Origin: an archaeon 13_2_20CM_2_53_6
GTDB taxonomy: Archaea > Thermoproteota > Bathyarchaeia > 40CM-2-53-6
Reading direction: 5' to 3'
NCBI GenBank assembly: GCA_001915065.1
Contig: MNDT01000007.1
Location: 1 to 37,921 of the forward strand
DNA length: 37,921 nt
Below are positions 1-37,921 of this stretch, piece by piece (the stretch's first letter is position 1; each line of letters opens with the position of its first letter). The notes below the pieces were generated by a model, which worked only from the letters and a program-made list of their open reading frames with translations, had not been told where the DNA came from and did not search any database. Made by a program: the position numbers and the translations under genes.

Positions 1-122
1 TCATAGCTGGCATACTTCTCTATGCCCGAAAACGGCGCGCAAAAATGCCCGTTCCCCTCACCCCATCGGGACCAGCGCCTGCACCAGGGTTGGGTCCCAG
101 CCCGGCACCCCCTCCGCAATAA
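1..122 (+). CDS. C-terminal tail of a membrane protein (5' end outside window)
   Basis: Reading frame 3 is open from the window edge to a TAA at 120-122. The visible end reads as the last part of a hydrophobic segment (IAGILLYA), then a basic RKRRAK stop-transfer patch, then a Pro/Ala/Gly-rich tail ending in PPPQ. That is the usual look of a single C-terminal transmembrane anchor with a cytoplasmic basic flank. The rest of the protein lies outside the window, so its function cannot be named. The following reductase starts 50 bases after the stop. Confidence 0.6.
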   Translation, partial: IAGILLYARKRRAKMPVPLTPSGPAPAPGLGPSPAPPPQ

Positions 123-171
123 ACAAAAGTCGCTCCGGGATTCTTGCTACAAGCATAGTCGCTTATCCTTC

Positions 172-787
172 TTGTCTAACAATATAGTATCGCAAACGAC
201 CGGCGAAGCGAAACCGAGAGTCAGAATACTCGGAATCTCCGGAAGCAGCAGAAAGGGCTCATACAACACAGCGCTACTTGAAGCAGCAAAAGAACTAGCC
301 CCAGAAAGTGTCCTTATCGAAACTTACGACATCTCCAACCTCCCACTCTACAACCAGGATCTAGAGGCAAAAATGCCCCCTCAAGTAACAGAGTTCAAGA
401 GTAAGGTCAAACAGGCTGACGCTATCCTCTTCGCCGCACCCGAACACAACTATACTATTACAGCGGTCATGAAGAACGCGATCGAATGGGGCAACCGGCC
501 ACCAAACGACAACTCCTGGGACAGCAAGCCAGCAGCCATCATGAGCGCCTCCTCAGGTCCACGAGGAGGAGCGAGAGCGCAGCTTCACCTTCGCCAGATA
601 ATGGTAGACCTCGACATGCACCCGATCAACCGGCCTCAACTTCTCGTTGCAAATGAAGATGGGCAAGTTCGACGCGAACATGAAACTCACAGACTTGCAG
701 ATACGCGAGACGCTACGGAAATTGCGCATCCAACTAGCAGAATGGACCAGGAGAGTACAGCCGGGCCTCCATAAGATACCCGCTTAA
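172..787 (+). CDS. NADPH-dependent FMN reductase family protein, frameshifted near the C-terminus
   Basis: A flavodoxin-like NAD(P)H:FMN/quinone reductase, expected to be cytosolic and to reduce FMN or quinones. The phosphate-binding loop ILGISGSSRKGSYN is followed by PLYNQD, the APEHNYT active-site loop, and a SASSGPRGGARAQ segment, all typical of the family. The TTG at 172 (SNNIVSQ...) is the likely start, because the frame further upstream overlaps the tail of the preceding gene. The frame breaks at 661-663: removing one G from the GGG run after ...VANED restores GKFDANMKLTDLQIRETL..., the expected C-terminal helix, ending at TAA 785-787. Read without correction the frame ends at 774 with an unrelated tail. 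This is either a real disruption or a homopolymer sequencing error. Confidence 0.85.
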
Positions 788-818
788 GCCGTCTTCGATG
801 TTTTGCGACGGGACCTGT

Positions 819-1205
819 TTATGCGTTGAGACTTTGATTAGAGGATCGAGTGCCTATCGGCTTCCAAGCGAGCCCTATCACTCCCCCAATGAGGGCCAGT
901 AAAGGACCCACAGATGCCACCAGCGTTGGGAGGAGTGCCTGAGCAACTGGAGAATATAGGAAGTATAGCACCCCCAGAAGATCCGCGACCGCAACGACGA
1001 TTACTAGGCTGCTCCAAAGCGAGTGACTGGTTGGCTTCTCGTAGAGCATGACCCCGCCAATGAGGACGATTATCCCAGATATCATCGACGGAAGAAAGAG
1101 GAACCTGTTGAAGGGAATCATTAAGGCCAGTAACACGACCACTCCTCCACCAACAAGACAGAACACTGAAGCCCCTGCTGGTCCTTTCACCGTAACCTCT
1201 CCCAA
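819..1205 (-). CDS. small four-helix membrane protein
   Basis: A 128-residue protein of unknown function. It shows four hydrophobic stretches: about residues 13-32 (FCLVGGGVVVLLALMI), 38-55, 64-83 and 92-113, separated by short polar loops. I recognise no conserved catalytic motif. The frame begins with TTG at 1205, with an in-frame GTG 15 bases inside it as an alternative. A perfect inverted repeat sits just upstream (1208-1222). It converges on the FMN reductase gene and has no obvious operon partner. The name says only what is visible; it could be a small integral membrane protein of any role. Confidence 0.65.
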   Translation of the reverse strand: MGEVTVKGPAGASVFCLVGGGVVVLLALMIPFNRFLFLPSMISGIIVLIGGVMLYEKPTSHSLWSSLVIVVAVADLLGVLYFLYSPVAQALLPTLVASVGPLLALIGGVIGLAWKPIGTRSSNQSLNA

Positions 1206-1207
1206 AA

Positions 1208-1222
1208 ATTCTCGTTGAGAAT
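1208..1222 (-). promoter_or_regulatory. inverted repeat upstream of the small membrane protein
   Basis: ATTCTC-GTT-GAGAAT is a perfect 6-bp-arm inverted repeat lying 3 bases upstream of the TTG start of the minus-strand gene. The position would suit an operator over the transcription start. No regulator can be assigned. Confidence 0.3.
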
Positions 1223-1407
1223 ACCTTTACTGGCTAGCAGATAATTGTGTTGAACACATGAGAACACAAGTAACGTCACTGCCCATCGTCAAAATGATCC
1301 CAATGCTTTTCGTCCCTATCACCATGTAGGACCCGAAGGATTCTAATCAGGGTCGAACGTGTCATGTGGAGCCCAGCGAGTAGTGAGAGTACCTCGATCA
1401 TTCCTGT

Positions 1408-2721
1408 GTGACGCCCCTGGCATCGTTCGAGTTCGTTATCACTGCTTTTCTCGCAATCTCCCTCGCGGCCGCCATAATCTCCAGTAGGACTAGAGCTCCC
1501 TATACTATCATTCTGGTTTTTTTTGGTGTTGCAATAGCAGGCTCATCCCTCTCTTCGATACTCAACGTCAACCTGTTGTATGGTAGCCTGATCGGGGGAG
1601 GGCTCTTCGTCGGGCTTGTCTTGCCACCCCTCCTCTTCGAGACGATGATGAATATTCGCTACGAAGAATTCCGGGCAGTCTTCACGCCAGCTCTACGACT
1701 CGCCACTGTCGGCGTTGGGATTGCAACCGTTGTGGGAGGGCTTCTACTCTGGCAGATAGCCGAGCTGCCACTAGTCTCGGCCTTCGTCTTCTCTTCCCTG
1801 ATTGCTCCCACGGATACCGCAACGGTTCTCGAAATATTCCGTAGAGCGCGTCTTCCGCGAAAGCTCTCGACTCTGATGGAGGTCGAGGCATCGTTTAACG
1901 ATGCCACTGGGATCATAATCTTCACAATAGTCGTTACATCAATCGGAGTCTCTTCACAGTCCCTCATCGGAGCACTCGTTAACTTCGGAACAATCTTCGG
2001 CGGAGGCGTCCTTGTAGGAATTGTGGTCGCCATAGGGGCCCATCTGGCGTCCAGACTGGTTGACGATCCGATGTCCGAGACGATGGTGACGGTCACTACC
2101 GTCTATGGCTCCTATACGGTCGCGGATATACTGGGAGTCTCGGGTCTAGTAGCGGTATCGATAGCAGGGCTGTACTATGGAAATTCGACGATCAAGACCT
2201 GGGTCCGACCCCAGACGACGAGGACTGTTAGGAACTTCTGGCGGATCATAGCGTTCATCGCAAACTCTCTTGCGTTCCTCTACATCGGGCTGAGCACCAA
2301 CCTGGCTACGATAACTGCTGATCTTGTGCCCATCGGAATAGCATTCGGGGCTGTAATCATCGCTCGTCTGTCGTCGGTCTATCCTCTTCTCGGGATATCG
2401 CGTGTCAACGGAGAACGGATTCCTAGATCCTGGAAGAACGTTGCTATGCTGGGAGGAATGAGGGGGGCACTTTCCATAGCGCTGGTCGCATCCTTGAAGA
2501 GTTGTACTCCCACTCCAGTACCAGGATGCGTTCCGTCCCTAGACATTATTACATCGATGGTTTTGGGGGTGGCATTTCTCTCAATTGTCCTTCAAGGATT
2601 CCTCTTGTCCCGCTACATCCGAAGGAAGTTTCCGAAGAGACCACCTGCAAGAGGCGTGCAGGCCCTTCTAACACCAGAAGAGGGAGATGTGCCCTACGTG
2701 TCTGAACGTGGTCGCGGCTAG
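1408..2721 (+). CDS. sodium/proton antiporter, NhaP/CPA1 type
   Basis: A 437-residue integral membrane cation:proton antiporter that would exchange Na+ (or K+) for H+ across the cytoplasmic membrane. Around twelve hydrophobic segments run from residue 8 to about 410. The family core is clear: SSLIAPTDTATV in helix 4-5, and EASFNDATGIIIF, whose Asn164-Asp165 pair is the ND ion-binding motif of the electroneutral CPA1/NhaP group. A late conserved segment (GGMRGALSIALVASL) is also diagnostic. The C-terminal tail is short, so no large regulatory cytoplasmic domain is present. The start is GTG at 1408. It stands alone on the plus strand, convergent with the Nudix-like gene. A second, unrelated antiporter (CPA2 type) lies at 12769. 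Confidence 0.9.
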   Translation: MTPLASFEFVITAFLAISLAAAIISSRTRAPYTIILVFFGVAIAGSSLSSILNVNLLYGSLIGGGLFVGLVLPPLLFETMMNIRYEEFRAVFTPALRLATVGVGIATVVGGLLLWQIAELPLVSAFVFSSLIAPTDTATVLEIFRRARLPRKLSTLMEVEASFNDATGIIIFTIVVTSIGVSSQSLIGALVNFGTIFGGGVLVGIVVAIGAHLASRLVDDPMSETMVTVTTVYGSYTVADILGVSGLVAVSIAGLYYGNSTIKTWVRPQTTRTVRNFWRIIAFIANSLAFLYIGLSTNLATITADLVPIGIAFGAVIIARLSSVYPLLGISRVNGERIPRSWKNVAMLGGMRGALSIALVASLKSCTPTPVPGCVPSLDIITSMVLGVAFLSIVLQGFLLSRYIRRKFPKRPPARGVQALLTPEEGDVPYVSERGRG

Positions 2722-2757
2722 TTAGATTGGCCGGTCCTGCATTTTGGCGGAACCCTT

Positions 2758-3192
2758 CTACGCGGTAGCGGCTGGCTGGGCTTTGGCAAGTGCATGTTTG
2801 AGCAGTACGCTCTTTCCCCAGCCGTGATGCGCAAATTCTTCGGCGGACGGTAGCTTGTCGATCTCAAACCATTTCGCGTCGGAGACCGTCGGGCCTGTTG
2901 ATACTTTCATGGTTCTGGGAAACGCGAGATAGTCGAAGATGAGATGCCAGGTCTCATTGTTTCCGACGAAGGATTCGACCTCGACCAGTTTCAGCGTAGC
3001 GTCTTCAATGTCCACATGCTCCTTCAGGATGCGCTTGGCCGCCTGGTCAGGATGTTCCAGGTGGTGTAGATCGTCGTTTGGTAGGAACCATCCCGGCTGG
3101 CCATCATGCCCGGTGCTGTATTTCACTAGCAGCGCGGAGCTATGATGGAGGACGGCGATGTGCGTTACGAGGGTATGTTTGCCACATTCCAA
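2758..3192 (-). CDS. Nudix-fold protein with a degenerate Nudix box
   Basis: A 144-residue protein with the layout of a Nudix hydrolase: an N-terminal strand (THIAVLHHSSALLVKYS), a GWFLPNDDL turn, the helix that should carry the Nudix box, then a WHLIFDYLAF strand and a VSDAKWFEID segment typical of the second half. In the box position (consensus Gx5Ex7REUxEExGU) the first Glu survives, but RE-U-x-EE-x-G reads R-I-L-K-E-H-V-D. One Glu of EE, the Glu of RE and the Gly are therefore replaced. Mg-dependent hydrolysis may be lost or altered. The start is TTG at 3192. It is divergent from the GNAT gene at 3259, leaving a 66-bp shared promoter region. Confidence 0.7.
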   Translation of the reverse strand: MECGKHTLVTHIAVLHHSSALLVKYSTGHDGQPGWFLPNDDLHHLEHPDQAAKRILKEHVDIEDATLKLVEVESFVGNNETWHLIFDYLAFPRTMKVSTGPTVSDAKWFEIDKLPSAEEFAHHGWGKSVLLKHALAKAQPAATA

Positions 3193-3258
3193 GATGGCTT
3201 TTCTCGATGCGGAGGTTGTTAATAGATTGGTTGTCGAGTAAAAGTCTAGCTCATCATC

Positions 3259-3765
3259 TTGCCAGGATCAAAAACGAAGGTTGGTTTGGGCGTTGCTGTT
3301 CGTAGAGCAACTCGAGCAGACGTCAAAACAATTGTCGACCTGGTCATCGCCCTCGCAAGGTTCGAGCGCCTAGAACCGCCGGACCTAGACGCCAAGAGTA
3401 GACTCGTCGGGGACATATTCGCCAGGAAACTGGCCAATGTCTTTGTGGCTAGAGTCGGAAAGAAACTGGTTGGCTATGCGTTGTACTTCTACACATACTC
3501 CTCGTTCCTCGCACGGCCGACCTTGTATCTGGAGGACATATTCGTCCGTGGAGAGAGTCGAAGAGGAGGAGTTGGAAAGGCGCTCTTCATGAGATGCGTC
3601 AAAGAGGCCAATCGACAGGGCTGTGGAAGAATGGAATGGGCAGTGCTGACGTGGAACAGGAAAGCCATGAGTTTCTATGAAGGGCTCGGCGCGAAGAGGC
3701 TTGAGGGCCAATACGTATACAGACTAGACGGAGAGTCTCTTCGACATTCCGATCGGATCCCATGA
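3259..3765 (+). CDS. GNAT N-acetyltransferase, diamine acetyltransferase-like
   Basis: A 168-residue acetyl-CoA-dependent N-acetyltransferase. The acetyl-CoA loop is R101-R-G-G-V-G-K-A108. It follows PTLYLEDIFVR and precedes GCGRMEWAVLTWN and AMSFYEGLGA. This string of motifs is the pattern of the spermidine/spermine (thialysine) acetyltransferase subgroup, so a polyamine or diamine substrate is plausible but not proven. A TTG at 3259 is the most upstream start; no ATG lies before the conserved fold. The frame reads through to a TGA at 3763-3765. It shares a short intergenic region with the divergent Nudix-like gene. Confidence 0.85.
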   Translation: MPGSKTKVGLGVAVRRATRADVKTIVDLVIALARFERLEPPDLDAKSRLVGDIFARKLANVFVARVGKKLVGYALYFYTYSSFLARPTLYLEDIFVRGESRRGGVGKALFMRCVKEANRQGCGRMEWAVLTWNRKAMSFYEGLGAKRLEGQYVYRLDGESLRHSDRIP

Positions 3766-3789
3766 TCAGCGGCTTAATCGTGTAATGGT

Positions 3790-4230
3790 CTAATCGATCA
3801 CGTTATGTGATACGATCGTCTCTTCGACGCTTTCCATATCGCCAAACAGAGTGGTGGAACTATCGCCTGTGGCAGCTCGCCTCTGATGGATCTTGGCAAC
3901 CTGCTTGAATACGTCCGAGAGCTTCTCCGACTTTGCTCGGATGTCTTTGCCGAGTCTCCGGCTTAGTATCTCGGCGCAGTGGTTTACGACCATCTTCCTT
4001 CCGGTTCCCAGAATCTCCTTCAGGGCATTGTCAAGCTCGTCGATGCCCAGAGGCAACTCTTTCACGTCGACGTTGTGTCTCCTCCTCGCATAGTGAAGAA
4101 TCAGCTCGGCTGTAGCGCCGCCGAGGCTCTGAAACGCCTCATCCACGGAGTCTCTGAGCTGCTTCGCTAAGTCCGGCGGGAGGTGTACGAGGCGAAACAG
4201 GTTCCGCTCAGACATCGACAAGCTCTCCAC
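3790..4230 (-). CDS. conserved-looking helical protein, function unknown
   Basis: A 146-residue protein predicted largely alpha-helical and soluble, with no signal peptide or membrane segment. The middle (about residues 45-95) reads NVDVKELPLGIDELDNALKEILG then a helix ending CAEILSRR. The C-terminus is polar and probably disordered. I do not recognise the family. Start options are GTG 4230 and ATG 4215 (MSERNLFRL). It is convergent with the GNAT gene, whose stop lies 24 bases away. Upstream, the coiled-coil gene at 4376 runs divergently. Confidence 0.6.
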   Translation of the reverse strand: MESLSMSERNLFRLVHLPPDLAKQLRDSVDEAFQSLGGATAELILHYARRRHNVDVKELPLGIDELDNALKEILGTGRKMVVNHCAEILSRRLGKDIRAKSEKLSDVFKQVAKIHQRRAATGDSSTTLFGDMESVEETIVSHNVID

Positions 4231-4375
4231 TTCTCCATGTATGTCTTACAAGTAACGTAACCCTGCTGGTCCACTCGAAGTTGCACGTGAAAAGACGAGA
4301 GGATGATTGAGGCTTTGATTGTCTTGTCTTTCCAAACCTTTTTGCCCTGACGTGCAACTGAGGTTCCGTTCTGTC

Positions 4376-4783
4376 TTGCCGTCTGATACCGGTCAACAGG
4401 GGAATCGTATTCAGAAGTTGTTAGACGAGTTCAATGAGTCTTGGCTGACGTACTGGAATAGCTACGTTGAGCTGCAGAACCAGCTCTACGATAGTGCAAG
4501 AGCCGCCCGGGAAGTATCCTGGCTCGCCGCGACCGATGATGCTAAGCTAAGCCAGATCAACCGGATGCAACGGGAACTGTACGCGACCATGCCCCGGAGA
4601 GTAGACTACATGCCCCTTGGATCGATAAGCCGGGACCTCGACAGCGCTCCAAGCAGGTTCAGAGAGCTCGAAGCCGCTCTCACAGCTGAAAAGGCAAAAT
4701 GCGCGAGTCTGGTAGCGGCTGTTGATCTGCTTCTGGAACATATCGGGAGGATGAAGCTGGAATTTCAGGCCGGCAAGAACTGA
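4376..4783 (+). CDS. coiled-coil protein, function unknown
   Basis: A helical protein of about 135 residues from TTG 4376 (an earlier in-frame TTG at 4319 would add 19 residues of low-complexity sequence). It contains long heptad-like helices: NRIQKLLDEFNESWLTYWN, then FRELEAALTAEKAK, then a C-terminal helix LLLEHIGRMKLEFQAG. There is no membrane segment or enzyme motif. The frame is closed by TGA at 4781-4783, just before the convergent acyl-CoA dehydrogenase. Function cannot be assigned; a structural or protein-binding role is only a guess. Confidence 0.6.
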   Translation: MPSDTGQQGNRIQKLLDEFNESWLTYWNSYVELQNQLYDSARAAREVSWLAATDDAKLSQINRMQRELYATMPRRVDYMPLGSISRDLDSAPSRFRELEAALTAEKAKCASLVAAVDLLLEHIGRMKLEFQAGKN

Positions 4784-4826
4784 ATGAGGCTAATCCTTCA
4801 ATTAGACCCTTTAACCTAGAGAATCT

Positions 4827-6020
4827 CTATTCTTTGAGTTCTCGGATCAGCTGCTTGGCTATGGTCAGCCGTTGGATGTCGTTCGTCCCTTCGTATGTCT
4901 TTATGATCTGGGAGTCTCTGAGAAACCGTTCCACAGGATATTCGGTGGCAACACCGTAGCCCCCATGTATCATCATCGCAAGCAACGCTAGCTTCTCAGC
5001 CGTCTCCGTTGAGGTCACCTTCGCAATTGATGCCGCCTTGACGAACTCTTTTCCCTGATCCTTTAGCGACGCGGCCCAGTAGGTCAACAGGCGAGCAGTG
5101 TGGAGTCCTATGGCCATGTCCGCCAGCTTGTACTGGACCTGCTGGAAATCGATCAGAGGCTTGTCAAAACTCATCCTAGTCTGCGCATAGCTAATGGCCG
5201 CCTCATACGCCGCCTGGGCGATACCTACGCCCTGTGCTGACACGTCCACCCGTCCCCTATCATACGTCTTGACGCCGATGTAGAACCCGTCGCCCTCCTT
5301 CCCGACAAGATTGTCCTGCGGGACCTTGACATGGTCCAGAATGAGCTCTGAGGGCTGCGAACCTCGAAGGCCTGTCGTCTCTATGTGGCTGCCGACCTGG
5401 AAGCCCTCTGTACCCCTCTCGACAATGAAAGCACTCAACCCCTTGTGACGCTCCTTGCTACTAAGCGGTGGACTGGTTCTAGCGAAGACCAAGTAGAGAT
5501 CTGCGATCTCACCGTTCGTAATGAACGTCTTCCGGCCGTTAATCTCCCAGTGGGTCCCGTGAAGCTTTGCGGTGGACTTGATTCCTGCTACGTCGGACCC
5601 CGCACCCGGCTCTGTCATAGCGTGGGCCCCGATCTTCTCCCCTGACACCATCGGGACGAGGAACCGTTTCTTCTGCTCCTCTGACCCCCATTCGTTCAAC
5701 GGCTCAGAAACTAGATGGCTAGCGACGAAGACTGTGGAACAGGCCGCGGAGACGCGTGCTATCTCCTCGATGCCAATAACCATTGAGAGAAGGTCGCCAC
5801 CTAGACCACCGTACTCTTCCTTGTAGGTGATGGCGGTTAGGCCAACTCCTGCGATCCTTCGCAGAAGGTCTCTGGGTATCTTGTTATTCCGGTCAATCTC
5901 AAAGGCTACGGGACGAATCTCCTTCTCAGCAAAATCCCTGATGGTATGCCGGAGACTCTCGTGATCGGGGGTCAGCTTCACTTCATAGTCAGCAGAGCGA
6001 GGCATCATAGTGCTCGTCAA
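4827..6020 (-). CDS. acyl-CoA dehydrogenase
   Basis: A 397-residue FAD-dependent acyl-CoA dehydrogenase, catalysing alpha,beta-dehydrogenation of acyl-CoA in fatty- or branched-chain acid oxidation, with electrons passed to an electron-transfer flavoprotein. The three-domain family layout is complete. The N-terminal helical domain starts at about residue 10. The middle beta domain has AMTEPGAGSDVAGI and TFITNG. The C-terminal helical domain has IHGGYGVATEYPVERFLRD followed by KTYEGTNDIQRL. The Glu in YEGT (about E377) is the catalytic base position of the short/medium-chain and butyryl group. Length is normal. Start is TTG 6020 or ATG 6008/6005. No ETF or thiolase gene is adjacent, so the substrate is not indicated by context. 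Confidence 0.93.
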   Translation of the reverse strand: MTSTMMPRSADYEVKLTPDHESLRHTIRDFAEKEIRPVAFEIDRNNKIPRDLLRRIAGVGLTAITYKEEYGGLGGDLLSMVIGIEEIARVSAACSTVFVASHLVSEPLNEWGSEEQKKRFLVPMVSGEKIGAHAMTEPGAGSDVAGIKSTAKLHGTHWEINGRKTFITNGEIADLYLVFARTSPPLSSKERHKGLSAFIVERGTEGFQVGSHIETTGLRGSQPSELILDHVKVPQDNLVGKEGDGFYIGVKTYDRGRVDVSAQGVGIAQAAYEAAISYAQTRMSFDKPLIDFQQVQYKLADMAIGLHTARLLTYWAASLKDQGKEFVKAASIAKVTSTETAEKLALLAMMIHGGYGVATEYPVERFLRDSQIIKTYEGTNDIQRLTIAKQLIRELKE

Positions 6021-6116
6021 GTCTATACCAACGCCTGATCTTCGAAGCCGGTCATTCCTTTAAACTTTGGAGCACAGCCACACATGCAGGATCGGGTCTA
6101 CGAGGTGGTGAGGCCA

Positions 6117-6473
6117 ATGACTGAGTTCGTCCAAGTATCCACTGCGGTCGACAGCAAGGAGAGGGCCAACAAGATTGCGCGTAGGCTGTTAGACGAAAGG
6201 GTCGCGAGTTGTGTTCAAGTCTTGGGTCCCATCCAGAGCAAATATTGGTGGAAGGGAAGGATCGAACGTGCAAGAGAGTGGATCTGCTTCATCAAAGCTA
6301 GAGCAGACGACTATTGGAGGATAGAGGCTTCTATCAAGAAAGTTCACCCTTACGATGTCCCAGAGATTCTGGCATTCCCAGTCCTACGCGGTAATGCTGA
6401 CTATCTAAAATGGATTAGACGCGAAACTGCCCGCAAGCCGAAGCAATCAGCTAAGGCCTTTCTAGATAGATAA
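6117..6473 (+). CDS. cutA: divalent-cation tolerance protein CutA
   Basis: A small trimeric ferredoxin-fold protein of the CutA1 family, linked to copper/divalent metal tolerance. The family signatures are ERANKIARRLLDERVASCVQV, then SKYWWKGRIE, then KVHPYDVPEILAFPV. ATG 6117 (MTEFVQVSTAV) is preferred over the upstream in-frame ATG 6084. CutA proteins begin right at this strand, and a purine-rich GGTGAGG sits 3-9 bases ahead of it. The lysine-rich C-terminal tail (ARKPKQSAK) extends a little past the usual end. It converges on the YdeI-like gene. Confidence 0.9.
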   Translation: MTEFVQVSTAVDSKERANKIARRLLDERVASCVQVLGPIQSKYWWKGRIERAREWICFIKARADDYWRIEASIKKVHPYDVPEILAFPVLRGNADYLKWIRRETARKPKQSAKAFLDR

Positions 6474-6492
6474 CCACGACCGTCAGGAATAT

Positions 6493-6906
6493 TCAGCTTG
6501 GCTGGTGCACCCATCCTGTCATCCCTGGCGATGACGCAGTTTTCCTTTTTCTCAACCTTGAAATCACATCTGGAGGCAGAACTTGCAGCCCGGCTTCCGT
6601 CATCTTCCTCTTCCTTACCAATTCCAAGGCTCTGTCGATGTTGTAACGAGACCAGTTCTTACTCTTCCTAGGTGTGAAGCGAACAAGACTTCTTGTCGCA
6701 TCCAAGGGCTTGATTCGACTGTCAATCCAGCCGAAGCAAAGAGCTTCTTCCAGCGCTTGGTTGTAATAGACTCTGTACGAGTCGCCGCCTGCGCTTTTCT
6801 TGGGTAGAACGACCCAGATCTCATTCTTCCTGCTATGGTTGACCCTCAGCCATCTTCGCCATCTCTTCGCGTTTTTGAAGACGACGCTCTTGATCTTCCC
6901 TTTCAT
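6493..6906 (-). CDS. YdeI/OmpD-associated family protein, short form
   Basis: A 137-residue protein with the recognisable N-terminal core of the YdeI/OmpD-associated (bacteriocin-protection) family: FKNAKRWRRWLRVNHSRKNEIWV, ALCFGWIDSRIKPLD, VRFTPRKSKNWSRYNIDRALEL and KMTEAGL. The biochemical role of the family is not settled. Family members are usually near 190 residues. This one stops about 20 residues after AGL with a tail (SSPGMTGWVHQPS) that does not look like the usual C-terminal helical domain, so it may be truncated. The family is mainly bacterial, and it sits beside another bacterial-looking gene (7073). Confidence 0.75.
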   Translation of the reverse strand: MKGKIKSVVFKNAKRWRRWLRVNHSRKNEIWVVLPKKSAGGDSYRVYYNQALEEALCFGWIDSRIKPLDATRSLVRFTPRKSKNWSRYNIDRALELVRKRKMTEAGLQVLPPDVISRLRKRKTASSPGMTGWVHQPS

Positions 6907-6923
6907 CTATATCGGATGAGGGA

Positions 6924-6951
6924 GCGGGTGGTGGGATTTGAACCCAGGTGG
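6924..6951 (-). other. degenerate tRNA 3' segment (T-arm box)
   Basis: On the minus strand this reads as a tRNA T-arm (TGGGTTCAAATCCCA) followed by CACCCGC in the acceptor position. The B-box-like core is strong. However, the outer T-stem pair is C-C, no matching 5' acceptor GCGGGTG is found upstream, and no CCA or sensible discriminator follows. A CCA-anticodon-like loop and hairpins lie further 5' (6960-7060), but I could not fold a credible D-arm. A tRNA remnant or attachment-site scar is more likely than a working tRNA, though a multi-intron tRNA is not excluded. Confidence 0.4.
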
Positions 6952-7072
6952 ATTCAGAACCTCATGATAGCTGGTGGTTCCGAGCCCGGCGGCTCCGGAA
7001 AGGGTGATAAGACACTGGAATCTGCGCCTAAACGGCTGACACTCGTCCTCTGGATGAGATGAGCTACGGACG

Positions 7073-7696
7073 ATGGTGAACCTAATGCGTAAGATCTACG
7101 TGCTGACGTTTGTGACGATGGACGGAGTTATGCAGGGACCCGGTGGCCCCGAAGAGGACACGAGCGGCGGGTTCCATCATGGCGGATGGACCGTCGGATA
7201 TTTCGACGATTTCGTTGCCCAAGAGATGGGTAAGGAGATGGGACACAAGTTCGACCTCCTGCTGGGCCGGCGAACCTACGACATCTTCGCGTCGTATTGG
7301 CCCCACGTGAACGAGCCAGGTGCCGACCTCATCAACAACGCCACCAAATACGTGGCAACGCACCGACCCCTCACCACGGACTGGAAAAAGACTGTCCGCT
7401 TGGAGGGAGACGTCGTGGAGGCCATCCGCAAGTTAAAGAAGGAATCGGGTCCCGAGATCCAGGTTCATGGCAGCGGCACGCTGATCCAGACGCTGTTGAA
7501 GCATGACCTCGTTGACGAGTTCTGGCTGAAGATCTTCCCCGTCACTATCGGTAGCGGCCGCAAGCTGTTTGCGGACGAGACGCGCTACGCGGGCTTCTCG
7601 CTGGTGGAAACCAGCGCCTCGCCGAGCGGCGTGATCATCGCGAAGTACAAGCCCGCCGGTGAAGTCAAGTCGGGCTCATTCGCGCGCCCGACGTGA
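7073..7696 (+). CDS. dihydrofolate reductase-like (RibD C-terminal domain) protein
   Basis: A 207-residue cytosolic reductase-fold protein of the RibD_C/YyaP group, related to dihydrofolate reductase and the riboflavin-pathway reductase. Visible signatures are the N-terminal KIYVLTFVTMDGVMQGPGG strand, DLLLGRRTYDIFASYWP, the nucleotide-binding IQVHGSGTLIQTLL, and DEFWLKIFPVTIGSG. Substrate is unknown. Start is ATG 7073 or ATG 7085. Codon third positions are much richer in G/C (for example gcg ggc ttc tcg ctg gtg) than in the neighbouring genes. The gene is also bracketed by two tRNA-type T-arm repeats. Both points suggest recent acquisition, probably from bacteria. Confidence 0.85.
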   Translation: MVNLMRKIYVLTFVTMDGVMQGPGGPEEDTSGGFHHGGWTVGYFDDFVAQEMGKEMGHKFDLLLGRRTYDIFASYWPHVNEPGADLINNATKYVATHRPLTTDWKKTVRLEGDVVEAIRKLKKESGPEIQVHGSGTLIQTLLKHDLVDEFWLKIFPVTIGSGRKLFADETRYAGFSLVETSASPSGVIIAKYKPAGEVKSGSFARPT

Positions 7697-7848
7697 CAAC
7701 GAATGGTCGGCTGTCAACCTCATGCTCCGTGTCGATCAGCCAAATGAACGCACTTCGAGGTAGTACGATTGCGCGGGCAGCAGCGAAGGTCCCCGCGCCC
7801 ACCGACCTTCAGGGAAAGAGATCGCAAACTCCCCTAGGTTTAGATGCA

Positions 7849-7972
7849 TGGTGGGGCGGGTGGGATTTGAACCCACGATCACCTGGGCCCGAGCCAGGTA
7901 CGCTAACTCCGGCTGAAGTCCAGAGATCTTAGACCAAGCAGTCCCCACTCGCGTGGTCTGGACCACCGCCCC
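7849..7972 (-). tRNA. tRNA-Pro (CGG), probably with two introns
   Basis: On the minus strand the gene starts GGGGCGG (7972-7966), and the 3' end is CCGCCCC-A-CCA (7859-7849). That gives a perfect 7-bp acceptor stem with an encoded CCA. The T-arm is GTGGG-TTCAAAT-CCCAC (7876-7860). The anticodon arm closes as TCTGG or CCTGG with CCAGG around loop CTCGGGC or ATCGGGC, giving anticodon CGG either way (7889-7891). The span is 121 nt without CCA, about 45 nt too long. The excess fits an insert of about 19 nt in the D-loop (about 7939-7957) and one of 26 nt at the 5' side of the anticodon arm (about 7894-7919, can slide 4 nt). Removing both leaves 76 nt. Intron boundaries are inferred. Confidence 0.8.
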
Positions 7973-7997
7973 CCGGGGCGGCGATGAGATCGGTGCA

Positions 7998-8007
7998 CAA
8001 ATAAACC
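7998..8007 (-). promoter_or_regulatory. TATA box of tRNA-Pro
   Basis: On the minus strand GGTTTATTTG lies with its centre about 30 bases upstream of the first base of the acceptor stem, the normal archaeal TATA distance for a tRNA with a very short leader. Confidence 0.5.
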
Positions 8008-8045
8008 ATTCAACGAGGCTCCGAACCTTCGAAGTTTAGAGATGT

Positions 8046-8072
8046 GCTAGTTCGCTAACTAGCCTTTCGGCT
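8046..8072. other. two overlapping, mutually exclusive hairpins
   Basis: GCTAGTT-CGCT-AACTAGC (8046-8063) is a perfect 7-bp stem. It shares its AGC with a second stem AGCC-TTTC-GGCT (8061-8072), which on the minus strand has a GAAA loop. The site is 33 bases past the stop of the small RHH-like gene on the minus strand, so it could be a 3'-end or attenuator-like structure. Confidence 0.4.
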
Positions 8073-8104
8073 GGAACTTGGGAGATGTTGGAATCGGGTT
8101 TGTT

Positions 8105-8275
8105 CTATCTCGGCTTCTTCTCTCGGGTCTCTTTCACGGGTCCGTTGAAGTATTGGCGGATCAGCTTCTCGAAGAAGATGCTGAAGCCTCCGGTCCTGCC
8201 AAAGTATTGTTTGTCTACCTCGGTCCTTACAAGTTCCTCTGCCTCATCAGTCAGCGAGATCATTACTTTTCCCAT
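8105..8275 (-). CDS. 56-residue ribbon-helix-helix-like DNA-binding protein
   Basis: A short frame from ATG 8275 to TAG 8105. It begins MGKVMISLTDEAEELVRTEV, the layout of archaeal ribbon-helix-helix (CopG/Arc-type) proteins: a short N-terminal beta strand (KVMISL), a first helix (DEAEELVRTEVDKQ), then a second helix (FSIFFEKLIRQYF) after a glycine turn, and a basic tail. Such proteins bind DNA as dimers through the strand and are often autoregulatory. Here a TATA box (8312-8319) and a 16-bp palindrome (8281-8296) precede the ATG. No toxin gene is adjacent. The family call rests on pattern only. Confidence 0.65.
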   Translation of the reverse strand: MGKVMISLTDEAEELVRTEVDKQYFGRTGGFSIFFEKLIRQYFNGPVKETREKKPR

Positions 8276-8280
8276 GGTAG

Positions 8281-8296
8281 CTCTAGACTTCTAGAG
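8281..8296 (-). promoter_or_regulatory. palindromic operator over the RHH gene transcription start
   Basis: CTCTAGA-CT-TCTAGAG is a perfect inverted repeat with 7-bp arms. It lies between the TATA box and the start codon of the RHH-like gene, covering the expected transcription start at about 8290. That is the expected place for a repressor to block initiation, probably the gene's own product. Confidence 0.55.
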
Positions 8297-8311
8297 ATAG
8301 CCCTCGTAGCG

Positions 8312-8319
8312 GTTTTATA
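8312..8319 (-). promoter_or_regulatory. TATA box of the RHH-like gene
   Basis: On the minus strand the sequence is TATAAAAC, about 41 bases upstream of the ATG at 8275. It predicts initiation about 15 bases before the ATG, inside the palindrome. Confidence 0.55.
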
Positions 8320-8361
8320 GTTATCCCCTGTCTGACGCCGGTTTTATGGGCAAAGATTAAG

Positions 8362-8633
8362 AGTCGAAACTGGGAGAAATGTGTTCTCGCCCTTCTAGGG
8401 CCAGTTGAAGACTGAGAGCAGACGACAAATGGGAATTGGTCGTCTAGTTCAGTCTACTTCTTGGGCCGATCAAATCGGCCCGACCACATCGAAAATACCC
8501 TCAGCATAACGATGTGACGGTCCCTTTCCCTAACTCTGTTAACTTCCCAATCGTCGGGGACACATATTGTTGTCCACGCGATGTGTTGTTGCGTAACGTC
8601 CCAATGCCCTTCTGCGTGTTTTTCGGGCAATTG
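8362..8633. ncRNA. candidate structured non-coding RNA region
   Basis: This gene-free stretch is packed with inverted repeats. AACTGG/CCAGTT (8368-8373 with 8401-8406) encloses two small hairpins. A long stem pairs 8407-8426 with 8439-8460 in three helices of 4, 5 and 7 bp around a 12-base loop. GGGCCGATCAAATCGGCCC (8463-8481) has perfect 8-bp arms. CACATCG/CGATGTG (8485-8491 with 8510-8516) is a perfect 7-bp pair, and CAATGCCC pairs with GGGC-A-ATTG (8602-8609 with 8625-8633). The density suggests one or more structured RNAs or a long structured leader of the regulator at 8700. Strand is undecided. I see no SRP or RNase P signature. Confidence 0.4.
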
Positions 8634-8699
8634 ACTGGACGGATTAGACTCCAAAAAGCTTGAAAAGCACGGTGGTAAGCCGGGTTGTTCCGTTCCTCC

Positions 8700-9899
8700 T
8701 TGAGCACAATCAGCCCAGACGAGTACTTCGACAGTGTGCATCGTATTGTCTCTCTTCTCGACGGAGAAAATGTAACGATTCTAAGAACTATGAAGCAGCA
8801 TGGCCCTAGAAATCTGCTCGAGATCGCTCGTAAGGCCAAGCTTCCGTACACCACGGTCTACAACCGGGTGACCAAGCTGGAGAATCAGGGAGTTCTAAAG
8901 ACGTGGATCTATCCGAATTATTCCAAGATTGGTCTGAGTAGAGCTGTTGTCTTGGCGACGCCCCATCCTGGAAAGGAGGCGCTTGCGAGAGAAGCGTTGA
9001 AGGTCCCGGGGTTCTGGCTGAAGGTCGCTCGCTGTCTAGGGGATACTAATGGATATTACTCGCAGCATGCGGTGCCCACATCTAATCGTCAGGATTTCGA
9101 GCTGTATCTAGAGCAGCTGTTGGAGCGTGGGGTAGTCAAGTCTTACCGGGTCTTCTGGCTGGGTGATGCAGGTTTCCCGTTGACGAACTTTGACTATTTC
9201 AAACCCAAGGATCGAACCTGGAAGTTCGACTGGAAAGGATGGCTCGACAAGCTGACATCTGTCCGGGCCAAGGCCGAGACGACTAGACACGCGACTCCTC
9301 AGCCTGAGCCATTTGACGAGAGAGACCTGATCATTCTCAAGGAGCTAACGAAAGATGCGAGAACGACTCTAGCTGATCTGTCGAAACTTCTTTCGCTTAC
9401 GTTGCCTGCGACGAAGTATCGGTTCGACAAGCTGGTTGCCCGTGGATTGGTCCAGGAGTATGTGATAGATCTGCTACCCTTTGCTCCCCAGATATCTAAG
9501 CTGTTTGATGTGCGCCTGGATTTCAAGAACGAGAGTTCTATGCGTGCGGTCGAGAACGCAATATCGGAGGTTCCGATCGTACAGAGCTACTCTCTGATAA
9601 CCGGTCTGAACTCGATGACGGTCAGAATATATCTCCCACAAGTGGAAGTCAGCAATCTCTTCGCCTTCCTATCACTGCTAGTGTCGAAGGGAGTCTTAAC
9701 CAACTACTCCTACTTGATCATCGATCCTATGACTATTCAGTCGCAGACGTTCTCCTACAAACAGTTCAAGAATGAGACTGGGTGGGACTATGACAGCCGA
9801 GAATACCTGAAGACTGTGGACAGCCTAACGCCCAAGTGGACCAAGACAGAGATCGAGCCGAACTATCAGACCCTCCCCCCGCTTTCAATACACATTTAG
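8700..9899 (+). CDS. transcriptional regulator with two Lrp/AsnC-type winged helices
   Basis: A DNA-binding protein of about 399 residues with two winged-helix units. The first (LDGENVTILRTMKQHGPRN, then EIARKAKLPYTTVYNRVTKLENQGVLK) is near the N-terminus. The second, after about residue 200, reads FDERDLIILKELTKDARTTLADLSKLLSLTLPATKYRFDKLVARGLV, the AsnC-type helix-turn-helix. Each is followed by an alpha/beta segment that may be an effector or dimer module. TTG 8700 (MSTISPDEYF) is favoured over TTG 8685, because the added residues are not conserved-looking. Targets are unknown. The hairpin-dense region lies directly upstream and may act in its control. Confidence 0.8.
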   Translation: MSTISPDEYFDSVHRIVSLLDGENVTILRTMKQHGPRNLLEIARKAKLPYTTVYNRVTKLENQGVLKTWIYPNYSKIGLSRAVVLATPHPGKEALAREALKVPGFWLKVARCLGDTNGYYSQHAVPTSNRQDFELYLEQLLERGVVKSYRVFWLGDAGFPLTNFDYFKPKDRTWKFDWKGWLDKLTSVRAKAETTRHATPQPEPFDERDLIILKELTKDARTTLADLSKLLSLTLPATKYRFDKLVARGLVQEYVIDLLPFAPQISKLFDVRLDFKNESSMRAVENAISEVPIVQSYSLITGLNSMTVRIYLPQVEVSNLFAFLSLLVSKGVLTNYSYLIIDPMTIQSQTFSYKQFKNETGWDYDSREYLKTVDSLTPKWTKTEIEPNYQTLPPLSIHI

Positions 9900-9960
9900 T
9901 AGTCGCAACAACGCCATCGTTCGTGCCAGGAACCGTCTCAGTTTAAAAGCTCCAAGACCA

Positions 9961-10341
9961 GTGATCAAATGGTTCATTTTGCAGCAAGTCGATTCTGGAA
10001 AGATGGCACTGGTCGTTGCCGGCTACGAGACGAAGTATCCTGATCCATTGGTAATGGACGCGGGCGACAAGCTGAAGATTGTGACGAGGAGGGATGATGA
10101 ATGGCCGGGATGGGTGTTCTGTGAAAGCCAGAATGGGAAACGGGGCTGGGTCCCTAAGAATGGTGTCATGATAGACGGTGATGCCGCGGTTGCCCAGCAG
10201 AGGTACGTTGCACGAGAAGTGTCCGTGATGGAAGGCGAGATAGTGAGGATAGAGCGAGTGGAGAGCGGCTGGGCCTGGGTTACCAACATGACCAACGAAA
10301 CAGGCTGGGTCCCACTGAAGAACCTGAAAATCGTCGAGTAA
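9961..10341 (+). CDS. tandem SH3-domain protein
   Basis: A small cytosolic-looking protein with two SH3-type beta-barrels. The first (ALVVAGYETKYPDPLVMDAGDKLKI ... EWPGWVFCESQNGKRGWVP) covers about residues 15-70. The second (AREVSVMEGEIVRIERVESGWAWVTN ... ETGWVPLKNL) covers about 78-125. Each shows the ALYDY-like start, the tryptophan pair and the GWVP ending of the fold. A TTTAAAAG box at about 9941-9948 supports transcription from here. GTG 9961, TTG 9979 and ATG 10003 are all possible starts; the SH3 homology begins at the last. Such proteins are scaffolds or ligand binders, and no partner is evident. Confidence 0.75.
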   Translation: MIKWFILQQVDSGKMALVVAGYETKYPDPLVMDAGDKLKIVTRRDDEWPGWVFCESQNGKRGWVPKNGVMIDGDAAVAQQRYVAREVSVMEGEIVRIERVESGWAWVTNMTNETGWVPLKNLKIVE

Positions 10342-10410
10342 CCATATACGATTTTTCCGGCCACCGAAATTCCTCGAAGAGGACCGTGCTGACTAGTCAT
10401 TTCACACTAC

Positions 10411-10420
10411 TTTTTTAAAC
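10411..10420 (+). promoter_or_regulatory. TATA box of the NrdD-like gene
   Basis: TTTTTTAAAC lies about 36 bases before the TTG start at 10452, predicting initiation about 10 bases ahead of the start codon. Confidence 0.45.
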
Positions 10421-10451
10421 AGGGAATCATGACTCGGCACAGGATCCTTTC

Positions 10452-12698
10452 TTGCAGCGTTCCTATGAGCGTTTCAGCTCTGAGGTTCTTGACGCTGCTT
10501 CTGCTCCTGTCCGGCTGCACGTTCTCAAGCTCCTCGTGTCGAAGGGTCCCCTCCCGTATACTGAGATAATGTACGAGGTGAAGCTCGATCCTGTACGGGA
10601 CGCCGGCAAGTTCGTCTACCACCTCAAGACGTTAAGGAAGGCCGGTCTGGTTTCGATCGAAAAAGGCACGAAAAAGTACAGCATAACCGAGCTTGGAAAG
10701 ATTCTGGTCGAGTTCTCCCGGGACCTAGAAGAGTACATCGCCGTAAAACGTGGTAGACTGTTCGTCCGCACTTCCCGAATGACCATAGATGAGTTCGACC
10801 GTACAAGAATCGCCCGATCACTCGTCAGCGAAGCTGGAATGCCTCAAACCCTCGCAGACGAAGTCGCCGCAGAGGCAGAGGATAGACTTCTCAAGTTCGG
10901 GATCGTCTATCTCAGCGCTCCCCTGATTAGAGAGCTAGTCAACACAATCCTCATCGAGAGGAAGCTAGAGGAGTATCGCCACAAACTTACACGGCTGGGA
11001 CTACCCGTCAACGATGTAACAGTGCTACTGCGGGAGGCAGGCCAGAAACACCTGGATGCGAACTGGGTCCAAAAATCCGCAGGAGAAAAAGTCACCGAAG
11101 AGTACGTCCTGCTCAACAGCCTTCCGCGCGCCACAGTTGATGCACATCTCTCAGGTCAGATGCACCTCGAGGATGCAGCGTCGTGGATTCTGAAACCCAG
11201 CGTTTTCTTTCACGAGACCAGCCTCTTCTTCCATAGAGGGACACCGGCGACCAGCCCTCCCTCATCCCTCGAAGATGCTCTAGAGTCCGTCCTGAAGATT
11301 GTACGAACCGCAGAACGAGAAGTCTCCAGCGAACAGGTCTTCGATCACTTCAACATCAGCCTCGCACCCTTCATCAGAGGACTCCCACGCCAACGCGTCC
11401 AAGACGCGATCAGACGGCTCATCTACCACCTCAACTGGGACGGCTTCTCCAACACAATCCCGGCCCAAGTAACAATAGGGCTAGACCATCTAATCCCGAG
11501 TCACCTGCAGAATCGAGAAGCAGTAGGTCCAAACGGAAAAGGCGAAGGAATCTACTCCGACTTTTCACGAGAAGCCGAAGAACTATTCACAACAATAATC
11601 GATGCAAGTCTAGAAATCGGCCGTCAGCAGCCCATCCTCAATCCATCTGTCATTGTACGGACCCCCAACGGAAAGACGGAGACCACGGACGAGCTTCTCG
11701 ACCTGGCCTTCGAGAGTTCCGCCAAATACTCGATTCCCAACTTCTTGATACAACCCTCAGAACAGACCTTTTCGATGTCTTCTGAGGGACCAATTCTTCT
11801 CGAAGACAGAGACGCGGCGAGAGGGGCAGGCGCTGTTATCGGAACCGTGCAGCTTAACGTGCCCCGAGCCGCCTACGAGGCATCGGGAAAGGATGAGCGG
11901 TTCCTCCAGGCGGTCCAGTCCGGAACTCTCGAAGCAGTAAAGGCTCTGCAACTGAGACAACAAGCCATCAACGAGAGAGTGTCCGAAGGAGTCTTGCCAC
12001 TATTGGCATGGCAGGCAGACGGAGGAGCCTATTACGATTCGAGAAGAACTCAGGGAGAGATTGGCCTGCTGGGGCTCGCAGAGGCAGTCAAGTATCATAC
12101 TCAGAACGAGATCTGGGAGAAATCGAACATCGCTTTTTCCCGGAAGACCGTAGAGGCGGCGAGGCGAGCGGTAGCAGAGGCCGACGTCCGCGATATCAGA
12201 GTAAGAGTAGGCATTCACTCTTCACCCCAAGCATCAGCCCGGCTTGCCTCCATAGATGCCGAGAAGTATGGATTCTCAACCGTTGTCTATCAAGGATCGA
12301 AAAAGTATCCATACTACAATGACGTGCCCGCGATCCCGCTTACCCAGAAAGTTCCCATGACAACCCGGGCATCAGTCGAGGGGGAATTACAGAGAGTCTT
12401 CGACGGAGGCTCGTTACTCCCACTGATGGGAGGAGCAAGAGTAGACAAGTCAGCGTTGCTCAAGGCTTCAAGACAGCTGGAAGAGGCCGGCGTCCGCTAC
12501 TTCACGTTCACGTCATTCTACTCCCGCTGCAGACGATGCTACAATACGAGCAAAGGGGTCCAGGCGAGATGCGATAAATGCGGATTCGAACATTTGACAA
12601 TTCTATCGAAGCTCGGGGGAAGGATGCTGCCCTTGGACATGCTGTCGGAGGCGCGGAAGAGAGACCTCGATCACATCATTCCGTATGATTTCTCATAG
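10452..12698 (+). CDS. winged-helix / ATP-cone / NrdD-like protein lacking catalytic cysteines
   Basis: A 748-residue fusion. Residues 1-85 form an ArsR-like winged helix (APVRLHVLKLLVSKG ... FVYHLKTLRKAGLVSIEKGTKKYSIT). Residues about 95-195 look like an ATP-cone nucleotide-binding domain (FVRTSRMTIDEFDRTRIARSL). The rest resembles class III (anaerobic) ribonucleotide reductase: LLNSLPRATVDAHLSGQMHLEDA, GAVIGTVQLNVPRAAYEA, RYFTFTSFYSRC. The only cysteines are C693, C696, C707 and C710, the zinc knuckle. The segment that in NrdD carries the active-site Cys reads SMSS (441-444), and the glycyl-radical loop reads KLGGR (720-724) instead of RVxGY. Reductase chemistry should be impossible. A nucleotide-sensing transcription factor built from an RNR is the likely reading. 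Start is TTG. Confidence 0.8.
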   Translation: MQRSYERFSSEVLDAASAPVRLHVLKLLVSKGPLPYTEIMYEVKLDPVRDAGKFVYHLKTLRKAGLVSIEKGTKKYSITELGKILVEFSRDLEEYIAVKRGRLFVRTSRMTIDEFDRTRIARSLVSEAGMPQTLADEVAAEAEDRLLKFGIVYLSAPLIRELVNTILIERKLEEYRHKLTRLGLPVNDVTVLLREAGQKHLDANWVQKSAGEKVTEEYVLLNSLPRATVDAHLSGQMHLEDAASWILKPSVFFHETSLFFHRGTPATSPPSSLEDALESVLKIVRTAEREVSSEQVFDHFNISLAPFIRGLPRQRVQDAIRRLIYHLNWDGFSNTIPAQVTIGLDHLIPSHLQNREAVGPNGKGEGIYSDFSREAEELFTTIIDASLEIGRQQPILNPSVIVRTPNGKTETTDELLDLAFESSAKYSIPNFLIQPSEQTFSMSSEGPILLEDRDAARGAGAVIGTVQLNVPRAAYEASGKDERFLQAVQSGTLEAVKALQLRQQAINERVSEGVLPLLAWQADGGAYYDSRRTQGEIGLLGLAEAVKYHTQNEIWEKSNIAFSRKTVEAARRAVAEADVRDIRVRVGIHSSPQASARLASIDAEKYGFSTVVYQGSKKYPYYNDVPAIPLTQKVPMTTRASVEGELQRVFDGGSLLPLMGGARVDKSALLKASRQLEEAGVRYFTFTSFYSRCRRCYNTSKGVQARCDKCGFEHLTILSKLGGRMLPLDMLSEARKRDLDHIIPYDFS

Positions 12699-12768
12699 CT
12701 CTCCGACCCAAATCAATGTATAATATCTGAACTCGGGTCCAGATCTCTTCAACTCGAAGGGTCAATAC

Positions 12769-14061
12769 GTGACTCTCGCCCAAACCATAACTCTGAACAA
12801 TCTTGAGCTGACGCGGTTCTTCATCGCGCTCGTTCTCCTTCTATTCTCAGCCTACATCTGCTCCCTTCTTTTCAACAAGATCAAGCTCCCACGCGTCATC
12901 GGGGAGATCTTCGGAGGACTCCTGTTGGGTCCAACCGTCTTCGGCTATCTCTTTCCTGACAGTGAAAACTGGATCTTCTCCGCTTACCCCTCTGAAGGCC
13001 AACTCCTCTCCCTAGTATCATGGTTCGGACTCATCCTGTTGATGTTCGTCTCCGGAGTAGAGATCCGCGGAACATTCAGCCGAGAAGACAAGCGTACCGC
13101 AGTCGCGTTTCTACTCGGAGCGACGATTCTTCCCTTCCTAATCGGACTCGCCGTCTCAAGAGTATACGATTTCAGCTCCTACGCCGGACCAAACAGCAAC
13201 CCCTTCTCACTGTCAATAATCATTGGCATCGCCGTGGCAGTCACATCGATACCGGTCATCTCGAAAATCTTCCTCGACCTCAAGATAATGGGCAGCCGCT
13301 ACGCCAGGATCGTGCTTGCAATCGCAACAGTGGAAGACAGCATCCTCTACGCAGGACTCGCAATAGCTACAGGAGTTGCGGGCGCCTCGGCACCCTCCGT
13401 ATCATCGATATCCTTGACGATCGCTGTAACGGTCGTTTTCCTAGTCTCGGGGCTACTTGTTCTACCCCGCATTCTCCGCTGGCTCAGCAAGTCGAAGGCC
13501 CGGTTCTTGATGGAAGCGTCTCATTCCAGATTCGCCCTCTTCCTCTGCTTCCTGTTCGTTGCAGCGGCCGCACTGCTCAACGTCAACATAGTCTTCGGTG
13601 CCTTCCTCGCGGGCATCGCGATCGGCACGGTCCCACAAGACACGTTCGCCAAGGCTACCGGGAGCATCAAGAAGATCTCACTCGCACTCTTCACTCCAGC
13701 ATACTTTGCAATCGTGGGCCTTCAACTCGACCTCATTCACCAGTTCGACATTGTCATCTTTCTCGGATTCCTGCTCCTCTCCTCCGGCCTAAAGATTGCT
13801 GGAGCTCTGGGAGTTGGCAAGCTCATCAGAAAAAGCTGGCTATCCAGCGCCAATCTTGCCATCGGATTGAACGCAAGAGGAGGACCGGGAATAGTCCTTG
13901 CCACAGTCGCGTTCGGCGCGGGACTAATCTCCGAGCCCTTCTTCGTGGCTCTCGTTCTAATAGCAATAGTGACTTCGCTGATTACAGGATACTGGCTGAG
14001 ATACACGCAGAGCAAGGGCTGGCCTCTTCTTCAAGAGGACGGAGTTCCCAGCAAAGGCTGA
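12769..14061 (+). CDS. cation/proton antiporter, CPA2 (KefB/NapA) type
   Basis: A 430-residue integral membrane protein with about 12-13 hydrophobic segments, of the monovalent cation:proton antiporter-2 family. Signatures include LPRVIGEIFGGLLLGPTVFG in the second helix, LMFVSGVEI, and AVAVTSIPVISKIFLDLKIMGS before the core helix. That helix reads IATVEDSILY, where CPA2 proteins typically carry an acidic pair; here it is Glu-Asp. The late GLNARGGPGIVLATVAFGAGLI segment is also typical. No C-terminal TrkA-N/C domain is present, so ion gating by nucleotide is unlikely. Start is GTG 12769. It follows the NrdD-like gene by 70 bases but is probably transcribed separately. Confidence 0.9.
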   Translation: MTLAQTITLNNLELTRFFIALVLLLFSAYICSLLFNKIKLPRVIGEIFGGLLLGPTVFGYLFPDSENWIFSAYPSEGQLLSLVSWFGLILLMFVSGVEIRGTFSREDKRTAVAFLLGATILPFLIGLAVSRVYDFSSYAGPNSNPFSLSIIIGIAVAVTSIPVISKIFLDLKIMGSRYARIVLAIATVEDSILYAGLAIATGVAGASAPSVSSISLTIAVTVVFLVSGLLVLPRILRWLSKSKARFLMEASHSRFALFLCFLFVAAAALLNVNIVFGAFLAGIAIGTVPQDTFAKATGSIKKISLALFTPAYFAIVGLQLDLIHQFDIVIFLGFLLLSSGLKIAGALGVGKLIRKSWLSSANLAIGLNARGGPGIVLATVAFGAGLISEPFFVALVLIAIVTSLITGYWLRYTQSKGWPLLQEDGVPSKG

Positions 14062-14095
14062 TCTGAAACGATAAGTTTGTTCTTGTAGATTAGCT

Positions 14096-15446
<1,351 letters not shown>

Positions 15447-15450
<4 letters not shown>

Positions 15451-15911
15451 GCTGGATCGTCCATGACCTCTGGTCAAGCCTCGAAGCCAGGCGGGACGAA
15501 TACGCGGCTCTGTTCGACAATGACAAGATCCGAGCTTTCGGGATCATCAGCCGAATCGCGGCAGATGTTGGACAACACTACGGAGTTGTCTTACAGCTCA
15601 ACTTTCCACCAGGACGTGACAGCCCGCGCGTCTTGGGGCTGGGACACAGGGATTTGTCGGTGCTGGTCTATCGGAACAGAGAGAAGTTCAGTCCCGTCTC
15701 TGAATCTGAGGTCAAGGGAATCTTCGAACAGCTAAACCCGTTAAGCTTCGAGCCCTTGAAGCGAGACCAACAAGGGTTCAAAGTGAGACTCTCGAACGGT
15801 AGAATTGATTGTCTCCCTGGAGGTGTGCATCTCTGGTGCGAACTCACCCCCGACATTCTTCGGGTCCTAGACTGGTTATTCGCAAACGCTTATGGTCTTC
15901 GGCCCGCTTAA
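15447..15911 (+). CDS. hypothetical protein coupled to the receiver-like gene
   Basis: A 154-residue mixed alpha/beta protein of unknown function. It starts with a TTG that overlaps the TGA of the upstream receiver-like gene, so the two are probably co-translated. Visible features are an N-terminal helix rich in charged residues (SLEARRDEYAALFDNDKIRAF), a central GLGHRDLSVLVYRNREKF, and a C-terminal helix PDILRVLDWLFANAYG. There is no signal peptide, membrane helix or known catalytic motif. The coupling hints at a two-protein module, but the role is not known. Confidence 0.6.
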
Positions 15912-16000
15912 GCAAGTTCTCTTGCCCTCCATGGCTCATACATCTCAAGCAATTAATCCCTCATTCTTAGTATCAAGCGCTTCGGGAGTGGCTGTTTAGG

Positions 16001-16453
16001 GTGGTGGCACGACTGTCTAGTTCAAGAGTGAATGGAGAACCGGATCCAAGTCTATCCTTCGGAATTGAAAATCTGGAGTGCCCCATCAAGCCAAGATTGG
16101 AGGCCGACTTGTACATCGAAGCCTTCGGCTCTCGAATCACAAGACCGCGCAATGCAAAATACGGTTTAATGATAGAGGATCTTCAATTGCTCGTTAGTTG
16201 GCTGTCACAATACTTGGGAAGGGTCACTGAGGTCCACAAGCCATTCTACACTATGGAGCCCGCCTTCGCCTTGAAATTCTCTCCCGTATCTGGAGATGCG
16301 ACCGAAGTCTCAGCGCGACTTCAAGCATATGGGACAGTGGACATGTACTTCGTGGAAGAGACGGGACCAGCAATCATTTTCGAGACCACCAACCAAACGA
16401 TAGCGACGTTCAGACAACAATTGATCGAGGAAACAATACTCCTAGTCAAATGA
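16001..16453 (+). CDS. hypothetical protein, beta-rich
   Basis: A 150-residue protein from GTG 16001 to TGA 16451-16453. Strand-like segments dominate (LEADLYIEAFGSRI, PAFALKFSPVSG, AYGTVDMYFVEETGPAIIFETT), with one amphipathic helix (MIEDLQLLVSWLSQYL) and a C-terminal helix. I do not recognise a family. Codon use is plausible for the region, and the frame has no overlapping competitor of similar quality. An 89-bp gap separates it from the gene upstream. Confidence 0.5.
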   Translation: MVARLSSSRVNGEPDPSLSFGIENLECPIKPRLEADLYIEAFGSRITRPRNAKYGLMIEDLQLLVSWLSQYLGRVTEVHKPFYTMEPAFALKFSPVSGDATEVSARLQAYGTVDMYFVEETGPAIIFETTNQTIATFRQQLIEETILLVK

Positions 16454-16555
16454 GGCTGTTGCTGCCTGCCAGCGGGTGCTTTAGCATCACCTGAGCCCCA
16501 ATAATCAACGCCGATTAGCCTGGAACCAATCCTGAGAACGCGTTCAAGCAATGCT

Positions 16556-16870
16556 CTAAGATAGTGGGACGAGCTTCTTTCCTAGACGTCTTTCGATGTC
16601 CATCTTGGCCCGCTTCAACTGTCTGGCCCTCCTCAACAGCTCAACCAGATAGTCAAGGTCAACTACCGGCCTAAGCGACGGATAGTCCCATGGGGTCTTG
16701 TTGACCTCATCCGGATAGATCATGTACCCCTCCGGGTAGTGGGTCATCAGAATCCCGGTAGGGTCCGTCTCCAAGGACTTGGAAAACTCGCGCAGGGTAT
16801 AGCCTGCCTTCTTCAAGAGTTCAAGGGTCTTGTCAAGCTCGTCGCACGCCCTCTCAAGCTCGGCGTACAT
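16556..16870 (-). CDS. small charged helical protein, function unknown
   Basis: About 104 residues if started at ATG 16870 (MYAELERACDELDKTLELLKK), which has a purine-rich GGGGCGAG directly before it. The frame is open to 16987, but the extra residues are Cys/Pro-rich and look non-coding. The protein starts with a helical segment, then GYTLREFSKSLETDP, then a loop with several tyrosines and prolines, and ends in a basic helix (LLRRARQLKRAKMDIERRLGKK). No family was recognised. Confidence 0.55.
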   Translation of the reverse strand: MYAELERACDELDKTLELLKKAGYTLREFSKSLETDPTGILMTHYPEGYMIYPDEVNKTPWDYPSLRPVVDLDYLVELLRRARQLKRAKMDIERRLGKKLVPLS

Positions 16871-17205
16871 CTCGCCCCTATCGCCATCATTCGGCAACGC
16901 CCTAGGACCCCCGTCTACAAATGGGTCCTGAGCCGGCCGCGGGCATAAGCATTCTTTAACCGAGAACCTAGTGCTCCCGAAACACATCGCGTTCTAGGTC
17001 ATGATCCTTCCACATGACCCTCGTGTGGATGCCCCACTGGATCCCTATTCGGGCAACCCGTTTAGTCGAGGCAAGTACCTGATTGTCCCCTGCAAACCGC
17101 CCTGGAACCGCCTTAGAATCAGAAACCTGTCCATCTTCGTGTTAATCCTCTGGGATGACCGGTGACCAGCCAGCCGTCTACTCTAACGTCTTCCTGATGA
17201 AAGTT

Positions 17206-17405
17206 GAAGATCCGAGAAATCTAGAATATTTTTGAAATCGCACCAACCTTGCGCGACATACGCGGCGAATCCCAGAATTTCGGTAAGGCTTTCTCTTCCC
17301 AACTCTGCTCTTCCACTATCTTTTCTCTTTCTGCTAACTATTATCTTTCTGTTATCTTTTTCTCGACCCCCCGGGGGCATCCCAGAACTCCAGAGACCCT
17401 TCACA
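17206..17405 (+). repeat. dispersed ~200-bp repeat, copy 1
   Basis: It matches copy 2 (25951-26127) in inverted orientation. Shared landmarks in order are GAAGAT, TTGAAATCG, GCGCGACA, a pyrimidine-rich tract with TTTCTGCTAACTATT and CTGTTATCTTTT, TCTCGACCCCCC with a C/G palindrome, and CAGAACTCCAGAGAC. The T-rich strand is plus. It ends 6 bases before the stop of the DP1 gene. The preceding 16988-17205 shows no gene. The short frames across it are not conserved between the copies in a convincing coding manner. Confidence 0.65.
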
Positions 17406-17410
17406 ACTTT

Positions 17411-18925
17411 CTATTCCGACCGGAAGTCAATCATCCGCACCTGCAACGACTGAAGATTGATCACGGGCAGCAACCCCGGCTGCGGCACCAATCCCATACG
17501 TTTCTGATAATCAGTCTGTCCCTGCCACGCCCCACAGTTCACAATCGTCGTCCCACGATACACCCCAGACCCAGGCACGTGAACATGTCCCGAGACGAAG
17601 ACGTCCGGAACACGCTCCACCACCAGCCAATCCTCCACCTCCGGCCCGATAGGCGTATTCTTCCCATACTCCGGCGCCAGATGCCTGGCCCGCAACTGAT
17701 ACTCCATAACCTCCACCGGACGACGATAATCAAAACCCGGCACCGAACTGATAACATCCATCAAGCTCGTCCCATGAAACAACAAGAAATCCACCCCCTC
17801 CAAGCGCACCTCCGAAGGATCACCCAGCGAAACCACCCTACGAGCATCATACACGGGACCCGCAAAATCGCGCGGAATCATAGGCTGAGGCAACGCCTGG
17901 CGGACAGCATCATGATTCCCAGGAATCAAAACCACCTCCATATACTCCGGAACCTCGCCCACAAACTTTGCCGCGAGCCGATACTGCTCGTAGATATCCG
18001 GCACCTTCAGATCAAGCTCCTGCCGCGGATACACCCCGATACCATCCACAAGATCACCCCCGACCAGAACGTACTTGACACGATCCGCAATCTCCCGCTG
18101 GCCCAGATCACCCACCTCGCCCCGAAGCCAGCCCACGACCCGCTGGAACGAGTCCTCCAAGAACACCTTGCTGCCAACATGGACATCCGAGATGAGAACC
18201 GCGTAGACCTCCTCATCGGCCCGGCCGGGCCTATGATCGGGAATCTCCGGCAGCACAATATTCTCGGCCACCAACAACTTCCCAGAACTCTTCCGCGTCT
18301 CCAAAAACAAGACCTGGTCCCGGGCAACCCGACGCGCCGTCTGCCATAACGCTGGATTCGAGTCATTCACAAGCACCGTCGCCTCCTCATCATAATCGTC
18401 CACTGTCAGAAAGATCCGGTTCCCCTTCTCCCGCTTCTCTACGACCATACAGACAAACCGTCCGCGACCATTCGCCCCAGAAGCCAACGCGTCCGCGATC
18501 GTCCCAGAACTCCTAGTATCGATCCTCTGCCGAAACAGCCCGCTCATCTTCTCAAACCTGCTACGGAAATACCGGAGAAAATCGTCAAACACCCCGGTCG
18601 TTCCCAGTTTTCCAGATGGATCAAAGACCACTTCAAGCCGCGACTCATGCTCCTCCGCAAAACGACGCCCAGCACCAAGGCTCGTCTCAACCTCCGCCGC
18701 CTTGCCCGTCGTCAGCTCTAGCTTCTCAGCCGCCCTGAGAACCAGATCCGCACTGATGAACAATGGCCTAGGCTCGACGGACCCAGCCACCTTCAACAGC
18801 TCATCGACGAGCGGCCTCAACGATTCTTCCCGGCCTAGCTCGACGAGAGTCTTGAACGCGTCAGACTCGATCTGGAAGCCCGCTTCGAGTATGACCCCTA
18901 TCGCGTCACGGAGGTTCTCAGACAA
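17411..18925 (-). CDS. dp1: DNA polymerase D (polII) small subunit DP1
   Basis: The 504-residue exonuclease subunit of archaeal family D replicative polymerase. It holds the Mre11-like 3'-5' proofreading nuclease and partners the large subunit DP2, which is not in this window. An N-terminal helical part is followed by an OB-fold region (about 155-225) and then the calcineurin-like phosphoesterase domain with all metal motifs: D247-V-H249, G290-D-L-V-D-G295, G336-N-H-D339, H384 and G446-H-V-H449. Proofreading should therefore be active. Start is TTG 18925. It is the last gene of a minus-strand train beginning at pyrI, 67 bases after the AbrB-PhoU gene. PolD is found in Euryarchaeota, Nitrososphaeria and relatives but not in classical Crenarchaeota. 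Confidence 0.95.
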   Translation of the reverse strand: MSENLRDAIGVILEAGFQIESDAFKTLVELGREESLRPLVDELLKVAGSVEPRPLFISADLVLRAAEKLELTTGKAAEVETSLGAGRRFAEEHESRLEVVFDPSGKLGTTGVFDDFLRYFRSRFEKMSGLFRQRIDTRSSGTIADALASGANGRGRFVCMVVEKREKGNRIFLTVDDYDEEATVLVNDSNPALWQTARRVARDQVLFLETRKSSGKLLVAENIVLPEIPDHRPGRADEEVYAVLISDVHVGSKVFLEDSFQRVVGWLRGEVGDLGQREIADRVKYVLVGGDLVDGIGVYPRQELDLKVPDIYEQYRLAAKFVGEVPEYMEVVLIPGNHDAVRQALPQPMIPRDFAGPVYDARRVVSLGDPSEVRLEGVDFLLFHGTSLMDVISSVPGFDYRRPVEVMEYQLRARHLAPEYGKNTPIGPEVEDWLVVERVPDVFVSGHVHVPGSGVYRGTTIVNCGAWQGQTDYQKRMGLVPQPGLLPVINLQSLQVRMIDFRSE

Positions 18926-18992
18926 GCAGACTCCCCGGCAGAGCCACCATTGTAGTATGATGACCGGTTTATTCTGTTATCCTCGCCAGTCC

Positions 18993-19961
18993 CTATCGAG
19001 TAATCGTCAGATCCGAGATGTCCACCGAGATCTCGCACATCCTGTTCAACGCAATAATAACCGCCACCAGATGGTTGACTAGGGGCCTCGATGAGCTAGC
19101 CACTTTTGCCTGGGCATCGGAAAGCTGCCGCTTGGCCTCCTTGAAACGCGGCCCAACAGACGAGGCTAGTTTCAGATCCCTCGAAAGCACCGAGCCCACC
19201 GCGTCCTTGTACATCGCATTCACCGCCAGGCCAATCTTCTCCAGCAACGCTTGCTCCTCCCTGGGGATCGGAACATCAGCCTGAGTATTCTCCGCAATCG
19301 TGACAGCGTAATCAGCAAAATTCTCGATATAGCTCGCGAGCAGACGAAAATCGAGGCAGTCAACAGAGGAGACCTTGATCTTCTCCAAGAGATACGTGTC
19401 AGCAATAGCCGCTCTGACTAGTCGTACGAGGAGAAAGTACCACCGGTCGACCTCCTCATCCCTCTCAACAACACCCTTCGACAGCCCCCCATTCGACGAG
19501 ACGAAAGACTGGACAGCGTCAAGCTGCATAGGCATCGAGAGCATCTCCAACCGGCGCAGAATACGCTCAGGATTCAACAAGGAAGGCTCAACAAGACACT
19601 GAAGAACAATCCTCCTAGAATCCTCCTCCAGCACCTCAAGCCCGACCAACCGCTTGGTAGTCTTCCTAACCTCCTCCCGAACATCCGGTGGCAAACTGTC
19701 CTTCGACTGGACCCTGATGATATCATAGCCTAGCAAGTATCTCTCGATAATCTCCCGTCTAACGAAGGGAGAAGCGTCCAAGACCACCTCGAGAGGAGCC
19801 CTATCCTCATCAATCTTGGGCGAGAGCAGGAGCCGCCCATCCTGGCGCTCCTCATAGGAGACCACGGACCCGGCTCCGAGCCCGACCCTCTTCGCCCATG
19901 CTTTGGGAATAGTTACGAGATAGGTCCCGTCCGGGGTCCGCTGTAGTTTACGCAGTTCCAA
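18993..19961 (-). CDS. phosphate-uptake regulator, AbrB-PhoU fusion
   Basis: A 322-residue regulator. Residues 1-50 form a SpoVT/AbrB swapped-hairpin DNA-binding domain (MELRKLQRTPDGTYLVTIPKAWAKRVGLGAGSVV). The remainder is a PhoU-type helical domain (VDRWYFLLVRLVRAAIADTYLL, then FRLLASYIENFADYAVTIAE). Archaeal proteins of this build are thought to regulate phosphate transport genes. A PiT phosphate transporter is at 33030 in this window but not adjacent. Start is TTG 19961. It lies in the pyrI-to-DP1 train, 59 bases after hflX. Confidence 0.88.
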   Translation of the reverse strand: MELRKLQRTPDGTYLVTIPKAWAKRVGLGAGSVVSYEERQDGRLLLSPKIDEDRAPLEVVLDASPFVRREIIERYLLGYDIIRVQSKDSLPPDVREEVRKTTKRLVGLEVLEEDSRRIVLQCLVEPSLLNPERILRRLEMLSMPMQLDAVQSFVSSNGGLSKGVVERDEEVDRWYFLLVRLVRAAIADTYLLEKIKVSSVDCLDFRLLASYIENFADYAVTIAENTQADVPIPREEQALLEKIGLAVNAMYKDAVGSVLSRDLKLASSVGPRFKEAKRQLSDAQAKVASSSRPLVNHLVAVIIALNRMCEISVDISDLTITR

Positions 19962-20020
19962 CTGAGACGATCACTCCTCATCATACAGCAATGGAGAATT
20001 TTAGGGTTTGGCAGAATCTA

Positions 20021-21154
20021 CTATGGAGAGCTCCGCAACTCTAGAGTCTTCTGCCCATCTTGACCGTTCAGCTGTTGATATCCGAGCCTCACAACCTCTT
20101 GAGTATTCTGACCCTTCAGGGCGCTTAGGGCGATCCGAGGCGTCTTCGGGAAGATTCTCGACACAAGCATCTCGCCCTCATGCAGTTGATCTTGACTACA
20201 TCGATCGATCTTGTTGACACACACTATCAGAGGAACGTTTGGGGCGATTCGTTTCAAGGTCTCATTCGAAGCGGTGATCTTCCTGAAGACTGTCTCCTCG
20301 TCCTCGCTAATGTCGATGAAGAGAAGAATCAGGTCAGAGTCCGATATCTCTCCGAGGGTCGTGTTGAAGGCTTTGATAATAATAGGATGCATGTCCTCGA
20401 TGAAACCAATACTGTCAATGAGAATGAAGCTGAAAGCATCAGCACCATTCTGATAGTCAACCCTCCGGGCAAAAGTTGACAAGGTCGTGAAAGGACCCAG
20501 CCCCGTAGCCTTATGCTCAGCCACGATCCGGTTGAAGAACGTCGTTTTCCCGCTCTGCGTGTAGCCTGCCAGCGCAACGATAGGAAAACCTAGCTCTCTC
20601 CGCCTCTCCCTCAACGCCTTCTTCTTCTCATACACATTCTCCAACTCGTCTTCTAGTCTCGAGATTTGCCGGCGAGCCCCTCGTTCGTAGTCGCTGTAGG
20701 GATATTCGCCGGGACCGCTCCAGCCGACCTGTTCGCCGAGGATACCTTTCAACCGGAGAAATTCCTTGCCCCACGAGAATGTGTATCTGAGCTTCGCCAG
20801 CTGGATCTGAAGCTTCGCCTCTTTAGTCATGGCTCGTTGGTCGAACACCTCGAGAATCAGCATGTTACGATCGATGACTTTGATCTCCGTCCCGCCGAGG
20901 ACCTTCTGTATCTTGAAGACCTGTGATCCCGGCAGTCTGTTCGCGAACAAGACTGCCTCTATCTTCTTCTCTGAGGTCAGCTGCTTGATCTCGTCCAGCT
21001 TTCCCGGGCCGATGCAGTAGGTGTGGTGCAGACTCTTCCGGTGCTGAATTACCCTGTCAACCACTTCGTACCCAATGCTCTTTGCCATCGTCTCAACCTC
21101 ATCGGCTCTAGACGGCACGAGAGGCACTACACACTCGACGACGATGGACCTCAT
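20021..21154 (-). CDS. hflX: GTPase HflX
   Basis: A 377-residue ribosome-associated GTPase. The N-terminal HflX domain (to about 185) carries GPGKLDEIKQL and the coiled segment ISRLEDELENVYEKKKALRERRRE. The G domain follows with G1 G197-Y-T-Q-S-G-K-T, switch I PFTTLST, G3 D247-S-I-G250 and G4 N314-K-I-D317. The variants of G1 (QSG for the common NAG) and G3 (DSIGF for DTVGF) are modest. HflX proteins act on 50S subunits and rescue stalled ribosomes under stress. Start is ATG 21154. It lies between atpF and the AbrB-PhoU gene in the minus-strand train. Confidence 0.94.
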   Translation of the reverse strand: MRSIVVECVVPLVPSRADEVETMAKSIGYEVVDRVIQHRKSLHHTYCIGPGKLDEIKQLTSEKKIEAVLFANRLPGSQVFKIQKVLGGTEIKVIDRNMLILEVFDQRAMTKEAKLQIQLAKLRYTFSWGKEFLRLKGILGEQVGWSGPGEYPYSDYERGARRQISRLEDELENVYEKKKALRERRRELGFPIVALAGYTQSGKTTFFNRIVAEHKATGLGPFTTLSTFARRVDYQNGADAFSFILIDSIGFIEDMHPIIIKAFNTTLGEISDSDLILLFIDISEDEETVFRKITASNETLKRIAPNVPLIVCVNKIDRCSQDQLHEGEMLVSRIFPKTPRIALSALKGQNTQEVVRLGYQQLNGQDGQKTLELRSSP

Positions 21155-21221
21155 TTCAGAAATTCAACTTGTCCCTAGAAGCCTGTTCGGATTATATCAA
21201 GACCCTGTGTCCAAAGCAGCA

Positions 21222-21542
21222 CTACTGGACCCTAATCTCGACTCCAACAGTCCTCTTGATCAGATCCGCCAACAGGTCGACCAGGGGTTTGCCACCCTTT
21301 CGTGTCGGAATCGAGACCACCAGGGGAAGTTCGATTTCCTTCTTGCTCTTTCCAAGTCTGTCCTTTATCCAGTCGAAGACTGGCTCTGTGACGATCACTA
21401 AAGACACGATCTGTTTTGCCTTGATCTCGTCGAAGGTTTTCACGGCATCTTCCTGAGATTCGACAACCCATGTGTTTCTGACGCCGCCGAGTCTGAAGTA
21501 AATACTCGTCTCCTTGTCAGCCATGACTCCTATCTTGCCCAT
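21222..21542 (-). CDS. atpF: A-type ATP synthase subunit F (stand-alone)
   Basis: A 106-residue protein matching the central-stalk subunit F of archaeal A1A0 ATP synthase: MGKIGVMADKETSIYFRLGGVRNTW, then VSLVIVTEPVFDWI, and a C-terminal KRTVGVEIRVQ. Subunit F binds the D subunit in the rotor and regulates ATP hydrolysis. Length is normal. The other ATP synthase genes, usually its neighbours, are absent here. It is placed between ogg (9-base gap) and hflX (67-base gap). It may be the sole copy moved out of the operon or a paralogue. Confidence 0.85.
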   Translation of the reverse strand: MGKIGVMADKETSIYFRLGGVRNTWVVESQEDAVKTFDEIKAKQIVSLVIVTEPVFDWIKDRLGKSKKEIELPLVVSIPTRKGGKPLVDLLADLIKRTVGVEIRVQ

Positions 21543-21551
21543 TTCTGTTTC

Positions 21552-22238
21552 CTACTTGAAGATCCAGCCTGTCTCCTTGGACCAGAACAGCAGGTCAAGC
21601 TCTGCCATAGGTATGCTTATGTCGGCCGCGAACCGTCGTAGCTTCTCTTCAATCTCCAAGTACCGTTTCTTGGTGATGGACGCGGGTACTTCAGGTATGA
21701 CTTTGAGCCGAGCCAGGTTCCGCAGGATGTGTCGGTCGAGAATTGCGAACTCTTCACCCAGCCCGATGTTCCGGAGGAAATGGCTGGCTTCTTTGTAGCC
21801 GAGTCCCATGACATTCTCGACTAGCCATTGGCGAAGCTCGAAGGGATTGTAGAAGCTCTCGATGCGGGATTTCAGCTGAAGTCTACCATCCGCTGCGAAG
21901 AGGTCCCTGGCCTCTACGATGTAGCGGGCTTTGCTGTCTCCGAACCTGACATTGCTTAGATGCGGCTCGAGGTCCGTAGGCTTTCCCTTCAACAGGAGAG
22001 TTAGCTGTTTCAGTTTCGAGACCGCGTCCCAGCAGACCCTTGCAGAGGATTGTGGGGTCAGCAGGCAGAACGCAAGCTCGGCGAAGACCTCCTCGTCATT
22101 CCAGCGCATGACCTGTTTGAATTCCAAGAGACGTTTCTGGATGGCATCCTTCCTTTCTTGATAGAGCGACTGTAGTTCTAGGACATTGCTGTCCGGTCTT
22201 GCAACACTCAACTGTGAGCTAGAACTGTTTGAGAACAT
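21552..22238 (-). CDS. ogg: 8-oxoguanine DNA glycosylase/AP lyase, Ogg2 type
   Basis: A 228-residue helix-hairpin-helix base-excision enzyme that removes 8-oxoguanine and cleaves the abasic site. The hairpin reads GLGYKEASHFLRNIG with catalytic Lys149, followed by FAILDRHILRNL with the catalytic Asp168. Both agree with the archaeal Ogg2 family. AFCLLTPQSSARVCW is the typical early helix, and the protein ends in WSKETGWIFK. ATG 22238 lies inside the end of pyrI (20-base overlap), so translational coupling is likely. Confidence 0.92.
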   Translation of the reverse strand: MFSNSSSSQLSVARPDSNVLELQSLYQERKDAIQKRLLEFKQVMRWNDEEVFAELAFCLLTPQSSARVCWDAVSKLKQLTLLLKGKPTDLEPHLSNVRFGDSKARYIVEARDLFAADGRLQLKSRIESFYNPFELRQWLVENVMGLGYKEASHFLRNIGLGEEFAILDRHILRNLARLKVIPEVPASITKKRYLEIEEKLRRFAADISIPMAELDLLFWSKETGWIFK

Positions 22239-22695
22239 CTGGCTTCTCCATGATGCGTGAACAGTAGAAGCATCTCAGTCTCAGCGGGTCCTGTCGTTCA
22301 ACCATAAACTTCGGCTCGACAGGCTCACCCGCGTTCGACACGCATGCGGGATTTGCACATTTTACGATTCCTCGTATAGAGTCCGGAAGCTTGACCCGTG
22401 TCTTCTCAGCCACCTCATAGTCCCGGATGATATTGATCGTTGCACCGGGCGCGATCAGAGCTATCTTGTCCACTTCACCAGGCTTCAACTCCCGGTTTTC
22501 AACCTTGACAATGTCCTTCTTGCTAGCAGTCTTGGACGGAACGTTCATCGCCACACTCACGATATCTCCTTCGCCGCGGCCGATTCCGAGGATCTTGACA
22601 ACGTCGAGAGCGTGGCCCGCTGAGATATGGTCAATCACGGTGCCGTTGCGGATCTTCTTAACATAGAGTTCCTTCACAGCAACGGTCTTGGACAA
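22219..22695 (-). CDS. pyrI: aspartate carbamoyltransferase regulatory subunit
   Basis: A 158-residue allosteric chain that binds the PyrB trimers and senses nucleotides. The N-terminal effector domain reads KELYVKKIRNGTVIDHI and VAMNVPSK..KKDIVKVENREL. It is followed by VDKIALIAPGATINIIRDYEV and the zinc domain with C113, C118, C142 and C145. All four zinc ligands are kept. Start is ATG 22695. It heads the minus-strand train and is divergent from the YjbQ gene. Its catalytic partner pyrB is 7.2 kb to the left, not adjacent as in many archaea. Confidence 0.96.
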   Translation of the reverse strand: MSKTVAVKELYVKKIRNGTVIDHISAGHALDVVKILGIGRGEGDIVSVAMNVPSKTASKKDIVKVENRELKPGEVDKIALIAPGATINIIRDYEVAEKTRVKLPDSIRGIVKCANPACVSNAGEPVEPKFMVERQDPLRLRCFYCSRIMEKPDVLKQF

Positions 22696-22757
22696 GGCAG
22701 TTCATCTTGAGACCATCTTACACTCTTAATTGCTTCTCTGGCTAAGCGAACTGAGAC

Positions 22758-23177
22758 ATGACGGTCGAGTCGGACTCTCTCAATCTTCACACACGATACG
22801 AGGGCGAAATCCTTGACATTACAGAAAAGATTCAGGCCATTGTGGCGAAAGGAAATATCAGGAACGGGGTTGCCTTCCTATTCGTCCCCGGGTCCACAGC
22901 GGCGCTGACTACGCTTGAGTACGAACCTGGCCTTCTCGTTGACCTTCCCAGTATGCTCGAAACAATTGCGCCGAAAGCCGGAACCTACGAGCATGAAAGA
23001 CAGTGGCATGATGGAAACGGCCACTCTCACGTCAGGGCTGCGCTCCTCGGGCCTGACCTGTTTGTCCCGATCAGAGAGAAGAGTCTGGTGCTGGGCACTT
23101 GGCAACAGATCGTTTTCATCGAACTAGACGTTCGGTCGCGAGATAGAACGCTTGTCGTCCAACTCATAGGAGAATAA
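22758..23177 (+). CDS. YjbQ/UPF0047 family protein
   Basis: A 139-residue protein of the YjbQ (UPF0047) family, for which weak thiamine-phosphate synthase activity has been described in some members; the physiological role is unclear. Family motifs are VAFLFVPGSTAALTTLEYEPG, YEHERQWHDGNGHSHVRAALLG (metal/ligand-binding His cluster) and LGTWQQIVFIELDVRSRDR. Start is ATG 22758. The gene is complete and precedes the ORB-containing gap upstream of orc1. Confidence 0.9.
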   Translation: MTVESDSLNLHTRYEGEILDITEKIQAIVAKGNIRNGVAFLFVPGSTAALTTLEYEPGLLVDLPSMLETIAPKAGTYEHERQWHDGNGHSHVRAALLGPDLFVPIREKSLVLGTWQQIVFIELDVRSRDRTLVVQLIGE

Positions 23178-23488
23178 TGCTCACCCAGACCCCTCCCTTT
23201 CCTCTGGAAAACTCAACTCTCCCATTGAGGAATGTTCTGACTATGCTACTGTAGTAATTCATCATCGGCAGTGTATAGGATGCCATAAATCAAGAGATCT
23301 CGCTACTAACCTCAAACAGTATCCTCTTAGAAACCAAAGAACCAACACAAAAGAGCAGAATCAGCTTTCCAACGGAAACATAGGGGTGGGGGGACAGTTT
23401 TAGTCGGTCCAGTCGAAACGTCTGTACGAGAACCCTTAATTCCATTGGAACTGAGACGCGGGAGTATCAAGTAGAAGCTCGTTTTCCA
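23178..23488. other. candidate replication origin region upstream of orc1/cdc6
   Basis: This 311-base gap holds several ORB-like elements and no gene. The best is TTCCAACGGAAACATAGGGG (from 23367), which continues into a G-run, the G-string that follows archaeal ORBs. Others are TCCAGTCGAAACG (23408-23420), TTCCATTGGAA (23440-23450) and TTTCC-TCT-GGAAA (23198-23210). The first matches the element at 29535 at 17 of 20 positions. A/T-rich patches (23270-23360) between them could unwind. Location immediately upstream of an Orc1/Cdc6 gene is the classic archaeal oriC arrangement. Confidence 0.65.
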
Positions 23489-24733
23489 TTGTCGCAACAG
23501 GGATTGGATCTAATCTTCGAACAAGTACTCTCCGGAGGGCTCGTCTTCAGGGACAGGAATCTGCTTAGGCACGACTACATGCCGGCGACCCTGCCTCACC
23601 GCGAAGAACAGATTCGACGGCTCGGCTCTGTCCTAGCGCCGGCTTTGTCTAGAGAGCGAGTGTCGAACCTCTTCGCTTATGGCAAGACCGGGACGGGAAA
23701 GACCATTGTTACAAGGTTTGTCTTGGACAGGCTGCAGAGGAAGGCGAGGGATCATGGTCGGGCTGTAGATACGAGCTATGTTAACTGTCGGCTCGCTGGT
23801 ACGAATTATCGTGTTATCGCTGATCTTTGTCGTGCGCTGGGAGAGGATGTGCCGTTTACTGGACTGGCCGTCGGAGAGCTTTTTGACAGGCTGAGGAACG
23901 CGTTACAGTCACGAGAGTCGGCGTTTCTCGTTGTCTTGGACGAGATTGACGCGCTTGTCAAGCGGAGCGACGATGACAGCCTTCTCTACGAGCTTACAAG
24001 GATTAACGAGCGACTCGACGGTGGATGGATCGGAGTCATAGGCATCTCTAACGATCTCCACTTCAAAGACTTCTTGGACCCTCGCGTTCTGAGTTCTCTC
24101 GGGGAGGAGGAGCTTGTGTTCAAACCCTACTCGTCCGAAGAGCTGTACGACATCCTGAAAGACCGTGCCGAGCAAGCTTTCCAGGAGGGAGTCTTGGACG
24201 ATGGTGCTTTGCGTCTCTGCTCGGCCTTGGCCGCGGGAGAGCATGGCGATGCCAGGAGGGCCCTGGACCTTCTCCGAGTGGCCGGCGAGATCGGCGAGCG
24301 AGCTAAAGAGGAAAGAATACTAGAATCTCACGTCCGTATGGCCCAACAGAAAGTAGAGCATGACAGGGTCACCGAGGTATTGTCCTCGTTGCCTCTTCAC
24401 TCAAGAATCCTACTAATCTCCGTTCTCCACTTGGAGAGTGCTCGCAAGGAGAGCTCTGTCACTGGCGATGTGTATGAGGTCTACCGCGGTTTGTGTTCGG
24501 CTGCGGCCGTCGAGCCCCTGACGCAGAGGAGGATCAGTGGCCTGCTGAACGAGCTGGATATCATGGGTATCATCAATGCTCGAGTTGTGAGTTTCGGCCG
24601 GTACGGCAGGACAAAGAAAATCCGGCTGGGAGTAGAGCCACAGGCTGTCAAGTCTGCCTTTGGAAACGATGAGCTTGTCAGAGGGCTCTTAGAATATGCG
24701 CCGCGCGGTCTCCCGGGACACCAGGGTCGCTAG
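23489..24733 (+). CDS. cdc6: replication initiator Orc1/Cdc6
   Basis: A 414-residue AAA+ origin-binding protein that loads MCM at archaeal origins. Walker A is G65-K-T-G-T-G-K-T72, Walker B L147-V-V-L-D-E-I-D154, and sensor 1 is in IGVIGISND. The lid helices follow, then a C-terminal winged helix (LTQRRISGLLNELDIMGIINARVVSFGRYGRTKKI). All ATPase motifs are intact. Start is TTG 23489. DUF99 overlaps its 3' end by 38 bases. The upstream gap carries ORB-like repeats, its expected binding sites. Confidence 0.95.
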   Translation: MSQQGLDLIFEQVLSGGLVFRDRNLLRHDYMPATLPHREEQIRRLGSVLAPALSRERVSNLFAYGKTGTGKTIVTRFVLDRLQRKARDHGRAVDTSYVNCRLAGTNYRVIADLCRALGEDVPFTGLAVGELFDRLRNALQSRESAFLVVLDEIDALVKRSDDDSLLYELTRINERLDGGWIGVIGISNDLHFKDFLDPRVLSSLGEEELVFKPYSSEELYDILKDRAEQAFQEGVLDDGALRLCSALAAGEHGDARRALDLLRVAGEIGERAKEERILESHVRMAQQKVEHDRVTEVLSSLPLHSRILLISVLHLESARKESSVTGDVYEVYRGLCSAAAVEPLTQRRISGLLNELDIMGIINARVVSFGRYGRTKKIRLGVEPQAVKSAFGNDELVRGLLEYAPRGLPGHQGR

Positions 24734-25292
24734 CTGCATCGGGATCGAGGACGGCCCCTTTATTCCCAGGAGACTCGGGGGTTCAAACGCACCTCTCGTG
24801 GCCGTCAAGCTAGAAGGCCCGCACATAACGGCCGTCAGGGCTGGATGGATTGGTGTGGACGGGATGGATGGGACTGAACGGGCGCTGAAACTATTGAAGT
24901 CTCTCTCCATGTTGCAGTCCCCAATTCTGCTGGCGGGGGTCACGTTTGGGGGCTTCAATCTGGTCGATCCTCGGAGACTGCAGAAGATGTTCAAAGTCCC
25001 GACGATTGTCGTTGTAGGGTCTCGGCCGAATAACATGGCTGTGAAACGTGCCTTGGTCAGACATTTCCTCGATTGGAGAGAGAGGTGGCGGATCATCCGA
25101 TCGCTAGGCCCATTGCGAACTGTCCGTACTGTTGCGAGCGAGAATCCGTTATTCTATGAAGCGTTCGGCTGTTCCAGCAGAGTTGCGCGAAGGATCCTTG
25201 CCGGCTGGGCCTTGGTCTCGAGGATCCCAGAGCCGCTGAGGGTCGCGGGACTGGTTGCTAGAGGATTGTTTCCAGCGCAACCCCTCGACTAG
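24696..25292 (+). CDS. DUF99 family protein (endonuclease V-like fold)
   Basis: A 198-residue archaeal conserved protein of the DUF99/UPF0215 family, which is distantly related to endonuclease V. Signatures are SCIGIEDGPFIP near the start, WIGVDGMDGTE, and ILLAGVTFGGFNLVDPRRL, followed by VPTIVVVGSRPN. The activity is not established. Start is ATG 24696, inside the end of cdc6, so the two are co-transcribed and probably coupled in translation. Family conservation next to replication genes suggests a DNA-linked role, but that is inference. Confidence 0.88.
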   Translation: MRRAVSRDTRVASCIGIEDGPFIPRRLGGSNAPLVAVKLEGPHITAVRAGWIGVDGMDGTERALKLLKSLSMLQSPILLAGVTFGGFNLVDPRRLQKMFKVPTIVVVGSRPNNMAVKRALVRHFLDWRERWRIIRSLGPLRTVRTVASENPLFYEAFGCSSRVARRILAGWALVSRIPEPLRVAGLVARGLFPAQPLD

Positions 25293-25382
25293 GCCCGGGG
25301 TTACAGGAGCCTTTAGTCGTCCGACGGACGATGCAGTGGACGGTCCTGGAGAGTCTTCCGTGGACTGTCGGGAGATTAAGAG

Positions 25383-25568
25383 ATGCTCGAAAGAGAGAGT
25401 TCGAAAGACAACAAGCTGAACGATTATTTTCGGAGGAGATGCTGCAATTATGAGCGGTTTCTCTGTGATCGCGTCTGGGAGTGTGCGTTGTGCGCGAAGC
25501 AGGCGGGAAAGGTTGAGCCTGTGGAGCTGTCTCTGCCTACGAAGGTTGAGGCGTTGAGGCGGAGGTGA
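25383..25568 (+). CDS. small Cys-containing protein
   Basis: A 61-residue basic protein with five cysteines (C20, C21, C28, C34, C37) in a WECALC-type arrangement that could bind zinc. Start is ATG 25383. Its TGA overlaps the GTG of the next gene (GTGA), a translational-coupling junction. It follows DUF99 by 90 bases on the same strand. The family is unknown. Confidence 0.5.
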   Translation: MLERESSKDNKLNDYFRRRCCNYERFLCDRVWECALCAKQAGKVEPVELSLPTKVEALRRR

Positions 25569-25801
25569 ATGGTTTGGAGACTTTGAGGGAGGAGGAGGTT
25601 TTGCAGCTCGAGGAGGAGTTGTTGAGGAGGCTGGAGGAGCGGTTTACGCCATTGATCCAGCAAGCGGCGGCGGATGCTGCGAAGGTTGTGATGCATCAGC
25701 TGCGGCTTGACTTGATGAGTCATATCAGCCGGCACGAGGATACTATTCGACGGTTGAAGAGGTCCGAGTCGGCGCTGAACCATATTCCCCACACGCGCTA
25801 G
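25565..25801 (+). CDS. small coiled-coil protein
   Basis: A 78-residue, almost wholly helical, acidic/basic protein (EEEVLQLEEELLRRLEERF, then HISRHEDTIRRLKRSESAL). It starts with a GTG overlapping the stop of the preceding tiny gene. A coiled-coil dimerisation role is likely. With its partner it forms a two-gene cassette downstream of cdc6-DUF99. The family is not recognised. Confidence 0.55.
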   Translation: MNGLETLREEEVLQLEEELLRRLEERFTPLIQQAAADAAKVVMHQLRLDLMSHISRHEDTIRRLKRSESALNHIPHTR

Positions 25802-25950
25802 CCGCGCTGGTATAGTTCTGGTGGGGAGGGTGTTCGTGGGCAGTGGAGCCGTTGTCGGGTGAGACGTGGGTGGGCGGTTGTAGGGTTTCTTGCGTCTGTA
25901 TAGCGTCCGGGCAGGATGTCAGCTTCACGATAGGGGTTGGAACCGGCAAA

Positions 25951-26127
25951 GTGTGGAGCGTCTCTGGAGTTCTGGTATGCCCCCCGGGGGGTCGAGAAAA
26001 GATAACAGAAAAAGAATAGTTAGCAGAAAATGAAAAGATAACGGAAAGAGAAAGATCTTGAAGCTTCAAGGATTCCCCGGATCTGTCGCGCGAGAATCGA
26101 TCGATTTCAAGAATCTTCTATATCTTC
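25951..26127 (-). repeat. dispersed ~180-bp repeat, copy 2
   Basis: Inverted copy of 17206-17405. On the minus strand it reads GAAGATATAGAAGATTC..., TTGAAATCG, CGCGCGACA, then TTTCTGCTAACTATTC, CTGTTATCTTTTCTCG, CCCCCCGGGGGG, and CAGAACTCCAGAGACG. Differences are point changes and short indels. It sits in the 525-bp space between the coiled-coil gene and the minus-strand zinc protein. The flanking 25802-25950 is G-rich with no gene. Confidence 0.65.
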
Positions 26128-26326
26128 AGGTCCTTGCAGGCTTTACAGGGAAGCGTTCTGGTGGGTCGTTCGCCAATCGTTGATCATCTGAGAGGATAAA
26201 CACGCCGGTGCACAGGTTTTCGGTTCCAAGGCGTTTCCCTAGGGATAACAGGCCCACCCCCTTAAATGGTCGGACCCATATTGGCATGAACCCGAATATC
26301 GCTGGGCCTTCCGGACTGGGACCGTG
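26128..26326. other. gene-free stretch after repeat copy 2
   Basis: No coding frame here is credible. It contains a C-rich patch followed by TTAAATGG and a 13-base string TAGGGATAACAGG (26240-26252) of the kind found in large-subunit rRNA, but no surrounding rRNA match. I see no other structure. Confidence 0.4.
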
Positions 26327-27481
26327 TTATCCGTGGCAGCTGCGGCATAGCGGGGTCTTGTTGATGACTCCCTTGACCGTGACGCATCCTGTGCAGAGGT
26401 GTTTCCGGCAGGAGCTGCACAGGCGGGTGTGATCATGGCAGACTACCGCTCCACAGTCTTCACAGACCGCGCTTGTCGCGCTATCACACAAGGAGCATTT
26501 CCGGGTCTCATCCCAGATCATTTTTCCTGTTGCTGCCTGTAGGATTTTTCGGTAGGACCTGTTTCCAGTCTGAAGCTCGACGGTGACTATCGGTATGTGG
26601 AGTAGGCTGACTTCTGGGACGGAGACGTCGTCGGGATGAGCATTCGAGGCTTGCAAAAGAACCTCGGCAACCCGTGCCTTCACAGTTTCTTCGGTAGCGG
26701 TTGCTGGTGCAACGGTGACGCTGTTCTTCATCTCAAGTTCGGGAGGAAGCTGGGGCATGGAGCCGGTCGAGGGCTCGATCTCCAAACATTCAAGGAACAG
26801 CCCGGACCCCGGCAGGTTCTTCAACTGGCCCTCGAACAGGCCGGCGTCACACTCGCGACCATCGACCCCGTCAAAGACTATCACGCCCCTGGCAACCTTC
26901 TTCTTGCTCTGTGCTAGAACAAAATCTGCGAAGTAGTAGGGGCGAAACTCCAGCTTGGGCATGGAGCCAAGCCGAAGGATGCTGCCGTTTTCTAGGCCGT
27001 GAGCAAGAATCTGCGATGCTACCGCCCGCGAGACGGGAAGTGTCCCTGGAACCTTGTCGCGCTCGGGAGGCTTGATCTTCTCGACTCTCTCCTTGAGCTT
27101 TGCAAGGTCCCATAGCTCGACTCCGAATTTTCTGGCCATGAACTCAGCGTCGCCAGTGAAGCCTTTGGGTGATACGTAGATCCCGTCGGGTAGACCAGCG
27201 CTCTTCAATCGGTGAGCGAAGCCTTCGACTTCGCGACCATTTACCTGACGGTCGCCCTCCCAGCATTCAAAGGCCACCTTCTGGGTCTTGTTGCCCTTCT
27301 TCCGGGAGGCTATTATGCCGACAAAGTGCGATTCGGACTCTCCGGCTTGGACGTTCTTTTCGACTTCGAATCCTTCAACCCGACAAACATCACAGACCAT
27401 ATCGACTACAAGATTACTAGAGTCTGGACTGGGCTGGGCGGCCATAGCGATCTGCACGGCCTCAAAAATCGACAAAGCCAA
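26327..27481 (-). CDS. Mrr-like nuclease-fold protein with C-terminal zinc clusters
   Basis: A 384-residue protein. Residues about 20-130 follow the restriction-endonuclease (Mrr_cat) pattern: CRVEGFEVEKNVQ, VAFECWE, DGIYVSPKGFTGDAEFMARKFGVELWD. In the expected D...ExK core, the Asp position reads G/I and ExK reads E72-C-W74, so cleavage is doubtful. A linker region rich in Pro/Thr follows. The C-terminus (C329 to C382) has six CxxC-type pairs with CHDH, resembling a B-box/treble-clef zinc array. It may recognise modified or damaged DNA without cutting. Start is TTG 27481. It is divergent from the gene at 27631. Confidence 0.7.
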   Translation of the reverse strand: MALSIFEAVQIAMAAQPSPDSSNLVVDMVCDVCRVEGFEVEKNVQAGESESHFVGIIASRKKGNKTQKVAFECWEGDRQVNGREVEGFAHRLKSAGLPDGIYVSPKGFTGDAEFMARKFGVELWDLAKLKERVEKIKPPERDKVPGTLPVSRAVASQILAHGLENGSILRLGSMPKLEFRPYYFADFVLAQSKKKVARGVIVFDGVDGRECDAGLFEGQLKNLPGSGLFLECLEIEPSTGSMPQLPPELEMKNSVTVAPATATEETVKARVAEVLLQASNAHPDDVSVPEVSLLHIPIVTVELQTGNRSYRKILQAATGKMIWDETRKCSLCDSATSAVCEDCGAVVCHDHTRLCSSCRKHLCTGCVTVKGVINKTPLCRSCHG

Positions 27482-27602
27482 CGACCGCGAATAAGGCTGG
27501 TGTAACCGGCTGGCTCACACATTGATAGGGCTACGAAGGGGGACCAGATAGGGACCCAAGCAGAAATCGCATCCTTATTGACTGGAGAAAGCAATTAGGA
27601 GC

Positions 27603-27620
27603 GGATACAAAACAGTATCC
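27603..27620. promoter_or_regulatory. inverted repeat upstream of the helical protein gene
   Basis: GGATAC-AAAACA-GTATCC is a perfect 6-bp-arm repeat 10 bases before the TTG at 27631, in the divergent intergenic region. It could be an operator for either gene. Confidence 0.35.
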
Positions 27621-27630
27621 ATCGGGACCC

Positions 27631-28110
27631 TTGACTCAAACCGAGACTTGGCAAGAAGGAACGCGAAAGTCCATCAGAGAAATTATGAAAGATCCGATAG
27701 TATCGAGACTGCTAACTCGCAGCACCCTCACTCGCGCCCAGTTCGAAACACTCCTAATCGACCAGTTGGGACACGATCTGGCGAACAAAAGACTGACACG
27801 GAACGAAATGGCACGGATTATGCGAAACCAGAGGGGAATCAGCCGAGGAGCACTCAACAGGACTCTAAGACAAGCGAGAGGAAACATCTCGGAGGCTATT
27901 CACACTATTCTTCTCCTCGGATACGGAGGATTATTTGAGAGTCCCAGCTTGGCCCCGTTCGTCGAGGCCTCTGAACAGCTGAAGAGCCAGACAGCTCAGT
28001 TGCGAGAGTCCGTAGGACAGGAGGGTTTCTACCGCGCGAGTGTCGAGGGACTACTGAGCAACCTTGAAGAAGCGTTCGAGGCACTATATGGCAAGACTCG
28101 TGATACGTGA
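27631..28110 (+). CDS. helical protein with HTH-like segment, function unknown
   Basis: A 159-residue soluble protein, mostly helical. The middle (LTRNEMARIMRNQRGISRGALNRTLRQARGNISEAIHTILLLGYGG) has the length and polarity of a helix-turn-helix with a following helix. The C-terminal part is amphipathic (EASEQLKSQTAQLRESV, then a last helix). Start is TTG 27631. Its stop codon lies inside the first palindrome (GTGACGTCAC) of the array that precedes the winged-helix gene at 28383. A role in regulating or marking this locus is inferred from position only. Confidence 0.55.
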   Translation: MTQTETWQEGTRKSIREIMKDPIVSRLLTRSTLTRAQFETLLIDQLGHDLANKRLTRNEMARIMRNQRGISRGALNRTLRQARGNISEAIHTILLLGYGGLFESPSLAPFVEASEQLKSQTAQLRESVGQEGFYRASVEGLLSNLEEAFEALYGKTRDT

Positions 28111-28361
28111 CGTCACACATGCTGACTCGGATATCACATCGCGTCGCGTCACAAGGGGTGACATAAGGTAGGACGTGTCTTGGTAGGGGTGCGATTAACC
28201 ATGGAACCTGACATCACCGGCTTGACATCAAGCCGCAACAGAGCTGTCACGAACGAATCACGAGTGATGCTCAGCGTCACGCTCTGGACCCTTCATGTCA
28301 GTTAGTCTTAAATGCGGAACTCCCTACACGTGATATCACGACACCAGCAGCGTGATATCAC
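28107..28361. promoter_or_regulatory. array of GTGA..TCAC palindromes
   Basis: This gap carries many copies or half-copies of one motif. GTGACGTCAC (28107-28116) is perfect. GTCAC-AAGGG-GTGAC spans 28148-28162. TGACATCAC is at 28209-28217. CGGCTTGACATCAAGCCG (28218-28235) has 8-bp arms. ATCAC-GA-GTGAT lies at 28257-28268. CGTGATATCACG (28329-28340) and GTGATATCAC (28352-28361) are perfect, with centres 22 bp apart (two helical turns). A TATA-like TCTTAAATGC (28307-28316) places the last pair at or just past the transcription start of the winged-helix gene, a repressing position. Confidence 0.65.
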
Positions 28362-28382
28362 ACATTGTTTGGATTTCTAACG

Positions 28383-29045
28383 ATGGGCAAGAAGCGGAGG
28401 GAGGAAGGTGATGCAGAAAATCGCGATGTTGCGCAGCTGTTCTTTGATTCGTTCTCGAAACGAGTCGGAGCAGTCGAGGATGGCTTGCGGAACGTGGCAT
28501 CAGGGTTTGAGAGGTTGAAACTGTCGGTTGAAAGAGGGCAGATCTCGGACCTCGTACTTCTGGAGCGACTTCAGAAGGCTGAACAGCTCATCAAAGCGTC
28601 TCTCGAGTCGATAAAAGTGGCTGTCGAAAGGAATTACGCGGTTGGAGGAGTCGCAGCTACAGGAGATGCGGAAAGGCGCAGTTTCTCGACGGAAAACCCG
28701 GTCGAGACGACTGCCCAGAGTGACGCGGTTATCGCTTCGCGAATTTTGTCTCCTACTGGAGAGATCGGGTCCCTACCATCCATTACGACACCTACCGAAC
28801 TGCAGGTTCTGACCCTCCTCGCAAATGAGGGGCCAAAGTCAGCTCCAGAGATCGGTCGCGCGGTGGCCCGGTCCAGGGAACACACTGCTCGCCTGATGAA
28901 GAAGCTGTACGAGGAAGGCTACATCCGGAGGGACCAAACTAGGATTCCCTTCAGATACTCTCTAGTCGACAAGGTCAAAGGCAGTTTCAAGAAGCCCGAG
29001 GTCAGGGACGAAGGGAAAGAACAGATTTCGATTCCTCAGACTTGA
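28383..29045 (+). CDS. coiled-coil plus winged-helix DNA-binding protein
   Basis: About 220 residues. The N-terminal half is a long helix/coiled coil (DVAQLFFDSFSKRVGAVEDG ... ERLQKAEQLIKASLESIKVAVE), followed by a polar linker. A MarR/ArsR-like winged helix lies at about residues 135-200 (TPTELQVLTLLANEGPKSAPEIGRAV, SREHTARLMKKLYEEGYIRRD). ATG 28383 is chosen; an in-frame TTG at 28365 would add six residues. It is preceded by the palindrome array, which it may bind. Its 3' end overlaps the convergent winged-helix gene by 44 bases. Confidence 0.75.
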   Translation: MGKKRREEGDAENRDVAQLFFDSFSKRVGAVEDGLRNVASGFERLKLSVERGQISDLVLLERLQKAEQLIKASLESIKVAVERNYAVGGVAATGDAERRSFSTENPVETTAQSDAVIASRILSPTGEIGSLPSITTPTELQVLTLLANEGPKSAPEIGRAVARSREHTARLMKKLYEEGYIRRDQTRIPFRYSLVDKVKGSFKKPEVRDEGKEQISIPQT

Positions 29046-29448
29046 CCCTGTAACTGACTGTACGACCGAGTTCCATCCTGTCAAGTATTCCCCTATCGGC
29101 GAGCCTTCCAAGGTAGGTGGAGACGGTGCTGAGCGGGATCTTCTCAGAGAATGATGTCTCGAATGTTTTCTTGGCATCTGAGGCTCTGAAGCTTCGGTCT
29201 CTGAGTCGGGAGATTATTGTGCTCGCGAGTCTGTCGAACTTGTGAGGGGATACGCTCAGCGCGGAAGCTGTCGCTCGGGGAGTACCTGCCATGACCTCTA
29301 CGAGGTCTAGAAGCTTCCCGACCTTCTCCCGGGTGATCTGGCCATCGATGGTGATAGCATGCCTCACCCCCTCGTCGTCGTAGAATTCGAGTTTGAATCG
29401 ACGGGGCTTCGCGGTGCGATCCTCCAGAGCAGGGGGTTCACAATTCAC
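29002..29448 (-). CDS. winged-helix protein beside the ORB site
   Basis: A 148-residue protein. The N-terminal part (RRFKLEFYDDEGVRHAITIDGQITREKVGKLLDLVEVM) is a beta-rich module with a helix. The C-terminal part is a winged helix (KIPLSTVSTYLGRLADRGILDRMELGRTVSYRV). Start is GTG 29448. It is convergent with, and overlaps by 44 bases, the winged-helix gene at 28383. Its promoter side faces the ORB element at 29525-29555. A role in origin or chromatin control is a guess from place. Confidence 0.7.
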   Translation of the reverse strand: MNCEPPALEDRTAKPRRFKLEFYDDEGVRHAITIDGQITREKVGKLLDLVEVMAGTPRATASALSVSPHKFDRLASTIISRLRDRSFRASDAKKTFETSFSEKIPLSTVSTYLGRLADRGILDRMELGRTVSYRVKSEESKSVLSLRP

Positions 29449-29524
29449 ATTTCACGTGTAGAAAAGAGCTTCCCTTCTGGATGGAATGGCTTGTGGTGAA
29501 CAGAGTAGGGACGCTACGGATGGG

Positions 29525-29555
29525 TTTCCAGTTGTTCCAGTGGAAACAGAGGGGT
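29525..29555 (+). other. ORB element with G-string (possible second origin site)
   Basis: TTCCAGTGGAAACAGAGGGG (from 29535) is very close to the known archaeal origin recognition box: a TTCCAGTGGAAAC dyad followed by a G-run on one side. Just upstream GTTTCCAG (29524-29531) lies in the opposite orientation, so two sites are head to head. It falls in the 151-bp gap between the winged-helix gene start and the end of the large membrane protein gene, 6.1 kb from cdc6. Confidence 0.65.
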
Positions 29556-29599
29556 TCCCGGGCTTGTTCACCAGTAGTGAAACCGGATTTTGGAGATTT

Positions 29600-32179
29600 C
29601 TAAGAGGACGGAGGACTGGCCGCTCCGGCTCCCGAATCAGGAGGCTTGGAAAGGGTTGCTGCAGAGGAAGGGGGAGGCGACGATCGGGCGAGCAGCTCTT
29701 TTTCCCTTTGTCTCTGACCCCGTCGACGGATCAGTCTGTATGTCTCGACGATCGGCGTCAGGAGCAGCGGGACTAGGAGGAGGTACGAGTAGGGCTGGAA
29801 GTCGCCGAAGGTCCGGGTGAACTGTATCCATGGGCCGCTGAGGGAGTCGATCTGCGCTGGGTCCGTGTTGATCGTGTAGGATATCGTGGTGCCATTGGGA
29901 GCTGCCCAGTCGAAGCTGACTGTTGAGGGCGACATAGCGTAGATTCCGCTACTTTCCGTGGTTACGGTATAGCTCATCGGGGGCAGACGAGTTCCGGGGG
30001 GGACTATAGGGGACTGGACGGTCTGGGTGCCAGAGGGCGAGATCTGTAGAGTTTGCAAATACGGCGGTGATGCCTCAATGTCTGATCCGGTCAGGTTGCT
30101 GACCGTCACGTTGTCCAGGTTTTGGATTGTAACAACAACGACGTGGACTGTCCCGACTGGTCCCGTCGTGGGAGTAATCGTCTTCTGGATTACTATGTCA
30201 GGAGCAAACGGATAGTCGAAAGCGGCAGTGAAATCGGATTGCGGACTCGTGACGTTGAGGTAGTAGGTCGAATTGTAGAAGTATGTCTGAGGAGGGTTTT
30301 GTGGGCTGTAGAGGATTGTCCCGGGCTGGAAACTGATGCCGATGAGCGAAACGTTGGCCACCGGGTCCGCGACAATATTGTTCTGAAAGCCGAGGAGAGA
30401 CTTCAAGCTGAGTTGGTGAGTGCCTCCCTTGTAGTATTCACGCGGATATTGGATGTGCATGTAGAAGCTTAGAGAATTGATCGTTGCTCCCTTAATCTGA
30501 AGCGGCACCAATCCTATGGCAGCGAAATATTTCATGTTCTGGATGCTTGCAGGGTTGATGAGTGATGAGAAACTCTGGCTAGGGAGCAGACTTAGAAGTC
30601 TTATGAGCGCATCATTGTTGGAGAGTTCCGGGTTTGGCGCGTAGATGTTGGCGCTGCCCCCTTGCCCCATGGGCAGTGAGAATACTGTCGTGAATGGGAC
30701 GCCAAGTGCTTGGGAGAACTGGGCCTCGACGGCTCTCGACTGTGAGGCCGTGACTTTTGCGCTTTGATTGTAGTATGTTATGAGTGCCGGCTGGGATATG
30801 ATCTGCAGGAACTGGCCCTGTCCGTTTCCGAAAGCCTGTGAATCGTTATTGTTGACAATGAACGCCGCTACCATTGCACCTGCATAGTTGCTGTCGATGG
30901 TCAGTCCTTGGCTTGATAGGTCGAGGTTTGTCATCTCGAGAGTCGCGTTAGGTGCGCCCAGCATGTCTAGGCCGATACCCAGGCGTTGGTCGTAGGGCCC
31001 TGGTGTCGGAGCTTGAATCATGGGATGTGAGGTGGTCAGGTTTGGGATCGCGAAGAACGGTAGAAGTGTGAGTAGGAGTAATGCGGTCTTCAATGTAGGT
31101 CTGTCAGATATTTTCTGGTTGGCCGTCAGGGTTGGTTTTCTTCGAATCCCGACAAAGACGTACTTTACTAGGTCAATGCCCGCTTGCCAACTCAGACAGG
31201 CTGCTCGTCCGGAGATTGTGACTATTGCAAAGATGAGACCCGCGTTCCTGGTGAGTGTCAGAGCCATGCTCTGGATGAACTCTGGGTCGGTAGGCGAGGC
31301 GGCTTGGAGGAAGAGAGGGAGAAGGTCGCTGGCGACTGGGCCAGTCGCGGCACTGACGAGTGAGAAGCCTGCGGGTGGCGGGGGGATTCCGGAGAGACTG
31401 CCTGATGTGAGACCTTGGAAGATGCTGAGGGCTGCGAGCCCCATCGCGCCTAGGGTGGAGAGGAAGACTGCGAGACCGACCATGAATCCGCGTCCGACCT
31501 TTCCGCCCGCGATGATTCCTCCTAGAAGGCCGGCTGTGACCCAGAGCTGGAAGACTGGTGGATAGGTGAGTGGGTTGGTGAAGATGAGGTAGACGGCGAC
31601 CATGAGAGTGTTGAAATGGACTCCGAGGACTGGTGAGAGCCAGTCACTGACGCTTCTAAGCCCGGCTGGTAGTTGGGTGTAGCCGATGTATAGGACGAGT
31701 AGGTATGCCGCCGCCCAACCGATGTAGCGCCCGAGGAATAGTCCTTCGCTCGGGTGCGGTAGAAGATAGACCGTTCTAGGATCATCGGGCCTACGTTTTA
31801 CCATAACGCTGCCGATACGCATGTACAGAAGGATGTAGAGGATCCCGGGGATTACGCCTGCTACGACGAAGCCAAGAATCGCAGCAGACAGGCTGGACCC
31901 TCTGGCTTTCTCGAACTCTCTCGACGCGATTCTCTCTCTAATTCGAGACCCCTTTCCAGCTGCTATGACGCAGCCGATTGCTAGTACTAGGAGGGCGATT
32001 GGAAATGGTTGATACGCGAGGAGGCCTGGGACCCACGTCGGAAGCGTGGCGATGATCACGGTGCTGACTAGGATTCCAAGGGCACGCGTAAATGAACTAC
32101 AGACGAGAGCGATTGTGGCTGCTCGCCTGATCTCCTTCGGCGCATCTTTCAACGCCTGAAACGGTGGAGCCTCGGCCAC
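29600..32179 (-). CDS. large multispanning membrane protein with extracytoplasmic domain
   Basis: An 859-residue protein of unknown function. The first about 370 residues contain roughly nine or ten hydrophobic helices, some preceded by basic loops (RRAATIALV, KGSRIRERI, GIRRKP). The next about 430 residues are polar, rich in Asn/Ser/Thr and strand-like, with ten N-x-S/T sequons, so they are probably outside the cell and glycosylated. They include repeat-like IQNLDNVTVSNLTG (a CARDB/NEW3-like strand pattern). A final transmembrane helix (YSYLLLVPLLLTPIVETYRLI) is followed by a basic, Ser/Pro-rich cytoplasmic tail. Start is GTG 32179. It ends near the ORB site. No known family could be named. 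Confidence 0.75.
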   Translation of the reverse strand: MAEAPPFQALKDAPKEIRRAATIALVCSSFTRALGILVSTVIIATLPTWVPGLLAYQPFPIALLVLAIGCVIAAGKGSRIRERIASREFEKARGSSLSAAILGFVVAGVIPGILYILLYMRIGSVMVKRRPDDPRTVYLLPHPSEGLFLGRYIGWAAAYLLVLYIGYTQLPAGLRSVSDWLSPVLGVHFNTLMVAVYLIFTNPLTYPPVFQLWVTAGLLGGIIAGGKVGRGFMVGLAVFLSTLGAMGLAALSIFQGLTSGSLSGIPPPPAGFSLVSAATGPVASDLLPLFLQAASPTDPEFIQSMALTLTRNAGLIFAIVTISGRAACLSWQAGIDLVKYVFVGIRRKPTLTANQKISDRPTLKTALLLLTLLPFFAIPNLTTSHPMIQAPTPGPYDQRLGIGLDMLGAPNATLEMTNLDLSSQGLTIDSNYAGAMVAAFIVNNNDSQAFGNGQGQFLQIISQPALITYYNQSAKVTASQSRAVEAQFSQALGVPFTTVFSLPMGQGGSANIYAPNPELSNNDALIRLLSLLPSQSFSSLINPASIQNMKYFAAIGLVPLQIKGATINSLSFYMHIQYPREYYKGGTHQLSLKSLLGFQNNIVADPVANVSLIGISFQPGTILYSPQNPPQTYFYNSTYYLNVTSPQSDFTAAFDYPFAPDIVIQKTITPTTGPVGTVHVVVVTIQNLDNVTVSNLTGSDIEASPPYLQTLQISPSGTQTVQSPIVPPGTRLPPMSYTVTTESSGIYAMSPSTVSFDWAAPNGTTISYTINTDPAQIDSLSGPWIQFTRTFGDFQPYSYLLLVPLLLTPIVETYRLIRRRGQRQREKELLARSSPPPSSAATLSKPPDSGAGAASPPSS

Positions 32180-32316
32180 GCGTCTGTCCTCTCAGAGAGT
32201 GCGGTCTCGGGACGGGCGAAGAAAGGGATTCTGATACCCGAGTTGCCAGGTCAGCCGTTCGCGATAGGCAAGTCAAAATACGGGTCGTGTAACGGGCTAC
32301 GTTTGCGATAGGGCTA

Positions 32317-32970
32317 GTGTCGTCCCAGTTCAGTCCCGGAGAATTCGGCTCGATAATCATCGCCTGGATCGTACTCTCGTTTGGGATTACCTACTCTAGT
32401 TTCGTTGGTCTTTTCAGCGGGACTGGGGGTAGTCTAGACTTTGTTCTCGCAGGCTTTGTTGCGACTGCGACAGGATTCATCATTCACGAGATGGGCCACA
32501 AGTTTGTTGCGATCAGGCGAGGATATGTCGCGCACTTTCGCCTCTGGACATGGGGGCTATTGCTTACTCTGTTCACAGCTGTCGGAACAGGTGGGAGTTT
32601 CTTGTTCGGGGCTCCAGGAGCGGTGTACATTGCTCCTGCCGCTGCGGTTGGCTATGGCTACAGTTGGTCCTATAGGAGTACTGACGAGGAGCACGAGAAC
32701 ATGGTCATCTCCGCGGCCGGACCCGGTATCAACCTCGCCTTCGCACTCGGGTTTCTCGGATTGCTCCTCGTGGTTGGGTTAGGCGCGGGCTTCCTGTCTA
32801 TCGTGGGGTTCTTTGGGTTTGAGCTGAACGTTGGCTTGGGCTCGTTTAACATGCTGCCCGTGCCGCCGCTTGACGGTTCGAAGATTTTCCGGAAGAGCAT
32901 TCCAGTTGCGCTTGGACTAGCACTTCCTCTGTGGGGGCTGTTTCTAACCCTCTTCTTGGGAATATTCTAG
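32317..32970 (+). CDS. site-2-type (M50) membrane metalloprotease
   Basis: A 217-residue integral membrane zinc protease. The H57-E-M-G-H61 motif is inside a hydrophobic helix (TGFIIHEMGHKFVA). A second motif, NMLPVPPLDG with D186, supplies the third metal ligand. The AAGPGINLAFA segment between them is also family-typical. The layout is the minimal six-helix S2P core with no PDZ or CBS domain. Start is GTG 32317. It is divergent from the large membrane protein gene. The substrate is unknown; family members cut membrane-bound regulators. Confidence 0.9.
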   Translation: MSSQFSPGEFGSIIIAWIVLSFGITYSSFVGLFSGTGGSLDFVLAGFVATATGFIIHEMGHKFVAIRRGYVAHFRLWTWGLLLTLFTAVGTGGSFLFGAPGAVYIAPAAAVGYGYSWSYRSTDEEHENMVISAAGPGINLAFALGFLGLLLVVGLGAGFLSIVGFFGFELNVGLGSFNMLPVPPLDGSKIFRKSIPVALGLALPLWGLFLTLFLGIF

Positions 32971-33029
32971 AACCCTCAAGTGAACCTGGACTATTCAAGG
33001 AATTTTTGGGGAGAGTGCTTCCCTAAGAC

Positions 33030-34013
33030 TTGTTGATTGAAGAAGTAGGCCTCGGCGTTCTGTTCGTCTTGGCCTTTGCGAATGGGGCGAATGATGTTGG
33101 GAAGAGCGTTGCGTCCCTCATGCACTTTGACCCTGACGGCAAGACAAGCAGGCGGCCTCTTCTGTGGGGAGGCGTCTTCAGCAGTCTGGGAAGTGTTTCC
33201 GCCGTTCTGATTTCGAGTCGACTGTTCTCGGTGTTTACTCCACAGAGTATTCTCCACTCCCCGTTCGATTCTTCCTTTGTCGTGGCCGTTCTAGTGGCAG
33301 CTACTCTGTGGGTTTTGGCCGCGACTCTCGTTCGACTGCCTGTCTCTACTACTCACGCAATTCTCGGCGCGATCATGTTGCAGGGAATCTTTCTGTTCGG
33401 GCTGTCCAGTCTTGCATGGGACTTTTTGGTGATACGGATCCTGCTGCCGCTGGCTGGCGGTCCATTGGCTGCGCTGATTGGGATCTACCTGTTTGAACGT
33501 CTGACAAAACGTCCACAGGTACCTGGGAAGGAGAAACCGAAGTGGGTAGAACTCGCTCACTGGGGGTCCGCTGCGGCAACCGCGTACGCGAGGGGTGCGA
33601 ATGATGCGCCGAAGATGGCGGTCTTGGGGGGCTTCTTTCTAGTCGCGAACTCTGTCGAGAGTGTTTGGGTTCCATACTCGATAGTGGCGGTAGCTGTTCT
33701 TGTTGGTTCGCTGGTGCTAGGGCGTCGCGTTGCTCAAACTCTCATAGGGCGAGCTTTTCCCCTCGACCATGGTCAGAGGCTGAGAGCGGGGATCGCCACT
33801 GCAGCCTTTGTGTCCGCCGGAGCCTATTTCGGTGCGCCGTTGTCCACGACCCACGTCCACGCTGGCGCGACGGCGGGGGCCAGTGGCCTCAAGGAATCGA
33901 TCCGCTGGGCCTTGCGTGGTATGGTTCTTCCTTGGCTTGTGACTTTACCGGCAGCCGGGCTTCTAGCGATCGGAGTCGCTGTTATTGGACCGAGGCTCCT
34001 CGCCTTATTGTGA
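33030..34013 (+). CDS. inorganic phosphate transporter, PiT family
   Basis: A 327-residue phosphate permease with the two inverted-repeat halves of the PiT family. The signature appears twice: G19-A-N-D-V-G-K-S26 and G189-A-N-D-A-P-K-M196. Each half also has the PVSTTHAILGA / PLSTTHVHAGA motif. About ten transmembrane segments are visible. It imports phosphate coupled to a cation. Start is TTG 33030. Its end overlaps the convergent membrane protein gene by 32 bases. The AbrB-PhoU regulator at 18993 could control it. Confidence 0.93.
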   Translation: MLIEEVGLGVLFVLAFANGANDVGKSVASLMHFDPDGKTSRRPLLWGGVFSSLGSVSAVLISSRLFSVFTPQSILHSPFDSSFVVAVLVAATLWVLAATLVRLPVSTTHAILGAIMLQGIFLFGLSSLAWDFLVIRILLPLAGGPLAALIGIYLFERLTKRPQVPGKEKPKWVELAHWGSAAATAYARGANDAPKMAVLGGFFLVANSVESVWVPYSIVAVAVLVGSLVLGRRVAQTLIGRAFPLDHGQRLRAGIATAAFVSAGAYFGAPLSTTHVHAGATAGASGLKESIRWALRGMVLPWLVTLPAAGLLAIGVAVIGPRLLALL

Positions 34014-34845
34014 GATAGAGAAGTGTCGAGCCTACTGCTACAAAGGAGTAGAGCACGAGCCAAACAGCAGTCACCATCCAGCTGGGGCTTTCGGCCACAA
34101 TAATGTTCCAGCTGATGCCGACCGCGATTAGAGCAAGTGAGGGGAAGATCGCGTCGAGGGGAAGTAAGACGATGATTCTTGCAGGGTCTTTCTGGAGAAA
34201 CGCCCACCCTGTCGCCAGGCACGTCGCGAGGAATAAGGCGCCGAATGTCTGTAGTGTAGGAGTAGCGACTTTCCATGGCCAGAACTGTTCCTGTGCCAAG
34301 CCGGGCAATAGGAGCATCATGATTCCAAAGATTCCTACGACGCTCGTCTGGACCCCGAAGAAGACTCTAGCAGGGCGCGCAGCAATTGTTCTACCAATAA
34401 CCTCTGTCTGTTTTCGATGCCACCTGTAGTTCACGAGAAGAATCAGGCAACCAGCACTAGCCGCCAGGAAATAGCCCGTCCATGCCCAGATTGCGGCGTT
34501 GCTGCTCACCATGGCTCCTCTGACTATCGAGACTATTCCGGTCAGGCCGAAGAATGAGCCGCCGACAAGGACGAGGATCTTGGCTCTCTGCCACAGTTTC
34601 GCTTGTATGGCAGACCAGCATCCGAGCGATATTGCAAGGAATATTGCTCCTAGAAATCTCGTTGCCAGCTCCTTCACCGGCCAGGGCCAGTATGGGATTA
34701 CAGCGCCTGGAGAGATGTAGAAGACAATGCCAAGTGCCAAGTTGATCAGCGAGAGGGCGAGCAGAAATATTCGACCATATCCTCCCAGACGGAAGACGTC
34801 CGGTGCAGATGTGTTAATGGGTGGCGTGTCCGTTCTGGTTTTCAT
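33982..34845 (-). CDS. membrane protein with internal duplication
   Basis: About 287 residues from ATG 34845 (MKTRTDTPP), with eight hydrophobic segments. Two halves resemble each other: YWPWPVKELATRFLGAIFLA in the first and FWPWKVATPTLQTFGALFLA in the second, each preceded by a helix ending in PG. This suggests an inverted or tandem four-helix repeat. The function is unknown. It is head-to-head with, and overlaps by about 25 bases, the BlaI-like gene at 34821, if the GTG start of that gene is right. Its 3' end overlaps the PiT gene by 32 bases. Confidence 0.7.
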   Translation of the reverse strand: MKTRTDTPPINTSAPDVFRLGGYGRIFLLALSLINLALGIVFYISPGAVIPYWPWPVKELATRFLGAIFLAISLGCWSAIQAKLWQRAKILVLVGGSFFGLTGIVSIVRGAMVSSNAAIWAWTGYFLAASAGCLILLVNYRWHRKQTEVIGRTIAARPARVFFGVQTSVVGIFGIMMLLLPGLAQEQFWPWKVATPTLQTFGALFLATCLATGWAFLQKDPARIIVLLPLDAIFPSLALIAVGISWNIIVAESPSWMVTAVWLVLYSFVAVGSTLLYLTIRRGASVQ

Positions 34846-35222
34846 GCTTTGCCCATCAGGCTTGTAGGCTTCTTCTCGGTAGCGTCCTCCGACTGAACAG
34901 AGCATCTGCGAGACAAGTGGTCAAGGATCTGGAGCCGTCACGTGGACTCGCCTACTCGACGATCAGCACGACCCTCGACCGGCTCTACAAGAAGGGCGTG
35001 CTTGGTCGAGACGAGGAGGTTGGAAGGGGTGGTTCTCGGTACATCTACATGATCCGTTCTGAAGAGAAGGTCAAGGGCAGGGTCGTTAAGGGAGTCGTCG
35101 ACCGTTTACTAGCTGCGTTCGGCCCAAGCGTCCTCTCAACCTTGAATGATTACGTGGATGATATTCCCAAGGAGGAGCTGAAGCGTCTGGAGGAGAAGAT
35201 CCAGAGGGGGACAAAACGGTAG
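34821..35222 (+). CDS. BlaI/MecI-type winged-helix repressor
   Basis: A 133-residue regulator with the BlaI/MecI winged helix: LNRASARQVVKDLEPSRGLAYSTISTTLDRLYKKGVLGRDEE, then RYIYM. The C-terminal helix (VVDRLLAAFGPSVLSTLNDYVDDIPKEELKRLEEKI) is the usual dimer and protease-cleavage region. The N-terminus is uncertain: the only in-frame start is GTG 34821, giving an atypical MACPFWFSCF lead-in that overlaps the divergent gene. The metalloprotease gene follows 2 bases after its stop, as in bla/mec-type sensor-repressor pairs. Confidence 0.8.
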   Translation: MACPFWFSCFAHQACRLLLGSVLRLNRASARQVVKDLEPSRGLAYSTISTTLDRLYKKGVLGRDEEVGRGGSRYIYMIRSEEKVKGRVVKGVVDRLLAAFGPSVLSTLNDYVDDIPKEELKRLEEKIQRGTKR

Positions 35223-35224
35223 AC

Positions 35225-36133
35225 CTGGAGCTTTTCCGCGCCTATTTTCTCTCTACGGCGACACTCGGTGTTCTTGCTGCCTTAGCTGCTGTCTATCTTG
35301 TCTTCTATGCTCTGTATTCCGTGAAGAGTCATGATCCTGCTCGACGGTCGAAGCTACTGCAGCCTATGCTCGTCTCCTCGCTCTTCTCTTGGTCATTTCT
35401 AGGATCAAGTCTCGTGCTGTGCGTCGCTCTGCTCAACCAGTATGCAGACTTCTGGGATTTGACGATCCGGGAAGTCTTTGGCGGGGCTCTTCTGGCATCT
35501 GTCACGTTTGCCACGATCATGACTTTCATCGCTCGCAAACACACGTTCACGAAAACGCTGGAACGAATGACGGGCCTTGTCGAACTCCCGAGCATCGGAA
35601 CAAGTTTCACTCTTCTCGCATCGAGGATGGGAATCCAGGGAGTTTCTCTTCGAGATGCCAGGCTAGGCAGTGCATTCTCGATCAGCTTGAACGGGCACAG
35701 AGTTGTTGCTGTGTCCCCGGAGTTGGTAGCGTCGCTCTCTCCAGATGAGGCCGAGGCGGTCGTTGCCCATGAGTTGTCTCACATCAAGAACGGTGATTCT
35801 ACCGCAAAGGGCATGGCTAGGCTTGCCAGAGCTGCTTTTCCGTTCGACCCTGTGTTGCGCCTCGTTGAGGCCGCTGTTCACAGGGAGCGCGAACTCTGGG
35901 CCGATAGAGTCGGGGTCGAATTTACTAGGAAGCCATTGGCGCTGGCCTCTGCTCTCGTCAAAGCCAATTCACGGCCGAGAGCTGGGACGACAGCCCACGC
36001 TGCGGGACTGTTTGTGGGCAGTAGCGGGCGAGGATTATTCAGCCCCTATCCCGATCTTGAGAGGCGAGTGGACGCTCTGCTTGACCTCGCTCGGAAAATG
36101 GAGATCGCTACCAGTCCAGCTATAGTCGCTTGA
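35225..36133 (+). CDS. M48/M56-family membrane metalloprotease
   Basis: A zinc protease with H-E-L-S-H in VVAHELSHIKNGD and the third ligand in ERELWADRVG. Counted from GTG 35321 the motifs are at residues 150-154 and 191. That start would omit an obvious transmembrane helix: the frame is open upstream to 35162 and encodes FRAYFLSTATLGVLAALAAV then YLVFYALYSV, but it contains no ATG, GTG or TTG. A CTG at 35225, two bases after the repressor stop and with a G-rich stretch upstream, is the best candidate start. Two more helices follow at about residues 15-40 and 50-70. Next to a BlaI-like repressor, it probably cleaves it on some surface signal. Confidence 0.8.
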   Translation: MELFRAYFLSTATLGVLAALAAVYLVFYALYSVKSHDPARRSKLLQPMLVSSLFSWSFLGSSLVLCVALLNQYADFWDLTIREVFGGALLASVTFATIMTFIARKHTFTKTLERMTGLVELPSIGTSFTLLASRMGIQGVSLRDARLGSAFSISLNGHRVVAVSPELVASLSPDEAEAVVAHELSHIKNGDSTAKGMARLARAAFPFDPVLRLVEAAVHRERELWADRVGVEFTRKPLALASALVKANSRPRAGTTAHAAGLFVGSSGRGLFSPYPDLERRVDALLDLARKMEIATSPAIVA

Positions 36134-36232
36134 ACAGAGTTCGTGGCTCCGATTCGCTGAAACATAACAAAAAAGTGCATCAAGAGGTTGAGGCCCAGAC
36201 CGTTTTGGCGGCGTGCGATTTACTGTGAAGGC

Positions 36233-36833
36233 TCAGACCTGTTTTCTTACGATCGCGAACCTTTCGAGCTGTCGATGAATCTTGAAACCGTTCGTCAAGT
36301 AGACTTTCAGGGGTCCCTTGTAGTTCTCTTCTGCCCATGGAATCTCCCAAGCACGTTTCGAAGGGTTCGTGACAGGGTAGCCCCTCGGCCACTTGTAGAC
36401 CGTCGCGGTGGAACTTGTCGCATGCAGCCTTGAGGAGGGCTGTGCAGACCCCTTTTCCTCTATGCTCGGGCGCGACCAGGAAACACATTATTGATCCAAC
36501 GGGCTCGTCAGGATCTGTTACGGCGACCCGATAGGAGCGCATGTTTGCGAAGCTGGCTCGGGGCTGAGCGTTGCACCATCCTACAGGCTCATCGTCGATA
36601 TAGGCGAGGAGGCCTTGCGCTCTGCTTTTGTTTATCCGCTCGGACCGTGCGGCTCGATGCTCGGGCCCAGCCTCGGCCGTCGCATCCCAATCGTTTCCCG
36701 GAGTATCGTAGAAGCCGCAGTAGCAGCCTGCCCAGTGGGGAAAATCTGAGAAGGCCTTGTCGAAGAACTTCAGATAGTCTGAGAGTAGCTCCGGTTTGAG
36801 TTCTCGGACTTCAATCTGAGCAGTTCGTTCCAT
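36233..36833 (-). CDS. GNAT acetyltransferase, frameshifted in the C-terminal third
   Basis: A GNAT-family N-acetyltransferase: IEVRELKPELLSDYLKFFD, GWCNAQPRASF, CFLVAPEHRGKGVCTALLKAA (acetyl-CoA loop HRGKGV). After GLQVAEG the frame changes. Removing one base from the CCCC run at 36381-36384 (GGGG on the coding strand) gives YPVTNPSKRAWEIPWAEENY and LKVYLTNGF, the normal family ending, with a stop at 36233. Read uncorrected it ends at 36180 with an unrelated tail. ATG 36833 is preferred over ATG 36854, because a TATA box (36856-36863) lies 26 bases upstream, fitting a leaderless message. Confidence 0.85.
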
Positions 36834-36855
36834 GGACAATGGAATGGTCTCCATC

Positions 36856-36863
36856 GTATAAAC
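36856..36863 (-). promoter_or_regulatory. TATA box of the GNAT gene
   Basis: GTTTATAC on the minus strand (GTATAAAC on plus) with its centre 26 bases from ATG 36833. The spacing predicts transcription starting at the start codon itself. It also lies in the shared region with the divergent M24 peptidase gene. Confidence 0.55.
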
Positions 36864-36964
36864 GGGTGTTGGGCGAGCAGAAATTTGTTTCGCAGGTCAG
36901 GCAAAATGATAAGTCCAATAATAACGACAACAACGACGTGAAACTGGATAGCGCGCCTCTCAGG

Positions 36965-37921
36965 ATGGAGTTTCTCCGCAGGAAGCTCAAGTTCGTCCAG
37001 GACACCATGGACGAGCAAGGTGTGGACATGTGGATCACGTTTACCCGGGAGGGAAATGAAGACCCGCTGGCCCAGGATCTTCGGTTCAGCGATCTGACAT
37101 GGAGGTCTGCTGCTGCCATCGAGCGGAATGGTCGACGGACCGCTATTGTTGGGAGCTTGGAGTCTGAGACGGTAAGACAGCAGAAATTCTACGATGAGAT
37201 AATCGGGTATGGGAGCGAGGGAGCGGCGCCCAAGCTGAGGGATCTTGTCAAGAAGCATAGGCCGGAGAAGATTGCCGTGAACAAGAGCCACGATGAGGGC
37301 GCGGCTGATGGCTTGACATCCGGCATGGAGACGTATCTCAGAGCCGCCTTGAAAGATTTCGCGAAACGCCTAGTCTCCGCTGAGGACCTAGCAATTGCCC
37401 TGCGAGCTAGACTGGTGCCGGGAGAGGTTGAGCTGGTCAAGAAATCTATTCGAGAATGTGAGAAGATCTATGACTCCCTCGAAGACGTGATCAAGCCTGG
37501 GAAGAAGGACCGGGAGGTCCACGAGTTTGCGCACAAGCTTCTCAAGGAGAGAAAGCTCAGCCCTGCCTGGGCAATTGACCGTTGTCCCTCCGTGCTGGTC
37601 GGCAACAACCCGATGGGCCATGTCGGCTACTATGGTGCGAGGATCAGGAGGGGCGATTTTGTCAAGCTGGACTTTGGGGTCAAGTATGATGGATATTGTA
37701 GCGATATTCAGCGGAACTATTTCGTCGGACCTGGAATCGTGCCGAAAGGAGTGGAGCGAATGTTCAAGACAGCAAGAGAGGCAAACGACGCGGCTCTCTC
37801 GATTCTGAAGCCAGGCGTTCCAGGCTACAAGGTTGACGACGCTGGACGAAGATTGATCGTGCGGAGAGGCTTCTCCGAATACAAGCACGCGCTAGGACAT
37901 GTGCTGGGACGGAGCACTCAC
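36965..37921 (+). CDS. M24 family metallopeptidase (Xaa-Pro aminopeptidase-like), 3' end outside window
   Basis: An N-terminal creatinase-type domain (MEFLRRKLKFVQDTMDEQG, WITFTREGNEDPLAQDLRF) is followed by the pita-bread catalytic domain. The metal ligands visible are the two Asp of LDFGVKYDGYCSDIQRNY and the first His of HALGHVLGRSTH at the edge. The remaining Glu ligands lie outside the window. The protein would cleave N-terminal residues before proline, or be a related dipeptidase. Start is ATG 36965 or GTG 36938; the GTG adds a few residues and an in-frame Asn/Asp-rich stretch precedes it. It is divergent from the GNAT gene. Confidence 0.88.
   Translation, partial: MEFLRRKLKFVQDTMDEQGVDMWITFTREGNEDPLAQDLRFSDLTWRSAAAIERNGRRTAIVGSLESETVRQQKFYDEIIGYGSEGAAPKLRDLVKKHRPEKIAVNKSHDEGAADGLTSGMETYLRAALKDFAKRLVSAEDLAIALRARLVPGEVELVKKSIRECEKIYDSLEDVIKPGKKDREVHEFAHKLLKERKLSPAWAIDRCPSVLVGNNPMGHVGYYGARIRRGDFVKLDFGVKYDGYCSDIQRNYFVGPGIVPKGVERMFKTAREANDAALSILKPGVPGYKVDDAGRRLIVRRGFSEYKHALGHVLGRSTH

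Follow-up and report, generated by a model that had tools for sequence, protein, structure and literature searches.

The window, by which we mean the whole 37,921-nt stretch of archaeal DNA that was analysed, contains a forward-strand gene (10452..12698) for a 748-aa protein in which a winged helix-turn-helix (wHTH) domain and an ATP-cone are followed by a dead copy of the class III ribonucleotide reductase NrdD. We consider it likely (probability about 0.75) that this protein, which would have arisen by duplication of NrdD, regulates the transcription of ribonucleotide reductase (RNR) genes as a functional counterpart of NrdR; its DNA binding, nucleotide sensing, ligand, targets and direction of regulation, as well as its connection with the palindrome described below, are all inferred. 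The reading frame is intact, its TTG start is kept across the window's genus, and a TATA-like promoter element, CTTTTTTAAA (10410..10419, forward strand), lies about 33 nt 5′ of the start codon, as supported by a phylogenetic footprint in the genus without experimental mapping. The source genome is a MAG of Bathyarchaeota type, and its nearest named relatives are soil MAGs of Candidatus Bathyarchaeota, the closest being 96% identical.

Pfam places DUF7347/HTH_20 at residues 11-86 of the protein, the ATP-cone at 104-175 and NRDD at 208-713. The N-terminal domain (aa 1-98; 10452..10745, forward strand) is an ArsR/MarR-type wHTH according to Pfam (PF24038/DUF7347, 29.1 bits, over its cut-off; PF12840, E 1.6e-5) and to an AlphaFold model of residues 1-200, which shows an ArsR/SmtB/MarR winged helix followed by the ATP-cone region, with pLDDT of about 90 over residues 11-90. 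Foldseek matched this winged helix to CzrA, SmtB and CadC with TM (target) values of 0.7-0.8 and E of about 0.01-0.04. The ATP-cone (aa 104-190; 10761..11021, forward strand; Pfam and alignment) scored slightly under the Pfam cut-off in the window protein (PF03477, E 1.5e-4), and the cone of an ammonia-oxidiser ortholog reached 37.9 bits, over the cut-off. Its lid reads RTSR in place of the canonical KRDG, which is also missing from many live sister enzymes, and this loss leaves the ligand of the cone unsettled. The remainder (aa 208-748; 11073..12695, forward strand) comprises an NrdD-like ten-stranded barrel and a C-terminal zinc domain, as indicated by the NRDD profile (PF13597, E 3.9e-51) and by a full-length AlphaFold model (built on 36 relatives, pLDDT 87) compared with 4u3e, 4coj and 8p2s; against solved class III RNRs this model gave Foldseek E values of about 1e-26 (2.8e-26 for 4u3e). 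Under the NrdD equivalog TIGR02487, whose cut-off is 326 bits, the window protein scored only 162 bits, whereas live NrdDs encoded in tandem with family members scored 485 and 518. No match of the window protein to TIGR00244 (NrdR) was listed in the profile search.

An alignment of 80 distinct wHTH proteins with 42 NrdDs lacking the wHTH, E. coli NrdD included, shows that the window protein is a catalytically dead NrdD, with both cysteines and the NxN flap lost and the glycyl loop broken. The essential barrel cysteine (E. coli C175) is found in 42/42 live NrdDs and in none of the 80 wHTH members, its place being taken in the window protein by V251 (11202..11204, forward strand). In the finger loop (aa 441-447; 11772..11792, forward strand), where live NrdDs read MCCR, QCCR or MGCR, the window protein reads SMSSEGP; the thiyl-radical cysteine (E. 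coli C384) aligns with P447, beside SMSS at 441-444, and the position holds Cys in all 42 live enzymes but a lone, non-conserved Cys in only 11 of the 80, among which the CC pair of the loop is absent throughout. The glycyl-radical loop is reduced to KLGGR (aa 720-724; 12609..12623, forward strand), in which G723 aligns with the radical glycine (E. coli G681; Gly is present there in 22 members), but the Arg and Tyr of R[VI]xGY are lost, the former to Lys and the latter to R724. That tyrosine is kept in 40 of the 42 live NrdDs (with Phe in one more) and in 3/80 wHTH members, and R[VI]xG[YF] occurs at the aligned loop in 41/42 of the former and 0/80 of the latter. The ENxN flap residues, present in 42/42 live NrdDs, fall in gaps in 77-80 of the 80 wHTH proteins; PMC11226230 describes the NxN flap and the Tyr after the radical Gly as functional elements of class III RNR, and this Tyr as highly conserved in NrdD. 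The zinc knuckle CxxC...CxxC (12528..12581, forward strand; alignment) is retained and holds every one of the exactly four cysteines of the window protein. The asparagine of the NLPR motif is an active-site residue of live NrdD enzymes. It is invariant in 80/80 wHTH members, so the barrel may still bind a ligand.

These results bear on a first-pass annotation made from sequence alone. The order it had read, namely winged helix, ATP-cone, NrdD-like barrel and zinc knuckle, held in Pfam and in the models, and structure prediction returned the ArsR/MarR-like winged helix that it had claimed. Its assignment of all four cysteines to the zinc knuckle (693, 696, 707 and 710) also held, as did SMSS at the place of the radical-accepting cysteine, with the refinement that the aligned residue is P447. 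Its description of KLGGR as a lost glycyl loop held only in part, with Gly723 still at the radical position and the surrounding context lost. An intact catalytic Cys or Gly loop was looked for in the alignment and not found. Its proposal of a nucleotide-sensing transcription factor evolved from the enzyme itself is supported, with nucleotide and DNA binding remaining inferences.

Purifying selection acts across the wHTH family. The ATP-cone is its most conserved domain, with a mean majority residue of 0.72 per column and 34% of columns at least 90% conserved, followed by the HTH (mean column identity 0.61) and, lowest, the barrel (about 0.45); live NrdDs show the opposite order, with 0.49 for the cone and about 0.55 for the barrel. 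Compared with four congeners, the dead-NrdD gene has an overall dN/dS of 0.08-0.11 (about 0.09), with 0.02-0.05 for HTH and cone in three of the four comparisons and 0.09-0.12 for the barrel. This pattern points to the sensor and DNA-binding parts as those under strongest constraint, where the binding of DNA and of nucleotides is by inference only.

Across the sampled part of the phylum, 223 of 398 genomes carry the wHTH plus ATP-cone module, as do 88 of 163 genera, and all but two of these genomes have a single copy. Archaeal amoA was found in seven tested genomes from three of the module-carrying families, indicating that these three families are ammonia oxidisers. The NrdR profile exceeded its cut-off in only 1 of 61 relatives, against 9 of 14 control genomes in the same search. 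A FastTree phylogeny built on the NrdD region places all wHTH members (68/68, support 0.70) in one monophyletic family, whose sister is a clade of live ATP-cone NrdDs that includes many tandem partners; both share an unusual RTS-type ATP-cone lid and the motifs PLIRE and TRLGLP. The simplest origin, on moderate tree support and with long branches present, is duplication of NrdD, perhaps in tandem, followed by fusion to a wHTH and decay of the active site.

Gene neighbourhoods connect the family with RNR. A live RNR gene lies within two genes downstream of the regulator gene, on the same strand, in 24 of about 80 loci from 12 families, the partner being NrdD in 12 loci (families f7, f16, f20, f21, f22, f24 and f44) and the class II enzyme NrdJ in the other 12 (f9, f26, f55, f58 and f68). 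Assuming three RNR genes per 1,800, such adjacency would be expected by chance in about 0.3% of genomes. In ammonia oxidisers, NrdJ stood next to the regulator in 9/9 loci examined. This neighbourhood survey, the monophyly described above and the strong conservation of the sensor module were all favourable to the first-pass annotation. Often the regulator gene is followed by RNR and next by a convergent pyrB and a divergent pyrI, with a thioredoxin- or glutaredoxin-like gene in some cases; in other families the RNR gene sits between regulator and pyrB. Either pyrB or pyrI is near the regulator in roughly half of about 80 loci, also without an RNR gene, and a convergent pyrB, frequently accompanied by pyrI, is conserved beside it across many families (about 40 loci). 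Some NrdD genes (L067, L068, L079, L080 and L081) carry long extra stretches in mid-gene or in the zinc region, reaching up to 1104 aa, which are possibly inteins.

In the window itself, a Na/H antiporter gene separates the dead-NrdD gene from pyrB (aspartate carbamoyltransferase; 14096..15088, reverse strand), its conserved convergent neighbour, and the RNR gene is absent from the order. The genome contains two class I/II-type RNR genes, both away from the dead-NrdD gene, and no live NrdD was found in it. Elsewhere in the window, a 404-aa protein with two matches to the Lrp/AsnC HTH is encoded just upstream of the dead-NrdD gene (8685-9899), and an 859-aa ORF on the reverse strand (29600-32179) has no Pfam match at 1e-5.

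A candidate operator was recognised in the window's genus, where a conserved block with the palindrome TTTATAC-N6-GTACAAA precedes a class II RNR gene; the copy in the window's own genome reads TTTATACCAATCAGTACAGA (G000:C42:31480-31499). The consensus TTTRTAC-N6-GTAYARA stands before RNR genes of class II or class III in five families, the window's and four others, the sites outside the discovery family being at NrdD in f4, f6 and f16 and at NrdJ in f3. In a promoter test restricted to loci collected ahead of the motif search, 12/33 NrdJ, 5/42 NrdD and 0/97 regulator promoters scored at least 13/14, as did 1/1229 others, and this single other promoter shares its site with an NrdJ gene. A later repetition of the test, including its validation count of 61 promoters and its Fisher value, was set aside because loci retrieved with the pattern itself had entered the controls and biased them; separately obtained rough Fisher values were likewise discounted. 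When 121 genomes of the class were scanned in full, the exact pattern turned up in 16 from the window's family and in two from f3, a single time in each. Most of these sites could be traced via the flanking gene, every traced one lying upstream of NrdJ, mostly by 50-100 bp, and the untraced ones agree with listed NrdJ positions. Away from RNR genes, the palindrome occurred at five sites in three genomes of other families; two non-RNR palindromes precede trpB-like genes (f11 and f14; L226/L233, L230) and are possibly sites of another regulator. The palindrome was not found near the second class II RNR gene in the window's genome, in the window with three mismatches allowed, or at most RNR promoters outside the five families. 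Its enrichment at RNR promoters makes an RNR operator very probable in these archaea; its recognition by the dead-NrdD protein is an inference without binding data.

No operator common to regulator and RNR promoters was recovered, whether from the genus or from the ammonia oxidisers; all that emerged was a conserved TATA-like box. In the ammonia oxidisers f55/f58 (L142-L150), a conserved TTTTACAAAG lies just upstream of the TATA-like TTTAAT of the regulator promoter; as a general motif of regulator promoters it received no support beyond f58/f55. In the window's family, a small conserved wHTH-like ORF of about 95 aa precedes the palindrome by about 1.4 kb (L163 7814-8101; L235-L236).

We propose that an ATP-cone class III RNR gene was duplicated and that one copy would have gained an N-terminal ArsR-type winged helix and lost its radical chemistry, while the ATP-cone and barrel would have been retained for ligand sensing and dimerisation. 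The NrdD-barrel dimer could then set two winged helices on a palindromic operator of RNR promoters, for which TTTRTAC-N6-GTAYARA is the candidate in Bathyarchaeia. Nucleotide bound at the ATP-cone, and possibly also in the dead active site, might shift the spacing of the winged helices or the oligomer, so that RNR transcription would be tuned to the dNTP pool by analogy with bacterial NrdR; repression is the more likely sign. Several observations count against this reading, which rests on computation alone: no RNR gene stands beside the regulator in the window's genome; the palindrome is absent from regulator promoters, from the second class II RNR gene of that genome and from most RNR promoters outside the five families, and in three genomes of other families it precedes unrelated genes; the cone has lost the KRDG lid; and some members retain a Gly at the radical position (22) or a lone Cys at the C384 position (11/80).

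Among the alternatives, the protein could be a dead subunit in complex with live NrdD or NrdJ, tuning that enzyme directly and using its winged helix for protein contact instead of DNA binding. The tandem gene order with NrdD or NrdJ, the retention of a full barrel resembling dimeric NrdD structures and the invariant NLPR asparagine (80/80) would fit this view, but live NrdD is missing from the window's genome, whose only RNR genes are two of class I/II type, the linkage extends to two RNR classes with differing dimers, and the winged helix is strongly conserved, so that we find a subunit role unlikely. It is also unlikely, though somewhat less so, that the palindrome is the operator of another regulator and that the dead-NrdD protein controls something else. 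The ORF of about 95 aa upstream of the palindrome, together with the lack of the palindrome in the regulator's own promoter, would favour this possibility; however, the small gene is not beside the palindrome in f3 (L225/L238), and the linkage of the dead-NrdD gene to RNR does not depend on the palindrome.

Regulation of pyrimidine synthesis (pyrB/pyrI) instead of RNR appears very unlikely. In its favour, pyrB is the conserved neighbour in the window's order, and pyrB or pyrI is nearby in about half of the loci even where RNR is missing; nevertheless, pyrB is convergent and outside the operon in nearly all loci, ammonia oxidisers keep the regulator-NrdJ pair even where pyrB is elsewhere, and the palindrome marks RNR promoters. 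A decaying pseudogene, or a conventional NrdD with a mis-assembled N-terminus, would account for the lost catalytic residues but is all but excluded by the identical architecture of 80 distinct sequences from many families, the low dN/dS, and the conserved TTG start and TATA box; the pseudogene reading is ruled out by dN/dS.

The reading that we prefer, a regulator of RNR transcription, could be extended to a bolder one, to which we give slightly more credence than to its negation: that archaea across the phylum, including the abundant ammonia oxidisers, possess RNR transcription factors derived from the enzyme, which would read nucleotide pools through the ATP-cone and the dead active site and, in the window's lineage, act at a genome-unique operator before an RNR gene. 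NrdR is reported to be rare in archaea (PMC9110341), thus transcript-level control of dNTP production has had no obvious candidate there. The dead-NrdD family provides a candidate dNTP regulator, which could be tested in cultured ammonia oxidisers. If the reading is true, RNR would have a second ATP-cone regulator, built independently of the first, in which an essential radical enzyme has been turned into a regulator of its own replacement. A further consequence concerns archaea that oxidise ammonia and are strictly aerobic: some of their "anaerobic ribonucleotide reductase" homologs are not enzymes. The literature searched yielded no account of the family, a weak absence given that only open-access papers were covered.

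With regard to known systems, the window protein is homologous throughout its shared parts to class III NrdD (PF13597; T. maritima 4coj/4u3e, P. copri 8p2s), with which it has in common the barrel, ATP-cone, zinc knuckle and the NLPR and GxxGxxE motifs, but it adds a winged helix and is without the radical Cys, C175, the NxN flap and R[VI]xGY. Residues 1-98 share the fold of the ArsR/SmtB and MarR repressors (CzrA 6cda, SmtB 8qkf, CadC 1u2w), from which the protein differs in its fusion to an ATP-cone and NrdD barrel and in its sub-threshold Pfam scores for HTH_20/HTH_5. NrdR, the bacterial Zn-ribbon/ATP-cone repressor (PMC9110341, PMC12176259), in which the ATP-cone determines the oligomeric state as well as DNA binding (PMC9110341), likewise combines a DNA-binding domain with an ATP-cone, is linked to more than one RNR class and has palindromes in RNR promoters, with binding by the dead-NrdD protein being inferred; in the latter, an ArsR-type winged helix replaces the Zn-ribbon, a full dead NrdD is present, and the protein is about five times longer. 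The dead-NrdD family does not qualify as a member of either NrdD or NrdR and stands beside NrdR in kind, with another DNA-binding domain and another origin.
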